A stretch of 64,000 nucleotides of DNA from Pseudomonas sp. MUP55 (lineage in GTDB: Bacteria; Pseudomonadota; Gammaproteobacteria; Pseudomonadales; Pseudomonadaceae), in the NCBI RefSeq assembly GCF_034043515.1, contig NZ_CP138214.1:310001-374000 (forward strand). The letters are read 5' to 3'. Both the position numbers and the translations under genes were made by a program. Every line of letters starts with the position of its first letter. Position 1 is the first letter of the stretch. Shown here piece by piece: positions 1 through 64,000 of this stretch. The notes beneath the pieces are model-generated. The model was not told the origin of the DNA. It made no database searches and saw only the letters and a program-made list of their open reading frames with translations.

Positions 1-263
1 ACGCCGCGTACCTGAAGAACCCGGCGCCGGAATACCCGTCACTGGCTCAGCGTCGCGGTTGGGAAGGCACGGTGTTGTTGCGGGTGCACGTACTGGCCAG
101 CGGCAAGCCGGGTGAGATTCAGATCCAGAAAAGCAGCGGTCGCCAGCAGCTCGACGACGCCGCACTGGCCGCGGTGAAGCGTTGGAGCTTCGTACCGGCC
201 AAGCAGGGTGAAGTGGCGCAGGACGGCTGGGTCAGCGTACCGATCGATTTCAAGATTCATTAA
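1..263 (+). CDS. tonB: TonB energy transducer, C-terminal part (5' end outside window)
   Basis: Only the last 86 residues lie in the window, read from base 3. They form the TonB C-terminal domain: the YPSLAQRRGWEGTVLLRV stretch, then a basic linker and a final IDFKIH strand. In this family the domain contacts the TonB box of outer-membrane receptors and passes on energy from the ExbBD motor. exbB and exbD follow directly, so this is a complete Ton operon cut by the window edge. The substrate (iron-siderophore, haem or other) cannot be told from here. Confidence 0.9.
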   Translation, partial: AAYLKNPAPEYPSLAQRRGWEGTVLLRVHVLASGKPGEIQIQKSSGRQQLDDAALAAVKRWSFVPAKQGEVAQDGWVSVPIDFKIH

Positions 264-291
264 TTATTCAGCGGCACAGAGGGAAAACATC

Positions 292-1011
292 ATGGCTTTG
301 GCATCTCCACTTGAATCCATCGAAAGCGCGGTGATCTGGCTGCTGGTGGCCTTTTCGGTCGCCACCTGGGGCTTGGCGTTGTTGAAGGGCGTGCAGTTCG
401 GGCGGCTCAAGGCCCAGGATCGCAGGTTTCATAAACAGTTCTGGGCTGCCTCAAGCCTGGACGCCGCCGCCGAACTGGCCGAAACCCAGCCAGGCGCAGC
501 CGCCCGAGTGGCCCACGCCGGCTATGCCGCGATCCAGGTCGGCGACACCCAGCACGCGGCTGACCTGAGCCAGGCCATCAATCACCAGGACCGCCTCGAG
601 CGTGCCCTGCGTCAGCAGATCGTGCGTGAGCGCCGCTCGCTGGAAACCGGGCTGGCGGTCGTCGCCAGTATCGGCAGCACCTCGCCGTTTATCGGCCTGT
701 TCGGCACCGTGTGGGGCATCATGGAAGCGCTCAAGGGCATCAGCGCCGCCGGCTCGGCGAGCCTTGAAACCGTGGCCGGGCCCATCGGCGCGGCACTGGT
801 TGCGACGGGTGTCGGGATCGCCGTCGCGGTGCCGGCGGTGCTGGTCTACAACTATTTCCTGCGCCGTCTGAAGCTGACGGCTGCCGACCTCGACGACTTT
901 GCCCATGACTTCTACAGCCTGGCGCAAAAGAACGCCTTCCGTGTGCTGCTGCACCCGGCGCTGAACAAGGCCGGCGCTGGCAGCCCGCAAAAAGTGAAGG
1001 AGGCGTCCTGA
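292..1011 (+). CDS. exbB: ExbB, MotA/TolQ/ExbB proton channel protein
   Basis: A 239-residue inner-membrane protein with the ExbB layout: one N-terminal membrane segment (about residues 12-32), a cytoplasmic region, then two membrane helices around GSTSPFIGLFGTVWGIM and GPIGAALVATGVGIAVAVPAV. It forms the proton-conducting stator with ExbD that powers TonB. I chose the ATG at 292, 28 bases after the tonB stop, because the longer upstream frame overlaps tonB and lacks family sequence. ExbD follows after 1 base, indicating translational coupling. TolQ is excluded by the tonB-exbB-exbD order. Confidence 0.93.
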   Translation: MALASPLESIESAVIWLLVAFSVATWGLALLKGVQFGRLKAQDRRFHKQFWAASSLDAAAELAETQPGAAARVAHAGYAAIQVGDTQHAADLSQAINHQDRLERALRQQIVRERRSLETGLAVVASIGSTSPFIGLFGTVWGIMEALKGISAAGSASLETVAGPIGAALVATGVGIAVAVPAVLVYNYFLRRLKLTAADLDDFAHDFYSLAQKNAFRVLLHPALNKAGAGSPQKVKEAS

Positions 1012-1012
1012 G

Positions 1013-1414
1013 ATGGCCTTCTCTACCCAAGACAGTGATGAGGTGCTGAGCGAGATCAACGTCACACCGCTGGTGGACGTGATGCTGGTGCTGCTGGTGG
1101 TGTTTATCGTCACCGCGCCGCTGCTCACCAACGCCATTCCCATCAACTTGCCCAAGACCGAGGCCGTCGCCCCGGTCGAGCAGAAAGACCCGTTGGTGGT
1201 AAGCATCGACGGTGCCGGCAAGCTGTTTATCAACAAGGACGAAATCCAGCCGGACCTGCTGGAATTCAACCTGCAGGCGGCCAAGGCCAAGGACCCCGAT
1301 GTGCGGGTGCAACTGCAGGCGGACGATGGCGTGAACTACGGCGAAGTGGCGCGAGCCATGGCGTCTATCGAGCGTGCGGGGATTACCAAGCTGTCGGTGA
1401 TTACGGCGCGCTAG
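1013..1414 (+). CDS. exbD: ExbD, biopolymer transport protein
   Basis: A 133-residue protein with a short cytoplasmic N-terminus, a single membrane helix (TPLVDVMLVLLVVFIVTAPL) and a periplasmic domain. Asp22 at the start of the helix matches the essential proton-carrying aspartate of ExbD/TolR proteins. It is the last gene of the tonB-exbB-exbD operon and is followed by a factor-independent terminator at 1482-1515. Confidence 0.93.
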   Translation: MAFSTQDSDEVLSEINVTPLVDVMLVLLVVFIVTAPLLTNAIPINLPKTEAVAPVEQKDPLVVSIDGAGKLFINKDEIQPDLLEFNLQAAKAKDPDVRVQLQADDGVNYGEVARAMASIERAGITKLSVITAR

Positions 1415-1426
1415 CGCGTGGTTGTG

Positions 1427-1556
1427 AGCTTCAAGCTGCAAGCGGCAAGTAAAAGCTCGTCCCGCTTACAGCTATTTTTTCAGGCCGTCTCCTTGGCAGG
1501 GTGCGGCCTTTTTTTGCTCCAAACTTGCCGCTTGCCGCTAAACCCTTGAAGCTGCT
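1427..1556. repeat. Imperfect long palindrome of the AAGCTGCAAG family
   Basis: The left arm (AGCTTCAAGCTGCAAGCGG, from 1427) is answered by ACTTGCCGCTTGCCGCT (from 1523) and TTGAAGCT (1546-1553). Similar palindromes occur at 29946-29980 and 46614-46702, always between genes, so this is a dispersed intergenic repeat distinct from the GTGGGAG REP types. It encloses the exbD terminator. Confidence 0.7.
1482..1515 (+). terminator. Factor-independent terminator of the tonB-exbBD operon
   Basis: Arms AGGCCG (1482-1487) and CGGCCT (1504-1509) are followed by a run of T, 67 bases after the exbD stop. Confidence 0.75.
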
Positions 1557-1652
1557 TTTCAGTTATTAATAAATAGCTTCTTATTCCTTAACGAATATAA
1601 CCCTCGTCCCTATACTGGTCAGCAACGTTAAACGCTGCAGGAGGGCACACCC

Positions 1653-2234
1653 ATGCACAGCGAGTCGATTCGTTACCTGATCGTGCCGGGCTGGCAAGGA
1701 TCGCCAGAAAATCATTGGCAAAGTCACTGGCAGAACAGCCTGCCCAACAGCGCGCGCGTGGAGCAGGATGACTGGCTCACCCCGCGCCGCGAAGACTGGG
1801 TGGCCGCACTGGCCGAGGCCATCGCCGCCGACGGCACCCCCGTGATCCTGATCGCCCATAGCCTGGGTTGCATCACCGTGGCGCACTGGGCGGCCACCGC
1901 ACCGGTGCATTTCCTGCGTCAGGTGCGCGGTGCCTTGCTGGTGGCCCCGGCGGACGTCGAACGCCCGGCCTGCGCGCCGGCCCTGCGCAACTTCGCGCCG
2001 ATTCCCGGCGACCTGTTGCCGTTTCCCAGCCAGGTGGTCAGTTCCGACAACGACAGCGCCGTCAGCGCGCCGCGTGCATTGGAGCTGGCGCGCCTGTGGG
2101 GCGCCGAAGCCGGGATTCTGTCCGGGGCCGGGCATATCAACGTGAAGTCCGGCCACCAGCGCTGGGAGCAGGGTTTCGCCTACCTCTATCGCCTGCAAAA
2201 TCGCCTCGAGCATCACGCTCGGCGCACTGCATAA
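1653..2234 (+). CDS. RBBP9/YdeN-type alpha/beta hydrolase
   Basis: A 193-residue small serine hydrolase. It has the N-terminal IVPGWQGSPENHW stretch of the RBBP9/YdeN family, the nucleophile elbow AHSLG (Ser70), an SSDNDSAVS segment with the likely acid, and the C-terminal GAGHINVKSGH with the catalytic His. Known members are esterase-like and mostly of unknown substrate. The start follows a good GGAGG ribosome site. A sigma-54-type regulator starts 47 bases downstream on the same strand, so the two may be co-transcribed. Confidence 0.82.
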   Translation: MHSESIRYLIVPGWQGSPENHWQSHWQNSLPNSARVEQDDWLTPRREDWVAALAEAIAADGTPVILIAHSLGCITVAHWAATAPVHFLRQVRGALLVAPADVERPACAPALRNFAPIPGDLLPFPSQVVSSDNDSAVSAPRALELARLWGAEAGILSGAGHINVKSGHQRWEQGFAYLYRLQNRLEHHARRTA

Positions 2235-2281
2235 AACATTTCAACGCCCCGTCCCTGAGCGGATGGGGGCGGGAGCCTGCC

Positions 2282-3208
2282 ATGAGTCTGCATGAAACCT
2301 ACGGCCAGCCGTTGCTGACCTTTCCCGATGCCGAAAAAAGCCCGCTGAGCATTCGCGCCAAGGCGTTGGTGTTTGTCGACCCGCGTTCGCGCAAGCTGCG
2401 TGAAGACCTGGAAAACCTCGCACCGCGTGCATTGCCCGTGTTGATTCGTGGCGAGACGGGCAGCGGCAAGGAGCTGCTGGCGCGGCATATCCACCGTGGC
2501 AGTGATCGCACGGGCCTGTTTGTGTCAGTCAACTGCGGCGCGATCAGCCCGACCTACGCCGATGCGGAATTGTTCGGCTATGCCGCCGGCAGCCACAGCG
2601 GTGCGGCGAGCAGCCGGGCCGGGTGGTTTGGCTCGGCCAATGGCGGCACCCTGTACCTGGACGAAATCGGCGATCTGCCGTTGCCGATCCAGGTCAAACT
2701 GCTCGCTGCCCTGGAAAATCACGAAGTCACCCGCGTCGGCGCCCAGCAGCCAAGCCCGGTTGACGTGCGCCTGGTGGCGGCCACCAGCATCGACCTGGCC
2801 CAGGCCGTGGCGGCGGGCAAGTTTCACGAGCGCCTGTTTCATTATTTGAGCGAAGGCCAACTGGACCTGCCGGCATTGCGCGAACGGGTTGGCGACATCC
2901 TGTCCCTGGCCGAATACTTCCTCGGCATCTACAGCCAGCGCCTGGACCTGCCGGTGCCGCTGATCAGTGACGCGGCGCAGCGGGTGCTGGAGCACCATAG
3001 CTGGCCGGGCAATACCCGCGAGCTGGAAAACGTCATTCACTTTGCGTTGCTGGTGAGCAGCGGCGATGAAATTCTGCCCGAGCACCTGAACCTGCCGGTT
3101 GCCGGCTCGCCGTTGGAGCAGGTGCGGCGGATTTTCGCGAGCGCCAGTCCCGCCGAGCAGGAGACGCTGCGTAAATTCCTGTATGAGCAAAATGGAATAT
3201 CAACGTGA
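2282..3208 (+). CDS. SfnR-like sigma-54 activator lacking a complete HTH
   Basis: A 308-residue AAA+ protein without an N-terminal sensory domain, most like the SfnR group of sulfur-related sigma-54 activators. Walker A is GETGSGKE (57-64) and Walker B is GGTLYLDEIG (121-130). The LPALRERVGDI and HSWPGNTRELENVIHF motifs are intact. Two features are unusual. The sigma-54-contacting GAFTGA loop reads GSHSGA (103-108). The protein also ends at KFLYEQNGIST, inside what would be the first helix of the Fis-type HTH, and no frame downstream restores the rest. The start is ATG 2282; a longer upstream frame overlaps the hydrolase. It may be non-functional, or it may act without specific DNA binding. 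Confidence 0.78.
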   Translation: MSLHETYGQPLLTFPDAEKSPLSIRAKALVFVDPRSRKLREDLENLAPRALPVLIRGETGSGKELLARHIHRGSDRTGLFVSVNCGAISPTYADAELFGYAAGSHSGAASSRAGWFGSANGGTLYLDEIGDLPLPIQVKLLAALENHEVTRVGAQQPSPVDVRLVAATSIDLAQAVAAGKFHERLFHYLSEGQLDLPALRERVGDILSLAEYFLGIYSQRLDLPVPLISDAAQRVLEHHSWPGNTRELENVIHFALLVSSGDEILPEHLNLPVAGSPLEQVRRIFASASPAEQETLRKFLYEQNGIST

Positions 3209-3314
3209 ATAAAAGATATTGTTCGGGAATAAAAAATCTAGGTATTGTCCACTCCACGCCGCGATAGCACTTCGCTGGCACCTCACATAAAAACGGTCGT
3301 TAGAAGGACATTGC

Positions 3315-4097
3315 ATGAAAAAGGTTCTGTTGTTTACCGCACTGGCGGCTGCCCTGACTGCCAGCTTCGCCCAGGCCAACGAGAAACTGGTGGTGGCCGC
3401 CACCCCGATCCCGCACGCCGAGATCCTTGAGCTGATCAAGCCAACCCTGGCCAAGGAAGGCGTGGACCTGGAAATCAAAGTCTTCACCGACTATGTACAG
3501 CCAAACGTACAGGTCGCCGAGAAGCGCCTGGATGCCAACTACTTCCAGACCCTGCCGTACCTGGAAAACTTCAACAAGGGCAAAGGCACTAACCTGGTCA
3601 CGGTCGTTGGTGTGCACGTAGAACCCTTCGGTGGTTACTCGAAAAAGATCAAAAATATCTCCGAGCTCAAGGATGGCGCCACCGTGGCTATCCCGAACGA
3701 AGGCTCCAACAGCGGCCGTGCCCTGTTGCTGCTGCAGAAAGCCGGTGTGATCACCCTGAAAGACCCGAGTAATGCCCTGGCCACGCCAAAAGACATCGCC
3801 AGCAACCCCAAGCACCTGAAATTCAAGGAGCTGGAATCGGCCCTGCTGCCCCGCGTGCTGGACCAGGTTGACCTGGACCTGATCAACACCAACTACGCTC
3901 TGGAAGCCGGCCTGAACCCAGCCAAAGACGCGCTGATCATCGAAGACGCCAAGTCGCCTTACGTGAACTTCCTGGTAGCACGCCCGGATAACAAGGACAG
4001 CGACGCGATCCAGAAACTGTCCAAGGCGCTGACCAGCCCGGAAGTCAAAGCCTTCATCGAGAAGAAGTACAACGGTGCGGTCGTGCCAGCGTTCTGA
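3315..4097 (+). CDS. MetQ/NlpA-family periplasmic binding protein, orphan
   Basis: A 260-residue NlpA-family receptor with a signal peptide probably cleaved after SFAQA (about residue 21). No lipobox cysteine is present, so it should be soluble in the periplasm. Family hallmarks include the early TPIPHAEIL, DYVQPN and NYFQTLPYLE stretches and the EGSNSGRALLLLQKAG ligand region. Relatives bind methionine or related sulfur compounds. No MetN or MetI gene is adjacent (a full metQNI set lies at 18.4-21.0 kb). It may share that transporter or serve the ABC system downstream. A strong terminator follows at 4126. Confidence 0.88.
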   Translation: MKKVLLFTALAAALTASFAQANEKLVVAATPIPHAEILELIKPTLAKEGVDLEIKVFTDYVQPNVQVAEKRLDANYFQTLPYLENFNKGKGTNLVTVVGVHVEPFGGYSKKIKNISELKDGATVAIPNEGSNSGRALLLLQKAGVITLKDPSNALATPKDIASNPKHLKFKELESALLPRVLDQVDLDLINTNYALEAGLNPAKDALIIEDAKSPYVNFLVARPDNKDSDAIQKLSKALTSPEVKAFIEKKYNGAVVPAF

Positions 4098-4125
4098 TGT
4101 AACTCAAAACCCCCTTCAAGGTTTC

Positions 4126-4161
4126 AACGCCGGTGGCTAATACAGCACCGGCGTTTTTTTT
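4126..4161 (+). terminator. Factor-independent terminator after the metQ-like gene
   Basis: Perfect 10-bp arms AACGCCGGTG and CACCGGCGTT are separated by about 9 bases and followed by eight T. It separates the binding-protein gene from the ABC operon downstream. Confidence 0.9.
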
Positions 4162-4190
4162 ATCGCTGACATTTGGAAATGCAAAAAAAT

Positions 4191-4276
4191 GTGGGAGGGG
4201 GCTTGCCCCCGATAGCAGCGGGTCAGGCATCTATAAATGGCTGATACACCGCCATCGGGGGCAAGCCCCCTCCCAC
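4191..4276. repeat. REPIN, GTGGGAGGGGGCTTGC type
   Basis: Two inverted REP copies face each other: GTGGGAGGGGGCTTGCCCCC at the left and its complement ending at 4276. The 4098-4427 gap otherwise holds the terminator and an AT-rich tract (4310-4350) that may carry the promoter of the next operon. No further gene was seen there. Confidence 0.92.
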
Positions 4277-4427
4277 AGTTCACAGTTAGTTTTTCGGGTG
4301 ATATCGATATGCCATTTCAGTATTTAAAGTTTGCTTTTTATACCTTTAAAGTTCGCGCTACCCGACGTTATCCACGCCGGAACGGACTGCGCTCGCGGCA
4401 TTACCCATGCGGCGATCTGGATTGCAC

Positions 4428-5093
4428 ATGACCTTCGATTTCGCTTTTATCCTCAGCACCCTGCCGGCGTTTCTCAAAGCGGTCGGGGTGACCCTGCAAG
4501 TGGGCCTGATCGCCATTGCCACCTCCTTGCTGGTGGCGCTGATCAACGCGGCGCTGCTGGTGTTTCGCACGCCCTACCTGTCACGTCTGGTGGCGCTGTA
4601 CGTTGAGCTGGCGCGTAACACACCGCTGCTGATCCAGCTGTTCTTCGTGTATTTCGCGCTGCCGGCCCTGGGCTTGAATATCTCCGGGTTCTGGGCGGCG
4701 ATTATCACCATGACCTTTCTCGGCGGCGCCTACCTCACCGAAGTGCTGCGCGCGGGTGTGGAGGCGGTGCCGCTGGCGCAGATCGAGTCGGGCAAATCCA
4801 TCGGCCTGTCCGACTGGCAACTGCTGCGCCACGTGATCCTGCCCCAGGCCGGTATCCTCAGCCTGCCGGCACTGTTCGCCAATTTCATCTTTCTGCTCAA
4901 GGAGACCACGGTGGTCTCCGCCGTGGCGGTGCCGGAGATTCTCTACACCACCAAAAGCTACATCGCGCTCTACTACAAGACCTACGAAATGCTCGCCGTA
5001 TTGACGCTGATCTGCGTGCTGCTGTTTCTGCCGTTGTCGCTGTTGCTCAGCCGCGTGGAAAGGAGGCTCCAGCATGGCCAGTTCGGGTCTTGA
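4428..5093 (+). CDS. Polar amino-acid ABC transporter permease (HisM family), first
   Basis: A 221-residue inner-membrane permease with about five helices and the EAA loop that meets the ATPase (AQIESGKSIGLSDWQLLRHV, then ILPQA). The later ATG at 4428 fits the usual family N-terminus; an ATG at 4407 in the same frame is possible. It overlaps the next permease by 20 bases, heading a four-gene operon of two permeases, an ATPase and a binding protein. The substrate is unknown; the sulfur-gene neighbourhood suggests a sulfur amino acid or derivative. Confidence 0.88.
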   Translation: MTFDFAFILSTLPAFLKAVGVTLQVGLIAIATSLLVALINAALLVFRTPYLSRLVALYVELARNTPLLIQLFFVYFALPALGLNISGFWAAIITMTFLGGAYLTEVLRAGVEAVPLAQIESGKSIGLSDWQLLRHVILPQAGILSLPALFANFIFLLKETTVVSAVAVPEILYTTKSYIALYYKTYEMLAVLTLICVLLFLPLSLLLSRVERRLQHGQFGS

Positions 5094-5733
5094 GCTGCTG
5101 TGGGTGTCGTTGCCGCAACTGGGCAAGGGCGCTGCGCAAACCCTGTCGATCTCCTTCTTGAGCATCGCCTTCAGCACCGTCGGCGGGGTGCTGTACGGCG
5201 TCTTGCGCACCTTGAACAACCGGGTGGTCAATGCGCTGCTGCGGGTCTACCTGGAGTTGTTTCGCGCCATACCGGTGCTGGTCTGGCTGTACCTGTTGTT
5301 TTTCGGCCTGCCGATTTTCTTCGGCCTGAGCCTTCCCAGTTTCTGGTGTGCGGTGCTGGTGTTGTCGTTGTGGGGCGCCAGTGAAGTCGGCGAAGTGGTG
5401 CGTGGCGCGTTGCATTCGCTGCCGCGTGGCCAGCGCGAAGCCGGCTTGTCGATCGGGCTGTCCGCCCCGCAGTTGTATGGCTACGTGCTGTTGCCGCAAG
5501 CGCTCAAGCGCATGACGCCGCCCACCATCAACGTGTACACGCGCCTGATCAAGACCAGCTCGCTGGCCGTGCTGATCGGTGTGGTGGATGTGATCAAGGT
5601 CGGCCAGCAAATCATCGAGCGCACCTATGAGTCCGTGTTGATCTACGGCGCGCTGTTCCTGTTTTTCTTCTTTATCTGCTACCCGTTGTCGGCCGCCTCC
5701 AAGGTGCTGGAACGGCGCTGGGCCCAAGCATGA
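5074..5733 (+). CDS. Polar amino-acid ABC transporter permease, second
   Basis: A 219-residue HisM/HisQ-family permease. It has membrane helices from about residue 15 onward and an EAA loop (GQREAGLSIGLSAPQLYGYV, then LLPQA). It pairs with the preceding permease to form the heterodimeric channel. The stop overlaps the ATPase start by 4 bases (ATGA), typical of tight coupling. Confidence 0.88.
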   Translation: MASSGLELLWVSLPQLGKGAAQTLSISFLSIAFSTVGGVLYGVLRTLNNRVVNALLRVYLELFRAIPVLVWLYLLFFGLPIFFGLSLPSFWCAVLVLSLWGASEVGEVVRGALHSLPRGQREAGLSIGLSAPQLYGYVLLPQALKRMTPPTINVYTRLIKTSSLAVLIGVVDVIKVGQQIIERTYESVLIYGALFLFFFFICYPLSAASKVLERRWAQA

Positions 5734-6506
5734 GCGCATTGATCGAGTTTCAGGGTTTCAACAAATTCTTCGGCGAACACCAGGTGCTCAAGGGCATCGA
5801 CCTGAGCGTGCAACGTGGCGAAGTGGTGGTGATCCTCGGCCCCAGCGGTTGCGGAAAAAGTACCTTGCTGCGCTGCCTCAATGGCCTGGAAGTGGCTCAC
5901 AGCGGGCACTTGCGCTTGGCCGGCAAAGAGCTGCTGGACAAGCACACCGACTGGCGCCAGGTGCGCCAGGACATCGGCATGGTGTTCCAGAGCTACCACC
6001 TGTTCCCGCACATGAGCGTGCTCGACAACATTCTGCTCGGCCCGTTGAAAGTGCAGAAGCGAGACCCGCGTGAAGCCCGCGAGCAGGCGCAAAAACTGCT
6101 CGAGCGCGTGGGCCTGGCCGACAAGCGCGACGCCTTTCCACGCCAGCTTTCCGGCGGTCAGCAGCAACGCATCGCCATCGTGCGTTCGTTGTGCATGAAC
6201 CCGCAGGTGATGCTGTTCGATGAAGTCACCGCCGCCCTCGACCCGGAGATGGTCAAGGAAGTGCTGGAAGTCATCCAGGACCTGGCCCGCGATGGCATGA
6301 CCCTGCTGATCGTCACCCATGAAATGGCCTTCGCCCGCGCCGTCGCCGACCGCGTGGTGTTTATGGAGGCCGGCCGCATCCTCGAACACAACACCCCCGA
6401 GGCATTCTTTACGAACCCGCAAACCGCACGCGCGCAGCAGTTCCTGGAGAAGTTCTCCTTTGTTTCAACACTGCCCAAAAAGATCAAGGAACTGGAGCTG
6501 ATATGA
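5730..6506 (+). CDS. Polar amino-acid ABC transporter ATP-binding protein
   Basis: A 258-residue GlnQ/HisP-type ATPase. It has Walker A GPSGCGKST (about residue 37), the signature LSGGQQQR, Walker B VMLFDEVTAALDPE and the switch region IVTHEM. The Walker B segment reads DEVTAALDP rather than DEPTSALDP, a common tolerated variant. It overlaps both neighbours by 4 bases within the operon. Confidence 0.92.
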   Translation: MSALIEFQGFNKFFGEHQVLKGIDLSVQRGEVVVILGPSGCGKSTLLRCLNGLEVAHSGHLRLAGKELLDKHTDWRQVRQDIGMVFQSYHLFPHMSVLDNILLGPLKVQKRDPREAREQAQKLLERVGLADKRDAFPRQLSGGQQQRIAIVRSLCMNPQVMLFDEVTAALDPEMVKEVLEVIQDLARDGMTLLIVTHEMAFARAVADRVVFMEAGRILEHNTPEAFFTNPQTARAQQFLEKFSFVSTLPKKIKELELI

Positions 6507-7357
6507 AAAAGTTACTGCTGCCCCTGCTGGCCGTCGCGTTACTGGCCGGCTGCGACAAGAAGGCCGAAGAGCCCACCAAACCTGCCGCCGCCGCGGTGAG
6601 CGCGCTGGACAAGATCAAGGCACGCGACAAGCTGATCGTTGGCGTGTTCACCGACAAGCCGCCGTTCGGCTTCGTCAACGAGGCGGGCCGCTACGTCGGC
6701 TTCGATACCGACATCGGCCGCCAATTCGCCAAGGACCTGCTGGGCGATGAGAACAAAGTCGAGTTCGTTGCCGTGGAGCCGGCCAGCCGCATTCCGTTCC
6801 TGCAAAGTGACAAGGTCGACCTGATCCTGGCCAACATGACCGTGACCCCTGAGCGCAAGGAAGCGGTGGACTTCACCAACCCCAACCTGAAAGTCGCGGT
6901 ACAGGCGCTGGTGCCCAACAACAGCCCGGTCAAGAGCCTGGATGACCTGGCAACCCGCACCACCATCGTCACCACCGGCACCACCGCCGACATCTGGCTG
7001 ACCAAGAACCACCCGGACTGGAAGCTGCTCAAGTTCGAGAAAAACTCCGAGTCGCTGCAAGCATTGTCGGCCGGCCGTGGCGATGCCTACGCCCAGGACA
7101 ACCTGGTGCTGTTCAGCTGGGCCAAGCAGAACCCCGGCTACCGCGTGCTCGAGCAGAAACTCGGCGATGAAGCACCGATTGCCCCGGCGGTGAAGAAGGG
7201 CAACATCGAACTGCGCGACTGGGTGAACGCGGAACTGGCCAAGTTGGGCGAAGAGAAATTTCTGCTCAAACTGTACGACCAGTATGTGCGCAAAGAACTG
7301 AGCGATGACACCAAGCCTGAGAGCGTGATTGTCGAAGGGGGCAAGTGGCAGGGCTGA
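6503..7357 (+). CDS. ABC transporter substrate-binding lipoprotein (SBP family 3)
   Basis: A 284-residue family 3 binding protein with a lipoprotein signal (LLAGC, Cys17), so it is probably membrane-anchored rather than free in the periplasm. The core includes DKLIVGVFTDKPPFGFV, GFDTDIGRQFAKDLLG, DLILANMTVTPERKEAVDF and the TTGTTADIWL stretch, which place it with cystine/glutamate-type receptors. It is the last gene of the operon. A lipid-anchored receptor is less usual in Gram-negative ABC importers. The exact ligand is unknown. Confidence 0.88.
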   Translation: MKKLLLPLLAVALLAGCDKKAEEPTKPAAAAVSALDKIKARDKLIVGVFTDKPPFGFVNEAGRYVGFDTDIGRQFAKDLLGDENKVEFVAVEPASRIPFLQSDKVDLILANMTVTPERKEAVDFTNPNLKVAVQALVPNNSPVKSLDDLATRTTIVTTGTTADIWLTKNHPDWKLLKFEKNSESLQALSAGRGDAYAQDNLVLFSWAKQNPGYRVLEQKLGDEAPIAPAVKKGNIELRDWVNAELAKLGEEKFLLKLYDQYVRKELSDDTKPESVIVEGGKWQG

Positions 7358-7362
7358 TAAAG

Positions 7363-7460
7363 CTATCGGGGGCAAGCCCCCTCCCACATTTGAATGCATT
7401 CACATATCAGGACGACTTGTGAACCCAATCCAGTGTGGGGGGGGGCTTGCCCCCGATGAG
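7363..7460. repeat. Two REP copies in outward (reversed) orientation
   Basis: ATCGGGGGCAAGCCCCCTCC (7364-7383), continuing to CCCAC, precedes GTGGGGGGGGGCTTGCCCCC (from 7435). This is the opposite order from the other pairs in the window, where GTGGG is outermost. It lies between convergent genes and may end transcription from both sides. Confidence 0.85.
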
Positions 7461-7477
7461 GCCAGTACAGTCACCGA

Positions 7478-8638
7478 CTATTGCGGCCAATGCCACGCCG
7501 GCGCATCCAGCATCCCCTGGTCCACCATCCGCGTTTCCCCCAGCACCTTCTCCAGCACAATCGAATTGCACCCCTCATCCTGCTGCAACGCTGCTATCAG
7601 GCGGCTGGCATGGGACACCACCCACACCTGGCAGTGCTTCGACGTTTCGATAATCAAGCGCGCCAAGGCGGGCAACAGGTCCGGATGCAGGCTGGTTTCA
7701 GGTTCGTTCAGCACCATCATGGTCGGCGGTCGTGGCGTCAGCAGCGCGGCGATCAGCAGCAGGTAGCGCAAGGTGCCGTCCGACAACTCCGCCGCCGACA
7801 AAGGCCGCAGCAAGCCTTCCTGATAGAACTCGATGGCAAAGCGCGCGCCTTGCAACGGCTGGATATTCAAGCGCGCCCCAGGGAACGCGTCGCTGACGGC
7901 GCGGTTCAAGGCATCCGGGTCGCCGATCTCGCGAATGGTCTGCAGCGCCGCCGCCAGGTCACGTCCGTCGTGATGCAGTACCGGCGTGCGCGTGCCCAAC
8001 TGGGGCTGGCGCACGGGGGCGTCCACGTCGCTGCGAAAGTGATCATAAAAGCGCCAGCCACGAATGCTCTCGCGCAGCAGCAGGACTTCCGGCGAGCCAC
8101 GCAGATTGCCGACCTGGTCGAACAGGCTGTGATAATTCGGCGTGTGCTGGGCCAGCACATCCCACGACCGGCCTTCGCGAGCGCGCACCATCGGCCCGGA
8201 ACGTTGTACCAGCAAGCTGGCGGGGCGGTAGACGTGCCCGGCCCAGATGCACTCCTTCTTGACCTCTGGGTCGAGGCTGAAAAACGATTCGCTGGGTTCC
8301 GGCAAACCCAGGGAGATCGCGTAGCTGAAGTCTTCGGCGGCGAACCCCAGGCGCAGGCGCTTGACGCCCTGGCGCACGCTGGATTCGATGGGTACTTCAC
8401 CGCTGTGCATGCGCCGGCTGATGGTTTGCGGCCCGGCCCAGAAGGTCGAGTCCAATCCGCCTTCGCGGGCCAGTGCATTGATCACCCCACCCTGGGCGGT
8501 TTCGGCCAGCAGGCGCAGGGCGCGGTACAGGTTGGACTTGCCGCTGCCATTGGGGCCGGTGACCAGGTTCAGTCGGTCCAGGGGCACCACCAGTTTATTG
8601 ATCGAGCGGTAATTGGCCACCGCGAGGGTCTTGAGCAT
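7478..8638 (-). CDS. AAA family ATPase, RecF/OLD-like head without nuclease
   Basis: A 386-residue ABC-type ATPase of the AAA_21 (RecF/OLD-like) kind. Walker A is GPNGSGKS (28-35). Near the C-terminus are the signature LSDGTLRYLLLIAAL, Walker B MMVLNEPETSLHPDLL and the WVVSHASRLI switch histidine. It has no Toprim domain. I chose the internal ATG at 8638 because the conserved MLKTLAVANYRSINK begins there; an in-frame start at 8725 would add 29 unrelated residues. It is divergent from triABC. The cellular role of this group is not established. Confidence 0.8.
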   Translation of the reverse strand: MLKTLAVANYRSINKLVVPLDRLNLVTGPNGSGKSNLYRALRLLAETAQGGVINALAREGGLDSTFWAGPQTISRRMHSGEVPIESSVRQGVKRLRLGFAAEDFSYAISLGLPEPSESFFSLDPEVKKECIWAGHVYRPASLLVQRSGPMVRAREGRSWDVLAQHTPNYHSLFDQVGNLRGSPEVLLLRESIRGWRFYDHFRSDVDAPVRQPQLGTRTPVLHHDGRDLAAALQTIREIGDPDALNRAVSDAFPGARLNIQPLQGARFAIEFYQEGLLRPLSAAELSDGTLRYLLLIAALLTPRPPTMMVLNEPETSLHPDLLPALARLIIETSKHCQVWVVSHASRLIAALQQDEGCNSIVLEKVLGETRMVDQGMLDAPAWHWPQ

Positions 8639-8759
8639 GGCAATCGAGTCGGTGTGGGAACCCTTGAAATATGGGATCCTGCAGGCAGATAAGGAACCCT
8701 CAACTAAGCTCACAGTCGCATACACACTGGCACGTCAGCATCACGCAAAAGGAGCCTGC

Positions 8760-9842
8760 ATGGGCGGTCGCATTTCCACATTTCTGTTCGGCCTTGGCTT
8801 ACTGACGCTGCTTGGCGGCTGTGGCGAGGAAAAGGCCGAACCCAAGGCCCATTCCCGAGTTTTCGTGCAAACCGTGCAGCCGGCGGATTTTGCCGCGGCG
8901 GTCACGCTCACCGGGGATATCCAGGCGCGGGTGCAAACCGATTTGTCCTTTCGTGTGGGGGGCAAGATCATCCAGCGCATGGTCGACGTCGGTGATCGAG
9001 TGACGGCCAAACAAGTGCTGGCCAAGCTTGACCCCAAGGACCTGCAAACCAACGTCGACTCGGCCCAGGCCCAGGTCGTGGCCGAGCAGGCGCGGGTCAA
9101 GCAAACGGCTGCCGCCTTCGTGCGCCAGGAAAAACTCTTGCCCAAGGGCTACACCAGCCGCAGCGAATACGACGCCGCCCAGGCCGCGCTGCGCAGCAGC
9201 CAGAGCGCCTTGGCCGCCGCCCAGGCCCAGTTGGCCAACGCCGGTGAACAACTCGGCTACACCGCCTTGATCGCCGATGCGCCGGGCATTATCACGGCGC
9301 GCCAGGCGGAAGTCGGCCAGGTGGTACAAGCCACCGTGCCGATCTTCAGCCTGGCCCGCGATGGCGAACGCGACGCGGTGTTCAACGTTTACGAGTCGCT
9401 GCTGGTGGAACCGCCGCCGGATGCGCCGATCACCGTCAGTCTGCTGGATAACCCGACCATCAAGGCCCAGGGCAAGGTGCGTGAAGTCACCCCGGCCGTG
9501 GCCGCCAACACCGGCACTGTGCAGGTGAAGATTGCCCTGCAAAGCCTGCCCAAAGGCATGGAACTGGGCTCGGTGGTGAGCGCCACCGCCAATGGCCCGG
9601 CCAAGGCCAGTATCGAGTTGCCGTGGTCAGCCCTGACCAAAGACCTCAGCGAACCCGCCGTGTGGCTGGTGGACGGCGAGGGCAAGGCGCAACTGCACAA
9701 GGTCACGGTGGCACGCTACCTCACCGGCAAAGTGATTATCGGCGACGGCCTTAAAGGCGGCGAAAAAGTCGTGGTGGCCGGTGGGCAGTTGCTGCACCCC
9801 GGCATGCTCGTCGAAATCGCCCAGCAAGGAGCGCAGCCATGA
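8760..9842 (+). CDS. triA: RND efflux periplasmic adaptor, TriA-like
   Basis: A 360-residue membrane fusion protein with a lipoprotein signal (LLGGC, Cys21). The lipoyl halves (ITGDIQARVQTDLSFRVGGK-like start, ADAPGIITARQAEVGQVV) flank an alpha-hairpin rich in Ala and Gln. ATG 8760 follows AAAGGAG; the longer upstream frame runs back into the divergent promoter. Two adaptors before one pump is the arrangement of P. aeruginosa triABC. The outer-membrane partner (OpmH/TolC) is not in the window. Confidence 0.85.
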   Translation: MGGRISTFLFGLGLLTLLGGCGEEKAEPKAHSRVFVQTVQPADFAAAVTLTGDIQARVQTDLSFRVGGKIIQRMVDVGDRVTAKQVLAKLDPKDLQTNVDSAQAQVVAEQARVKQTAAAFVRQEKLLPKGYTSRSEYDAAQAALRSSQSALAAAQAQLANAGEQLGYTALIADAPGIITARQAEVGQVVQATVPIFSLARDGERDAVFNVYESLLVEPPPDAPITVSLLDNPTIKAQGKVREVTPAVAANTGTVQVKIALQSLPKGMELGSVVSATANGPAKASIELPWSALTKDLSEPAVWLVDGEGKAQLHKVTVARYLTGKVIIGDGLKGGEKVVVAGGQLLHPGMLVEIAQQGAQP

Positions 9843-10909
9843 AGCAACTGACGGTTATCCTCGCCGCCAGCCTGTTGCTGGTGGCCTGCTCCAAGGAAGA
9901 AGCACCGCCCGAACCGGTGCGCCCGGTGCTGTCCATGGAAGTGAAGGCCGAAGACCAGGAAAACCTCGGTCGCTTTGCCGGCACTATTCAGGCGCGCTAC
10001 GAAAGTAACCTGGGTTTCCGCGTACCTGGCCGTATCGCTCGCCGCACTGTGGACGTGGGCGCCGAGGTGGAGAAGGGCGCCTTGCTCGCCGTGCTCGACC
10101 CCACCGACCAGCAGAACCAGTTGCGCGCCGCCCAGAGCGACCTGGCCCGCGTGCAGGCGCAGTTCATCAACGCCCAGGCCAATGCGCGCCGCCAGCAAGA
10201 GTTGTTCAACCGTGGCGTCGGCGCCCAGGCTCAGCTCGACGTGGCCCAGACCGACCTGAAAACCACCCAGGCGAGCCTCGACCAGGCCCGCGCCTCGGTC
10301 AATCAGGCGCGGGACCAGCTCAACTACGCCGAACTGCGCACCGACCACGCCGGCATCGTCACCGCGTGGAATGCCGAGGCCGGCCAGGTGGTCAGCGCCG
10401 GCCAGCAAGTGGTGACCCTGGCTCGGCCGGACATCAAGGAAGCGGTGATCGACCTGCCTGCCGGCCTGGCCGAGCGCCTGCCCGCGGACGTGGTGTTCCG
10501 GGTGGCCGGGCAACTGGACCCCAGCGTGCAGACCACCGCCATCGTGCGCGAGATCGAGCCCCAGGCCCAAAGCGCCACGCGCACCCGTCGCGCGCGCTTG
10601 ACCCTGGCCGAGACGCCCGCCGCGTTTCGCCTGGGCACCGCCATCAGCGTGACCTTGAGCACCGCCATTGCGCCACGTATCGAGCTGCCCCTGAGCGCGC
10701 TGCAGGACGTCGACGGCAAGACCCGCATCTGGCTGCTCGACACCCAGAGCCAGACGGTGCAACCGCGTGACGTCACGGTCGTCAGCCGTGACACCAAAAG
10801 CGCACTGCTGAGCGCGGGTATCAAGCCCGGTGAGCGCGTCGTCACCGCCGGTGTGAACAGCCTGAAAGCCGGGCAAAAAGTCAAAATCGACGAGGACAGC
10901 CCGCGATGA
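9839..10909 (+). CDS. triB: RND efflux periplasmic adaptor, TriB-like
   Basis: A 356-residue second adaptor with a lipoprotein signal (LLVAC, Cys17). The fold is the same as the upstream gene: a lipoyl domain, an alpha-hairpin (residues about 90-150) and a beta-barrel. Its sequence is clearly diverged, so this is an old duplication. In TriABC-OpmH both adaptors are needed for activity. The start overlaps the triA stop by 4 bases and the stop overlaps triC by 4 bases. Confidence 0.85.
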   Translation: MKQLTVILAASLLLVACSKEEAPPEPVRPVLSMEVKAEDQENLGRFAGTIQARYESNLGFRVPGRIARRTVDVGAEVEKGALLAVLDPTDQQNQLRAAQSDLARVQAQFINAQANARRQQELFNRGVGAQAQLDVAQTDLKTTQASLDQARASVNQARDQLNYAELRTDHAGIVTAWNAEAGQVVSAGQQVVTLARPDIKEAVIDLPAGLAERLPADVVFRVAGQLDPSVQTTAIVREIEPQAQSATRTRRARLTLAETPAAFRLGTAISVTLSTAIAPRIELPLSALQDVDGKTRIWLLDTQSQTVQPRDVTVVSRDTKSALLSAGIKPGERVVTAGVNSLKAGQKVKIDEDSPR

Positions 10910-13900
10910 AAGGCAGCTTCAACTTATCCGACTGGGCCCTCAAGCATCAGTCCTTCGTCTGGTACCTGATGTTCGTCGCGCTGCTGATGGGCGTGTTCTC
11001 GTACATGAACCTGGGCCGCGAGGAAGACCCCTCGTTCACCATCAAGACCATGGTGATCCAGACCCGCTGGCCGGGCGCCACCCAGGAGGAAACGCTCAAG
11101 CAGGTCACCGACCGCATCGAGAAAAAACTCGAAGAGCTCGACTCCCTCGATTACGTCAAAAGCTACACCCGCCCGGGCGAGTCCACGGTGTTCGTGTTCC
11201 TCAAGGACACCACCAGCGCCAAGGCCATTCCGGAGATCTGGTACCAGGTTCGCAAGAAGATCGACGATATTCGCGGCACCTTCCCCCAGGGCTTGCAGGG
11301 GCCGTCGTTCAACGATGAGTTCGGTGATGTGTTCGGCTCGGTGTACGCCTTTACCGGCGACGGCTTGTCGATGCGCCAGCTGCGCGACTACGTGGAACAG
11401 GTGCGCGCCGAAATCCGCTCGGTGCCGGGGCTGGGCAAGGTCGAGATGATCGGCCAGCAGGACGAAGTGATTTACCTGAATTTCTCCACGCGCAAACTGG
11501 CGGCCCTGGGCATCGACCAGCGCCAGGTGGTGCAAAGCCTGCAATCGCAGAACGCGGTGACGCCCGCCGGGGTGATCGAAGCCGGACCGGAGCGGATTTC
11601 CGTGCGCACCTCGGGGCAGTTCGCCTCCGAGAAGGACCTGGCCAACGTCAACCTGCGCCTCAATGATCGCTTCTATCGCCTGGCCGACATTGCCGACATC
11701 AGCCGTGGCTACGTCGACCCGGCGCGGCCGATGTTCCGTTTCAACGGCAAGCCGGCGATTGGCCTGGCGATTGCGATGCAGAAGGGCGGCAACATTCAGT
11801 CGTTCGGCAAGGCGCTGCACGGGCGCATGGACGAGCTGACCGCCGACCTGCCGGTGGGCGTCGGCGTGCACAAGGTCTCGGACCAGGCCGAAGTGGTGGA
11901 GGAGGCCGTCGGCGGCTTTACCAGTGCGTTGTTCGAAGCCGTGATCATCGTGCTGGTGGTGAGCTTCATCAGCCTGGGCATGCGTGCCGGGCTGGTGGTG
12001 GCGTGCTCGATTCCGCTGGTGCTGGCGCTGGTGTTCGTGTTCATGGAATACAGCGGCATCACCATGCAGCGGGTGTCGTTGGGCGCCTTGATCATCGCCC
12101 TCGGCCTGCTGGTGGACGATGCGATGATCACCGTGGAAATGATGATCACACGCCTGGAAAAAGGCGAAACCAAGGAGCAGGCGGCGACCTACGCCTACAC
12201 CTCCACGGCATTCCCGATGCTCACCGGTACCCTGGTGACCGTGGCCGGTTTTGTGCCGATTGGCCTTAACGCCAGTTCGGCGGGCGAGTACACCTTCACC
12301 TTGTTCGCGGTGATCGCCGTGGCGATGCTGGTGTCGTGGGTGGTGGCGGTGCTGTTCGCACCGGTTATCGGCGTGCATATCCTCAGCGCCAATGTTAAAC
12401 CGCACAGCGCCGAGCCTGGGCGCATCGGCCGTGCCTTCAATGGCGGCATGCTCTGGGCCATGCGCAACCGCTGGTGGGCCATCGGCATTACCGTGGGGTT
12501 GTTCGTGGCCTCGGTATTTTCCATGCAGTTCGTGCAGAACCAGTTCTTCCCGTCGTCGGATCGCCCGGAAATCCTGGTGGACCTGAACCTGCCGCAGAAC
12601 GCCTCGATCAATGAAACGCGCAAAGCCGTCGACCGCCTCGAAGCCATCATCAAGGACGACCCGGACATCGCGCGCTGGAGCACCTACATCGGCCAGGGCG
12701 CGATCCGTTTCTACCTGCCGCTGGACCAGCAGTTGGAGAACCCGTACTACGCGCAGCTGGTGATCGTGAGCAAAGGCCTGGAGGAGCGCGGCGAGTTGAT
12801 CACGCGCCTGCAGAAACGCCTGCGCGATGATTTTGTCGGCATCGGCAGCTTCGTGCAGCCGCTGGAAATGGGCCCGCCGGTCGGGCGGCCGATTCAGTAT
12901 CGCGTGTCCGGCAAAGACACCGACCAGGTGCGCAAGCACGCCATCGAACTGGCGACCTTGCTCGACCAGAACACCCACCTGGGGGAAATCATCTACGACT
13001 GGAACGAGCCGGGCAAAGTGCTGCGCGTGGATATCGCCCAGGACAAGGCGCGGCAACTGGGGCTGTCGTCCGAAGACGTGGCGCAGTTGATGAACAGCGT
13101 GGTCAGCGGTGCCTCGGTGACCCAGGTGCACGACGATATCTACCTGATCAACGTGGTCGGCCGCGCCGAAGACGCCGAGCGCGGTACGCCGGAAACCTTG
13201 CAGAACTTGCAGATCGTCACGCCCAACGGTACCTCGATCCCGTTGCTGGCCTTCGCGACCGTGCGCTATGAGCTGGAGCAGCCGCTGGTATGGCGTCGCG
13301 ACCGCAAGCCGACCATCACCATCAAGGCCGCGGTGCGCGATGAGATGCAGCCCACCGACCTGGTCAAGCAGCTGGCACCGACCATCCAGAAGTTCAGCGA
13401 TGGCCTGCCGGTGGGTTACAAGGTCGCCACCGGCGGCACCGTCGAAGAAAGCGGCAAGGCCCAGGGTCCGATTGCCAGCGTGGTGCCGCTGATGCTGTTT
13501 TTGATGGCGACGTTCCTGATGATCCAGCTGCACAGCGTGCAGAAGATGTTCCTGGTGGCGAGTGTCGCGCCGCTGGGGCTGATTGGCGTGGTGCTGGCGC
13601 TGATTCCCACAGGCACGCCCATGGGCTTTGTGGCGATCCTGGGCATCCTGGCGCTGATCGGCATCATCATCCGCAACTCGGTGATTCTGGTGACGCAGAT
13701 TCACGAGTATGAAGTGGCGGGCTATTCAGCATGGGACGCGGTGGTGGAAGCGACCGAGCATCGACGCAGGCCAATTCTGCTCACCGCGGCGGCGGCCAGC
13801 CTGGGCATGATCCCGATTGCGCGGGAAGTGTTCTGGGGGCCGATGGCCTACGCGATGATCGGCGGGATCATCATTGCGACGCTGCTCACGTTGCTGTTCC

Positions 13901-13962
13901 TGCCGGCGCTGTATGTGGCCTGGTACAAGATCCGCGAGCCAAAACAGGAAGAACGCGGTTAA
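10906..13962 (+). CDS. triC: RND efflux transporter, TriC-like
   Basis: A 1018-residue inner-membrane proton antiporter of the HAE1-like RND superfamily: 12 predicted helices and two large periplasmic loops. The TM4 proton-relay aspartates are seen in GLLVDDAMI (Asp404, Asp405), and the TM10-11 region GFVAILGILALIGIIIRNS is present. The order with two adaptors and no outer-membrane gene matches triABC, known in P. aeruginosa for triclosan efflux. Substrates here are inferred only. A GAGGGAG-type REPIN follows. Confidence 0.88.
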   Translation: MKGSFNLSDWALKHQSFVWYLMFVALLMGVFSYMNLGREEDPSFTIKTMVIQTRWPGATQEETLKQVTDRIEKKLEELDSLDYVKSYTRPGESTVFVFLKDTTSAKAIPEIWYQVRKKIDDIRGTFPQGLQGPSFNDEFGDVFGSVYAFTGDGLSMRQLRDYVEQVRAEIRSVPGLGKVEMIGQQDEVIYLNFSTRKLAALGIDQRQVVQSLQSQNAVTPAGVIEAGPERISVRTSGQFASEKDLANVNLRLNDRFYRLADIADISRGYVDPARPMFRFNGKPAIGLAIAMQKGGNIQSFGKALHGRMDELTADLPVGVGVHKVSDQAEVVEEAVGGFTSALFEAVIIVLVVSFISLGMRAGLVVACSIPLVLALVFVFMEYSGITMQRVSLGALIIALGLLVDDAMITVEMMITRLEKGETKEQAATYAYTSTAFPMLTGTLVTVAGFVPIGLNASSAGEYTFTLFAVIAVAMLVSWVVAVLFAPVIGVHILSANVKPHSAEPGRIGRAFNGGMLWAMRNRWWAIGITVGLFVASVFSMQFVQNQFFPSSDRPEILVDLNLPQNASINETRKAVDRLEAIIKDDPDIARWSTYIGQGAIRFYLPLDQQLENPYYAQLVIVSKGLEERGELITRLQKRLRDDFVGIGSFVQPLEMGPPVGRPIQYRVSGKDTDQVRKHAIELATLLDQNTHLGEIIYDWNEPGKVLRVDIAQDKARQLGLSSEDVAQLMNSVVSGASVTQVHDDIYLINVVGRAEDAERGTPETLQNLQIVTPNGTSIPLLAFATVRYELEQPLVWRRDRKPTITIKAAVRDEMQPTDLVKQLAPTIQKFSDGLPVGYKVATGGTVEESGKAQGPIASVVPLMLFLMATFLMIQLHSVQKMFLVASVAPLGLIGVVLALIPTGTPMGFVAILGILALIGIIIRNSVILVTQIHEYEVAGYSAWDAVVEATEHRRRPILLTAAAASLGMIPIAREVFWGPMAYAMIGGIIIATLLTLLFLPALYVAWYKIREPKQEERG

Positions 13963-13986
13963 ACATGTGGGAGGGGCAAGCAGTAA

Positions 13987-14083
13987 CCTGTGGCGAGGGA
14001 GCTTGCTCCCGCTGGGCCGCGAAGCGGCCCCGAACCATGGGACTGCTGCGCAGTCCAGCGGGAGCAAGCTCCCTCGCCACAGG
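13987..14083. repeat. REPIN, GAGGGAGCTTGCTCCC type
   Basis: CCTGTGGCGAGGGAGCTTGC is inverted at the right end (to 14083), with a GC-rich inner palindrome. A GTGGGAGG fragment of the other REP type sits just before it (13967). Downstream, AAAGTCC/GGACTTT (14136-14152) forms a small hairpin that may end triC transcription. Confidence 0.9.
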
Positions 14084-14246
14084 TACGGTGTCGCCTTAAC
14101 GGATCGGCATTAGCGCAAGCCCCCGCCCTCAATTGAAAGTCCACAGGACTTTTGCACAGTGGGAAACTTCCTGAATTGACGCTTGGCGCTCCGGCCAACC
14201 GCCGGGTGTTTTACTCTGCGGCTTCCACTGTCGACGGTCGCCCGCC

Positions 14247-16448
14247 ATGCACCCTGTGCGTCATACCTTGCTGATGTGTTGTCTCCTGCTATCGCCGCTG
14301 ACCTTCGCCGGCACGGTTCTGGAAAATAAGCTGTGGCGCGTCGAGCTTGAGCCCGCCACGTTGGCCTTGCGAGTCACTCCTGCGGGCGAAGCTGCGGTAC
14401 AAGCCTCCAGCGGTGTGGCCGCGCATGCGGTCAATGCACTGCAAGCCGATGCTAAGCAGGCCGCCTGGCAATGGGACAACGGCGCCTATCGCCTCACGGC
14501 CCGGCTGGAACAGCGCGAACTGTCCCTGACCATCCAGGCCCGCGAGGCAGGTGAACTGGCCGTGCTGCGTCAGCCGGCCAGCGCCATGGGCCAAGGGCTG
14601 ATCTGGCCGTTGGCCGAAGGGCATTACGTGCCTGCCGGTAACGCCGTGTGGAAGGATTTCCTGCTGGAACAAGGCGCGCTCGATACCACCCAGGACCTCA
14701 GCCTGCCGCTGTGGGGCGTGGATCACGGCCGCTTTACGCTCAACTGGCTGCTGACCAACCCCTATAACAACCGACTTGCATGGCGAGCGGACGGCCAGGG
14801 CCTGGCGTTGTCAGCGTCCCATGAATTCACCTCGCTTGAGCCGCACGCACCGATGACGCTGCGCCTGTACCTGGGCGAGGCCGACCCGTTGGCCGGCGCC
14901 AGGCGCTATCGCCAGTGGCTGGTCGGGCAGGGCCGTTACGAGCCACTGGCGGACAAGCTGCGGCAAACCCCCGAAGCGGAAAAATTGCTCGGTGCCAGTC
15001 ACGCTTATCTGTGGGGCAACGGCTTGCTGGCGCTGGAGGATGTGCGTGACTGGCCAAGGTTGATCAAACGGCTGCGCACGCACGCGCTCAAGGGACTGAT
15101 GGACAAAGAGACCGCGACCTTACTCGCAAAGACCGCCCCCTTGAATCCCTATGAGCAGACCGTGCTGTTGCGCGGCCTCAATGCGGCCATCAACACCCAA
15201 GCCCGCCAGGCGTGGCAGGTGCAAGAGCCCGACATGACGCGCCTCGCCGCGCGCTACGGTGAGTTGCGCAGCGAGCTGGCAGCGGATTTTGCCGGGGCCT
15301 TGAGTGATCGCCCGGAAGCCTGGGGCGGTTCGGCTATCCAGGCTTTGCGCGACGCCGGTCTGGAGCGTCTGCTGGTGACGCTGAGCGAAGGCTGGGAAGG
15401 CGGTCTGTGGCACCCCGAAGCCATTCGCGCCGGGGTGGATGCCGGTTACTTGATGGCGCCCTACGACTCCTATGAAACGGCGCTGTCGGCGACTGAAAAC
15501 CCTGACTGGACCACTGCCCATCTGGGCGGCAAGGCGTACCGGGAATGCGCGGTGGTGTTGAAGGACGGCACGCTCAAGGTCGGCTTCCAACAATCGGGCT
15601 ATTACACTGACCCGCGCTGTGTGCGGCCATTGCTGGAGGCGCGGGTGCAGGCCGTGCGAGCCAAAGCGGGCTTCAATGCCTGGTTCCTGGATGTCTACGC
15701 AGCCGGCATGCTGTTCGACAATTATCGCAGCGGCGCCAGCATGACCCAGGCGCAAAACGCCGACGCCAATATCGACGCCTCGCGCTGGATCAACACCGTG
15801 CCCAAGTTGGCGACGGGCTCTGAAGACGGCAACGCCATCACCGCCCAGGGCATCCTGTTTGCCCATGGCATGCAAACCCCGGTGATGGGTTGGGGCGATC
15901 GCGAGATGACTCGGGACGCTCAGTCACCTTACTACGCGGGCAACTGGTACCCGCCGGAGCAACCGACCGTATTCTTCAAGCCGGTGCCTTTGAAAGCGTC
16001 GCTGCGCACGGTGTATTTCGACCCGACGATGCGCTTGCCGCTGTATCAGGCGGTGTTCCATGGCTCGGTGATCACCACCCATCACTGGTTGTTCGACAGC
16101 CTGAAGCTAAGCAATGTGCGGGTTGAAAACGAGCTGGCCCAACTGCTTTACAACGTACCGCCGCTGTATCACCTCAGTGCGGCGACGCTCAAGCAGCGGC
16201 TGCCGGTCATGCAGCGCCAGGACCGGTTTTTCCGCCCGTTGCATCAGCGCCTGGCGACCCAGGCGATGACGGATTTTCGCTGGCTCACCGCAGATAAACA
16301 GGTGCAGCAAACCACGTTCGCCGATGGCACGCGGCTGGTGGCGAATTTCTCGGCGGGAGAACAACAAGGCTATGCCGGGCGTAGTGTGACGGCGCTGGTG
16401 GAGGGGGAAAAGCCGCTGGTGTATCAGGTGGGTCATCAGGGAAATTGA
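14247..16448 (+). CDS. Putative secreted glycoside hydrolase, GH101-like TIM barrel
   Basis: A 733-residue protein with a signal peptide (LLSPLTFAG). It has an N-terminal beta-rich region, a middle (beta/alpha)8-like domain and a C-terminal beta region. The middle part resembles proteins annotated as endo-alpha-N-acetylgalactosaminidase-like. WFLDVYA (Asp482) and GSEDGN (Glu526) are plausible nucleophile and acid positions, which is inference. It stands alone between an efflux operon and a convergent methyltransferase. The natural glycan is unknown. Confidence 0.6.
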   Translation: MHPVRHTLLMCCLLLSPLTFAGTVLENKLWRVELEPATLALRVTPAGEAAVQASSGVAAHAVNALQADAKQAAWQWDNGAYRLTARLEQRELSLTIQAREAGELAVLRQPASAMGQGLIWPLAEGHYVPAGNAVWKDFLLEQGALDTTQDLSLPLWGVDHGRFTLNWLLTNPYNNRLAWRADGQGLALSASHEFTSLEPHAPMTLRLYLGEADPLAGARRYRQWLVGQGRYEPLADKLRQTPEAEKLLGASHAYLWGNGLLALEDVRDWPRLIKRLRTHALKGLMDKETATLLAKTAPLNPYEQTVLLRGLNAAINTQARQAWQVQEPDMTRLAARYGELRSELAADFAGALSDRPEAWGGSAIQALRDAGLERLLVTLSEGWEGGLWHPEAIRAGVDAGYLMAPYDSYETALSATENPDWTTAHLGGKAYRECAVVLKDGTLKVGFQQSGYYTDPRCVRPLLEARVQAVRAKAGFNAWFLDVYAAGMLFDNYRSGASMTQAQNADANIDASRWINTVPKLATGSEDGNAITAQGILFAHGMQTPVMGWGDREMTRDAQSPYYAGNWYPPEQPTVFFKPVPLKASLRTVYFDPTMRLPLYQAVFHGSVITTHHWLFDSLKLSNVRVENELAQLLYNVPPLYHLSAATLKQRLPVMQRQDRFFRPLHQRLATQAMTDFRWLTADKQVQQTTFADGTRLVANFSAGEQQGYAGRSVTALVEGEKPLVYQVGHQGN

Positions 16449-16483
16449 GTCCATCTCCCTCCCTCATCTGGAATGCATCCCCT

Positions 16484-16509
16484 GTGGGAGGGGGCTTGCC
16501 CCCGATAGC
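16484..16509. repeat. Single REP copy, GTGGGAGGGGGCTTGC type
   Basis: One copy without an inverted partner lies between convergent genes, where it may work as a terminator or RNA stabiliser. Confidence 0.85.
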
Positions 16510-16531
16510 ATCAGCCCAGGCAATACACCCC

Positions 16532-17158
16532 TCAAACCCGCCGCCACACACTGGCCAACCACGGCTGCCGCTCCCGAGGCAAACCCGCCGGCCGGTAATA
16601 ATGCTCCAGCTCTACAAAGCCGGCCTCAGTCAGCAAGCCTCGCCACGCCTCCAGGTCGTGATAAGACCCATACCGCGGTCCGTTCCAGCCCTCCTGGTTG
16701 TCACCGCGAGGGTTGGAGCTGAACAGCACGCCCCCAGGCTTCAACGTGCCATGCAGTTGCTTGAGCACTCGGGGCAATTCCTGCTTGGGAATATGAAACA
16801 GCACCGCATTGGCAAACACCCCGTTGAAGCGCTCCGCGGGCAAGTCCAGCTTGAGGAAGTCCTGCTGCAGCACCTCGCAGCCACTGTCATTGCGCGCCAT
16901 TTGCGCGAACCGCTCGGAACCGTCCAGCCCCACGGCGATATGCCCCAGGCGTGTGAAGGTCTGCAAGTCCCGGCCCGGCCCGCACCCGAAGTCCAGCACG
17001 GTAAACGGTGGCGTGCCGTGGATATGTCGCAGCAGCGCGTCGATGTTCTGGCTCACATCGTGATCGCGGGTGCCTTCACGGAAGTCTTCGGCCACCTTGT
17101 TGTAATGGCCGAGGGTGGTGGAGGTGATTTTCTGGAGGTCGTCAGGGGCGAGTTTCAT
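16532..17158 (-). CDS. Class I SAM-dependent methyltransferase
   Basis: A 208-residue methyltransferase with motif I VLDFGCGPGRDL, motif II around GLDGSERF, the FANAVLFHIPK segment (motif IV region) and the LKPGGVLFSSNPRG post-motif. The acceptor is unknown. ATG 17158 gives the conserved MKLAPDDL start; a GTG four codons upstream is the alternative. Both neighbours are separate units. Confidence 0.85.
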   Translation of the reverse strand: MKLAPDDLQKITSTTLGHYNKVAEDFREGTRDHDVSQNIDALLRHIHGTPPFTVLDFGCGPGRDLQTFTRLGHIAVGLDGSERFAQMARNDSGCEVLQQDFLKLDLPAERFNGVFANAVLFHIPKQELPRVLKQLHGTLKPGGVLFSSNPRGDNQEGWNGPRYGSYHDLEAWRGLLTEAGFVELEHYYRPAGLPRERQPWLASVWRRV

Positions 17159-17338
17159 GGCGTGGCGCACTGCTGCGGCTGAGGTGGTGGGACTATACCT
17201 CAGGCCGCGTCCGGTTCAGTTGAAAGACGTTTATCGGGCGTAGGATGCTTCACTGTTTTGTGGCGTGAGTTTCTGACATACCGCACGGGTGGATTGTGGG
17301 TAACATCCCGGCCCTTACTTCAAGAGGCTTGTACATCC

Positions 17339-18421
17339 ATGGAACCGGAAAATAGCACCCCCAACAAAGTGGAGCGATATGCCACCCAATTGAGCAATGG
17401 GCTGTTATGGCTCAATGAGCGCGCCTGGCCGCTGACGGTGGGTATCCTGTCGGTGGCGGGCCTGTATTTGTATCAATACATCCAGGTGGAGAAGGTGCCG
17501 CTGAGCATTCTGTCGGGGGCGGCATTTACCGCGTTGCCGGCGATGTTCGCCATGCTGGTTTTTGTGATCGGCATGATGGGTGCGTCGATCCTCATCCCTA
17601 CGTTTATCCTGTTCAAGCGCCTCAACGATGCAGGTGTGCGGCTTAGCGACCAACTCAATCTCAGCGCACAGTCGCCGCAAGTAACGGCTCAACATCGCCG
17701 TCTGTTGCTGCACTGGGGCGCCAGCGTGATAGTGCTGGGTGTCTTCTGGTTGTGCGCCGTGTACCTGTCGGCGAACGTAGACAGTGGGCCTTTGCTGACC
17801 ACCAGCTGGATTGTGGCAATCGTGCTGGTGGTGCTGGCTTACGTTTGGATCATCATTCGGGCGCGTCCCGCCCACGTCGCGCTGCGCGATATATCCGGCG
17901 AATTCTGGATGGCCAGTGCCGGCGCGGGTGTCATCCAGATGCTGGTTATCCTGATCGTGACCGTGCCGGTTTCCCGCGCATTCAGCGAGTACTCCGACAG
18001 CGTGGTGTTGTTTGCGCCCTTCATGGCTGCCGAGTTGCTGGTGCTGTTCTTGATTCAGGGCAGTGGCGCCTGTCTGGTCGTGAGCATGAACCACCACAAG
18101 AACCCGGTGGCCAGCGCTTCACTGGCGGCCTTTACGCTGCTTATCGTTCTGGGCCTGATTCCCGCCACGGGGGCGAAGTTGGGTGGCATGCCTTTGCAGG
18201 CTTCCGCATCGGGAGGGCGCGCCTGCACCCTGATGGTCTGGTCAGCCGAGGCCAAGGTACCTGCGGCGCTGGCCGACGCCCAGAGCCCGCAACGCAGCGT
18301 GAAACTGCGAATACTGGCGGATTCGGACGGCAGCTATATCGTGCGACCGTCGCAGGCCAAGGAGAAAACCATCACCTTCGTGCCCCACGCCAATGTCGCC
18401 CAACTGGACGAGTGCCCCTGA
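17339..18421 (+). CDS. Hypothetical polytopic membrane protein
   Basis: A 360-residue protein not recognised as a named family. It has hydrophobic segments at roughly residues 27-43, 55-90, 125-145, 155-175, 195-215, 220-245 and 260-280, then a soluble C-terminal tail of about 75 residues. The start ATG 17339 follows AAGAGG. The stop lies 2 bases from the convergent metI stop, so the transcripts must meet. No enzymatic motif was seen. Confidence 0.7.
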   Translation: MEPENSTPNKVERYATQLSNGLLWLNERAWPLTVGILSVAGLYLYQYIQVEKVPLSILSGAAFTALPAMFAMLVFVIGMMGASILIPTFILFKRLNDAGVRLSDQLNLSAQSPQVTAQHRRLLLHWGASVIVLGVFWLCAVYLSANVDSGPLLTTSWIVAIVLVVLAYVWIIIRARPAHVALRDISGEFWMASAGAGVIQMLVILIVTVPVSRAFSEYSDSVVLFAPFMAAELLVLFLIQGSGACLVVSMNHHKNPVASASLAAFTLLIVLGLIPATGAKLGGMPLQASASGGRACTLMVWSAEAKVPAALADAQSPQRSVKLRILADSDGSYIVRPSQAKEKTITFVPHANVAQLDECP

Positions 18422-18423
18422 AC

Positions 18424-19068
18424 TCAGCGCTTGTTCAGCGCGCGCGCCAACCGATCGCCGCCCAGCTGAATCACTGCCACCAGCACCACCAGCAGCACGA
18501 TCACGGTGAGCATGATTTGCGTATCGAAGCGCTGGTAGCCGTAGCGGTACGCAATGTCGCCCAAGCCACCGGCGCCAATCGCCCCGGCCATGGCCGATGA
18601 GTTGATCATGGTCACCAGGGTGATGGTGAACCCGCCGACGATCCCTGGCAGCGCTTCGGGCAACAGCACATGCCAGATGATGTGCCAGCGGCGGCACCCC
18701 ATGGCCTGTGCGGCTTCGATCAACCCATGGTCAACCTCGCGCAGGCTCACTTCGGCGATGCGCGCAAAGAATGGCGTGGCCGCGATGGTCAGCGGCACGA
18801 CGGCCGCCCATACGCCGTAGGTGGTGCCCACGATCAGGCGGGTGAACGGGATCAGTGCCACCATCAGGATCAGGAACGGAATGGAGCGGAACAGATTGAC
18901 GAAGGCGCCCAGCACGCGGTTAAGCGCGGGTGCCTGGTAGATGCCGCCTTTGTCGCTGGTCACCAGAAACACCGCCAGCGGAATCCCCACCAGCAAGGCG
19001 ATCAACGACGACACGCCCACCATCAACAAGGTGTCGATGGCGCCCTGCAGCAAACGATCAAACCACAT
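18424..19068 (-). CDS. metI: MetI, D/L-methionine ABC transporter permease
   Basis: A 214-residue permease with five membrane helices and an EAA loop ([20 protein letters not shown], then VLLPEAL). The C-terminal [18 protein letters not shown] stretch is characteristic of MetI. ATG 19068 follows GGAGG; an upstream in-frame extension lies inside metN in another frame. It overlaps the metN end by 11 bases. Confidence 0.93.
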
Positions 19069-20173
19069 AGCCGAGTACCTCCACCTGTTGCGCCCAGCGC
19101 CCGGCGCGGTTGCGCAGCTCTTCGGCATTGTGCGGCGATCCATTGACCGCCAGTAATAATTGCCCCAGGGCATGCCCCTGGATGCGTTCCACACCGCCTT
19201 GCAGCAAACGCACGCGGCCGCCGAGGGCGCTGAACAGCGCGGCCAGGTCCGGTTCGTCTGTGTCGCTGCCGGTGAACTGCAAGCGCAGCACCAATGCCGC
19301 GTCGGCCGAGGCGGGTGTGGCGCGCAGGCGGCTTTGCAGCTCGGGTGGCAGCCCATGTTGCAGCGGTGCCAGCAGGGTTTTGCTGACGTCATGCTGCGGG
19401 TTGCCAAACACTTGCCACACCGGGCCCTGCTCGACGATACGTCCGTGTTCCAGCACCACCACGCGGTCGCAGATTTCGCGGATCACCGCCATCTCATGGG
19501 TGATCAGCACGATGGTCAGGCCCAGGCGCTGGTTGATCTCGCGCAGCAGGCCGAGAATTGACTGCGTGGTCTCCGGATCTAGGGCCGAAGTGGCTTCGTC
19601 GCACAGCAGGATCTCGGGGTCGTGCACCAGCGAACGGGCGATGCCCACGCGCTGTTTCTGCCCGCCCGAGAGCTGCGCCGGATAGGCCGTGTGCTTGTCC
19701 TGCAGACCCACCAGCTCCAGCAGTTCACGCACCTTTTGTTCACGCTGCGGCTTGGGCACCCCGGCGACCTTGAGCGGCAGTTCCACGTTCTGCCACACGG
19801 TCTTGGCCGACATCAGGTTGAAGTGCTGAAAGATCATGCCGATGCGCCGGCGCAGGGCTACCAGGCGGTCTTCGTCGAAGCCGCCGATGTCCACCTGATC
19901 GATCAGCACGCGCCCGCTGCTGGGTTGTTCCAGCCGATTGATGGTGCGGATCAGTGACGACTTGCCGGCGCCGCTGCGCCCAATGATGCCGAACACTTCG
20001 CCACGTTTGATCGCCAGGTCGATGCCTTGCAGGGCGTGCACCGTGCCGTCATAGGTTTTGCCCAGGTTGATGAAACGCACATGGGCGCTGTTCAAGTCCG
20101 GGTGCAGTTCGGTCTGCTCGGCGTCCCTGGGCAATGTGCTCAGGTCGCGCAGTTGGGCATGGGCGGCGCTCAT
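19058..20173 (-). CDS. metN: MetN, methionine ABC transporter ATPase with NIL domain
   Basis: A 371-residue ATPase with Walker [10 protein letters not shown] (65-73), signature LSGGQKQR, Walker [15 protein letters not shown] and switch LITHEM. The C-terminal ~90 residues form the NIL domain, which in MetN binds methionine and inhibits import. The N-terminus is about 30 residues longer than in E. coli MetN. It overlaps metQ by 4 bases. Confidence 0.93.
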
Positions 20174-20985
20174 TTTTTATCGTCCCAGCCGACTTGGTAA
20201 AGCTTGCCGAGGGATTTATCCAGGGCGGCGCGCACCACCGGCGAGTGCTGGTAGATGTCGACGAACTTGATCACTCGCGGGTCGGTTTTGCTCTTGGGCT
20301 GGACCACGAACTGGATCACGTATTCCGGGTGGTCGAGGCCGTCGAACAGCAGCGCCGATTCCGCATCGAAGGTCTTGGACAGGCGGATGTACGCTGGGTA
20401 GCCCTGCACCAGGTCGGCGTCGTCATAGGCGCGCACCAGTTGCACGGCTTCCACCTGCAGGATCTTGATCTTTTTCGGGTTGCTGACGATGTCATCTTCG
20501 GTGGCCTTGTAGCCCACGCCCGGCTTGAGGGTGATCAGCCCGGCCTTGGCCAGCAGTTGCAGGCCACGTCCGCTGTTGATCGGGTCGTTGGCGATGGCCA
20601 CGCTGGCGCCTTCGGGCAGGTCGTTGAAGCTTTTGTACTTTTTCGAATACAGACCGACGTTGTTGATGATGCCCGGCGCGTAAGGCACCAGGTCAAACCC
20701 GGCGGCGGCCTTGGCGTTTTCCAGGAAGGGAATGTGCTGGAAGTAGTTCACGTCGATATCGCCGGCGGCGAGGCTGACGTTCGGAGCGATCCAGTCGGTG
20801 AACTCCACCAGTTCGACTTTAAGGCCCTGTTTGCCGGCTTCGGCTACAGCGGCTTCCAGGGGAATGGCGAAGGCGGCGGTGGTGCCGACTTTCAACGGCG
20901 CGTCAGTGGCCATTACGGCCGAGCTGAACAGACTGAAGGCCAGGGCCAGTGCTTTGACTGGGTGGGTGAGCAGTGTTTTTTTCAT
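20170..20985 (-). CDS. metQ: MetQ, methionine-binding protein
   Basis: A 271-residue NlpA-family receptor with a signal peptide ending near AVMATDAP and no lipobox. Family motifs include [20 protein letters not shown] and [22 protein letters not shown] 20985 begins MKKTLLTH; the frame is open further upstream but runs through a REPIN. It heads a metQ-metN-metI operon and is the second MetQ paralogue of the window, clearly different from the one at 3.3 kb. Confidence 0.92.
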
Positions 20986-21023
20986 AAGTGTTTTCCAGTC
21001 ATAAGAAACAATGAAGATCCAAT

Positions 21024-21110
21024 GTGGGAGGGGGCTTGCCCCCGATAGCAGTGGGTCAGGCACAACTGTACTCACTGACACTGCCTCATCGGGGGCAAGC
21101 CCCCTCCCAC
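21024..21110. repeat. REPIN between the monooxygenase gene and metQ
   Basis: Paired inverted REP copies of the GTGGGAG type lie in the 134-base gap between two same-strand units. Confidence 0.93.
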
Positions 21111-21119
21111 ATGTGCAAT

Positions 21120-22472
21120 TCAGTGGCGATAGGCGGCGCCGGTGTGTTGTTCGGGTAAGCGGGCAGTGCCCTGGAATACTTTTTCCCGGAGTGTCCCGTC
21201 CTCATACGCAGTCTTGTAGGAACCACGTCGCTGCAACTCCGGCACCACCAGATCAATGAAATCCACGTAGCTCTCCGGTGTCACGATGCGTGTGAGGTTG
21301 AAACCGTCCAGCCCGGTTTCGCTGATCCACGACTCCAGCTCATCCGCCACGTGTTCAGGCGAGCCCACCAGGGTGATGTAGCGCCCACCGAGGGCGTGCT
21401 GTTCGAGCAACTTGCGTCGGGTCCAGTCGTTGTTCTGCAGGTTTTTAGTGGCTGACTGGATGGCGTTGCTCTTCACGTACTGGATCGGTTCATCCAGTTC
21501 GTACGCGGAAAAATCGATCGCCGTGGACGCCGAAAAGTGCGCCACACCGGCTTCCGCGCTGGCGTAGCTGAGGTACTCGGCGTGCTTGGCCCAGGCCAGT
21601 GCCTCGGTCGCGCCGACGATCACGTTCAGGCCCATGAACACCTTGATGTCATCCGGGTTACGCCCGGCCTCGACCGCGCTGGCGCGCACCTTGTCCACCT
21701 GGATCCTGGTGGCGACCTTGTTCTGCCCGCTGATGAAGACGCACTCGGCGTGGCGCCCGGCGAACTGCAGGCCGCGCTCCGAACTGCCGGCCTGGAACAG
21801 CACCGGCGTACGCTGCGGCGAGGGCTCGCAGAGGTGATAGCCCTCCACCTGGTAGAACTCGCCGTGGTGTTCGACCTTGTGCACCTTGCCCGGCTGCGCA
21901 TACACCCGCGCCTGGGGATCGTTGATGACTGCGTCATCTTCCCAGCTGCCTTCCCAGAGTTTGTACAGCACCTGCAGGTATTCATCGGCCTGGTCATAAC
22001 GGCGGTCATGCTCGACTTGCTCGGCCAGGCCCATGGCCTTGGCGGCGCTGTCGAGGTAGCCGGTGACGATGTTCCAGCCCACCCGGCCGCGGCTCAGGTG
22101 ATCGAGGGTGGACATGCGCCGGGCGAACAGGTACGGCGGTTCGTAGGTCAGGTTGGCGGTGAGGCCGAAGCCGAGGTTGCGGGTCACCGCCGCCATGGCC
22201 GAGACCAGCAGCAGCGGGTCGTTGACCGGCAATTGGATCGACTCTTTGAGCGGCACATCGATGGACTGCTGATACACGTCATACACGCCGACGATATCGG
22301 CGATAAACAAACCGTCGAACAGCCCGCGTTCCAGGGTTTTGGCCAGGTCCGTCCAGTACTCGAGGGTCTTGTACTGGGTGGACGTGTCCCGCGGATGAGT
22401 CCACAGGCCGTGGTTGATATGCCCGATGCAGTTCATGTTGAAGGCATTGAGCAGGATTTTTTTCTTGCTCAT
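21120..22472 (-). CDS. FMN-dependent monooxygenase, NtaA/DmoA/DszA family
   Basis: A 450-residue bacterial luciferase-like (LLM) flavin monooxygenase of the NtaA/SnaA/DszA/DmoA group. Recognisable stretches are NHGLWTHPRD, the DHLSRGRVGWNIVTGYLDSA flavin/phosphate region and PVLFQAGSSERGLQFA. Relatives oxidise dimethyl sulfide, dibenzothiophene sulfone or aminopolycarboxylates and need reduced FMN from a separate reductase; none is encoded nearby. The start overlaps the SfnB stop by 1 base (TGATG). Two SfnB genes upstream support a role in freeing sulfur from an organosulfur compound. Confidence 0.87.
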   Translation of the reverse strand: MSKKKILLNAFNMNCIGHINHGLWTHPRDTSTQYKTLEYWTDLAKTLERGLFDGLFIADIVGVYDVYQQSIDVPLKESIQLPVNDPLLLVSAMAAVTRNLGFGLTANLTYEPPYLFARRMSTLDHLSRGRVGWNIVTGYLDSAAKAMGLAEQVEHDRRYDQADEYLQVLYKLWEGSWEDDAVINDPQARVYAQPGKVHKVEHHGEFYQVEGYHLCEPSPQRTPVLFQAGSSERGLQFAGRHAECVFISGQNKVATRIQVDKVRASAVEAGRNPDDIKVFMGLNVIVGATEALAWAKHAEYLSYASAEAGVAHFSASTAIDFSAYELDEPIQYVKSNAIQSATKNLQNNDWTRRKLLEQHALGGRYITLVGSPEHVADELESWISETGLDGFNLTRIVTPESYVDFIDLVVPELQRRGSYKTAYEDGTLREKVFQGTARLPEQHTGAAYRH

Positions 22473-23665
22473 CAGATGGTCCCCCGCAGCGGTGGGTTTT
22501 CATCGTTGAGGTAGTAATTGCCCACTGCGTGATACTTCCAGCGCACCGGGTCGTGCAGGGTGTGAACCCGTGCGTTGCGCCAGTGGCGGTCCAGGCCGTG
22601 CTCGGCGAGGGTCGCCTGGCTGCCGGCCAGCTCGAACAGGGTGCTGCCGGCGGCCAGGGAGATTTCGGTGCTCAAGGCGCGCACTTCGGCGACGGCGATG
22701 GAAGCGGCCGCGACCGTCTGGGCATTACTGTCGGCCTGGGCGCGGTCGAGGCATTCGCCGGAGCGCTCAAGCAACGCTTCGGCGGCGTGCAGGCGAATAC
22801 TCAGGTGGCCGAAACTCTTCAAGGTCAGCGGGTCTTCGGTGGCCTTGTCACTGCCCGAGTCGATCCAGGGGCGGGTCTTGGTGCGCACAAAATGCAGCGC
22901 GTCTTCGAAGGCGGCGCGTGCGATACCGGTGTCGATGGCGGCGTGAAGAATCTGCGCCAAGGGGCCTACGGTGGTCGGGCGCTCGAAGGCGCTCTGGAAC
23001 GGGACCACGTCCTGCGCCGCCACCCACACGTTGTCGAACACCACCGAGCCGCTGCCGGTGGTGCGTTGGCCGAAGCCGCTCCAGTCGTCGATCACGGTCA
23101 GGCCCGCGCTGTCGTGGGGCACGAAGGCCAGTTGCTGAACGCCGTTTTCATCCACCACGGAAGTGGGGATGCGCTGGGCATAGATCGCACCGGTGGCGTA
23201 GAACTTGCGGCCATTGATGCGAAAACCCTCACCGTCACGGGTGAGCCGGGTGACGCGGTCATGGGCGGTCTTGGTGCCCAGCTCCGCGAGGGCGTTGCCA
23301 AAGCGCTGGCCGGCCAGCACCTCGGCGTACAGGCGCTGCTGCTGTTCAGGGCTGCCGTTCACGCGCAGCACTTCAAGGGCATAAAAATGGTTCTGCGGGA
23401 TCTGGCCCAGGGAGGCATCGGCCTGGGCAATCAGCGCAATGACCTTGGCCAGGGTGACGTTGGACACGCCCGCGCCGCCGTAGGCCTTGGGCACGCTGAT
23501 GCCCCACAGGCCGGAGCGCGTGAACGCGTCCAGCTCGGGCAGCGGCAGGCGCCGTTCACGGTCGCGCTGGGCGCTGTCGCGGCGCAGGTCTTCGGCCAGG
23601 TCGCTGGCGACAACAAGGGCGTGTTCGTCGCTGGTGATCACCGCGACGTGAGTAGAAAGAGTCAT
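22472..23665 (-). CDS. sfnB: SfnB-family acyl-CoA-dehydrogenase-like oxidoreductase (copy 1)
   Basis: A 397-residue protein with the acyl-CoA dehydrogenase fold: helical N-terminus, central flavin-binding beta domain (WSGFGQRTTGSGSVVFDNVWV) and C-terminal helices ending LHDPVRWKYHAVGNYYL. It belongs to the SfnB sulfur-acquisition group linked to dimethyl sulfone or sulfonate use. It probably works as a flavin monooxygenase or dehydrogenase on a reduced-sulfur substrate. The downstream FMN monooxygenase overlaps by one base. A paralogue lies immediately upstream. Confidence 0.85.
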   Translation of the reverse strand: MTLSTHVAVITSDEHALVVASDLAEDLRRDSAQRDRERRLPLPELDAFTRSGLWGISVPKAYGGAGVSNVTLAKVIALIAQADASLGQIPQNHFYALEVLRVNGSPEQQQRLYAEVLAGQRFGNALAELGTKTAHDRVTRLTRDGEGFRINGRKFYATGAIYAQRIPTSVVDENGVQQLAFVPHDSAGLTVIDDWSGFGQRTTGSGSVVFDNVWVAAQDVVPFQSAFERPTTVGPLAQILHAAIDTGIARAAFEDALHFVRTKTRPWIDSGSDKATEDPLTLKSFGHLSIRLHAAEALLERSGECLDRAQADSNAQTVAAASIAVAEVRALSTEISLAAGSTLFELAGSQATLAEHGLDRHWRNARVHTLHDPVRWKYHAVGNYYLNDENPPLRGTI

Positions 23666-23704
23666 GGGGGCTCCAGAAGCTCGTGGAAAAAGTGTTCTGG
23701 TTGG

Positions 23705-24946
23705 TCAAATCCAGGAATGGCGAGCCGGCAACGTGCCGTTCAAGCGATAGGCGCCGATGGCGTGATACTTCCAGCGCACCGGGTCATGCAGCGTGTGCAC
23801 CCGCGCGTTGCGCCAGTGCCGGTCAAGGTTGAATTCGGCGAGGGTGGCGCGGCTGCCGGCCAGCTCGAAGAGTTTTTCGCTGACCAGCAATGACACTTCG
23901 GTCGTCAGTACCTTGGCTTCGGCGACGGCAATCGACGCGCGTGCGGCCGACTGCGCGGTGATGGGCGCGGCGCTGACCTCGTCCAGTACCTGGCCGGCTT
24001 TGCGCAGCAGTGCTTGCGCGGCATGCAGCTCGATCTTCAGCTTGCCGATGTCCGCGATCACATACAGGTCGTCGCTGGCCCGCTCGACCTTGGCGTCGAT
24101 CCACGGACGCGAGCGTTCACGTACGAAGGCGATGGTGTCATCCAGCGCGCCACGGGCAATGCCGGCGTCGATGGCGGCCTGGATCAGTTGGGATACGGCA
24201 CCCTGGATATTCGGGCTTTCGCCCAGGCGCCAGTTTTCTACCACCAGCTCGGCGTCCACCGACACCCGGTCAAGCAGCACGGTGCCGCTGGCGGTGGTGC
24301 GTTGGCCAAAGCCCGACCAGTCGTCCACGATGCGCAGCCCCTCGCTGCCACGGCGCACAAACGCCATGACCTGCTTGCCGTCATCGTTGAGGGCTTTGAT
24401 GGCCACCCAGTGGGCAAACAGTGCGCCGGTGGAGTAGAACTTCTGGCCACTGACCACATAGCCGTCACCTTCGGCGGTGATGCGCGCCTTGAGCTCCAGG
24501 GTGTTTTTGGTGCCGCGTTCCGGGCCGCCGTTGCCGATGCGCCAGCCGTCGAGCACGCTCTGGAACAGCTGCTTTTTCTGGCGCTCGCTGGCGGTGTTCT
24601 GCAGCAGGTGCAGGATGCCGAAATGGTTCTGCGGGATTTGCCCAAGGGCCGGGTCGGCCGCGCTGATGATTGCGAAGACTTCGGCCAGGGTGACGAACGA
24701 AACCTGCGGGCCGCCGTATTCGCGGGGAATGGAAATACTGCCCAACCCGCTACGGGTGAACTGTTCGATCTGTGCCCAAGGCAATTGACGCTGCTGGTCG
24801 CGCTTGGCGGCTTGCAGGCGCGCGGCGTCGGCCAGCGCATGGGCCGCGCTCAGCGCCTCGGCGTCGTTGCGCAGCACAGTGGCCGGCAACAACAGGGGGG
24901 CTGCGTCCAGATCACTCTGGGGGGGTGTTAGAGCCAAGTTAGACAT
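23705..24946 (-). CDS. sfnB: SfnB-family acyl-CoA-dehydrogenase-like oxidoreductase (copy 2)
   Basis: A 413-residue paralogue of the preceding gene. It shares LGQIPQNHF, WSGFGQRTTASGTV, RHWRNARVHTLHDPVRWKYHA and similar lengths, with about 16 extra N-terminal residues. It heads the three-gene operon and follows AAGGAG eight bases before the ATG. The two copies may act on different substrates or form a heteromer. The exact reaction is not established. Confidence 0.85.
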   Translation of the reverse strand: MSNLALTPPQSDLDAAPLLLPATVLRNDAEALSAAHALADAARLQAAKRDQQRQLPWAQIEQFTRSGLGSISIPREYGGPQVSFVTLAEVFAIISAADPALGQIPQNHFGILHLLQNTASERQKKQLFQSVLDGWRIGNGGPERGTKNTLELKARITAEGDGYVVSGQKFYSTGALFAHWVAIKALNDDGKQVMAFVRRGSEGLRIVDDWSGFGQRTTASGTVLLDRVSVDAELVVENWRLGESPNIQGAVSQLIQAAIDAGIARGALDDTIAFVRERSRPWIDAKVERASDDLYVIADIGKLKIELHAAQALLRKAGQVLDEVSAAPITAQSAARASIAVAEAKVLTTEVSLLVSEKLFELAGSRATLAEFNLDRHWRNARVHTLHDPVRWKYHAIGAYRLNGTLPARHSWI

Positions 24947-25134
24947 CAGCGCCGCTCCTTGGCTGCACGTAATGCCCTGGCGTTATGCACCGGGGTAATT
25001 CTGACCATACCGACCTCGCATTCAATGAAATAAAAACAGAAAAATCAGGAATGTCCGGTGGTCCGGTGCATATACCCTAAGCGTGTTTATTTTTTAAATA
25101 AACTAACTTTTAGGAATATGCATAGAAGGGCGCA
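24947..25134 (-). promoter_or_regulatory. Probable promoter region of the sfnB-sfnB-monooxygenase operon
   Basis: AT-rich in contrast to its surroundings, with a perfect GTTTATTT/AAATAAAC palindrome at 25085-25103. I looked for a sigma-54 GG-N10-GC element on the coding strand and did not find a convincing one. A CysB-type control would fit the genes but is not shown. Confidence 0.4.
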
Positions 25135-25911
25135 TCACCCCGGTTCGCAGGGCGAACCCAAAGGCCGGGCTCGATAGGCTGCCCTGGCTGCGTCGGGGCA
25201 CAGGGGAATCCAGGCGGCAATGCGCAAAGTGCGGGCCGGCGCCCAGCGTGAGTTGTTGCCGACCCGATCGAGAATGCAGTACGTCACCTCCAGGCGGCAG
25301 TCGTCGCCGCCCTCGATAATCACTGTCGAGGGCACCCAGACCTGCACCGCCAGGCCGACGGCCCTGGCCTGGATGGTCGGCAGGTCCATGCGCACGTCAC
25401 CCCAGCGCAGGGTGATGGCATCGCCACTGGCCATGTTCGCGTAAGGCTCGATGGTCAGCGGAATGCCGCGTTGCACCTGGCGACTGTTGACCCCCTGGCG
25501 GCGGATGGTCTCGGGCAGGCTGACGGGGGCGAGGTTCTGGTTTTCGTCGCTGTACAGGTTCGATGGCTCGCCACCGGGGTAGTTGGTCTTGACCCGTACT
25601 TGGGTGGTGGCCGAGCGCGCCGGGCCGTGGCCAATCTGCATGATCTGGTAATGCACCCGTGCCGGGCCGTCCTGTACAAAACTTTCCGGCACCCGCAGGT
25701 GGGTGGGCGTGCCGATCTTGCCGGCCGTCACCCGGCGAGAGGCGGCAAAGCAGTTGTTCCAGAACAGCTCGATCAGGTCGCCTTCCTCCATGCCGGGATA
25801 AGGCGCAATGTGGACCTGCAATTGGGCCGCCGCGTGGGCGCTGATGCCGTTTCGAACGGCTTGGGGCAGGGTGGGTGCGGTCAGCATGGCCGGGGTTGTA
25901 GTGCGCGTCAT
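25135..25911 (-). CDS. Hypothetical protein with two tandem Ig-like repeats
   Basis: A 258-residue protein with no signal peptide visible. Two ~110-residue copies align. The first has VHIAPYPGMEEGDLIELFW and then VPESFVQDG...VHYQI. The second has LTIEPYANMASGDAITLRW and then VPSTVIIEGGDDCRLEVTY. The predicted all-beta character recalls Pseudomonas proteins with Ig-like or surface repeats, but I do not recognise a named family. ATG 25911 follows AAGGAG. It is not obviously linked to the sulfur operons around it. Confidence 0.75.
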   Translation of the reverse strand: MTRTTTPAMLTAPTLPQAVRNGISAHAAAQLQVHIAPYPGMEEGDLIELFWNNCFAASRRVTAGKIGTPTHLRVPESFVQDGPARVHYQIMQIGHGPARSATTQVRVKTNYPGGEPSNLYSDENQNLAPVSLPETIRRQGVNSRQVQRGIPLTIEPYANMASGDAITLRWGDVRMDLPTIQARAVGLAVQVWVPSTVIIEGGDDCRLEVTYCILDRVGNNSRWAPARTLRIAAWIPLCPDAARAAYRARPLGSPCEPG

Positions 25912-26292
25912 AAGTGTTCTCCTTGATGCAGCCAGCAGCAATCGTTCCGGGCCTTGGGCGCGGGTGCGCAAAGGGGCCGAAAGAACGATTCAGTGAGTAG
26001 CCGGGATAGGATCCAATCCTCTGGACGCTAGATAAGAGCGTTGAGCGGCAGGCGTCAATGGCGGCAAAAGGCTAAACGGCGGGCTGGAGGATATTCAGAA
26101 GCGTCTGACTGGCAGAGGGGTTTCAAGAAGGACGTAGCGGGTTGTTTTACCGGTGCAAATGGCGATTGCGTGTAGGAGCGCCTCTCTGTGGCGAGGGCGC
26201 TTGCTCGAGCTTGGCTGCGCAGCGGCCCCAGGTTTTTTCAGGACCGCTTCACACCCCAGCGCAAGCAAACTTTCCAGACACAACACGCCAGT
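25912..26292. other. 381-base intergenic region with a degenerate REP pair
   Basis: It contains a small AGGAT/ATCCT palindrome (26008-26020). A decayed GAGGGAG-type REP pair starts at GTGGCGAGGGCGCTTGCTCG (26188) and runs to about 26275. No gene was recognised. Confidence 0.6.
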
Positions 26293-27039
26293 TCAATGCG
26301 CGAGAAACTTGCTCAGAAACTGCCGCGTGCGCTCTTCTTTCGGGTCGGCGAACAGCGCCTTGGCTTCGCCCTGTTCAACGATCACACCCTTGTCGAAAAA
26401 GATCACGCGGTTGGCCACATCACGGGCAAAGCTCATCTCGTGGGTGACGATCACCATGGTGCGGTTCTCTTCGGCGAGGCTGCGGATGGTCGCCAGCACT
26501 TCACCCACCAGTTCCGGGTCGAGGGCCGACGTGGGCTCATCGAACAGAATCACCTCAGGCTCCATGGCCAGTGCCCGAGCAATCGCCACACGCTGCTGCT
26601 GTCCGCCGGACAAGCGCCGCGGATAAGCCGCCTCCTTGCCCGCCAGGCCGACCCTGGCCAGTAGCTTGCGGCCCAGTTCGGCCGCCGCTTCGCGTGGCAT
26701 CTTCTTGACCACGATCGGGCCTTCGATGACGTTTTCCAGCGCGGTGCGGTGGGGGAACAGATTGAAGTTCTGGAAGACAAACCCGACGTGCTGACGCAGG
26801 CGTCGCACCAGGCCCTGTTGCTGGTTGAGCGGCTTGCTGCCGTCGATCTGGATGTCGCCCACCTTGATACGCCCGCTGGTGGGTTCTTCGAGAAAATTCA
26901 GGCAGCGCAGGAAGGTGGTCTTGCCGGAACCGCTGGGGCCGATGATGGCCACGACTTCGCCGGCCTTGACCTCAAGGTCGATGCCGTTGAGCACCACCTG
27001 ACCGTTGAATTGTTTGGTCAGTTTTTCAACCACGATCAT
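26293..27039 (-). CDS. tcyN: TcyN-like cystine ABC transporter ATPase
   Basis: A 248-residue ATPase of the polar amino-acid class with Walker [10 protein letters not shown], signature LSGGQQQR, Walker [15 protein letters not shown] and switch IVTHEMSF. The true start is MIVVEKLTK at 27039, two bases after the permease stop; the longer frame upstream is permease sequence in another frame. With tcyJ and tcyL it reproduces the E. coli cystine importer order. Confidence 0.9.
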
Positions 27040-27041
27040 GC

Positions 27042-27707
27042 TCAAGACTCCAGGTCGTGCCGGTTGACCCGGTCTTCCAGACGATTTTGCAGATGCGCCA
27101 GAATGCTCGCCAGGATCCAGTAGATCAGCGCGGCAGACAGATACATGGTGAAAATCTCGAAGGTGCGTGCAGACACCAGTTGCGCCTGGCGAAACAGCTC
27201 GGGCACCTGGATGGTGGCGGCCAGCGCCGTGTCCTTGACCAGCGAAATAAAACTGTTGCCCAGCGGCGGCAGGGCCGTGCGCATCGCCTGCGGCAGGATG
27301 GCCCGGCGCAAGGTTTGCGCACGGGTCATGCCGATACTGGCGGCGGCTTCCCACTGGCCACGCTCGATGGAGGCGATGGCGGCCCGCAGGATTTCACAGG
27401 CATAGGCGGCCATGTTCAGCGAAAAGCCGATCATGGCCGCCGGGATCGGGTCCAGCTCGATGCCCACTTGCGGCAAGCCGTAGTAGATCAGGAACAGTTG
27501 CACCAGCAAGGGCGTGCCGCGAAAGAACGACACGTAGACGCGGGCGACCCAGCGCAGCAGCATGAAGCGCGACAAGCGCATCAGCGCCAGGCCGAAGCCC
27601 AGCACCAGGCCGAAAAACATCCCGCCCAGGCTGAGGATCACCGTGTAGTACGCGCCCTTGAGCAGAAAGGGCGCGGAGTCCAGCGCGAGTTGGAAACCTG
27701 CTTCCAT
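27042..27707 (-). CDS. tcyL: TcyL-like cystine ABC transporter permease
   Basis: A 221-residue HisM-family permease. It has the N-terminal [20 protein letters not shown] and the EAA loop [20 protein letters not shown], followed by ILPQA. It probably forms a homodimeric channel, as a single permease gene is present. The start overlaps the tcyJ stop by 1 base. Confidence 0.9.
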
Positions 27708-28501
27708 TATTGAGTGACGTCAGCGTTGAAGTACTTCTCGGACAGCTTCTTCAAGGTGCCGTCGGCGCGCAGCTTGTCGAGGGCCTTGTTCACCGCGTCG
27801 AGCAGTTCAGGCTCGCCTTTGCGCAGGGCGATGCCGGACTCCTGGCGGGAGAAGGCGTCGCCGGCAGCGGCGGTGTCCTTGGCTTTCTTGGCGTATTCCA
27901 GCGCGGCCAGGCGGTCGATCAGGATCGCGTCGATGCGGCCGATGCGCAGGTCCTGGAATTTGGTCGGGTCGTCGTTGTAGGTCTTGATGATGGCTTTGGG
28001 TTGGTTGTCCTTGAGCCATTGTTCGTAGTTGGTGCCCAGGCCCACACCGACTTTCTTGCCGGCCAGGTCGTCGGCGGTCTTGATGGTGTCGACGTTCTTG
28101 GCCAGGGTCAGCGCCTGGATACCGGAGATGGTGTAGGGCTTGGAGAAGTCATACTTCTTCTTGCGCTCTTCGGAGATCGTCACCTGGTTGACCACGGCGT
28201 CCAGGCGCTTGGATTCCAGGGCGGCGAGGATGCCGTCCCAAGGCGTGGCTTGCAGCTTGACCTTCACGCCCAGCTCCTTGGCCAGCGCCTCGGACAGCTC
28301 GACTTCGAAGCCACTGAGCTTGCCGCTTTCATCGACAAAGCTGAAGGGTGGGTAGGTGCCTTCCAGGCCGATCTTGATCTCACCGGCTTTCTTGATGGTG
28401 TCCAGCTGCTCGCCGGCAACCGCCTGGCCGAGCACGCCTGCGCCAAGGGCCAGGCCCAATGTGCCGACCAGCAATGTGCGACGCAATACAGAAATAGTCA
28501 T
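27707..28501 (-). CDS. tcyJ: TcyJ (FliY)-like cystine-binding protein
   Basis: A 264-residue family 3 receptor with a cleaved signal (LGQAVAGEQ). Typical stretches are IKIGLEGTYPPFSFVDESGK, the DAVVNQVTISEERKKKYDFS ligand segment and VGVGLGTNYEQWLKDN. In E. coli the homologue binds cystine and sits beside dcyD, as here. It heads a tcyJ-tcyL-tcyN operon. Confidence 0.92.
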   Translation of the reverse strand: MTISVLRRTLLVGTLGLALGAGVLGQAVAGEQLDTIKKAGEIKIGLEGTYPPFSFVDESGKLSGFEVELSEALAKELGVKVKLQATPWDGILAALESKRLDAVVNQVTISEERKKKYDFSKPYTISGIQALTLAKNVDTIKTADDLAGKKVGVGLGTNYEQWLKDNQPKAIIKTYNDDPTKFQDLRIGRIDAILIDRLAALEYAKKAKDTAAAGDAFSRQESGIALRKGEPELLDAVNKALDKLRADGTLKKLSEKYFNADVTQ

Positions 28502-28676
28502 GAAGAGCCCCTATGGTTTTTTATGGTGAGCGAAGCCGGTGACGCAGTAGCCGTATCCTGCCTTAAAGCGCGGTGCGCGTCTTCGCCTTCGGCGCGATGA
28601 TAGTGCGGGTTTTTAAGACTTGAAAATAATATAAATCGTTATTTATATTTCTTTATCGAATATGCGAATAATCAGT
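28502..28676 (-). promoter_or_regulatory. AT-rich upstream region of tcyJ
   Basis: The tract at about 28620-28672 is almost only A and T on both strands, in sharp contrast to the flanks. It probably holds the tcyJ promoter and activator site. Similar AT-rich tracts precede tauA and the sfnB operon, which would fit a shared sulfur-starvation regulator such as CysB. That is inference. Confidence 0.45.
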
Positions 28677-28764
28677 GTGGGAGGGGGCTTGCCCCCGATA
28701 GCGGCGCACCAGCCAATACATGTGCTGGCTGACCCACTGCTATCGAGGGCAAGCCCCCTCCCAC
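28677..28764. repeat. REPIN between dcyD and tcyJ
   Basis: Paired GTGGGAGGGGGCTTGCCCCC copies; one arm carries a G-to-A change (ATCGAGGGCAAG). It isolates dcyD from the tcyJLN transcript. Confidence 0.92.
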
Positions 28765-28779
28765 ATTCACAGTACTCAG

Positions 28780-29775
28780 TCAGTTAAATACTGAGTCATA
28801 AGCAAACAGCGCGGGCGCCCCGCCGGTATGCAGAAAAATGATCGGCCCGTCCGCGAACCGCTGACGCCCGATGCCATCAAGCAAACCCGCCATCGCCTTG
28901 CCGGTGTAGACCGGGTCGAGCAACAGACCTTCCTGGCTGGCCAAAAGTTTGATCGCCGACAACGTGCCCGCATTCGGCTCGCCATACCGTGGGCCGAAGT
29001 ACTCGTCCCACAGGATCACCTTGAATGCCTCGGGCACATCGACGCCAAGCAGCTCGGCCGTGCGCTCGGCTAGGCCTTGGACTTTCGGGCGTTGTGCTTC
29101 ATCGGTGCGCGACACGGTGACGCCAATCACCGGCAGGTCCGGCAGCGCTTCGCTCAGCGCCAATGCCAGGCCGCTGTGGGTGCCGGCACTGCCTGAGGCG
29201 AGTACCACCGCCGCGAAGTCCAGGCCGCTGTCTTGGATCTGTGCCGCCAGCTCCAGGCCCGCACGCACATAGCCCAGCGCACCGAGGGCATTGGAGCCGC
29301 CGATAGGCACCAGGTAGGGCTTCTTGCCGTTGCTGCGCAGGCGGTCGGCCAGGGCGTTGAGTTGGTCATCGGCATTGTCGAGGTTGTCTACCCGCTCTAC
29401 CTTGGCGTCGAACAGCTCCAGCAACAGGCGGTTGCCGTTGCCGAGGTAGTTGGGGTCTTCGGTGCCGGTAGGGTTTTCCAGCAGGGCGACGCACCCCAGG
29501 CCGAGCTTGGCGGCCAGCGCGGCAGTCTGGCGTACGTGGTTGGACTGAATGGCGCCGGCGGTGATCAGGGTGTCAGCGCCTTGGGCAATGGCATCGGCGG
29601 CGAGGTATTCAAGTTTGCGCAGTTTGTTGCCACCCATGGCCAGCGGGGTGGTGTCGTCGCGTTTGGCGTAGATATCCCTGCCCAGCCAGGCCGACAGCCG
29701 CTCGAGTTTTTCCAGGGCAGTGGCGCCGCCCAGCAGGTCCAGGCGGTTAAAGCGGTCGAGGTGTTGTTTGATCAT
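28780..29775 (-). CDS. dcyD: D-cysteine desulfhydrase
   Basis: A 331-residue PLP enzyme of the ACC-deaminase/D-cysteine desulfhydrase fold. [11 protein letters not shown] carries the PLP lysine, with [16 protein letters not shown] and [11 protein letters not shown] around the phosphate site. It splits D-cysteine to pyruvate, ammonia and sulfide. Adjacency to tcyJLN matches the enterobacterial dcyD-tcyJLN layout and supports this name over ACC deaminase. Confidence 0.9.
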
Positions 29776-29945
29776 GGCTACGCACGGTGGCTAAGTGATG
29801 AGGCGACTATAGGCAGGCACTTTTCATCGGGCAACCGCCAATCGCTTATGGGCGATGGTTATATGTTTGGCATTAATGGTTATTAAGGCGGTTTTTAACG
29901 TATGTCGTAAAGTGTGGGGAATTTTCGGTGGCAAGCTGTAAGCAT

Positions 29946-29980
29946 CAAGCTGCAAGTTGAGCGCGGTGACTTGCAGCTTG
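29946..29980. repeat. Perfect palindrome CAAGCTGCAAGT / ACTTGCAGCTTG
   Basis: 12-bp perfect arms with 11 bases between lie in the divergent region of dcyD and the serine acetyltransferase gene. It belongs to the same repeat family as 1427-1556 and 46614-46702. The neighbouring AT-rich stretch (29857-29905) probably carries the divergent promoters. Confidence 0.85.
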
Positions 29981-30027
29981 GCGCTTGGAACTTGTTGCTG
30001 CGCAACCCTATTCAGGAGTGAACACCT

Positions 30028-30954
30028 TTGAGCGAGCGCCCCAGTCATTGGCAATTACCGACCATCGTCAGCCAGCTGCGCAGCGCCCGCGACCAGTGGC
30101 GAACGCGCAATGGTCGCTTGAGTGGCGAACACGGTGGCCGCGAATTACCGTCCCGCGAGGCCGTGGCGCAGATTCTTGAAGCGTTGTGCGGCGCCCTGTT
30201 CCCGATGCGCCTGGGCCCGGTGGACCTGCGTGAAGAAAGTGAAGACTTCTACGTCGGGCATACCCTCGATGTCGCCCTTAACGCCTTGCTCGCCCAGGCC
30301 CGCCTGGAACTGCGCTACGCCGCGCGTCAGAGTGGCCAGGATGACAGTGAAGTCAACGCCCATGCCATTCGCCTGATCCAGGACTTCGCCCTGGCATTGC
30401 CGGCTTTGCGCAGCCTGCTGGACACCGACGTACTGGCCGCCTACCACGGTGACCCGGCCGCACGCAGCGTGGATGAAGTACTGCTGTGCTACCCGGGCAT
30501 CCTCGCGGTGATCCACCACCGCCTCGCCCATCACCTGTACCGCGCCGGCCTGCCATTGCTGGCGCGAATCAGCGCGGAAATCGCTCACTCGGCCACGGGG
30601 ATCGATATTCACCCCGGCGCGCAGATCGGCCCGAGTTTCTTTATCGACCACGGCACCGGTGTGGTGATCGGCGAGACGGCAATCATCGGTGAGCGGGTGC
30701 GCATCTACCAGGCGGTGACGTTGGGCGCCAAGCGCTTCCCCGCAGATGAGGACGGGCAGTTGCAGAAAGGCCATCCGCGCCATCCTATCGTTGAAGATGA
30801 TGTGGTGATCTACGCCGGCGCCACCATTCTGGGGCGGATTACCATCGGCAAGGGCTCGACCATTGGCGGCAACGTGTGGCTGACCCGCAGCGTGCCCGCC
30901 GAGGCGAATATCACCCAAGCCAATCTGCAGCATGACGATGGTGCCCAAAAATAA
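30028..30954 (+). CDS. epsC: Serine O-acetyltransferase, EpsC/CysE type
   Basis: A 308-residue enzyme with an N-terminal helical domain and a C-terminal left-handed beta-helix of hexapeptide repeats (IDIHPGAQIGPSFFIDHGTG, VVIGETAIIGERVRIYQAV, GATILGRITIGKGSTIGGNV). The active-site DH pair is seen in FIDHGTG. It makes O-acetylserine, the carbon skeleton for cysteine. The long N-terminal domain fits the EpsC group better than classical CysE. The start is TTG with AGGAG upstream. Its position beside cystine and D-cysteine genes fits cysteine supply. Confidence 0.9.
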   Translation: MSERPSHWQLPTIVSQLRSARDQWRTRNGRLSGEHGGRELPSREAVAQILEALCGALFPMRLGPVDLREESEDFYVGHTLDVALNALLAQARLELRYAARQSGQDDSEVNAHAIRLIQDFALALPALRSLLDTDVLAAYHGDPAARSVDEVLLCYPGILAVIHHRLAHHLYRAGLPLLARISAEIAHSATGIDIHPGAQIGPSFFIDHGTGVVIGETAIIGERVRIYQAVTLGAKRFPADEDGQLQKGHPRHPIVEDDVVIYAGATILGRITIGKGSTIGGNVWLTRSVPAEANITQANLQHDDGAQK

Positions 30955-30974
30955 AGAACCTGCACAAATCCCCT

Positions 30975-31062
30975 GTGGGAGGGGGCTTGCCCCCGATAGC
31001 GGTGCACCAGTCAATACATAGGCTGGCTGACCCACTGCTATCGGGGGCAAGCCCCCTCCCAC
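30975..31062. repeat. REPIN between epsC and betT
   Basis: Paired GTGGGAG-type copies. The 30955-31320 gap also has the palindromic operator at 31201 and a short upstream ORF at 31268. Confidence 0.93.
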
Positions 31063-31200
31063 ATTTATCTGCATTTATCTGCATTTCAAATTCGGGTTGC
31101 TGAACGTTTTGTCATCTCCACCCGTCATACCAGTCCCTGAGATTGTGTAGGAATCCCCTACCACTCAGCCCCGAAATTAGTCCCAAACCGCCTATTCATG

Positions 31201-31228
31201 TTTAACTTGAACGTTCGTTCAAGTTAAA
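31201..31228. promoter_or_regulatory. BetI-like operator upstream of betT
   Basis: A 28-base palindrome: TTTAACTTGAACG and CGTTCAAGTTAAA as perfect 13-bp arms with a 2-base centre. TetR-family BetI repressors bind palindromes of this TTGAACG...CGTTCAA style at bet promoters, and the next gene is a BetT transporter. betIBA itself is not in the window. Assignment to BetI is inference. Confidence 0.7.
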
Positions 31229-31267
31229 CCGGTGGTTCGCTGCCCGCTCACAACAGGAGGCTTACCT

Positions 31268-31324
31268 TTGCTGAGTCCGTTATTTACAGCCACATTTCAC
31301 ACCTCAGGGGTGCATGGTTCATGA
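31268..31324 (+). CDS. Short upstream ORF (18 codons) coupled to betT
   Basis: A perfect AGGAGG (31255-31260) lies seven bases before a TTG that opens an 18-codon frame reading MLSPLFTATFHTSGVHGS. Its TGA overlaps the betT ATG (ATGA). The betT start has no comparable ribosome site of its own. The frame may be a leader peptide for translational coupling, or a coincidence. No homologue is claimed. Confidence 0.4.
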   Translation: MLSPLFTATFHTSGVHGS

Positions 31325-33321
31325 GTGCATCGTCCACCCCTTCCAGCGGTCAGGTGCGCATGAATGCGCCCGTCTTCTACTTTGCCGCCACAGCCATTTT
31401 GCTGTTCGGCCTCACGGTCATCGCTATCCCGCAACAGGCTGGTGCCTGGCTGCTGGCGGCGCAAAACTGGGCGGCCAATACGGTCGGCTGGTACTACATG
31501 CTGGCGATGACGCTGTATCTGGTCTTCGTGGTGGTCACCGCGCTATCGGGCTACGGCAAGATAAAACTCGGTGCCGACCACGACGAGCCCGAATTCAGTT
31601 ACCTGTCCTGGGCCGGCATGCTGTTCGCCGCCGGGATCAGCATCACGCTGTTCTTCTTTTGCGTATCCGAACCCCTGACCCACCTGGTGCAACCGCCCCA
31701 GGGCCAGGCGCTGAATGCCGATGCGGCACGCCAGGCCATGCAGATCTTGTTTCTGCACTGGGGCCTGCACGGCTGGGGCGTGTTCGCGTTTGTCGGCATG
31801 GCGCTGGCGTACTTCGCCTACCGGCATAACCTGCCGCTGGCGTTGCGCTCGGCGCTGTACCCGCTGATCGGCAAGCGCATCAACGGCCCGATCGGTTACG
31901 CGGTGGACGGCTTCGGCATCATCGCCACGGTGTTCGGCCTGGGCGCGGACATGGGCTTTGGCGTGCTGCACCTCAACTCCGGCCTGGACTACCTGTTCGG
32001 TATTGCCCATACCCAGTGGATTCAGGTGGGCTTGATCACCTTGATGATGGGCGCGGCGATCATCGTCGCCGTGGCCGGTGTGGACAAGGGGGTGCGGGTG
32101 ATGTCCGACATCAACATGCTGCTGGCCTGCGCGCTGCTGCTGTTTGTGTTGTTTGCCGGGCCCACCCAGCATTTGCTCAACACCCTGATCCAGAACATCG
32201 GTGACTACCTGGGGGCCCTGCCGACCAAGAGTTTCGATGTGTACGCCTACGACAAACCCAGCGACTGGCTGGGCGGCTGGACGGTGTTCTACTGGGCCTG
32301 GTGGATCGCATGGTCGCCGTTCGTGGGCCTGTTCATCGCCCGCATTTCCCGCGGCCGCACCATCCGCGAATTTGTGTTTGGCGTGCTGCTGATCCCGCTG
32401 GGTTTCACCCTGGCGTGGATGTCGATCTTCGGCAACAGCGCCATCGACCAGGTGCTCAACCATGGCATGGCCGCGCTGGGTCAGTCGGCCATTGATGAGC
32501 CGTCGATGAGCCTGTACCTGCTGCTGGAAACCTACCCGTGGAGCAAAACCGTAATTGCGGTCACGGTGTTCATCAGCTTTGTGTTCTTCGTGACCTCAGC
32601 CGATTCCGGCACCGTGGTGCTGTCGACCCTGTCGTCCAAAGGCGGCAACGCCGATGAAGACGGACCGAAATGGCTGCGCGTGTTCTGGGGCGCGATGACC
32701 GCCCTGGTCACCAGCGCCTTGCTGTTTGCCGGCAGTATCGATTCGTTGAAATCAGCCGTGGTGCTGACCTCGTTGCCGTTCTCGCTGATCCTGTTGCTGA
32801 TGATGTGGGGCCTGCACAAGGCGTTCTACCTCGAATCGCAGAAGCAGATCGCGCAGTTGCATTCCCTGGCGCCGATATCGGCCTCCCGCAAAGGCCGAGG
32901 CGGCTGGCGCCAGCGCTTGAGCCAGGCGGTGCATTTCCCGTCACGCGATGAGGTGTACCGCTTCCTCGACACCACGGTGCGCCCGGCCATCGAAGAAGTG
33001 ACGGCGGTGTTTGTCGAGAAGGGCCTGAACGTGGTCACCCAGCCCGACCCGTCCAACGACAGCGTCAGCCTGGAAATCGGCCATGGCGAGGAGCGTCCGT
33101 TCATCTACCAGGTGCAGATGCGCGGCTACTTCACGCCCTCGTTCGCCCTGGGTGGCATCGGCAAGAAAGAGATCAACAACCGCCGCTATTACCGCGCGGA
33201 AGTTCACTTGAGTGAAGGCAGCCAGGACTATGACCTGGTCGGCTACACCAAGGAGCAGATCATCAATGACATCCTCGACCAGTACGAGCGGCACTTGCAG
33301 TTCCTGCACCTGGTGCGCTGA
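31321..33321 (+). CDS. betT: BetT-type choline transporter (BCCT family)
   Basis: A 666-residue BCCT carrier: 12 membrane helices, with the aromatic substrate box seen in WTVFYWAWWIAWSPFVGLFIARIS, and ADMGFGVLHLNSGLDYLFG and FVTSADSGTVVLSTL conserved. The C-terminal ~150-residue cytoplasmic tail after about residue 515 is the osmosensing tail typical of BetT rather than short BCCT carriers. It is a proton-driven choline importer. A BetI-like palindrome lies 93 bases upstream. Confidence 0.9.
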   Translation: MSASSTPSSGQVRMNAPVFYFAATAILLFGLTVIAIPQQAGAWLLAAQNWAANTVGWYYMLAMTLYLVFVVVTALSGYGKIKLGADHDEPEFSYLSWAGMLFAAGISITLFFFCVSEPLTHLVQPPQGQALNADAARQAMQILFLHWGLHGWGVFAFVGMALAYFAYRHNLPLALRSALYPLIGKRINGPIGYAVDGFGIIATVFGLGADMGFGVLHLNSGLDYLFGIAHTQWIQVGLITLMMGAAIIVAVAGVDKGVRVMSDINMLLACALLLFVLFAGPTQHLLNTLIQNIGDYLGALPTKSFDVYAYDKPSDWLGGWTVFYWAWWIAWSPFVGLFIARISRGRTIREFVFGVLLIPLGFTLAWMSIFGNSAIDQVLNHGMAALGQSAIDEPSMSLYLLLETYPWSKTVIAVTVFISFVFFVTSADSGTVVLSTLSSKGGNADEDGPKWLRVFWGAMTALVTSALLFAGSIDSLKSAVVLTSLPFSLILLLMMWGLHKAFYLESQKQIAQLHSLAPISASRKGRGGWRQRLSQAVHFPSRDEVYRFLDTTVRPAIEEVTAVFVEKGLNVVTQPDPSNDSVSLEIGHGEERPFIYQVQMRGYFTPSFALGGIGKKEINNRRYYRAEVHLSEGSQDYDLVGYTKEQIINDILDQYERHLQFLHLVR

Positions 33322-33413
33322 GTAAAAACCGCTGGATGTGCGCTGCACCGTTCCTCTCGGGTAGGTCTTTGCTGTAAAAGGGAAAGGCAGACTTAAGCGA
33401 TTCAGCGGGTTGA

Positions 33414-33445
33414 AAGGCCTGGGAATAACCTTATTCCCAGGCCTT
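33414..33445. other. Perfect 15-bp inverted repeat before the aldo/keto reductase gene
   Basis: AAGGCCTGGGAATAA, two bases, then the exact complement. It ends 27 bases before the next ATG. There is no T run after it, so it is not a classical terminator; it could be an operator or a leader hairpin near the ribosome site. Confidence 0.75.
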
Positions 33446-33472
33446 ATTGGCCCCAAGCCCAGAGAGGATTCG

Positions 33473-34510
33473 ATGACGTACATTGCTGCCGAAAACCGCT
33501 ATGAATCTATTCCTTATCGCCGCGTAGGCCGCAGTGGATTGGTGCTGCCGGCACTGTCCCTGGGGTTGTGGCACAACTTCGGCGACAGCACGCCGATCGC
33601 CACCCAGCGCGCCCTGCTGCGCACTGCGTTCGACTTAGGCATCAACCACTTCGACCTGGCCAATAACTACGGCCCGCCTTACGGCAGCGCCGAGATCAAC
33701 TTTGGCCGGTTGCTGCGCGAAGATTTCAAGCATTACCGCGACGAGCTGATCATTTCGAGCAAAGCTGGCTGGGACATGTGGCCCGGTCCTTATGGCCAGG
33801 GTGGCGGTTCGCGCAAGTACGTGCTGGCGAGCCTGGACCAGAGCCTGCAACGCCTGGGCGTCGACTACGTGGATATTTTCTATTCCCACCGTTTCGATGC
33901 CGACACGCCGCTGGAAGAAACCGCCAGTGCGCTGGCCACCGCCGTGCAACAGGGCAAGGCGTTGTACATCGGTATCTCGTCCTACTCCGGGGTAAAAACC
34001 CGCGAGATGGCGGCATTGCTCAACGAGTGGAAAGTGCCGCTGTTGATTCACCAGCCGGCCTACAACCTGCTCAACCGCTGGGTGGAAAAAGACCTGCTCG
34101 ACACCACCGAAGAACTCGGCACCGGGGTGATTGCCTTCACGCCGCTGGCCCAGGGTTTGCTCACCGACAAATACCTCAACGGCATACCGGAAGATGCTCG
34201 GGTGAATCGCCCCGGCGGAGGCTCGCTGCAGGCCAAGCACCTGTCCGAAGCCAACATTGCCCACGTGCGTGCCTTGAACGAAATCGCCCAGCGTCGCGGC
34301 CAGAGCCTGGCGCAACTGGCGTTGGCCTGGACCCTGCGTGACCCACGGGTGACCAGTGCGCTGATCGGTGCGAGCCGGCCGGAGCAGATCATCGAGAACG
34401 TCGGGGCGCTGCAGAACCTGAGCTTCAGCGCTGAAGAACTGGCGGAAATCGACCGGTTTGCCCAGGAAGGCGGGATCAACCTGTGGGAAAAACCATCCAC
34501 TGCTGAATAA
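33473..34510 (+). CDS. Aldo/keto reductase, YghZ (GAP reductase) type
   Basis: A 345-residue NADPH-dependent reductase, close to E. coli YghZ (L-glyceraldehyde 3-phosphate reductase). HFDLANNYGPPYGSAE carries the catalytic Asp/Tyr, and SSKAGWDMWPGPYG and the late ALIGASRPEQIIENVGAL cofactor motif are present. ATG 33473 follows AGAGGA; a longer frame to 33410 runs through the hairpin. It could detoxify methylglyoxal-like aldehydes. The physiological substrate is not known here. Confidence 0.88.
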   Translation: MTYIAAENRYESIPYRRVGRSGLVLPALSLGLWHNFGDSTPIATQRALLRTAFDLGINHFDLANNYGPPYGSAEINFGRLLREDFKHYRDELIISSKAGWDMWPGPYGQGGGSRKYVLASLDQSLQRLGVDYVDIFYSHRFDADTPLEETASALATAVQQGKALYIGISSYSGVKTREMAALLNEWKVPLLIHQPAYNLLNRWVEKDLLDTTEELGTGVIAFTPLAQGLLTDKYLNGIPEDARVNRPGGGSLQAKHLSEANIAHVRALNEIAQRRGQSLAQLALAWTLRDPRVTSALIGASRPEQIIENVGALQNLSFSAEELAEIDRFAQEGGINLWEKPSTAE

Positions 34511-34533
34511 CCTGGCGCTGCCCGGTCAAAAAT

Positions 34534-34620
34534 GTGGGAGGGGGCTTGCTCCCGATAGCTATCTGTCAGCCAGCTAATCAGTGACTGACACACCGCTATC
34601 GGGGGCAAGCCCCCTCCCAC
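34534..34620. repeat. REPIN between the reductase gene and tauD
   Basis: Paired inverted copies; the left arm core is GCTTGCTCCC rather than GCTTGCCCCC, a small variant also seen in the IS-split REPIN at 39.5 kb. Confidence 0.92.
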
Positions 34621-34638
34621 ATTTGAACTGAAGTGTTT

Positions 34639-35475
34639 TTAGAACGGCACGTCGCCCAGGATGGTTGCCCGGTGCATCACCCGCCGCTGCGGCCGGTAGT
34701 CGTCCACGGCGTAGTGTTGGGTGACGCGGTTGTCCCAGAACGCCACATCGTTTTCCTGCCAGCGCCAGCGAATGGTGAATTCCGGGCGGGTGGCGTGGGC
34801 GAACAGAAACTTCAGGATCGCCTCGCTTTCGGTCGGTTCCAGTTCATTGATCTTGGTGGTGAAGCCGTCGCTGACGAACAGCGACTTACGCCCACTCACA
34901 GGGTGTGTGCGTATCACCGGGTGCGACAGCGGTGGGTTCTTTTTGCGGGCTTCTTCCCAACGCGCCAGGTCGGCGGCGGTGTTGCCATAGCGCTCCAGTG
35001 GGAAGGATTTGACGAAGTCGTGGGTGGCAGTCAGCCCATCGAGCAACGCCTTGAGTGGCTCGGACAGCGCTTCATAGGCTGCGATCCCACTGGCCCACAA
35101 GGTGTCGCCACCGTAGGCCGGCAGCAGCTTGGCGCTGAGCACCGCGCCCATGGCCGGGGTGGGTAGGAAGGTCACGTCGGTGTGCCAGATCGCATTGTCA
35201 CGTACGTCGGTGACGGCCGTGTCGAGGATCAGCACTTCGGGCTGTTCCGGCACGTTGGGGTAGATCGGATGAATATGCAGGTCACCAAAATGCGCCGCGA
35301 ACCGAGCCTGTTGCTGCGGGGTGATCGGCTGGTTTCGGAAGAACAGCACCGAGTGCGCGAGCAATGCTTGTTCGATGGCGTCGCGCTGTTCGCTGCTCAG
35401 CGTTTGGGTAATATCGACGCCACTGATCTGGGCGCCCAGTGCGGTGCTTAACGGGGTAACGGTCAGGCTGCTCAT
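34639..35475 (-). CDS. tauD: TauD, taurine dioxygenase
   Basis: A 278-residue Fe(II)/2-oxoglutarate dioxygenase. The iron ligands are seen as HTDVTF (His, Asp) and the distal His in [11 protein letters not shown], with the 2-oxoglutarate arginine in [11 protein letters not shown]. It splits taurine to sulfite and aminoacetaldehyde. It is last in a tauABCD operon, 14 bases after tauC. Confidence 0.93.
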
Positions 35476-35489
35476 TTATCGTTCATCAC

Positions 35490-36326
35490 TCAGTGTGCCT
35501 GGCCATGCCACGGCACTAATTTACGCTGCAGGGCGCGCAGGCCCATTTCCATGGCGAAGGCGATCAGCGCGATCACCAGGATGCCCAATACCACGACGTC
35601 GGTGACCAGAAACTGCGCCGCCGACTGCACCATGAAGCCCAGGCCGCTGGTGGCGGCGATCAGTTCGGCGGCCACCAGGGTCGACCACCCCACGCCCAGG
35701 CCAATGCGCACACCGGTGAGGATGTCGGGCAAGGCGCTGGGCAGGATCACATGACGAATCAACTGGGCCCGGGTCGCGCCGAGGGACTGCGCGGCGCGCA
35801 ACTTGGCCGGGTCCACAGTGCGCACGCCGGTCGCGGTGGCGATGGCAATCGGCGCAAAGATCGCCAGGTAAATCAGCAGCACCTTGGACAGCTCGCCGAT
35901 GCCGCACCAGATCACGATCAGCGGCAGATAGGCCAGCGGCGGAATCGGCCGGTAGAACTCGATCAACGGGTCGAGAATGCCGCGGGCGATACGGTTGGCG
36001 CCGATGGCGATCCCCACCGGCACGGCCGTCAGCACCGCGAAGCCCAGGCCCAGGCCGATGCGGCTGAGGCTGGCGCCCAAGTGCTGCCACAAGGTGGAAT
36101 CCATATAGCCGGTAGTGGCCAGCAACCAGCCTTTTTGCAGCACAGCAGAGGGTGGCGGCAGGAACAGCGGCTCGATCAACCCGGTGGCGGTCACCGCCCA
36201 CCACAGCGCGAGCAAGGCCAGCAGGGTCAACACGCTGATCCAGCGCGTACTCAGGCTGCGCCGTAGCGCGACCGCCTGGGGTGCGACGGGCTTGGCCGCC
36301 GCCGTGGAAAGTTCGTAGCTGCTCAT
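35490..36326 (-). CDS. tauC: TauC, taurine ABC transporter permease
   Basis: A 278-residue permease of the SsuC/TauC family with six membrane helices. The EAA loop includes [20 protein letters not shown], followed by [17 protein letters not shown]. It overlaps tauB by 4 bases. Confidence 0.93.
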
Positions 36327-37102
36327 GCGTACACCTGCCGTTGGGAGAACACCTTGCCCAGCACGTGTTCACGGGTTTCGATAAAGCGCGGGTCGGACTT
36401 GATCGCCCGTGCCGACTCGCCGGCCGCGTAGCGTTGGCCAAAGTCCAGGTGCAGGCGTTCGACGATCTGGCCGGGGTTGGGGGCCAGCAGGATCAGGTCC
36501 GTGGCAAGGAACACCGCTTCTTCGATGTCGTGGGTGATCAGGAACACCGGCTTGGCCGTGCGGCGCCAGACTTGCAGCAGCAGTTCCTGCATCTGTTCGC
36601 GGGTAAAGGCGTCGAGGGCGCCGAAGGGCTCGTCCATCAGCAATACGCGAGGGTCGGCGGCGAGGGCGCGCGCCAGGCCGACGCGTTGCTTCTGGCCACC
36701 GGAGAGTTGCCAGATGCGGCGGCTGTCGAAACCGCTCAGGTCCACCAGCGCGAGCATTTCCCGGGCGCGCACTTCACGTTGCGCCTTGGGCACGCCGGCC
36801 AGTTCCAGGCCGAAGGCGACGTTGGCCAGCACGTCCTGCCAGGGCAGCAGGGCATCGTCCTGGAACACCACGCCACGCTCGGCGCTGGGGCCTTTGACCG
36901 GTACGCCATCAAGGGTGATGCGCCCGGCTGAGGGCTCGACAAAGCCGGCAATCAGGTTCAACAGCGAAGTCTTGCCACTGCCGGACGGGCCGAGGGCCAC
37001 CAGCAATTGCTGGGGCCCAAGCTCAAGTGAAATATCCGCCAGTACCGGTTCCGGAGCGCCTGGGTACTGTGCGCTGATGCGCTCCAGTTGTAGCAAGGCC
37101 AT
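36323..37102 (-). CDS. tauB: TauB, taurine ABC transporter ATPase
   Basis: A 259-residue ATPase with Walker [10 protein letters not shown], signature LSGGQKQR, Walker [17 protein letters not shown] and switch [12 protein letters not shown] 37102 follows GAGGAG; the longer frame upstream is tauA in another frame. Confidence 0.93.
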
Positions 37103-37115
37103 CGCGATGAACTCC

Positions 37116-38093
37116 TCAGTTAGTGATGAATTTGGCGCTGATGTAAGGGGCGTAGTCCGGCAGCACGGCGTCGACCTTGCCTTGTTCCTTGAGGAACGCC
37201 GCGGTATCGGTGACGGCTTTGGTGGTCGGTGCGCCCAGCAGGGTGACCTGGTCGGCGGCCAGCGGGTAGACGTTGCCTTGCAGCAGCAGCGGGATGTCGC
37301 TGGCCTTGGCACCGGAGAGTTTCACCAGCTTGTCGACGTTGGTTTTGTCGGCGAGCCAGGCTTGTGGGTCTTTGCGATACGCGGCGTAGGCATCCAGGGT
37401 GACCTTGGCAAAGGCGGTGACGATTTCCGGATGCTTCTCGGCGAAGTCCTTGCGCACAATCCAGGCGTCGAAGGTCGGCGCGCCGAACTTGGCCAACTCG
37501 CCGGAAGTGATCAACACCTTGCCGTTTTCCTTGGCGACGCCGAGGGCCGGGTCCCACACGTAGGTGGCGTCGATATCACCGCGCTTCCAGGCGGCGATGA
37601 TGGCCGGTGGCGCGAGATTGAGGATGGTCACTTTCGAAGGGTCGATGTTCCAGTGCTTCAGCGCGGCCAGCAGGCTGTAGTGACCGGTGGACACGAACGG
37701 CACGGCGATCTTTTTACCGATCAGGTCCTGAGGGTTGTTGATCCCCGAGCCATCGCGGGCCACCAGGGCTTCGGCGCCGCCGATCTGGGTGGCGACGAGG
37801 AAGGTTTGCACCGGTACCTTGCGAGTGATCGCAGCGGTCAACGGGCTGGAACCGAGGTAACCGATCTGCACGTCGCCCGAAGCGATGGCGGCGATGATAT
37901 CGGCGCCATTGTCGAATTTGCGCCAGTCGATCTTGGCGTGGGTGGCTTTTTCATAGGCGCCGTCGGCCTGGGCGACTTTCGCCGGGTCTACGGTGGTCTG
38001 GTAAGCGACGGTCACGTCCGCCGCCTGGGCAAACAGGCTGGCACCGGCCAGGGACAACGCCGCCAGCAAGCGCAGTGGGGTCAGCAGTTTCAA
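37116..38093 (-). CDS. tauA: TauA, taurine-binding periplasmic protein
   Basis: A 325-residue receptor with signal peptide ending at FAQAAD and the family body [52 protein letters not shown]. It starts with TTG at 38093, nine bases after GAGG; no ATG lies nearby in frame. It heads tauABCD. Confidence 0.93.
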
Positions 38094-38232
38094 GGGGAAG
38101 CTCCTCAGTCAGGCGGCCGGGTGGTCGGCGTGTGAGGAGAATAAATGATCTAAGAATCAGAAAATAAATAACATTTTCGAATTAGCTTAGTGACAGAAGT
38201 AACCGTGAATCTCGAATGTGCAGAAAGCCAAT
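38094..38232 (-). promoter_or_regulatory. AT-rich promoter region of tauABCD
   Basis: A run of about 50 A/T-rich bases (38140-38195) upstream of tauA is the likely promoter and sulfur-starvation control site. The IS110 element starts just beyond it, so the operon is not interrupted. Confidence 0.5.
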
Positions 38233-38338
38233 GTGGGAGCAACTGTCTTATTGGATTCAATTCAGAAGTCATTTTCATAGGCAGCAAAGCTCCCACAGCT
38301 TAGGCCGTGCAATGCTGAAGGAAATTGCTGCTACCGAG

Positions 38339-39271
38339 CTAATCGGTGCGCTCTTTCCATTCAGTGCGGTCACGCAGCATCGCGTTCAGACGTACCAACA
38401 AAACGCGCATACAGGCGATCAACGCGACTTTGGCGCATTTCCCTTTATCACGTAGCGCCTTATATCGAGTCCCGAATTCTGGCTGGTCACGGATAACCAC
38501 CCAACAGGCCATGTAAAGTGAGCGACGGGCTGAAAACCTTCCGCCACTAATATGGCGTGCACCTTTATGCCTTCCGCTGTCGTTGTTGTACGGAGCGAGG
38601 CCCGCTAGTGCCGCGATAGGGCGCCCTCCAATCTCTCCCAGCTCAGGCAGGTAAGCCATAAGACTGGTGGCAGTAACCAGCCCGATTCCTTTGACTGAAC
38701 ACAGTCGAGCCACCTTTTCGCTATCTAACTCGTTCGCACTTTGACGAATCAGTTGATCTATCGCCTCCACTGCCACGGTCAAATAGTCGATATGGTTCTG
38801 TAATGCAGGCTTTACCGCATCGCAGGAAGCTGTTTTCAGGCGTCGTCTGTCGTCATCTCTTTGCTGAACAAAATGCTCCCGCTGCTGGACCAACGCGCGC
38901 AGCTTATCGTGCTCCGGGCTTGTAACTCGGGCGCTTGGCGAGTCTAGAACAGCTGCATAGTGCGCAAGAGACTTTGCGTCTATCGGGTCGGTTTTGGCTT
39001 GTTTGCCCATCGCCCTGGAAAAACTCTTGGCTCGGTGCGGATTGATGCAGATGACATCAAGGCCCGCAGCCTGAAGCGCCTTCATGACTTTGCGCTCATA
39101 ACCGCCAGTAGCCTCCAATACCACGCGACCAACCTGGTGAAGCAATAGCCACCCAATCAACCCAGGGAAATCTTCTTCGGCGTTAGCGCAATTTACCCCA
39201 ACGTCAACCTGATTAACTCGAGCCTCAAGGCTGTCCTTGGAAACATCAATACCTGCTGGATAGGAAAACAT
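38339..39271 (-). CDS. IS110-family DEDD transposase (recombinase)
   Basis: A 310-residue recombinase. The N-terminal DEDD domain shows GIDVSKDSL, VVLEATGGYERK and KTDPIDAKSLAHYAA. The C-terminal Transposase_20 domain contains VKGIGLVTATSLMAYLPELG and GLAPYNNDSGRHKGARHISG with the catalytic serine region. Full length and without stops, so probably active. ATG 39271 has AGAGGA seven bases before it; a TTG two codons earlier is possible. It is the only transposase gene in the window. Confidence 0.93.
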   Translation of the reverse strand: MFSYPAGIDVSKDSLEARVNQVDVGVNCANAEEDFPGLIGWLLLHQVGRVVLEATGGYERKVMKALQAAGLDVICINPHRAKSFSRAMGKQAKTDPIDAKSLAHYAAVLDSPSARVTSPEHDKLRALVQQREHFVQQRDDDRRRLKTASCDAVKPALQNHIDYLTVAVEAIDQLIRQSANELDSEKVARLCSVKGIGLVTATSLMAYLPELGEIGGRPIAALAGLAPYNNDSGRHKGARHISGGRFSARRSLYMACWVVIRDQPEFGTRYKALRDKGKCAKVALIACMRVLLVRLNAMLRDRTEWKERTD

Positions 39272-39299
39272 AGCCAAATCCTCTTACACTTAATGTGAG

Positions 39300-39450
39300 A
39301 GCGCTCTGGCTTGGCCCACGCTTGTAACTGTTCGAGGTGGGCTCGTTCAACTGTTCGGGCTCATGTCCAGAGCGGAGAGGTGAGTAGCAGCGTGGGCTCC
39401 CACACGTGCTTTAAGCACTCGGGGCATTCAGCTTGCTACTCACCGCTCTC
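39300..39450 (-). ncRNA. Candidate bridge RNA of the IS110 element
   Basis: This region is upstream of the transposase and is read on its strand. Stem-loop 1: GGTGAGTAGCA (39379-39389) pairs with TGCTACTCACC (39434-39444). Stem-loop 2: GCTCTGG (39303-39309) pairs with CCAGAGC (39367-39373), with an inner GCCCAC/GTGGGC stem. In RNA sense, loop 1 has GCCCC then TGTGGGAG, matching the left target half and the complement of the right half including the core. Loop 2 has ACAGTTG then ACAAG, matching the element's own end at 38240-38246 and, with core, 39478-39482. Exact RNA ends are unknown. Confidence 0.7.
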
Positions 39451-39480
39451 ACCCTCAGTCTAATCCTGGCTCAAGACACA

Positions 39481-39562
39481 AGGGGGCTTGCTCCCGATAG
39501 CGGTGGATCAGTCACCGATGGGTCGACTGACACTCTGCTATCGGGGGCAAGCCCCCTCCCAC
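39481..39562. repeat. Right part of the IS-split REPIN (left part at 38233-38239)
   Basis: Continuation of GTGGGAG from 38239, then the full inverted partner ending CCCAC at 39562. Rejoined, it would be a normal REPIN of about 87 bases, like the six others of this type. Confidence 0.88.
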
Positions 39563-39580
39563 AATGGACCGAGTTCGACC

Positions 39581-41164
39581 TTAGTTGCTGATCGCCAGAA
39601 TGCTCGCCTGGTACGAGCCGACGAACACGTCGAAATCGCCCACTTCGTTCTGCTCAAGCTCAGCCTGTTGAGCCAGCGATGTACGCGCCAGTTCTTCAAA
39701 ATGCGCCTGTTCCTCAACGGGAAGCGGTTCCTTGCGAAAGTACTCAGCGTGCAGCTCGCTCTGGTGCAGCGAGAACTGTGCAAAGCTTTCCTTGCGCTCG
39801 GCCATCGTGGCCAGCACCTGAGCCGACGGCGTCAGGGACGGGTCGTTGACCTTGGCCAGTTGAGCGTCCAGGGCCTGGCTGTGTTCAGTGATGCCATGGC
39901 TCTCATCGAGCAGGGCGGCCAGTGGTGCGATTTTTTCCAGCAGTTCTCCGGCCCACTCTTTCAGGTCCACTGCCTGGCCTTCGCGCTGCAATTGCAGGCC
40001 CGGCCGGCGGCCCTCCTTTACCACGCTGAGGAAGTTGGAGGTGGCATTGCCGCATTCGTTGTTGGCGAACAGCGGGCTGTCGTTCAGCGCGCAATACAGC
40101 AGGAACGCGTCGAGAAAGCGCGACTCTGAAAGGTCGATGCCCATCGGCAGAAACGGGTTGATGTCCAGGCAGCGCACTTCAATGTACTGGATGCCACGGG
40201 CCATCAGCGCCTGGATCGGCCGCTCGCCGGTATAGGTCACGCGCTTGGGCCGGATATTGGAGTAGTACTCGTTTTCGATCTGCAGGATATTGGTGTTGAG
40301 CTGCACCCACTCACCGTCCTTGTGCGTGCCGATTTCGACATACGGCGCGTAGGGCGTTGCCACCGCTTCGCGCAGGCTGTCGGTGTAGCTGGCCAGGTCG
40401 TTGTAGCACGGCGTAAGGCCGGCCTGGGCGTTGCTCTGGTAACCCAGGTCGCTCATGCGCAGGCTGGTGGCGTATGGCAAGTACAGCGTTTCGGCGTCGA
40501 GCACTTCCAGCTGGTGCGAGCGACCGCGCAGGAAACCCGCATCCAGCGCCGGTGAGGCACCGAACAGGTACATCAACAGCCAGCTGTAGCGACGGAAGTT
40601 ACGAATCAGCGCGATATAGGCGGTGGATTGGTAGTCGCGGTCGGTGCCGACAAACCTTTCGGCTGCCTTGAGCAACGGCCACAGCTGTTCGGGCAGCGAA
40701 AAGTTGTAGTGGATGCCGGCGATGCATTGCATGGTCTTGCCGTAGCGCAGGGCCAGGCCCTTGCGGTAAACGTACTTGAGCTGCCCGATATTGGACGTGC
40801 CGTAGTAGGCAATCGGAATGTCTTCCTCGGCCGGCAACGGGCACGGCATCGAGGGGCTCCACAGGTATTCGCTGCCCAGCTTGCTGTAGGCAAAACGATG
40901 GATCTTGTCCAGGCTGCTCAGGGTATCGGCCGGGTTGGGCAGCGCGGGAGTGATGAACTCCAGCAGCGATTCCGAGTAGTCGGTGGTGATCTGCTCGTGG
41001 GTCAACGCGGCGCCCAGGGCTTCGGGATGCGGCGTCTGGGCCAGGCGACCTTCGCTGGTGACGCGCAGGCATTCACGCTCGATGCCATGCAGGCAGTGCT
41101 CTAGCAGGGAGAGGTGTTCGCGCTTGCCGAGCAGGGCCAGGCGGCGGTTGAGAAGTTCGCTCAA
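39581..41164 (-). CDS. gshA: Glutamate-cysteine ligase
   Basis: A 527-residue proteobacterial-type gamma-glutamylcysteine synthetase, the first step of glutathione synthesis, using ATP. Recognisable regions are [44 protein letters not shown] and [18 protein letters not shown] chose the TTG at 41164, giving [13 protein letters not shown] and the usual 527-residue length with AAGGAA in front; a GTG at 41179 is possible. The gene follows the sulfur operons but is a core gene in Pseudomonas. Confidence 0.94.
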
Positions 41165-41378
41165 GTTGGATTCCTTCACGCGTCAGTCGCCCCAATATGG
41201 GGGTGGGCAAGACGGTCTACAAGGGTGAAGTTGAAACTGGCGTGATCGCCTGGTTCTGAGTCGATTTGACCCGCTCTGAATATGCCTACTTCACTCCATG
41301 AATTGGGCTACAGCGAAGCGATAAAATTCCGACGCTGTTGTCGCAGCGCCGAAATTAACTCAAATCAGGGGCAGGGAG

Positions 41379-41762
41379 CTATAGGACAGCGAACGTGCCC
41401 TGTGCTTTTGCGACAAGTCTTTCGCCTTGGTACACGTCGGCTTCGACCACCAATGTGCGCCTGCCGGCATGAATCACCCGGCTGGTGCACAACACGTCAC
41501 CGTCTTCAACGGCGCGGATATAGTTGATCTTGCACTCGATGGTCGCGCTCTGCTGGTCGAACCCGTGGACGCTGGAGCATGCCAGCCCCATGGTGATGTC
41601 CACCAGGCTGAAGATCGCGCCGCCATGCAGTTTGCCGCCGCGATTGCGCAACTGCGGCGCCAGGCTCAGGGCCACCTCCGCAACGCCCTCGTCCAGGCGT
41701 TGCAGGCGGCAGCCGATCAGCTCGCTGAACGCGCTCTGGGTCAAACCGGCCGGGATATCCAT
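41379..41762 (-). CDS. PaaI-family hotdog thioesterase
   Basis: A 127-residue hotdog-fold protein. LRNRGGKLHGGAIFSLVDITMG holds the helix and conserved acidic/glycine segment of PaaI-type acyl-CoA thioesterases. It starts within the tex stop (TGATG, 1-base overlap), so it is co-translated with tex. The acyl-CoA substrate is unknown. Confidence 0.87.
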   Translation of the reverse strand: MDIPAGLTQSAFSELIGCRLQRLDEGVAEVALSLAPQLRNRGGKLHGGAIFSLVDITMGLACSSVHGFDQQSATIECKINYIRAVEDGDVLCTSRVIHAGRRTLVVEADVYQGERLVAKAQGTFAVL

Positions 41763-44086
41763 CAGCGCTTCTTCAACTGCTTGGCGTTGGCAAACAGCGA
41801 GGCCATGGCGTTGTTGCTCGGGGCGGCTGTTGCGGTTTCCTTGCGCGGCGCGGTGTTCTGCGACGAGCGCGGTGCCGAGCCAGGGCGGGCGCCACGGGCA
41901 CCGTCGACTTTCTCGCCGGGGGTGTCGCTCATGCGCATCGACAGGCCAACGCGTTTGCGCGGGATGTCGACTTCCATCACCTTGACCTTGACCACGTCAC
42001 CGGCCTTCACCGCTTCGCGAGGGTCCTTGATGAACTTCTCCGAAAGCGCGGAGATGTGCACCAAACCGTCCTGATGCACGCCGATATCCACGAACGCGCC
42101 GAAGTTGGTCACGTTGGTCACCACGCCTTCGAGGATCATGCCCGGTTGCAGGTCCTTGAGGTCTTCGACACCGTCCTGGAACTCGGCGGTCTTGAACTCG
42201 GGGCGTGGGTCGCGGCCGGGTTTTTCCAGTTCCTGCAGGATGTCGGTGATGGTCGGTACGCCGAAGGTTTCGTCGGTGTATTTCTTCGGGTCCAGGCGCT
42301 TGAGGAACGCGGCGTCGCCGATCAGCGAGCGGATGTCGCGGTCGGTTTCGGCGGCAATGCGCTGCACCAGCGGATAGGCTTCCGGGTGAACCGCAGAGGC
42401 ATCCAGCGGGTTGTCGCCGTTCATTACGCGTAGGAAACCGGCGGCTTGCTCGAAGGTTTTCTCACCCAGGCGCGCGACTTTTTTCAGCGCGGCGCGGGTT
42501 TTGAACGCGCCGTTCTCGTCGCGGTGGGTGACGATATTCTGCGCGAGGGTAGCGTTGAGGCCGGAGATACGCGCGAGCAGCGCCACGGAGGCGGTGTTCA
42601 CGTCCACACCCACGGCGTTCACGCAGTCTTCCACCACCGCGTCCAGGCCACGCGCCAGCTTGAGCTGCGACACGTCATGCTGGTATTGGCCGACGCCGAT
42701 GGATTTGGGGTCGATTTTCACCAGCTCGGCCAACGGGTCCTGCAGGCGACGGGCAATGGATACGGCGCCGCGGATCGACACGTCGAGGTCCGGGAATTCC
42801 TTGGACGCGAGTTCCGAAGCCGAGTACACCGAAGCACCCGCTTCAGAAACCATGACCTTGGTCATCTTCATGGCTGGGTATTTTTTGATCAGCTCGGCGG
42901 CCAGCTTGTCGGTTTCGCGGCTGGCGGTACCGTTGCCGATGGCGATCAGGTCCACCGCGTGCTTGGCGCACAGCGCAGCCAGGATTGCGAGGGTCTGGTC
43001 CCACTTGTTGTGCGGTACGTGCGGGTAGACGGTGGCGTGGTCCAGCAGCTTGCCGGTGGCGTCGACCACCGCGACCTTGCAACCGGTGCGCAGGCCCGGG
43101 TCCAGGCCCAGGGTCGCCCGTGGGCCGGCCGGTGCGGCCAGCAGCAGGTCATGCAGGTTGTGGGCGAACACGTTGATCGCCTCGGTTTCGGCACCATCAC
43201 GCAGCTCGCCGAGCAGGTCGGTTTCCAGGTGGGTGTAGAGCTTGACCTTCCAGGTCCAGCGCACGACTTCACCGAGCCACTTGTCCGCAGGACGATTCTG
43301 ATTCTGGATGCCGAATTGTTGACCGATCATGCCTTCGCACGGGTGCATGGTGCCGGGCAGCTCGTCACCGACTTTCAGCGCGGAGCTGAGAATGCCCTCG
43401 TTCCGGCCGCGGAAAATCGCCAGGGCGCGGTGGGACGGCATGCTTTTGAGCGGTTCGTCGTGTTCGAAGTAATCGCGGAACTTGGCGCCTTCTTCCTCTT
43501 TGCCGGCGATCACGCGGGCACTGAGAATGGCTTCCTGTTTGAGGTAGGTGCGCAGTTTTTCCAGCAGGCTGGCGTTTTCCGCGAAGCGCTCCATCAGGAT
43601 GTACTTGGCGCCTTCAAGGGCGGCCTTGACATCGGCGACGCCTTTTTGCGCGTCGACAAAGCGCGCGGCTTCGGTTTCCGGGGTCAGCGACGGGTCATTG
43701 AACAAACCGTCGGCCAAGTCACCCAGGCCGGCTTCCAGGGCGATCTGACCCTTTGTGCGACGTTTCTGTTTATACGGCAGGTAAAGGTCTTCGAGGCGGG
43801 TCTTGGTATCGGCGAGCTTGATGTCGCGTTCCAGCTGTGGGGTCAGCTTGCCCTGTTCCTCAATGCTGGCGAGGATGCTGATACGCCGCTCGTCGAGTTC
43901 TCGCAGGTAGCGCAGGCGCTCTTCCAGGTGTCGCAGCTGGATGTCGTCAAGGCTGCCGGTCACCTCTTTTCGGTAACGGGCGATGAAAGGCACCGTGGAG
44001 CCTTCATCCAGTAGCGCGACGGCCGCTTCGACCTGTTGTGGGCGTACACCGAGTTCCTCGGCGATGCGGCTGTTGATGCTGTCCAT
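41762..44086 (-). CDS. tex: Tex, transcription accessory RNA-binding protein
   Basis: A 774-residue Tex protein. It has the N-terminal helical region ([36 protein letters not shown]), a YqgF/RuvX-like domain ([17 protein letters not shown]), helix-hairpin-helix motifs ([19 protein letters not shown]) and a C-terminal S1 domain ([29 protein letters not shown]). It binds nucleic acid and affects transcription, and is conserved and core. ATG 44086; the longer frame upstream is non-family sequence. Confidence 0.94.
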
Positions 44087-44442
44087 AAAACCACCTGAAA
44101 TTCTGAAAAAGCAGCTCGCACACCCGGAAAACAAGGCCTTGCGAGGCTGGTTGAGCGGCCCGACTGGCGCCGCTGCCTGGGTCAAGAGGCAGCCTATTGA
44201 CCCTCGAAATCGAAAAAACACGACAAGCGGGTGAAAAAAACCTGGCAGTAAACGGTAACGATCTGACGTTGCCCGGCACAAAGGCGCGGCATTATAACCA
44301 GCGTTCTGCCCTTGGGGGCTACTACGCCGGTGGTTCCGGGGCGTGGCTTGGATGGCGGTAGACGAAAAATCTGCTAACAATGCACACGGTGCGTATAACG
44401 GCAGCTAGGCCATAATGCGCGCCGAGATAAGAGGAGCATCTA
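44087..44442. other. Divergent tex-ompR intergenic region
   Basis: 356 bases with the promoters of both genes. An AGGAG ribosome site precedes ompR, and a CATAAT near 44411 may be its -10. No gene, repeat or strong hairpin was seen. Confidence 0.5.
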
Positions 44443-45183
44443 ATGAGCAGCACTGCACAAACTGCTGAAGGCGAAAAAATTCTCATCGTTGACGACGATC
44501 CGGGGCTGAGCAGCCTGCTGGAGCGTTTCTTCAACTCCAAAGGCTACCGGGCGCGCGCGGTGCCGAACACCGAGCAGATGGACCGCCTGTTGGGTCGCGA
44601 AGTGTTCAATCTGGTTGTGCTCGACCTGATGCTGCCCGGCGAAGACGGCCTGACCGCCTGCAAGCGTCTGCGCGGCGCGAACAACCAGATCCCGATCATC
44701 ATGCTCACCGCCAAGGGTGACGAGCTGAGTCGTATCAAGGGCCTCGAACTGGGCGCTGATGACTACCTGGCCAAGCCGTTCAACCCTGACGAGTTGATGG
44801 CGCGGGTCAAGGCCGTGTTGCGCCGTCAGGCCCCCTCGGTACCGGGTGCGCCAGGCAGCGAAGACGAAAGCGTGACCTTTGGCGACTACGAGTTGTCCCT
44901 GGCCACCCGCGAGCTCAAGCGTGGCGACGAAGTGCACATGCTCACCACCGGCGAATTCGCGGTGCTCAAGGCTCTGGTGATGAACGCTCGCCAGCCACTG
45001 ACCCGCGACAAGCTGATGAACCTGGCCCGTGGCCGAGAATGGGACGCCCTGGAGCGCTCCATCGATGTGCAGATCTCCCGACTGCGCCGGATGATCGAGC
45101 CAGACCCTTCCAAGCCGCGATATATCCAGACGGTGTGGGGTGTGGGTTATGTGTTTGTGCCGGATGGCACCGCAACCAAGTGA
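44443..45183 (+). CDS. ompR: OmpR, response regulator
   Basis: A 246-residue regulator with a receiver domain (LIVDDDPG, phospho-acceptor Asp61 in VVLDLMLPGEDGL, Thr in MLTAKGD, Lys in YLAKPFNPDE) and a winged-helix DNA-binding domain ending VWGVGYVFVPDG. Its pairing with the following EnvZ kinase and its sequence support OmpR. It regulates porins and envelope or biofilm genes in relatives. Confidence 0.9.
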   Translation: MSSTAQTAEGEKILIVDDDPGLSSLLERFFNSKGYRARAVPNTEQMDRLLGREVFNLVVLDLMLPGEDGLTACKRLRGANNQIPIIMLTAKGDELSRIKGLELGADDYLAKPFNPDELMARVKAVLRRQAPSVPGAPGSEDESVTFGDYELSLATRELKRGDEVHMLTTGEFAVLKALVMNARQPLTRDKLMNLARGREWDALERSIDVQISRLRRMIEPDPSKPRYIQTVWGVGYVFVPDGTATK

Positions 45184-45299
45184 CCGATGATTTGCAGGGG
45201 CGGGCATCCGGCGTTTGATTCCTTGGGGGTCGACGGGGTGCCCGGCGTCTGCAATTCTGCGAGCGCCGCTCGTTTCTGCAAGGTGTCTAGCTGTCTCCT

Positions 45300-46613
45300 A
45301 TGAAAACCCCGCTGTGGTTCCCGCAAAGTTTCTTCTCCCGCACCCTTTGGCTGGTGCTGATCGTCGTTCTGTTTTCGAAAGCCCTCACACTGGTTTATCT
45401 GCTGATGAACGAGGACGTGCTGGTGGATCGGCAGTACAGCCATGGTGTCGCCTTGACGTTGCGTGCCTACTGGGCCGTAGACCCCGAGAACCGTGAAAAG
45501 GTAGCCAAGGCCTCTACGCTGATTCGGGTTGACGGCGCCGGCGTGCCTGAGGGCGAACAGCATTGGCCCTACAGTGAAATCTACCAGCGCCAGATGCAGG
45601 CGGAGCTGGGCGAGGACACCGAAGTGCGGCTGCGCATGCATGTTTCGCCTGCGCTGTGGGTGAGGGCGCCGAGTCTGGGCGATGCGTGGATCAAGGTGCC
45701 GCTGTATCCGCACCCGTTGCGCGGTCAGAAAATCTGGAACGTATTGGGCTGGTTCCTTGCGATCGGGCTGCTTTCAACCGCGTCCGCATGGATTTTCGTG
45801 CGCCAGCTCAACCAACCGCTCAAGCGTCTGGTGTTCGCAGCCCGCCAATTGGGTCAGGGGCGCAGCGTGCGCCTGCCGGTCAGCGATACGCCCAGCGAGA
45901 TGACCGAGGTGTATGGCGCATTCAACCAGATGGCGGAGGATGTCGAGCAGGCCGGGCGCGAGCGCGAGCTGATGTTGGCGGGTGTGTCCCATGACCTGCG
46001 CACGCCGCTGACGCGCTTGCGCTTGTCCCTGGAGTTGATGGGCGACCATACCGACCTCACCGATGACATGGTGCGGGACATCGAGGATATGGACGCAATC
46101 CTGGACCAGTTCCTGGCGTTCATCCGTGACGGGCGTGATGAGGTTGTGGAGGAGGTCGATCTGACTGATCTGGTGCGTGAAGTGGTCGCGCCCTACAACC
46201 AGAGCGGCGAGCAGGTGCGCATGCGCCTGGAACCGATCCAGCCGTTTGCTTTACGCAGGGTGTCGATGAAGCGCCTGCTCAACAACCTGATCGGCAATGC
46301 CTTGCATCATGCCGGTTCGGATGTGGAAGTGGCGGCCTACGTGTCCGGCGACAGCGCTGCGCCCTATGTGGTGCTGAGCGTGATGGACCGCGGTACCGGT
46401 ATCGACCCGGCTGAACTGGAAGCCATTTTCAACCCGTTCACCCGTGGCGACCGCGCCAGGGGTGGTAAAGGTACCGGTTTGGGGCTGGCGATCGTGCGGC
46501 GGATTGCGTCGATGCATGGCGGCAACGTCGAATTGCGCAACCGTGAAGAGGGCGGGCTGGAAGCACGGGTGCGCTTGCCGCTTGGGTTGATGCTGCCTAG
46601 GGATGCGGTGTAG
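45300..46613 (+). CDS. envZ: EnvZ, sensor histidine kinase
   Basis: A 437-residue two-helix membrane kinase. A helix near residue 15 and another at about 145-168 enclose a periplasmic sensor; then come HAMP, the H-box GVSHDLRTPLTRLRLSLEL, the N-box NLIGNALHH, DRGTGID and GKGTGLGLAI. It phosphorylates OmpR in response to osmolarity. The start is 116 bases after the ompR stop, in the same direction, so probably one operon. Confidence 0.9.
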   Translation: MKTPLWFPQSFFSRTLWLVLIVVLFSKALTLVYLLMNEDVLVDRQYSHGVALTLRAYWAVDPENREKVAKASTLIRVDGAGVPEGEQHWPYSEIYQRQMQAELGEDTEVRLRMHVSPALWVRAPSLGDAWIKVPLYPHPLRGQKIWNVLGWFLAIGLLSTASAWIFVRQLNQPLKRLVFAARQLGQGRSVRLPVSDTPSEMTEVYGAFNQMAEDVEQAGRERELMLAGVSHDLRTPLTRLRLSLELMGDHTDLTDDMVRDIEDMDAILDQFLAFIRDGRDEVVEEVDLTDLVREVVAPYNQSGEQVRMRLEPIQPFALRRVSMKRLLNNLIGNALHHAGSDVEVAAYVSGDSAAPYVVLSVMDRGTGIDPAELEAIFNPFTRGDRARGGKGTGLGLAIVRRIASMHGGNVELRNREEGGLEARVRLPLGLMLPRDAV

Positions 46614-46702
46614 AAGCAGCGGCAAGTTTCAAGCTTGAAGCTGCAAGAGAAAGGCAGGCCGCTTTTGCCCTTTCTTGCAGCTTGCGGCTTGAAGCTGCTT
46701 CT
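46614..46702. repeat. Long palindrome between convergent envZ and rimK
   Basis: Outer arms AAGCAGC/GCTGCTT and inner GCTGCAAGAGAAAGG with its near-complement. It is of the same family as 1427-1556 and 29946-29980, and is likely a bidirectional transcription stop. Confidence 0.8.
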
Positions 46703-47608
46703 CTAACCCTTACCCTTGGTCCGGGTCATATTCGGCCCGCCATTCTTTTCCAGATGCTGAATGATGATCCCCGCCACATCCTTGCCGGTGGTGGTCTCGA
46801 TCCCTTCCAGGCCTGGTGACGAGTTAACTTCCATCACCAGCGGCCCGTGGTTGGAGCGCAGAATATCCACGCCGGCCACGGCCAACCCCATGACCTTGGC
46901 TGCACGCAGCGCGGTCATGCGCTCTTCCGGGGTGATCTTGATCAGGCTGGCGCTGCCGCCACGGTGCAGGTTGGAGCGGAACTCACCCGGCTTGGCCTGG
47001 CGCTTCATGGCCGCAATCACCTTGTCGCCGACCACGAAGCAGCGGATATCCGCGCCGCCCGCTTCCTTGATGTATTCCTGCACCATGATGTTCTGCTTGA
47101 GGCCCATGAACGCCTCGATCACCGACTCCGCTGCCGTCGCGGTTTCGCACAGCACCACGCCAATCCCCTGAGTGCCTTCCAGCACCTTGATCACCAGCGG
47201 GGCGCCATTGACCATTTCGATCAGGTCGGGGATGTCATCCGGGGAGTGGGCAAAGCCGGTGACTGGCAGGCCAATACCCCGGCGCGACAGCAGTTGCAGG
47301 GAGCGCAGCTTGTCCCGCGAACGTGCGATGGCCACGGATTCATTCAGTGGGAAGACTCCCATCATTTCGAACTGGCGCAGTACCGCGCAGCCGTAGAACG
47401 TCACCGAGGCGCCGATGCGCGGGATCACCGCATCAAAACCTTCCAGCGGCTTGCCACGGTAGTGGATCTGCGGCTTGTGGCTGGCAATGTTCATATAGGC
47501 CCGCAACGTGTCGATCACCACCATTTCATGGCCACGTTCGGTGCCGGCCTCGACCAGGCGGCGGGTGGAATACAGACGCGGGTTTCGCGACAGCACAGCA
47601 ATCTTCAT
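46703..47608 (-). CDS. rimK: RimK, ribosomal protein S6 glutamate ligase
   Basis: A 301-residue ATP-grasp ligase: [20 protein letters not shown] start, [12 protein letters not shown], the ATP lysine/loop [17 protein letters not shown] and the metal segment [14 protein letters not shown]. It adds glutamates to the C-terminus of RpsF, altering the ribosome and proteome. In P. fluorescens it works with RimA and RimB encoded upstream. It overlaps rimB by 4 bases (ATGA). Confidence 0.93.
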
Positions 47609-48087
47609 GCAGCACCTGGGGCAGAAATAGTGGAGACCGGGAACACCGGCTTGTCTTGAACATACTTGACGCCTGGGCTGACCACCAACTGGCCGTCAAT
47701 TAGCGCCTTGGAACCCAGCAGCAGCCGATAACGCATGGCCTTGCGGCAAGCGAGGGTGAATTCCACCCGCCACACCCGATCGCCCAGCGCCAGGGTGGTG
47801 CTGATCACGTAGCGCACCTGCGCGTGGCCGTTGGAGCTCTTGATGGTTTTCATCGTCACCAGGGGCGCTTCGCAGCGGCGGTGGCGCAGTTGCACCACGC
47901 TGCCCAGGTGCGCGGTAAACCGCACCCACTTCTCGCCATCACGCTCGAACGGCTCGATGTCGGTGGCGTGCAGGCTTGAGGTACTGGCACCGGTGTCGAT
48001 CTTGGCGCGCAGGCCGGCTACTCCCAGGTCGGGAAGCGCCACCCATTCACGCAGACCCACAACGGTCAAATGGTCAAATGTCTTCAA
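47605..48087 (-). CDS. rimB: RimB, retropepsin-like ATP-dependent zinc protease
   Basis: A 160-residue protein of the retropepsin-like family, with the aspartic-type motif [16 protein letters not shown] and [20 protein letters not shown]. In P. fluorescens RimB modulates RimK activity, and this operon order matches. It lies 12 bases after rimA. Confidence 0.88.
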
Positions 48088-48099
48088 TATGGGTACCGG

Positions 48100-48879
48100 T
48101 CAATTTGCCCAGGCGTGGGGGGAAACCTTTGCCAGGGCATTGAATGCAGGCTTGGCGAACCAGTAACCCTGCATCAGAAATATTCCGCAGTCGGAAAGGA
48201 AGTCCCGCTCGCCGGCACTTTCGATGCCTTCGGCGATGACAGTAACCCCCAACTGCTCACAGATTGTGACAATCCCCCGGACGATCACCTGACGGACACG
48301 GTCCTGGTCGACATCGCGAATCAGCGCCATGTCGAGTTTGATCAGGTCAGGTTGGAAATCGGCCAGCAGATTCAGCCCCGAATAGCCCGCGCCGAAATCG
48401 TCGATGGCGGTCTTGAAGCCGAAGTCGCGGTATTCACGCAGAATATTCGTCAAATGGCGATAGTTATCTACATGCTCGCTTTCCAGTGTCTCGAAAATCA
48501 GGCGGTCCAGCGGAAAATTGTGCGCGCGGGCCGCTTCCAGGGTGCTGCGGATACACAGTTCCGGGCGGTATACGGCATTGGGCATGAAGTTGATCGACAG
48601 GTGAGTCTGCATGCCCAGGGCAGCAGCGCCGGCAATTGCCTGGGTGCGGCAACGCTGGTCGAAGCGGTAGCGATTGGTTGCGTTGACGTTGGCCAGCACC
48701 GACAGCGCGCCTTCACCCTGAGTCCCGCGCACCAAGGCTTCATTGGCGAATATCGATTGGTCGCGCAGGTCTACGATAGGCTGGTAGGCGAAAGCAAAAT
48801 CGAACCCCAGAGGCTCGCTTTGCTGGCAACCCACGCACCGCTGGTTGGGCGAGGTGAGAGAAATGGGAAAGTCGGTCAC
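48100..48879 (-). CDS. rimA: RimA, EAL-domain c-di-GMP phosphodiesterase
   Basis: A 259-residue EAL protein without a GGDEF domain. EAL signature FANEALVRG, LSINFMPNAV, FETLESEHV, AIDDFGAGYSGL, IKLDMALIRD, EGIES and the LMQGYWFAKP end are all present, so it should be catalytic. In P. fluorescens RimA controls RimK activity and c-di-GMP. GTG start (48879) after GAGG. Divergent from hslR. Confidence 0.88.
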   Translation of the reverse strand: MTDFPISLTSPNQRCVGCQQSEPLGFDFAFAYQPIVDLRDQSIFANEALVRGTQGEGALSVLANVNATNRYRFDQRCRTQAIAGAAALGMQTHLSINFMPNAVYRPELCIRSTLEAARAHNFPLDRLIFETLESEHVDNYRHLTNILREYRDFGFKTAIDDFGAGYSGLNLLADFQPDLIKLDMALIRDVDQDRVRQVIVRGIVTICEQLGVTVIAEGIESAGERDFLSDCGIFLMQGYWFAKPAFNALAKVSPHAWAN

Positions 48880-48995
48880 AGCGTATCCTCGCGAAAACAG
48901 GGTGGTACCTGGCGTATCTTAGGTGAGCCTTGGGGTTTATGCGTCGAAGGGCATCAACGGTAAGGTTGCGACATTTTTCAGAGCGAGGAATTCAA

Positions 48996-49403
48996 GTGGC
49001 TCAAAAACACGAAGAGGAAGAAAAGGTTCGCTTGGACAAGTGGTTGTGGGCCGCGCGGTTCTACAAAACCCGTGCCTTGGCCAAGGCCGCCATCGAGAGC
49101 GGCAAGGTGCACCATCGCGGCGAGCGCTGCAAGCCGGGGAAGGAGCCACGAGTCGGCGACGAGTTTCAGATTCGTACAGGGTTCGATGAAAAAACCATCG
49201 TGGTTCAGGCGCTGTCTGCCGTGCGCCGTGGCGCGCCTGAAGCGCAGGCATTGTACGCGGAGACCGAGGCCAGCATTGCCAAGCGCGAGAACGCGGCGGC
49301 GATGCGCAAGGCGGGGGCTTCGGGTTTGACCACCGATGGCAAGCCGAGCAAGAAGCAACGGCGTGATCTGTTCAAGTTTCGCGGCAGTGGCAACGACGAT
49401 TGA
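48996..49403 (+). CDS. hslR: Hsp15, ribosome-associated S4-domain protein
   Basis: A 135-residue Hsp15. It has the S4 RNA-binding domain KVRLDKWLWAARFYKTRALA, then GKVHHRGERCKPGKEP, and a basic C-terminal helix with SKKQRRDLFKFR. It binds 50S subunits with stalled nascent chains. GTG 48996 follows GAGG; a longer frame to 48930 has no homologous sequence. hslO lies 1 kb downstream. Confidence 0.9.
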   Translation: MAQKHEEEEKVRLDKWLWAARFYKTRALAKAAIESGKVHHRGERCKPGKEPRVGDEFQIRTGFDEKTIVVQALSAVRRGAPEAQALYAETEASIAKRENAAAMRKAGASGLTTDGKPSKKQRRDLFKFRGSGNDD

Positions 49404-49439
49404 TGATACGAATCGCCAACCCGAAGAAGATCAAAAAAA

Positions 49440-49465
49440 GTGGGAGGGAGCAAGCCTCCTCCCAC
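49440..49465. repeat. Compact REP hairpin between convergent genes
   Basis: GTGGGAGGGAGCAAGCCTCC runs on to CTCCCAC as one stem, with AAAAAA before it (a T run on the minus strand), so it can terminate the PAP2 transcript. Confidence 0.8.
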
Positions 49466-49480
49466 ATTTATCCTGCGGTG

Positions 49481-50284
49481 TTAAGGGGTTGTGCGCATCA
49501 CACTCAGTCGCCCGATCACCGGCAATCTGCCGAGCAATCCGAACACCGGCGCTGTTACCCGCAGCAGGAACCCCGACACCTTCGCCGCAAACGGGGTGTA
49601 GTAACCCCAGCCCAACGCCAACAGCGCCAGCAAGACCCCGCCGATGTAATCGTCCTGGCCCCAATGCGCGCCTGCTACCAGTCGCGGCATCATGAACAGC
49701 AGCGCCAGGCCCCAGATCACCAGCACCTGGCCGATGTGCCTGGCAAAGACGGTCATGAACATCGCCCAGATCAGCAATACGGAAGCATGATCACCCGGGA
49801 AGCTCTGGCTCGAACGGTCTTTCAATTCCCAGGTTTTCTCCAGCCCAGGGAAAAAATCGCTCATCTGAACCGCGCCGCCAATCACCATGGACGGGCTGCT
49901 GTGCTGCCAACCCATCTGCGCCGCGAGCTTGGAAAACAGCATGCGGATAAACAGCAGCAACAAAAGAATGCCGAGGAAGCCAAAGAACGCCTGGCGCACC
50001 TGCGCGGCCTTGAACACCCAGTCGCCGCGTATCAGTAGCGCCAACAGAATCACCCCGACGACCGCATCGAACGGCCGCAGGCTTGCTACCGCCCATACGT
50101 GCAACCAGGCGGAGCTGCTCGCCAGCGGATCATTGAGCAGATGAAACAGCCACTCGTCGAAAATCACACACAGCATCTGGCCCGTGGGCCACAACCAAAA
50201 ACACAGCAGCCCGATAGCGAGTAGATTGCAAAGAGCCCATCGCCGGAGGTTCCAGTTCGCTTGGAACAAACCCGGATTGTTCAT
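49481..50284 (-). CDS. PAP2-superfamily membrane phosphatase
   Basis: A 267-residue membrane protein with about six helices. Two of the three phosphatase motifs are clear: SFPGDHASVLL and RLVAGAHWGQDDYIGG. An earlier KDRSSQ-adjacent region may hold part of the first. It likely removes phosphate from a lipid such as undecaprenyl-PP or a lipid A headgroup; the substrate is not identified. Confidence 0.82.
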   Translation of the reverse strand: MNNPGLFQANWNLRRWALCNLLAIGLLCFWLWPTGQMLCVIFDEWLFHLLNDPLASSSAWLHVWAVASLRPFDAVVGVILLALLIRGDWVFKAAQVRQAFFGFLGILLLLLFIRMLFSKLAAQMGWQHSSPSMVIGGAVQMSDFFPGLEKTWELKDRSSQSFPGDHASVLLIWAMFMTVFARHIGQVLVIWGLALLFMMPRLVAGAHWGQDDYIGGVLLALLALGWGYYTPFAAKVSGFLLRVTAPVFGLLGRLPVIGRLSVMRTTP

Positions 50285-50406
50285 AAACTGTCCCTCATCG
50301 CTCTATTAGCTCCTTGTTTGTGGAGAAATCGCACCAATATGGTGCTAAAGCGTTTAATTTTATAAACGTTGTAATCATTTTGTCATCACTTCAGATACCC
50401 AGACCT

Positions 50407-51309
50407 ATGACTGATCTACCGGATACCGACTTCACCCAACGTTTTATCTTTGACGAGAGCGACGCCCGCGGCGAACTGGTTTCGTTGGAGCTTAGCTACG
50501 CCGAAGTCCTCGCCAAGCACGCCTATCCGGAGCCGGTCGCGCAACTGCTCGGTGAGCTGATGGCGGCGGCGGCGCTGCTGGTGGGCACGATGAAATTCGA
50601 TGGCTTGCTGATCCTGCAGGCGCGTTCCGAAGGCCCGATCCCGATGCTGATGATCGAGTGTTCCAGCGAGCGCGAAATCCGCGGCCTGGCCCGTTACGAT
50701 GCCGACCTGATTGCTCCCGACGCGGCGCTGGCCGACCTGATGCCCAACGGTGTGCTGGCGCTCACCATCGACCCTACCGTCGGCCAGCGTTACCAGGGCA
50801 TCGTTGATCTGGACGGCGATACCCTGTCCGATTGCTTCACCAACTATTTCGTGATGTCCCAGCAAGTCGGCACCAAGTTCTGGCTCAACGCCGACGGCAA
50901 GCGCGCCCGTGGCCTGCTGGTGCAACAGCTGCCCGCCGACCGCATCAAGGACGAAGACGATCGCGCCGAAAGCTGGCAGCACATCATCGCCCTGGCCAAT
51001 ACGGTAAAAGCCGAAGAACTGCTGGGCCTGGACAACGAAACCATTTTGCATCGCCTCTACCACGAAGAGGCCGTGCGCCTGTTCGAACCTCAGCACTTGC
51101 ACTTCCACTGCAGCTGCTCGCGCGAGCGTTCCGGCAACGCTCTGGTCAGCCTGGGCCTGGAAGATGCGCAGGATCTGGTGGTGGAACACGGCGGCCATAT
51201 CGAGATCGACTGCCAATTCTGCAACCAGCGCTACCTGTTCGATGCGGCAGATGTAGCCCAATTGTTCGCCGGCGCAGGCATCGACACCCCTTCCGACACC
51301 CGTCACTAA
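50407..51309 (+). CDS. hslO: Hsp33, redox-regulated chaperonin
   Basis: A 300-residue Hsp33 with N-terminal [20 protein letters not shown] and the redox switch cysteines in [10 protein letters not shown] and CQFCNQRY near the C-terminus, which bind zinc when reduced. It protects against oxidative protein unfolding. ATG 50407 is the family start. Confidence 0.93.
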
Positions 51310-51396
51310 AACGTTTAAGCACAGGTAAATCACCTGACAAACGCCGAGATAGCGCTGTTCTGACGGGAGGGCCCTACTCTTTTTGGGCTTTTCTGG

Positions 51397-53030
<1,634 letters not shown>

Positions 53031-53045
53031 GAGTCGCTGGTTGTG

Positions 53046-53075
53046 AAAAAGCCGCCCCTAGTGGGCGGCTTTTTT
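53046..53075. terminator. Bidirectional terminator between pckA and the EamA pseudogene
   Basis: AAAAAGCCGCCC and GGGCGGCTTTTTT form a strong stem with A/T tails on both sides between convergent genes. Confidence 0.92.
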
Positions 53076-53087
53076 GTGCGCGGGTGG

Positions 53088-53950
53088 TCAGTTGGTCATG
53101 TGCAATACCACGGCACCGACCAGGACTAATATCACCCCTAGAACCTGTACTGCCGACAACCGCTCCTTGAAGAACACACATCCCAGGATCGCCGCGATAC
53201 CGCCTGATAGTGTACTGATCACGGTCACAACCGACACCGAGCCGGCCATGGCACCCCACGAAAACGCCGAGAACCCGCCGAGGTTCATCAGGCTCGCACC
53301 GGTCAACGTTGCGCAGTTTTTCAGCGGCGGAATTTTCAAGCCGTCCTTGATCTTCAGCACCATCACCACCAACACGCACAAACCCACCAGGTAACCCAGC
53401 CACAGCATGGTGACAGGCCCCAGCGCGGGCAGTGTGTAGCGGCCTTGCAGCCAGAAACTCGCGCCATAGAGTGTTGCTGCGAGCAGGGCGTAGGCGATGG
53501 ACAGGCGGGGGTTGCTGTGAGGTACCCCGTTTTCTTTATGGATACTGGAAAGAATTACGCCGATCACGCACAGGGCGATGCAGCCAAGTTGAGCCAGGCT
53601 GATGTGCTCACCGCTGGCCCAGGACAGCAGGGTGGTTACTACGCCATAGGACGTGCCAGCGGCGCAACGATGGCCGCTTTGCCCAAGGCGAAGGCCTTGG
53701 ACAGCGCAAGGGCGCCGGAAACGGTCAGCAAAGCGGCGGTGATGCCTAGAAGCCAGACGCCAAAGGGAGCATCAACGGATTTGAAGAGGAAGGCCGGGAA
53801 TATGACCAGCAGCAGGGTCATGATCAAAAAGCCGAGGGCTTGGCCGAAATACACCGCGCGTTTAACACCAACCGCGCGGGCGTTGAGGCCTACGAGAAAG
53901 TCTGTGCCACCCCAGAGCAAGGCGGCCAGCAGGCCCATCATTACGTCCAT
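53088..53950 (-). pseudogene. EamA-family transporter gene with a single-base frameshift
   Basis: Two frames make one ~287-residue EamA/DMT transporter. The start half begins MDVMMGLLAALLWGGTDFLV and stops at 53639. The second half, readable from about 53657 in the next frame, contains TSYGVVTTLLSWASGEH and ends at 53088 after GVILVLVGAVVLHMTN. One base is missing around 53651-53657 (near APLA), which is a real mutation or a sequencing error. Each half alone lacks half of the usual ten helices. The substrate is unknown. Confidence 0.85.
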
Positions 53951-53999
53951 GTAAGGTCCTTGTTATGTATACCGCTCGCCAGATTTGCGCAAAGCTAAT

Positions 54000-54086
54000 G
54001 TGGGAGGGGGCTTGCCCCCGATTGCGGTTTAACAGTCAAAAATTTGCTGGCTGACACACTGCTATCGGGGGCAAGCCCCCTCCCAC
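54000..54086. repeat. REPIN upstream of the EamA pseudogene
   Basis: Paired GTGGGAG-type copies; one arm has ATTGCGG in place of ATAGCGG. Confidence 0.93.
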
Positions 54087-54109
54087 ATTTGAACCTCAGC
54101 GCTCTCATT

Positions 54110-54751
54110 TCAGCTCAGGTTTTCCAGCGTTTGCGTGTCCCAGCTGTGGGTCTTGATCGCCAGGTAGAGCATACCAATGGTCAGCGGGACTTTGTCGCCA
54201 TGCCCCTTGGCCCGGCGCTTGAGGAACACGTCGAAGACCGGTGGGTTGAAGTAACGATAAGTGTCGTAGTCGCCCAGGTCGAGGGCGAACTCCTGTTCCA
54301 GTGCTTCCATCAGTTGCTTGGCCTCGCTGCCATCACAGCCCAGGTCGAAATTGAGTGAGGTTTGCAGATGGACGGTTTTGTGTTTCGGCAGGCCGATTTC
54401 TTCGTGCAGTAATTGCAGGAGTTGCTGCATGACGGGGTCTTTGGGGAAGTTGGGGGCGAGGTTCATGGTGGGCGCACGTAGAAGTGGGTGAGGGGGGCTG
54501 TTGCGTTTTAGGCGGTATTTGTTTCGGGTGATGAAGAGTGCCAAGCCTATCAATAACACGGCCAGGGGAAGGAGTTGAATGTTCAGGATGACGGCGACGT
54601 AGGGCAGCCAGAGCAACAGAGCCAGTCCCGTTACGATAAAGGCAATGGCGAAACGCCTTCTTAACGTGCAGTCAATGATTTTGTAATAAAGCAATAGATG
54701 GAGAGCTAATAACAGTGCTGTTTGTAGGTAAAGCCATTGATCAAGATTCAT
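54110..54751 (-). CDS. Membrane-anchored DUF1493 protein
   Basis: A 213-residue protein. The first ~80 residues form two or three membrane helices; the rest is a DUF1493 acyl-carrier-like fold (LNFDLGCDGSEAKQLMEALE, DYDTYRYFNP). No DSL phosphopantetheine serine is present, as usual for this family, so a carrier role is doubtful. It overlaps the upstream unknown gene by 11 bases. Function unknown. Confidence 0.7.
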   Translation of the reverse strand: MNLDQWLYLQTALLLALHLLLYYKIIDCTLRRRFAIAFIVTGLALLLWLPYVAVILNIQLLPLAVLLIGLALFITRNKYRLKRNSPPHPLLRAPTMNLAPNFPKDPVMQQLLQLLHEEIGLPKHKTVHLQTSLNFDLGCDGSEAKQLMEALEQEFALDLGDYDTYRYFNPPVFDVFLKRRAKGHGDKVPLTIGMLYLAIKTHSWDTQTLENLS

Positions 54752-55223
54752 CTGAGTACACATGCATTGAGACGCTTGAGCGCTGCGGGCCTATGCCACC
54801 ACTGACCTGAGCATCCAGGCCAATGATGATGTCTGCGCTATGAAAGTTGCGAAGCGTGCGAGAAATCAAATCGCTGACAGCATTCTCGATGATCGATTCT
54901 GCTTTGCTGGATATGATCCCGACAGGGGTTGCAACTGCGCCAGAAATGATTTCTTTGATGAGGTTGTTTCGATTGTTCAAGCTATCTGCCTGCTTCCTGG
55001 TCAATGGCTTTGAGACGGCAACCGTCATGACGCAGGGTAGATCTCGGGCGAGCATCTTTTCGTACAACTTCTGAAGTCGCAAGCGGACCTCTATCGCTGA
55101 TGCTTTCGCTTCCAGCAAGCAAAGTTTGGCTAGCTCTTGTCGATTGTTTGGCATCACGGTGAGACGAATCACTGTGAAAGTGATGCCATAGTGGCCGATA
55201 TATTGAGTCCTTTCGATGTTCAC
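54741..55223 (-). CDS. Hypothetical protein, first of a two-gene unit
   Basis: A 160-residue protein with no family I recognise. It has no signal peptide, a helical middle part (KLCLLEAKASAIEVRLRLQK) and a Ser/Gly-rich C-terminus. GC is visibly lower than its neighbours, pointing to acquisition. It overlaps the DUF1493 gene, so the two are likely a functional pair. Confidence 0.6.
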   Translation of the reverse strand: MNIERTQYIGHYGITFTVIRLTVMPNNRQELAKLCLLEAKASAIEVRLRLQKLYEKMLARDLPCVMTVAVSKPLTRKQADSLNNRNNLIKEIISGAVATPVGIISSKAESIIENAVSDLISRTLRNFHSADIIIGLDAQVSGGIGPQRSSVSMHVYSDES

Positions 55224-55468
55224 GTTTTTTCGTCGGGGCAGTTGAAGGGGGGGGCCAGTCTCAGCCAGGAAAACGTGGATTTGTAGAGGGCCAGACGAGT
55301 GTTTTAGGCCGTTTCAGAAATGGACGACGCGCCGTCCGGCGGCTTCTTACAGTTTTACGGCTTGATGCTTATTTGGAAGGCTGAACTGGCAAAAATGTGG
55401 GAGCCGGGTTTGCCCGCGGTGACGGTGTGTCAGGTATGAAGAGGACCCACGCAGCGCTTGAAGAACGA
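55224..55468. other. Intergenic region with a single degenerate REP
   Basis: It holds a GTGGGAGCCGGGTTTGCCCG copy (from 55397) without a partner and a run of seven G. No gene was recognised. Confidence 0.55.
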
Positions 55469-56068
55469 TCACTGCCCTACAGGCCTACTGATACACCGCT
55501 GAAAAATCGCCTCCAACCCCCGATAATCACACGCCACTGCATCAATATTCGCCGGTATCCACGCCGCGTGTTTGACCAGCCACCAGTTCACCGAAAACCC
55601 CGCATTCACGATGATCTGTTCGAACAAAATTCGCTGCGCCCGGCCGTTGCCCTCGCGGAAGGGGTGGATAACGTTGAGGTCGCCATAGGCTTGGGCAATC
55701 TGCGTCACCAGCTCGGCTTGGCTGACGCCCACAAACCAGTTTGCCTCGGCCATCTGCCGGACGATTTTCGCGGCTTCTGGCGGGATACGTTCCGGGGTGC
55801 AGAACAGGGTGTCGCCTTTCTGGATGTTGACGCTGCGCAACTCGCCGGCCCAGTCATAGATGTCACCGAACAGTGTGCGGTGGATGTGTTGCAGGCGGTC
55901 GAGATCGTAAGGCGGGGGGAAGAGCGGGAGGCTGCTTACGGCGATTTCGGATAATTCCCGCTCGGCTTGGTGCAGGCGGTGTTCGTCGAGCAAATCGAGG
56001 CGGTTGCGCAGGACGCTGCTACCGGGGTAGCAGTACGGGTCCTGGCCCACCCCGTATTTGTCGAGCAT
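55469..56068 (-). CDS. fic: Fic-domain AMPylase-type protein
   Basis: A 199-residue Fic protein with the active-site loop HPFREGNGRAQR and the FGDIYDWAGELRSVNIQKGD flap region, matching the small class I Fic type that pairs with a separate inhibitor. It transfers AMP (or another nucleotide) to target proteins. It overlaps the upstream small gene by one base (TGATG). Confidence 0.9.
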   Translation of the reverse strand: MLDKYGVGQDPYCYPGSSVLRNRLDLLDEHRLHQAERELSEIAVSSLPLFPPPYDLDRLQHIHRTLFGDIYDWAGELRSVNIQKGDTLFCTPERIPPEAAKIVRQMAEANWFVGVSQAELVTQIAQAYGDLNVIHPFREGNGRAQRILFEQIIVNAGFSVNWWLVKHAAWIPANIDAVACDYRGLEAIFQRCISRPVGQ

Positions 56069-56238
56069 CAGCGTGGAGTGTTGCGGTACTTGGCAAGCAC
56101 GGCTTCGCGGGTCGGCAGGGGCTTGTCGACGTCGGCCGGTTGGGTTTCGAACCCTTCCAGGCGCAGGCTGGCCAGGTAGTTGGAACGGCGGATCTTGTGG
56201 TAGTGATCCTGTTTTTGCTCAAACGTCAGTTCGCTCAT
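56068..56238 (-). CDS. yhfG: YhfG-family small protein, likely Fic inhibitor
   Basis: A 56-residue protein (MSELTFEQKQDHYHKIRRSN at its start; APVL-like TREAVLAKYR near the end) encoded immediately before fic. YhfG family members accompany Fic proteins and contain a short helix that can block the Fic ATP site. An (S/T)xxxE(G/N)-type motif is plausible in NYLASLRLEGFE (Ser24...Glu28-Gly29). The regulation is inferred from family and position. Confidence 0.85.
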   Translation of the reverse strand: MSELTFEQKQDHYHKIRRSNYLASLRLEGFETQPADVDKPLPTREAVLAKYRNTPR

Positions 56239-56412
56239 CGCAGCGTCCTCCTGGGTAGCAAGGCTTGATTGTAGCGCAATGCGTCAGCGGGCAGGCGGGA
56301 TAAAACCACGTCACATTTTGTATAAATACTCCGCCAGCAGGCTGAATTCAGCGTATGTTTCACCGCAAAATCTTGTAGGGCAATTCCGCCCGCTACTTAA
56401 AGGGAGTTAAGC

Positions 56413-57588
56413 ATGGGTTTGCTTCGTGTCGCTTCGGCGATGTCATTGTGTGCGGTGGCTTTTTCCGTTCAGGCCGAGCAGTTGCCAATCGAGGTGCTGA
56501 GTGCGGTGGTCAAGGACCAGAAAATCGCCGACGCCGAGGTGCTGCTGCAACGCAACGGTGCGCAGAACGTAGTGGGCCGCACCAACGCTCAAGGGCAAGT
56601 CACGCTGACCAGCGAGGCTGCTGACGACGCCAGCAATCTATTGATCATCAAGAAGCCCGGCTACTCCAACCTGGTGGTGAAGTGCCCGTGCAAGGGCATG
56701 ACCTACGCGATCAGCCCGGTGATGGAAAACCTCGACGGCTTGCGCGTAGTGCTGACCTGGGGCCAGACACCGGACGATCTCGACTCCCACATGATCTTCC
56801 CCGGTAACAATATCTACTTCGAGAACAAGACCGGCACCGACGCCGCGCTGGATGTGGACGACACCGACAGCTACGGCCCGGAAACCATCACCCTTCAGAA
56901 GAAACACTACGGCGAAAGCTACGTTTACGCCGTGCATGACTACAGCAATGGCGGCAATCCAGGTTCGCGTCAGTTGTCCAACAGCGAAGCCAAGGTGTTT
57001 GTGTACATGGGTCAATCGCTGGTGCGCACCTACTACGTGCCGAAAAACCGCAGCGGTAACCTGTGGACAGTGTTCCGCATGACCGGCAGTGGTGACTTCC
57101 AGGACATCAACACCTTCAGCGGCGTGACCGTGGATGCAGCGAATGTGCTCAACGAAGTCAAACCCTTGCTGGATGACAGCGTTGCCGTTACCGCAGTGGT
57201 TGTCAGCTCTTCCGTACAGGCTGATGCGAAGCGTCTGAATCTGCAAGGTGAAGCGGCCTACCAGGCAGGTAACCTGGACCAGGCGATTGAGCTGTTCCGT
57301 CAGGCGATTGAGTTGGATAACGGCTTCGGTAAAGCCTACGGCAACCTTGGCCTGGCGTATCAAAAGGCTGGCAACACTGCCGAGTCGATCTGGGCCAATC
57401 GCAAGGCCATCGCCTTGGCAACGGGCGCCAATGCAGCAACCGTACGCGCGGGTGCCTACTACAACATTGCGCGGATCTACGAAGCGGCGGGCCAATTCCC
57501 GGATGCGTTGCGTCACTACCAGTTGGCCAAGGAACAGAAGGCCAATCCGGTGTATGACACGGCGATTGAGCGAGTGCGCGATCGCTGA
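56413..57588 (+). CDS. Periplasmic TPR protein with DUF2135/YfaP-like domain
   Basis: A 391-residue protein with a signal peptide (AFSVQAEQ). It has an N-terminal carboxypeptidase-regulatory-like beta domain (VLLQRNGAQNVVGRTNAQGQ), a central YfaP/DUF2135-like domain (VLTWGQTPDDLDSHMIF, YVYAVHDYSNGG) and C-terminal TPR repeats (AAYQAGNLDQAIELFRQAIE and following). It probably binds proteins or scaffolds at the cell surface. Function unknown. GGGAG precedes the ATG, and a terminator follows at 57613. Confidence 0.78.
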   Translation: MGLLRVASAMSLCAVAFSVQAEQLPIEVLSAVVKDQKIADAEVLLQRNGAQNVVGRTNAQGQVTLTSEAADDASNLLIIKKPGYSNLVVKCPCKGMTYAISPVMENLDGLRVVLTWGQTPDDLDSHMIFPGNNIYFENKTGTDAALDVDDTDSYGPETITLQKKHYGESYVYAVHDYSNGGNPGSRQLSNSEAKVFVYMGQSLVRTYYVPKNRSGNLWTVFRMTGSGDFQDINTFSGVTVDAANVLNEVKPLLDDSVAVTAVVVSSSVQADAKRLNLQGEAAYQAGNLDQAIELFRQAIELDNGFGKAYGNLGLAYQKAGNTAESIWANRKAIALATGANAATVRAGAYYNIARIYEAAGQFPDALRHYQLAKEQKANPVYDTAIERVRDR

Positions 57589-57612
57589 TCAGCAGGAGCA
57601 AGCTTTCCTCCG

Positions 57613-57644
57613 ACAACGCGCCCCAGTGGCGCGTTGTTTGTTTG
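57613..57644 (+). terminator. Factor-independent terminator after the TPR protein gene
   Basis: Perfect arms ACAACGCGCC and GGCGCGTTGT, then TTGTTTG, between convergent genes. Confidence 0.82.
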
Positions 57645-57652
57645 GGTGACGG

Positions 57653-58714
57653 CTACAGGCGAGAGGCCGCTTCCAGGTCCATCAACCCGCGGCCATAGGC
57701 TTCGCTGTTGGCGTAGATGCCTGTTCGATTCGCTGTACTGAGCAGGCGCTCTCGGATTTGTTGCGGCGTCATTTCCGGAAAGCGGCTTTGCAAGGCCGCC
57801 AGGGCGCCACTGACCAAGGCGGCGGCTGGCGAGGTGCCAGCGGTTGGTCCGTAGCTGCTGTCCTTGCTGGTGGTCAGTAGCCCCGCACTACCGTCGCCCC
57901 CTGGCACCGCGATGCACCAGCGCGCCGCCAGACCGCAATAGTTGGATTTGAGATTGATGGCCGTGCCGTCGTTCTTGAGTGCCATGACGGCTATCCAGCC
58001 CTTCTCAAGTTCGGGCACCAATGCAGGCAGGCCAGGCTCGGCCAGCGGCTCACGCTTGACCTCGTTGCCCGTTGAGAAAACAAACACGGCGCCTTCGGCC
58101 ACCAGTTTTTTCGCCATAGACAGCGACTCACCCATAAGGCGCTCATAGACAGGGACCTCGTTGGTGTTGGCTTCGATGGGATTCGCCCATGAGTTGCTGA
58201 AAATACGTGCGCCCTTGGTGTAGGCAAGGTCCCAGGCCTGGGCTATTTCACTGTCAAAATAGAACGGCTCCCTGTCATCACCGAAGCGCATGGGTATCAG
58301 CTGGGCGTTGAAAGCAATGCCATGGATCCCCTGGTCATTCTTGTTTGCGGCGAGAATACCGGCCATCTGGGTGCCGTGGCCTTTGACATCGATGACGCCA
58401 GGCTGGTGTCGCACGAAGTCATAGCCCGGGTCATAGATGCGCCCGTAGAACTCGGGCAACTCAAGGTTGAGGCCTGAGTCGATCAGTGCAACCCGCACAC
58501 CCTGGCCGGTGCCGCCCCGTGCATAGAGGGAGGATGCCTTGACGATAGGCAGGGCTTTTTGCGCAAAGTATTCGGGGGATTCAAAGCGACGAGTGTCCGG
58601 TTCGGCAGGCATTGGGGTGGGAGTGGACATGCAGCCCAGCAGCAACATGGGCAGTGTGAGCAAAATGAGGTGGTGCAGTGAGAGCAGCGGCTTGGTGGGG
58701 TGGAATACTGGCAT
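57653..58714 (-). CDS. Subtilisin-like (S8) serine protease lipoprotein
   Basis: A 353-residue S8 protease with a lipobox LLLGC (Cys28). Catalytic triad: Asp in VRVALIDSGLNLELPEF, His in DVKGHGTQMAGILAA, Ser in TAGTSPAAALVSGAL. There is no clear propeptide and no autotransporter or export domain, so it is likely membrane-anchored. ATG 58714 follows AAGGAG. Targets unknown. Confidence 0.87.
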   Translation of the reverse strand: MPVFHPTKPLLSLHHLILLTLPMLLLGCMSTPTPMPAEPDTRRFESPEYFAQKALPIVKASSLYARGGTGQGVRVALIDSGLNLELPEFYGRIYDPGYDFVRHQPGVIDVKGHGTQMAGILAANKNDQGIHGIAFNAQLIPMRFGDDREPFYFDSEIAQAWDLAYTKGARIFSNSWANPIEANTNEVPVYERLMGESLSMAKKLVAEGAVFVFSTGNEVKREPLAEPGLPALVPELEKGWIAVMALKNDGTAINLKSNYCGLAARWCIAVPGGDGSAGLLTTSKDSSYGPTAGTSPAAALVSGALAALQSRFPEMTPQQIRERLLSTANRTGIYANSEAYGRGLMDLEAASRL

Positions 58715-58877
58715 TCTCGACTCCTTGTCGGGGCAGGTGATCAAGCGTGCTACTGTCTGCGTTTTTGCGCGGGCTTGCTGGTTTTCTCTGTATCAGTTTG
58801 TAGCGTTTATCCCTGACCTATTTTCGATCGCTGATCTATGTTTTTGATTCTTTCAGCGGTCAACGGAGTGACAGCCT

Positions 58878-60815
58878 ATGCACGACACCCTCCAGCAGGT
58901 CTTTGGTTATCCACAGTTTCGTTTGGGCCAGGAAGAGACGGTCAGCGCCGTGTTGGCCGGACGTTCGGCGGCCGCTATTTTCCCCACCGGGTCGGGCAAG
59001 TCTCTGTGCTATCAACTGTCCGCCGTACTGCTGCCACACCTGACGCTGGTGGTGTCGCCGCTGTTGGCGCTGATGCAGGACCAGTTGGGTTTTCTGCAGC
59101 GCCACGGCATCTGCGCGGGCAGCATCGATTCGGCGCAGAGCCGCGAGGACGCCAACGACGTGATGGCGCGCGCGCGTTCAGGCGAGCTGAAAATCCTGAT
59201 GATTTCCGTGGAACGTTTGAAAAACGAGCGGTTTCGCAACTTCCTGCAAAGTGTGCAGATCTCGCTGCTGGTGGTGGATGAGGCGCACTGCATTTCCGAA
59301 TGGGGCCACAACTTCCGTCCGGATTATTTGAAGCTGCCCGATTACCAGCGCCAGTTCAATATCCCACAAGCGCTGCTGCTGACGGCGACGGCCACCCCCA
59401 AAGTGATCGCCGATATGCAGGCCAAGTTCGCCATTGCGCCGCAGGATGTGATTACCACGGGTTTCTACCGTCCCAACCTCAACTTGCTGGTGGAGCCGGT
59501 AAGCGGCGCGGATAAACGCCGTCGTCTGGTGCAGTGGATGAACGAGCGCGCCAACCAGCCGAGTATCGTCTACGTCACCCTGCAAAAAACCGCCGAACAG
59601 ATCGCCGAGCACCTGAACCGTAACGGCATCCAGGCCGAGGCGTATCACGCCGGCTTGCCCCACGACAAACGCGAGGGCATTCAGCAACGTTTCATGGGCG
59701 GGCGCTCCAATTGCATTGTCGCCACCATCGCGTTCGGCATGGGCATCGACAAAAGTGATATCCGTAACGTGGTGCACTTCGACCTGCCCAAATCCATCGA
59801 AAACTACAGCCAGGAAATCGGCCGCGCCGGTCGTGACGGGCAGCCTTCCGACTGCCTGGTACTGGCTAATCGTGACAGTCTCAACGTGCTGGAGAACTTC
59901 GTATACGGCGATACGCCAGAGCAGGAGGGCATTCGCCGCGTGCTGGAAGAGTTGCAGGCGGCACGAGGCGAGGGGCAGTGGGAGTTCCTCCTGAGGTCGC
60001 TGTCGGACCACAGCAACATCCGTGAGTTGCCGCTCAAGACGCTGCTGGTGCAACTGGAGCTCAAGGGCGTGATTGCGCCGCGCTACGCGTTTTATGCCGA
60101 GTACCGCTTCAAGTACCTGATCGAACCCGATGGCTTGCTGGCACGATTTTCAGGCGAGCGGCAACAGTTTGTCGCGGCGATCATTCAGGTATGCAAGCGC
60201 GCAAAAACCTGGGCAACCGTGGATTTTGATGCGCTCTACCTGCAGCACAACGCCGAGCGCAATCGTGTGGTAAAGGCGTTGGATTACTTCCAGGAGCAGG
60301 GCCTGATCGAATTGGAAAGCAAGCAGATGACCGAGGTCTACAGCTTGCTGAACACCGATTTCGACCCTCAGGTGTTGAGCGCCGAGTTATACACAGGCTT
60401 CAAGCAGCACGAGATGACGGAAGTGGCGCGGATTCACGCCATGCTTGACCTGTTCGCCACCGAGCAATGCCTGGGGCAGCGCCTGGCACTCTATTTCGGC
60501 GATGAAAATGCGCCCGTGCGTTGCGGGCATTGCTCGGTGTGTCACGGGCACGTTGCGCATCTACCCGCGCCGCCGAGTTTGCCGCCGCTTGTGGATAAAA
60601 ACTTCATGGGACTGTGCGGTGATTTTATCCACAGGCATCATGAGCACACCGGCCATTTGCCGGGGGCTGAACGGCTGACGCGCTTTCTGGGTGGTATCAG
60701 CGTGCCGTTGTTCACCAAGCTCAAAGCGCGGGGCATTCCCGGTTTCGCTGCGCTGGAGGATTACCCCTACGCCGAGGTTCGTGAGTGGGCCGAAACCCAT
60801 TTGAACAGTTTGTAA
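58878..60815 (+). CDS. RecQ-family DNA helicase, short paralogue
   Basis: A 645-residue SF2 helicase. Motif 0 FGYPQFRLGQEE, Walker A FPTGSGKSLC, VVDEAHCISEWGHNFRPDY (DEAH), LLTATATPKV, GMGIDKSDIRNVVHFDLP and QEIGRAGRDG are present. The zinc region (CGHCSVCHGH) follows, with no HRDC domain. It is a RecQ-like paralogue rather than the full-length RecQ. The role is DNA repair; details are not established. Confidence 0.9.
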   Translation: MHDTLQQVFGYPQFRLGQEETVSAVLAGRSAAAIFPTGSGKSLCYQLSAVLLPHLTLVVSPLLALMQDQLGFLQRHGICAGSIDSAQSREDANDVMARARSGELKILMISVERLKNERFRNFLQSVQISLLVVDEAHCISEWGHNFRPDYLKLPDYQRQFNIPQALLLTATATPKVIADMQAKFAIAPQDVITTGFYRPNLNLLVEPVSGADKRRRLVQWMNERANQPSIVYVTLQKTAEQIAEHLNRNGIQAEAYHAGLPHDKREGIQQRFMGGRSNCIVATIAFGMGIDKSDIRNVVHFDLPKSIENYSQEIGRAGRDGQPSDCLVLANRDSLNVLENFVYGDTPEQEGIRRVLEELQAARGEGQWEFLLRSLSDHSNIRELPLKTLLVQLELKGVIAPRYAFYAEYRFKYLIEPDGLLARFSGERQQFVAAIIQVCKRAKTWATVDFDALYLQHNAERNRVVKALDYFQEQGLIELESKQMTEVYSLLNTDFDPQVLSAELYTGFKQHEMTEVARIHAMLDLFATEQCLGQRLALYFGDENAPVRCGHCSVCHGHVAHLPAPPSLPPLVDKNFMGLCGDFIHRHHEHTGHLPGAERLTRFLGGISVPLFTKLKARGIPGFAALEDYPYAEVREWAETHLNSL

Positions 60816-60836
60816 ATTCTTTTACGCGAGGTACCC

Positions 60837-61268
60837 ATGCCTGACTCAGTGCCACAACGTGCCGATTATGCTCACTTCCAGACGATCATTACGCGCTGGC
60901 ACGACAATGATGTGTACGGCCATGTGAATAACGTCACCTATTACAGCTTTTTCGACACGGCGGTGAATACCTACCTGATCGAACAGGGCGGGTTGGATAT
61001 TCATGACGGTGCCGTGGTCGGGTTTGTGGTGAGTTCGGCCTGCGATTACTTCGCATCGATTGCCTTTCCCGAGCGTATCGAAATCGGCTTGCGGGTGGGC
61101 AAGTTGGGCAACAGTTCGGTGCAGTATGAGCTGGCAGTGTTCAAGGCCGGGGAGGAGGAGGCCTGTGCGGCGGGGCGCTTTGTGCATGTGTTTGTGGACA
61201 GAGGGTCGAACCAGCCGGTGCCGATTCCGGGGCAGCTTCGCGAAGCGTTGCAGCGGTTGGTGATTTGA
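60837..61268 (+). CDS. 4HBT-type acyl-CoA thioesterase
   Basis: A 143-residue hotdog enzyme with the catalytic Asp in [20 protein letters not shown]. It lies 21 bases after the helicase gene in the same direction, so possibly the same transcript. Substrate unknown. A REPIN follows at 61298. Confidence 0.88.
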
Positions 61269-61297
61269 CTCGCACTTGAGAAGCAGCAGCCAAGTAA

Positions 61298-61394
61298 CCT
61301 GTGGCGAGGGAGCTTGCTCCCGTAGGACTGCTCAGCAGTCCCATCGTTTGGGGCCGCGTCGCGGCCCTACGGGAGCAAGCTCCCTCGCCACAGG
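61298..61394. repeat. REPIN, GAGGGAGCTTGCTCCC type
   Basis: CCTGTGGCGAGGGAGCTTGC with its complement ending at 61394, and inner palindromes CGCGTCGCGG and ACTGCTCAGCAGT. It resembles 13987-14083. Confidence 0.92.
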
Positions 61395-61471
61395 TACAGT
61401 GTTCGTTCTTAACTGACTGGCATTATGACCAGCCTGGCTAGCACATTGCTGTATTCGCCAGCTCGCGTATA

Positions 61472-61954
61472 TCAGTCACGGTAACGATGCTTGTTCTTGC
61501 GATGCCCATAGGCATGACCGCGGCCTGGGTGACCATCGCGGTAGTAGCGACGGTCATCACGGTCACGCCCACGATAACGACGGTCATCGTCATCGCTCTT
61601 GTTGCCCATGTAGTTGCCCAGTGCGCCACCTGCACCACCGCCGGCCGCTGAGCCGATCAGTGCGCCAGTGCTGCCGCCGACACTGCGGCCTACGACGTTG
61701 CCGCCGGCTGCGCCCAGTGCGCCGCCAATGGCGGCTTCGCCACGGCTGCGCTTGTCGGCGCCGACCGCACTGCCGCCCGCGCCACCCAGCGCTGCGCCGA
61801 TGGTCGAACCGGTGTTGCCGCCCAACTGCTGGCCGACAACCGAGCCTAGAACCCCGCCCAATGCGCCGCCCACACCGGCTTCGGTGGTGCCACCGGCCAT
61901 GGCTGCGCCACTGACCAGGCCTAGGGACAACAAGAGAATCGAGGAGAACTTCAT
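61472..61954 (-). CDS. Glycine-zipper envelope protein
   Basis: A 160-residue protein with a signal peptide (SGAAMAGG), a Gly/Ala-rich stretch of glycine-zipper repeats (GGVLGSVVGQQLGGNTGS onward) and a charged C-terminal tail rich in Arg, Asp, Tyr and His. Such proteins sit in or across the envelope. Function unknown. Confidence 0.78.
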   Translation of the reverse strand: MKFSSILLLSLGLVSGAAMAGGTTEAGVGGALGGVLGSVVGQQLGGNTGSTIGAALGGAGGSAVGADKRSRGEAAIGGALGAAGGNVVGRSVGGSTGALIGSAAGGGAGGALGNYMGNKSDDDDRRYRGRDRDDRRYYRDGHPGRGHAYGHRKNKHRYRD

Positions 61955-62049
61955 TCAGGGAAACCTCAAGGGGATGACGGCGCGATCCTGAGGTTGTATC
62001 GAGGCGCTGACAATCGAAATCCGACCGGCGGCAGGGGTTGTATACAATT

Positions 62050-62145
62050 TGCTAAGTTGCTGTTTTGTATAGGGAACTTAAGCTGTTTTTACGAGTCTTT
62101 AGCTACTTCGGAACGGCCGCTTTTGTAAAAAAGCGGCCTTTTTTT
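62050..62145 (+). ncRNA. Candidate small RNA ending in a strong terminator
   Basis: A perfect 10-bp stem (GGCCGCTTTT/AAAAGCGGCC, 62115-62138) followed by seven T reads on the plus strand, but no plus-strand gene lies upstream and both flanking genes are on the minus strand. A TTGTATACAAT stretch precedes it (62038-62048). The transcript start is uncertain. Confidence 0.4.
62115..62145 (+). terminator. Strong orphan factor-independent terminator
   Basis: Ten paired bases and a TTTTTTT tail on the plus strand; see the candidate RNA 62050-62145. Confidence 0.85.
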
Positions 62146-62181
62146 GTGCCTGTAAAATGTGTAGCGGTAATGCGGGCCTCT

Positions 62182-62232
62182 TCGCGGGCAAGCCCGCTCC
62201 CACATTTTAAATGCCTTTCAAATGTGGGAGCC
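62182..62232. repeat. Two degenerate REP fragments
   Basis: CGCGGGCAAGCCCGCTCCCA (62182-62201) and GTGGGAGCC (62224-62232), the closer match being to a GCGGGCTTGCCCGC-type REP. Confidence 0.7.
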
Positions 62233-62255
62233 GCGGCCGTTCAAACAGACATAAG

Positions 62256-64000
62256 TCAGGCCGAGCGCGCCATGATCAACCCATTGTCACTCGCCGCTTC
62301 CAAACGAATCGCGACGAACTTCGACGTCGGCGTATGGCTACCGTCGCCAGTGCTTTCCAGGGGCACCAGGGGGTTCACTTCCGGATAGTAGGCCGCCGCC
62401 TGCCCAGCCGGAATATCGAACGCCAGCAGAGTGAAGCCTTTGACGCGCCGCTCACGCCCGTCTTCCCACAGCGACACAATGTCCGCCTTCTGCCCCGGCT
62501 TGAAGCCCAGGCGGATGATGTCGGCTTCATTGACGAACAGCACGTCCCGTTGCCCTTTGACTCCGCGATAGCGGTCGTCCAGGCCGTAGATCGTGGTGTT
62601 GTACTGATCGTGGGAACGCATCGACTGCATGATCAGGTCCGGCACACGGCCTGTGGCGTGTGTGCGTTCATGGATCAGGTCTTTGGGCAGCACGTTCGCA
62701 CGGAAGTTGGCGCGGCCCGATGGGGTGTTCCAGCGGCGCGCACCGGCGGAGTTGCCTAGATAGAAGCCGCCGGGGTGTTTGATCTTCTCGTTGAAGTCCT
62801 TGAAGCCAGGAATGGTGTCGGCAATCAGGTCGCGGATGCGTCCGTAGTCGGCGATCAACCAGTTCCAGTCCACGGGTTTGCTGCCCAGGGTCGCCGCGGC
62901 AATGCCCGCAAGGATCGCAGGCTCGGATTTCATCAGCGACGACAGCGGTTGCAGTTGGCCGTTGGAGCCGTGGACCATGCTGAAGGAGTCTTCCACCGTT
63001 ACCGCTTGCGGGCCTTCGGCCTGGATATCGATGTCGGTGCGCCCCAGGCACGGCAGGATCAGTGCATCTTTACCGTGCATCAGGTGGCTGCGGTTGAGCT
63101 TGGTGCTGATCTGCACGGTCAGGTCGCAGTTACGCAACGCTTCGAAGGTGCGGGTACTGTCCGGCGTGGCTTGGGCGAAGTTGCCGCCCAGGCCGATAAA
63201 TACCTTGGAGCGGCCTTCGAGCATGGCGTGGATGGCTTCGACCACGTTGTGCCCGTTAGTACGCGGCACCTGGAATTGGAAGCGGCGCTCCAATGAGTCG
63301 AGGAACGCCACCGGTGGGCGTTCGTTGATGCCCATGGTGCGGTCGCCCTGCACGTTGCTGTGGCCGCGCACCGGGCACAGGCCGGCACCTGGGCGGCCGA
63401 TATTGCCGCGCAGCAGCATCAGGTTGGCGATTTCCTGGATGGTCGGCACCGAGTGACGGTGTTGGGTGATGCCCATCGCCCAGCACATGATCACGTTCTT
63501 GCCTTTGGCATACATGCGCGCGGCTTGCTCGATCTCCACCAGCGTCAGGCCGGACTGCTCGACGATTTCGTCCCACGAGGTGTCGTCGATCTGGCCCAGA
63601 TAGTCCAGTACGTTAACGGTGTGCTCGTTGAGGAAAGCGTGATCGAACACGGCTTCCTTACCCTCGGCCAGGGCTTGACGTTCCCAGAGCAGCAGGAACT
63701 TGGCCATGCCGCGCAGGATGGCCATGTCGCCGCCCAGTGCCGGGCGAAAGTACGCAGTGTTGGTTGGCTTGTCGCCGTTGGTGAGCATTTCCAGCGGATG
63801 TTGCGGGTGCTGGAAGCGTTCCAGGCCGCGCTCTTTCAGGGGGTTGATACACACCACCTGAGCGCCGCGCTTCACCGCTTCGCGCAGTGGCTCGAGCATG
63901 CGCGGGTGGTTGGTGCCGGGGTTCTGGCCCCAGACGAAAATCGCGTCGGCATGTTCGAAGTCATCAAAGGTCACGGTGCCTTTGCCCACGCCCACACTCT
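62256..64000 (-). CDS. FdhF/YdeP-family molybdopterin oxidoreductase (3' part)
   Basis: The last ~580 residues of a molybdopterin-dependent oxidoreductase; the N-terminus lies outside the window. Family features are IFVWGQNPGTNHPRML, VIMCWAMGITQHRHSVPTIQ, GNIGRPGAGLCPVRGHSNVQ, GLGGNFAQATPDS and MRSHDQYNTTIYGLDDRYRG. The C-terminal domain binds the cofactor (VNEADIIRLGFKPGQKADIV). YdeP-type members are linked to acid resistance; the electron partner is unknown. The start codon is not in the window. Confidence 0.88.
   Translation of the reverse strand, partial: SVGVGKGTVTFDDFEHADAIFVWGQNPGTNHPRMLEPLREAVKRGAQVVCINPLKERGLERFQHPQHPLEMLTNGDKPTNTAYFRPALGGDMAILRGMAKFLLLWERQALAEGKEAVFDHAFLNEHTVNVLDYLGQIDDTSWDEIVEQSGLTLVEIEQAARMYAKGKNVIMCWAMGITQHRHSVPTIQEIANLMLLRGNIGRPGAGLCPVRGHSNVQGDRTMGINERPPVAFLDSLERRFQFQVPRTNGHNVVEAIHAMLEGRSKVFIGLGGNFAQATPDSTRTFEALRNCDLTVQISTKLNRSHLMHGKDALILPCLGRTDIDIQAEGPQAVTVEDSFSMVHGSNGQLQPLSSLMKSEPAILAGIAAATLGSKPVDWNWLIADYGRIRDLIADTIPGFKDFNEKIKHPGGFYLGNSAGARRWNTPSGRANFRANVLPKDLIHERTHATGRVPDLIMQSMRSHDQYNTTIYGLDDRYRGVKGQRDVLFVNEADIIRLGFKPGQKADIVSLWEDGRERRVKGFTLLAFDIPAGQAAAYYPEVNPLVPLESTGDGSHTPTSKFVAIRLEAASDNGLIMARSA

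Follow-up and report, generated by a model that had tools for sequence, protein, structure and literature searches.

A predicted bridge RNA at the left end of an IS110-group element inserted in Pseudomonas REP sequences

IS621, an IS110 element of Escherichia coli, is described as having a 177-nt bridge RNA (PMC11208160, PMC11208158). Every pairing made by this RNA is stated to include the core (PMC11208160), and its left target guide covers both core bases, CT (PMC11208158). Covariation between bridge RNAs and their targets has already been published for 5,511 target pairs (PMC11208160). In Pseudomonas putida KT2440, the IS110-family elements ISPpu10 and ISPpu9 were each located in REPs in 7/7 copies, with a 2-bp repeat (PMC1525189). 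ISPpu10 is also one of the six elements with a bridge RNA inspected by Durrant et al. in their Extended Data Fig. 10 (PMC11208160). REP-specific IS110 insertion in Pseudomonas, bridge RNAs and a published predicted RNA for ISPpu10 are thus the known ground from which our comparison starts. Two small RNAs of ISPpu9, Asr9 and Ssr9, have been interpreted as regulators of tnp (PMC8450116). In the IS1111 group, the RNA is usually located downstream of the gene and its strand order is reversed (PMC11187229).

We analysed a 64,000-nucleotide stretch of the Pseudomonas sp. MUP55 genome (NZ_CP138214.1, positions 310,001 to 374,000), referred to here as the window. It contains a 1,243-bp IS110-group element on the minus strand (38240-39482), located between genes for an ABC-transporter substrate-binding protein (37116-38093) and glutamate-cysteine ligase (39581-41179). 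In the single-contig, 5.95-Mb host genome, 11 near-identical copies have the same end bases and are each inserted at one same REP point; the sequence of the window copy is shared by 6/11 copies, itself counted, and the remaining ones are off by 1-5 bases. In all 11 copies GCAAGCCCC is found 5' of the left end and CTCCCACATT 3' of the right end, with outer flanks that are otherwise unlike. A CT core at both junctions (39481-39482 at the left end and 38238-38239 at the right junction, both minus strand) and a single REP position are common to 11/11 copies, indicating site-specific insertion with a 2-bp core. From the window sequence and the copy comparison, the left donor ACAGTTG corresponds to the right terminus of the element (38240-38246, minus), and the core plus right donor, CTTGT, to its left terminus (39478-39482, minus). 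The copy comparison also defines the two halves of the interrupted REP, GCCCC on the left (39483-39487, minus) and CCCACA on the right (38232-38237, minus). Indeed, a related genome (G004) has an unbroken REP of slightly different sequence at the same place, between stretches matching both window flanks. The target sequence for the window element reads GCAAGCCCCCTCCCACA, and its 13-base core, GCCCCCTCCCACA, has 1,112 matches in the host genome, 556 per strand.

Several further features were recorded around the element and its targets. Three solo right-end remnants of 33-55 nt occur in the host genome (L012:1501-1555, L013:1501-1539, L014:1501-1533); they still have CTCCCAC on their 3' side and are joined on the other side to different, mostly palindromic repeat-like sequence. 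Within the right end of the window element, the 8-mer TGTGGGAG, whose sequence is that of the right target guide described below, recurs inside a short inverted repeat, AAGCTGTGGGAGCTT (38287-38301, minus); similar sequence is kept in close relatives and absent from the 56-57% relatives. Two regions outside the window, G000:C1:569537-570270 and G000:C1:1331434-1332266, consist of REPs in tandem that recur every ~180-185 bp, and the second adjoins an element copy. Pseudomonas sRNA P34 (RF02405) was recognized at 61854-62231 of the window with 208 bits.

The recombinase gene (38339-39271, minus) encodes 310 amino acids counted from ATG. The program-made reading frame starts at TTG 39277, but the true start is probably the ATG at 39271-39269, as judged from an aligned methionine in all 12 relatives compared. 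The protein matches PF01548 (DEDD_Tnp_IS110) and PF02371 (Transposase_20), both over the cut-off. Glu-54, Asp-96, Asp-99 and Ser-233 are invariant and Asp-10 nearly so among the 12 relatives, and the catalytic residues align with those of IS621, for which we used the residue names in PMC11208158 with an inferred numbering offset of 2. Among solved chains, the closest profile match is ISCro4 (PDB 9t56, E 5.4e-45), and IS621 is matched with E 3.5e-43. Apparent in-frame stops in relatives of the L025/L026/L027 kind were rejected, as they are terminal stops.

The left terminus and the ATG are separated by 211 nt, which contain a conserved structured RNA upstream of the gene. The initial annotation had proposed that this region folds into two stem-loops holding four guide segments. 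In agreement with this, a 205-nt region folds with -83.4 kcal/mol (z -4.1), and 1/200 shuffles was equally good. The four segments, read on the minus strand, are found exactly at the places claimed, with the target guides in loop 1 and the donor guides in loop 2. The left target guide GCCCC (39421-39425) is identical to the top strand of the left target and ends right before the core, whereas the right target guide TGTGGGAG (39397-39404) is the complement of the CT core plus CCCACA. In the second loop, the left donor guide ACAGTTG (39348-39354) repeats the right terminus of the element, and the right donor guide ACAAG (39321-39325) is the complement of the core plus TGT. This last segment is invariant in 34 left ends and consequently falls outside the covariation test. 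Both right guides carry AG, the complement of the core. The predicted bridge RNA body, which comprises an outer helix, the target loop and the donor loop, extends over 39296-39453 (minus) in the alignment of the 34 left ends. In Rfam, no family reached the gathering score for the guide region, and there was none in the rest of the element.

A seekRNA arrangement of the IS1111 type would be in keeping with the related enzyme type and with REP targeting by the IS1111-group element ISPa11 (PMC11187229). Guides and structure are however located in the left end, upstream of the gene, and not in the right end downstream of it, and their order is that of IS110/IS621. We therefore assign next to no likelihood to this arrangement, and describe the region as a predicted bridge RNA of the IS110 type.

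We collected relatives by recombinase similarity from the genus (20/298 genomes at E 1e-60 and 31/398 at E 1e-80), the family (20/398 at E 1e-50) and the class (16/369 at E 1e-50), with the window's genome counted each time, and from named genome contigs, of which the best 80 of 487 were used. A search of two sister genera returned no matching genome beyond those already in the set; viral contigs yielded two distant relatives only, and the best plasmid matches were all below 60% identity. For the structure alignment we used 34 distinct left ends with recombinase identities of at least 45%, among them the window and a copy from the same genome (L011), over 230 columns. The RNAalifold pairs 62-88, 63-87, 138-170 and 139-169 connect one guide with another and were excluded from the helix count. 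The alignment supports six helices with 36 pairs, in which 98.5% of 1,222 cells are paired and 19/36 pairs have changed on both sides. No shuffle out of 500 was as high in pairing fraction and both-side changes, 6/500 were so in the number of further pair types, and sliding the helix partners by 1-3 columns lowered pairing to 29-49%. A putative outer helix formed by 39446-39451 and 39296-39301 might enclose both loops; five of its six pairs never vary. With guide-guide pairs excluded, there are 29 G-U cells, plus 33 at one pair, versus 7 A-C cells. This excess favours the sense strand, and thus transcription in the direction of the gene. An antisense RNA, like Asr9 of ISPpu9, was considered for this region and set aside on the same counts.

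A structured leader that overlaps the 5' leader of a transposase gene could also be a regulatory RNA for translation of that gene rather than a guide, and the ISPpu9 small RNAs are reported to affect tnp translation (PMC8450116). Such a role could coexist with guiding. Taken as the sole function, it does not predict that unpaired loop bases covary with insertion sites, as described below, and the pairing pattern here points to the sense strand, unlike the antisense Asr9. We regard a purely regulatory RNA as very unlikely, and examined the segments as guides of a bridge RNA.

We compared RNA and target positions in 31/34 left ends, leaving out L077, L086 and L034 for their incomplete flanks. 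Each RNA column was scored against 18 target positions for identity and for complementarity (8,280 tests, 2,000 target shuffles). Among the 45 strongest tests are columns 63, 64, 65, 61 and 62 with target positions -3, -2, -1, -5 and -4, corresponding to the left guide, and columns 86, 88, 84 and 85 with +5, +3, +7 and +6, corresponding to the right guide. Columns unrelated to the loops (e.g. 116, 147, 148, 158) also rank high, because the elements are related. When scored as whole diagonals, the left guide has 29.6 matches over expectation, the highest of 225 same-sense diagonals, with the runner-up at 7.4; the right guide (+3 to +8) has 18.4, the highest of 224 complement diagonals, with the runner-up at 7.2. 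Neither score was reached by any of 5,000 shuffles. As relatedness survives shuffling, a better control is the distance by which these two diagonals lead the rest.

These data bear on the possibility that the recombinase protein alone recognizes REPs and that the loop matches reflect shared descent, or REP sequence that the left end has taken up. In favour of this, close relatives do share ancestry and sit in similar REP-like sites, and several loop-unrelated columns rank high as well. Such an explanation does not account for four separate segments placed on either side of two hairpins, nor for the wide margins of the expected diagonals, for near-identical left ends that differ where their targets differ, or for distant relatives that match their own sites at other targets. 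Recognition by protein alone thus seems to us highly improbable.

For a wider comparison, we started from 232 recombinase-hit loci and left out 84 with less than 45% identity, 10 in which no left end was recognized, and L239. The 137 loci kept, with new genomes and further copies added to the earlier set, represent 103 unique insertions, 98 of them with complete flanks. The left guide is identical to its target in 429/490 cells, or 467 when wobble is counted, and with wobble all five positions are paired in 87/98 insertions. For the right guide 561/588 cells agree, and at least five of six positions do so in 98/98. The initial annotation had suggested comparing target-loop segments with the REP insertion sites of related elements; in this comparison, loop changes accompany changes of the site. 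When guides were swapped between elements, the left guide of the same element (15 types) was unsurpassed in 88/98 insertions but the single best in only 19, given how similar many guides are to one another. For the right guide (7 types), that of the same element was unsurpassed in 79/98 insertions and the single best in 72; in the other 19, a foreign right guide fitted better. Guides GCCCC, GCCCG, GUCCG, GGCCG, ATTCG, GCCAG, AGCUG and others match their own insertion sites; in G018, for example, an element with guide ATTCG has 6/6 insertions at ATTCG. Between L092 and L180, the C/T difference at column 62 is mirrored in their targets. The left ends of L179 and L086 differ in 8 columns, one of which is column 86 (G/A), fitting targets CTCCC and CTCCT. 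Misfits of the left guide are found in L178 (2/5) and in L094 and L016 (3/5 each), with some single mismatches elsewhere. The left guide of the G583 element (L160/L179/L272) scores 1/5 in the fixed register and 4/5 when shifted by one, and it was in this shifted register that the extraction pattern for the 98 insertions read it. In L239, a copy in G1045, the target-loop hairpin is altered (GGGC instead of GTGC), possibly reflecting a broken guide RNA.

By analogy with IS621, we placed handshake-guide positions after the right guides, CC in the target loop (39395-39396, minus) and CG in the donor loop (39319-39320, minus). The second donor-loop base (column 175) complements target position -2 in 30/31 rows, of which only two have changed, both in a matching manner (L088, L090). 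In the 98 insertions this pairing is found in 95, the 3 misses belonging to one guide family; most distant relatives whose left target can be read depart from it, as judged by eye. We retain as a lead that the second donor-loop handshake base may follow target -2. In the window element, the first base is C and faces another C at target -1, so that no pair forms there; it could pair with the G of the donor itself, an interaction that the handshake rule described for IS621 disfavours (PMC11208158).

We assembled a distant set from loci with less than 45% identity in which a right end of the form ACAGTNN precedes CT and the upstream sequence is long enough (35 loci, 33 distinct; 32-43% recombinase identity). 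The initial annotation had named related copies inserted at non-REP sites without corresponding loop changes as evidence against its reading. What we found is that the left ends of 29/33 of these relatives, at other target sequences, include six nucleotides exactly complementary to the right target of the same element, compared with 60/990 (6.1%) swapped combinations. With 7 nt the values are 25/32 for own and 17/926 for swapped targets. Most right guides are preceded by CG and a few bases and followed by C or T, and the right targets are varied, including CTAAAAGC, CTTTTTCG, CTGCGCTG, CTATCCTG and others. The left donor guide equals the left donor end (ACAGTTG, ACAGTTA, ACAGTCG or ACAGTCA) in 29/32 distant relatives, and end and guide agree in 7/10 cases where either departs from ACAGTTG, so that donor end and guide mostly change together. 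The test of left targets is less decisive in this set: 4 nt match in 11/14 own pairs against 34.5% of swapped ones, and 5 nt in 6/14 against 15.6%. Eight loci (L153, L166, L167, L168, L182, L186, L189, L192) have a common right target, CTTGTTA, and the right guide AACAAG. In several CTTGTTA-target relatives the sequence continues with GTTAGG, which we take to resemble one end of integron attC sites.

Together, the anatomy, the conserved structure and the covariation of guides with targets and of left donor guides with left donors lead us to propose, with high confidence, that the left end encodes a bridge RNA with one loop for the REP target and a 3' loop for the joined ends of the element. 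As in IS621, the RNA almost certainly specifies both target and donor; for REP specificity, which the initial annotation had predicted to be RNA-encoded, support comes from guide-target agreement above chance in the subfamily, and distant relatives at other target sequences likewise match their own sites. By analogy with IS621 (PMC11208160, PMC11208158), the recombinase would excise the element as a circle, and the joined right and left ends would restore a promoter at the circle junction. RNA driven from the junction would bind the recombinase and hold target and donor, its 3' loop reading the joined ends of the element through ACAGTTG and ACAAG. The RNA-bound DEDD/serine recombinase would then bring the excised circle and a REP together, and strand exchange at CT would leave an insertion that is scarless beyond the CT repeat. 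A candidate -10 element, TAGACT, is located at 39457-39462 (minus), and a candidate -35, TTGCTT, would exist only in the circle, at the TTG/CTT junction, with a 17-nt spacer. The hexamers are weak, with 3/6 and 4/6 consensus matches; the first two and the last base of the -10 are invariant in the 34 left ends. In L031 and L089, a left end shorter by one base is offset by an additional G at the right end, which preserves the junction spacing and hints that promoter spacing matters. In the integrated form, a promoter and terminator consensus scan found no passing promoter and nothing in the element.

We compared guides with the REP types of their hosts by counting GCCCCCTCCCACA and GCCCGCTCCCACA in 20 genomes (counts are given in this order). 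Hosts of GCCCC-guided elements are G000, the host genome (1112:8), G188 (1115:13) and G158 (518:61). Elements guided by GCCCG or GUCCG and with CCCACA targets occur in G121 (16:235), G175 (56:386), G179 (148:396), G219 (13:304), G046 (1:656), G262 (0:198), G156 (1:394), G010 (0:176) and G289 (0:50). The exception is G165 (370:19), in which a GCCCG-guided element sits at GCCCC in 3/3 copies, with a 4/5 left-guide match. The guide thus fits the commoner of the two types in 12/13 such hosts. G394, with guide GGCCG and CCTACA, has 48 GGCCGCTCCTACA sites and none of the GCCCCCTCCCACA and GCCCGCTCCCACA types. Some hosts do not obey a simple rule: in G289 the GGCCGCTCCTACA sites, 204 in number, exceed those of the type that its guide fits, and G603 (1:115) and G583 (0:217) have many GCCCG sites, yet their guides read otherwise. 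For G603 and G583, as well as for G018 (5:0), G161 (0:0), G320 (0:0) and G438 (0:0), the counted pair is other than their own target type. L018, L036 and L238, a GCCCG-guide element with 3/3 copies at GCCCC in a GCCCC-rich host, may represent a retargeting intermediate.

That guides largely follow the prevailing REP type of the host, that one element occupies mismatched sites, and that left guides, unlike those of IS621, pass over the second base of the core are the less expected points of our analysis. We lean slightly towards a scenario in which one IS110 lineage has been re-aimed repeatedly in nature by small bridge-RNA changes that track the REP dialect of the host. In this scenario, U or G in the guide would let one RNA use two REP types by wobble, the G165 element would have been caught before its guide changed, and the second donor handshake base may follow target -2. 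None of the titles and abstracts listed from open-licence papers dealt with bridge-RNA guides that follow host REP types.

Our analysis adds a well-supported natural predicted bridge RNA aimed at a repeat with 1,112 target cores in its host, in a family whose natural members show guide and target changing together. The natural guide variants and their targets form a test set for left-guide length, wobble, core pairing and handshake bases, and the same series allows for a test of how a mobile element keeps pace with a host repeat that changes. If specificity is RNA-coded, changing left-guide position -1 from C to G would favour GCCCG REPs, and changing column 86 from G to A would favour CTCCTACA.

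In comparison with known systems, the recombinase of IS621 is only distantly similar to the present one (profile E 3.5e-43), and the likeness to ISCro4, the nearest solved chain by profile, concerns the recombinase sequence only. The present element differs from IS621 in several respects. The initial annotation held that both left guides stop just before the CT core and counted this as an IS621-like trait. The first part is borne out by the window element, but the left guides of IS621 run into the core, and stopping before CT is thus a difference from IS621 and not a common feature. In the present subfamily, T at column 67 is found in 0/34 left ends and C at column 66 in 16/34, while several distant relatives do include CT in the left target guide. 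The window element has AG in its right guides and no CT in its left guides; since the authors state core-in-all-pairings for IS621, we record this departure as a variant. The right target guide comprises 8 nt including the core, compared with 4 in IS621, and the putative outer helix surrounds both loops where the published consensus has a 5' stem-loop (PMC11208160). ISPpu10 and ISPpu9, by their published description, resemble the present element in being IS110-family elements with REP insertion and a 2-bp repeat. IS621 itself shares with it the REP target, the CT core, an RNA in the left end and a DEDD and serine enzyme; a candidate circle-junction promoter is suggested for the present element by sequence. 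As the initial annotation had stated, the two agree in the order of their guides, and they also agree in strand sense, with the target loop preceding the donor loop, left guides in the same sense as their DNA and right guides complementary to it.
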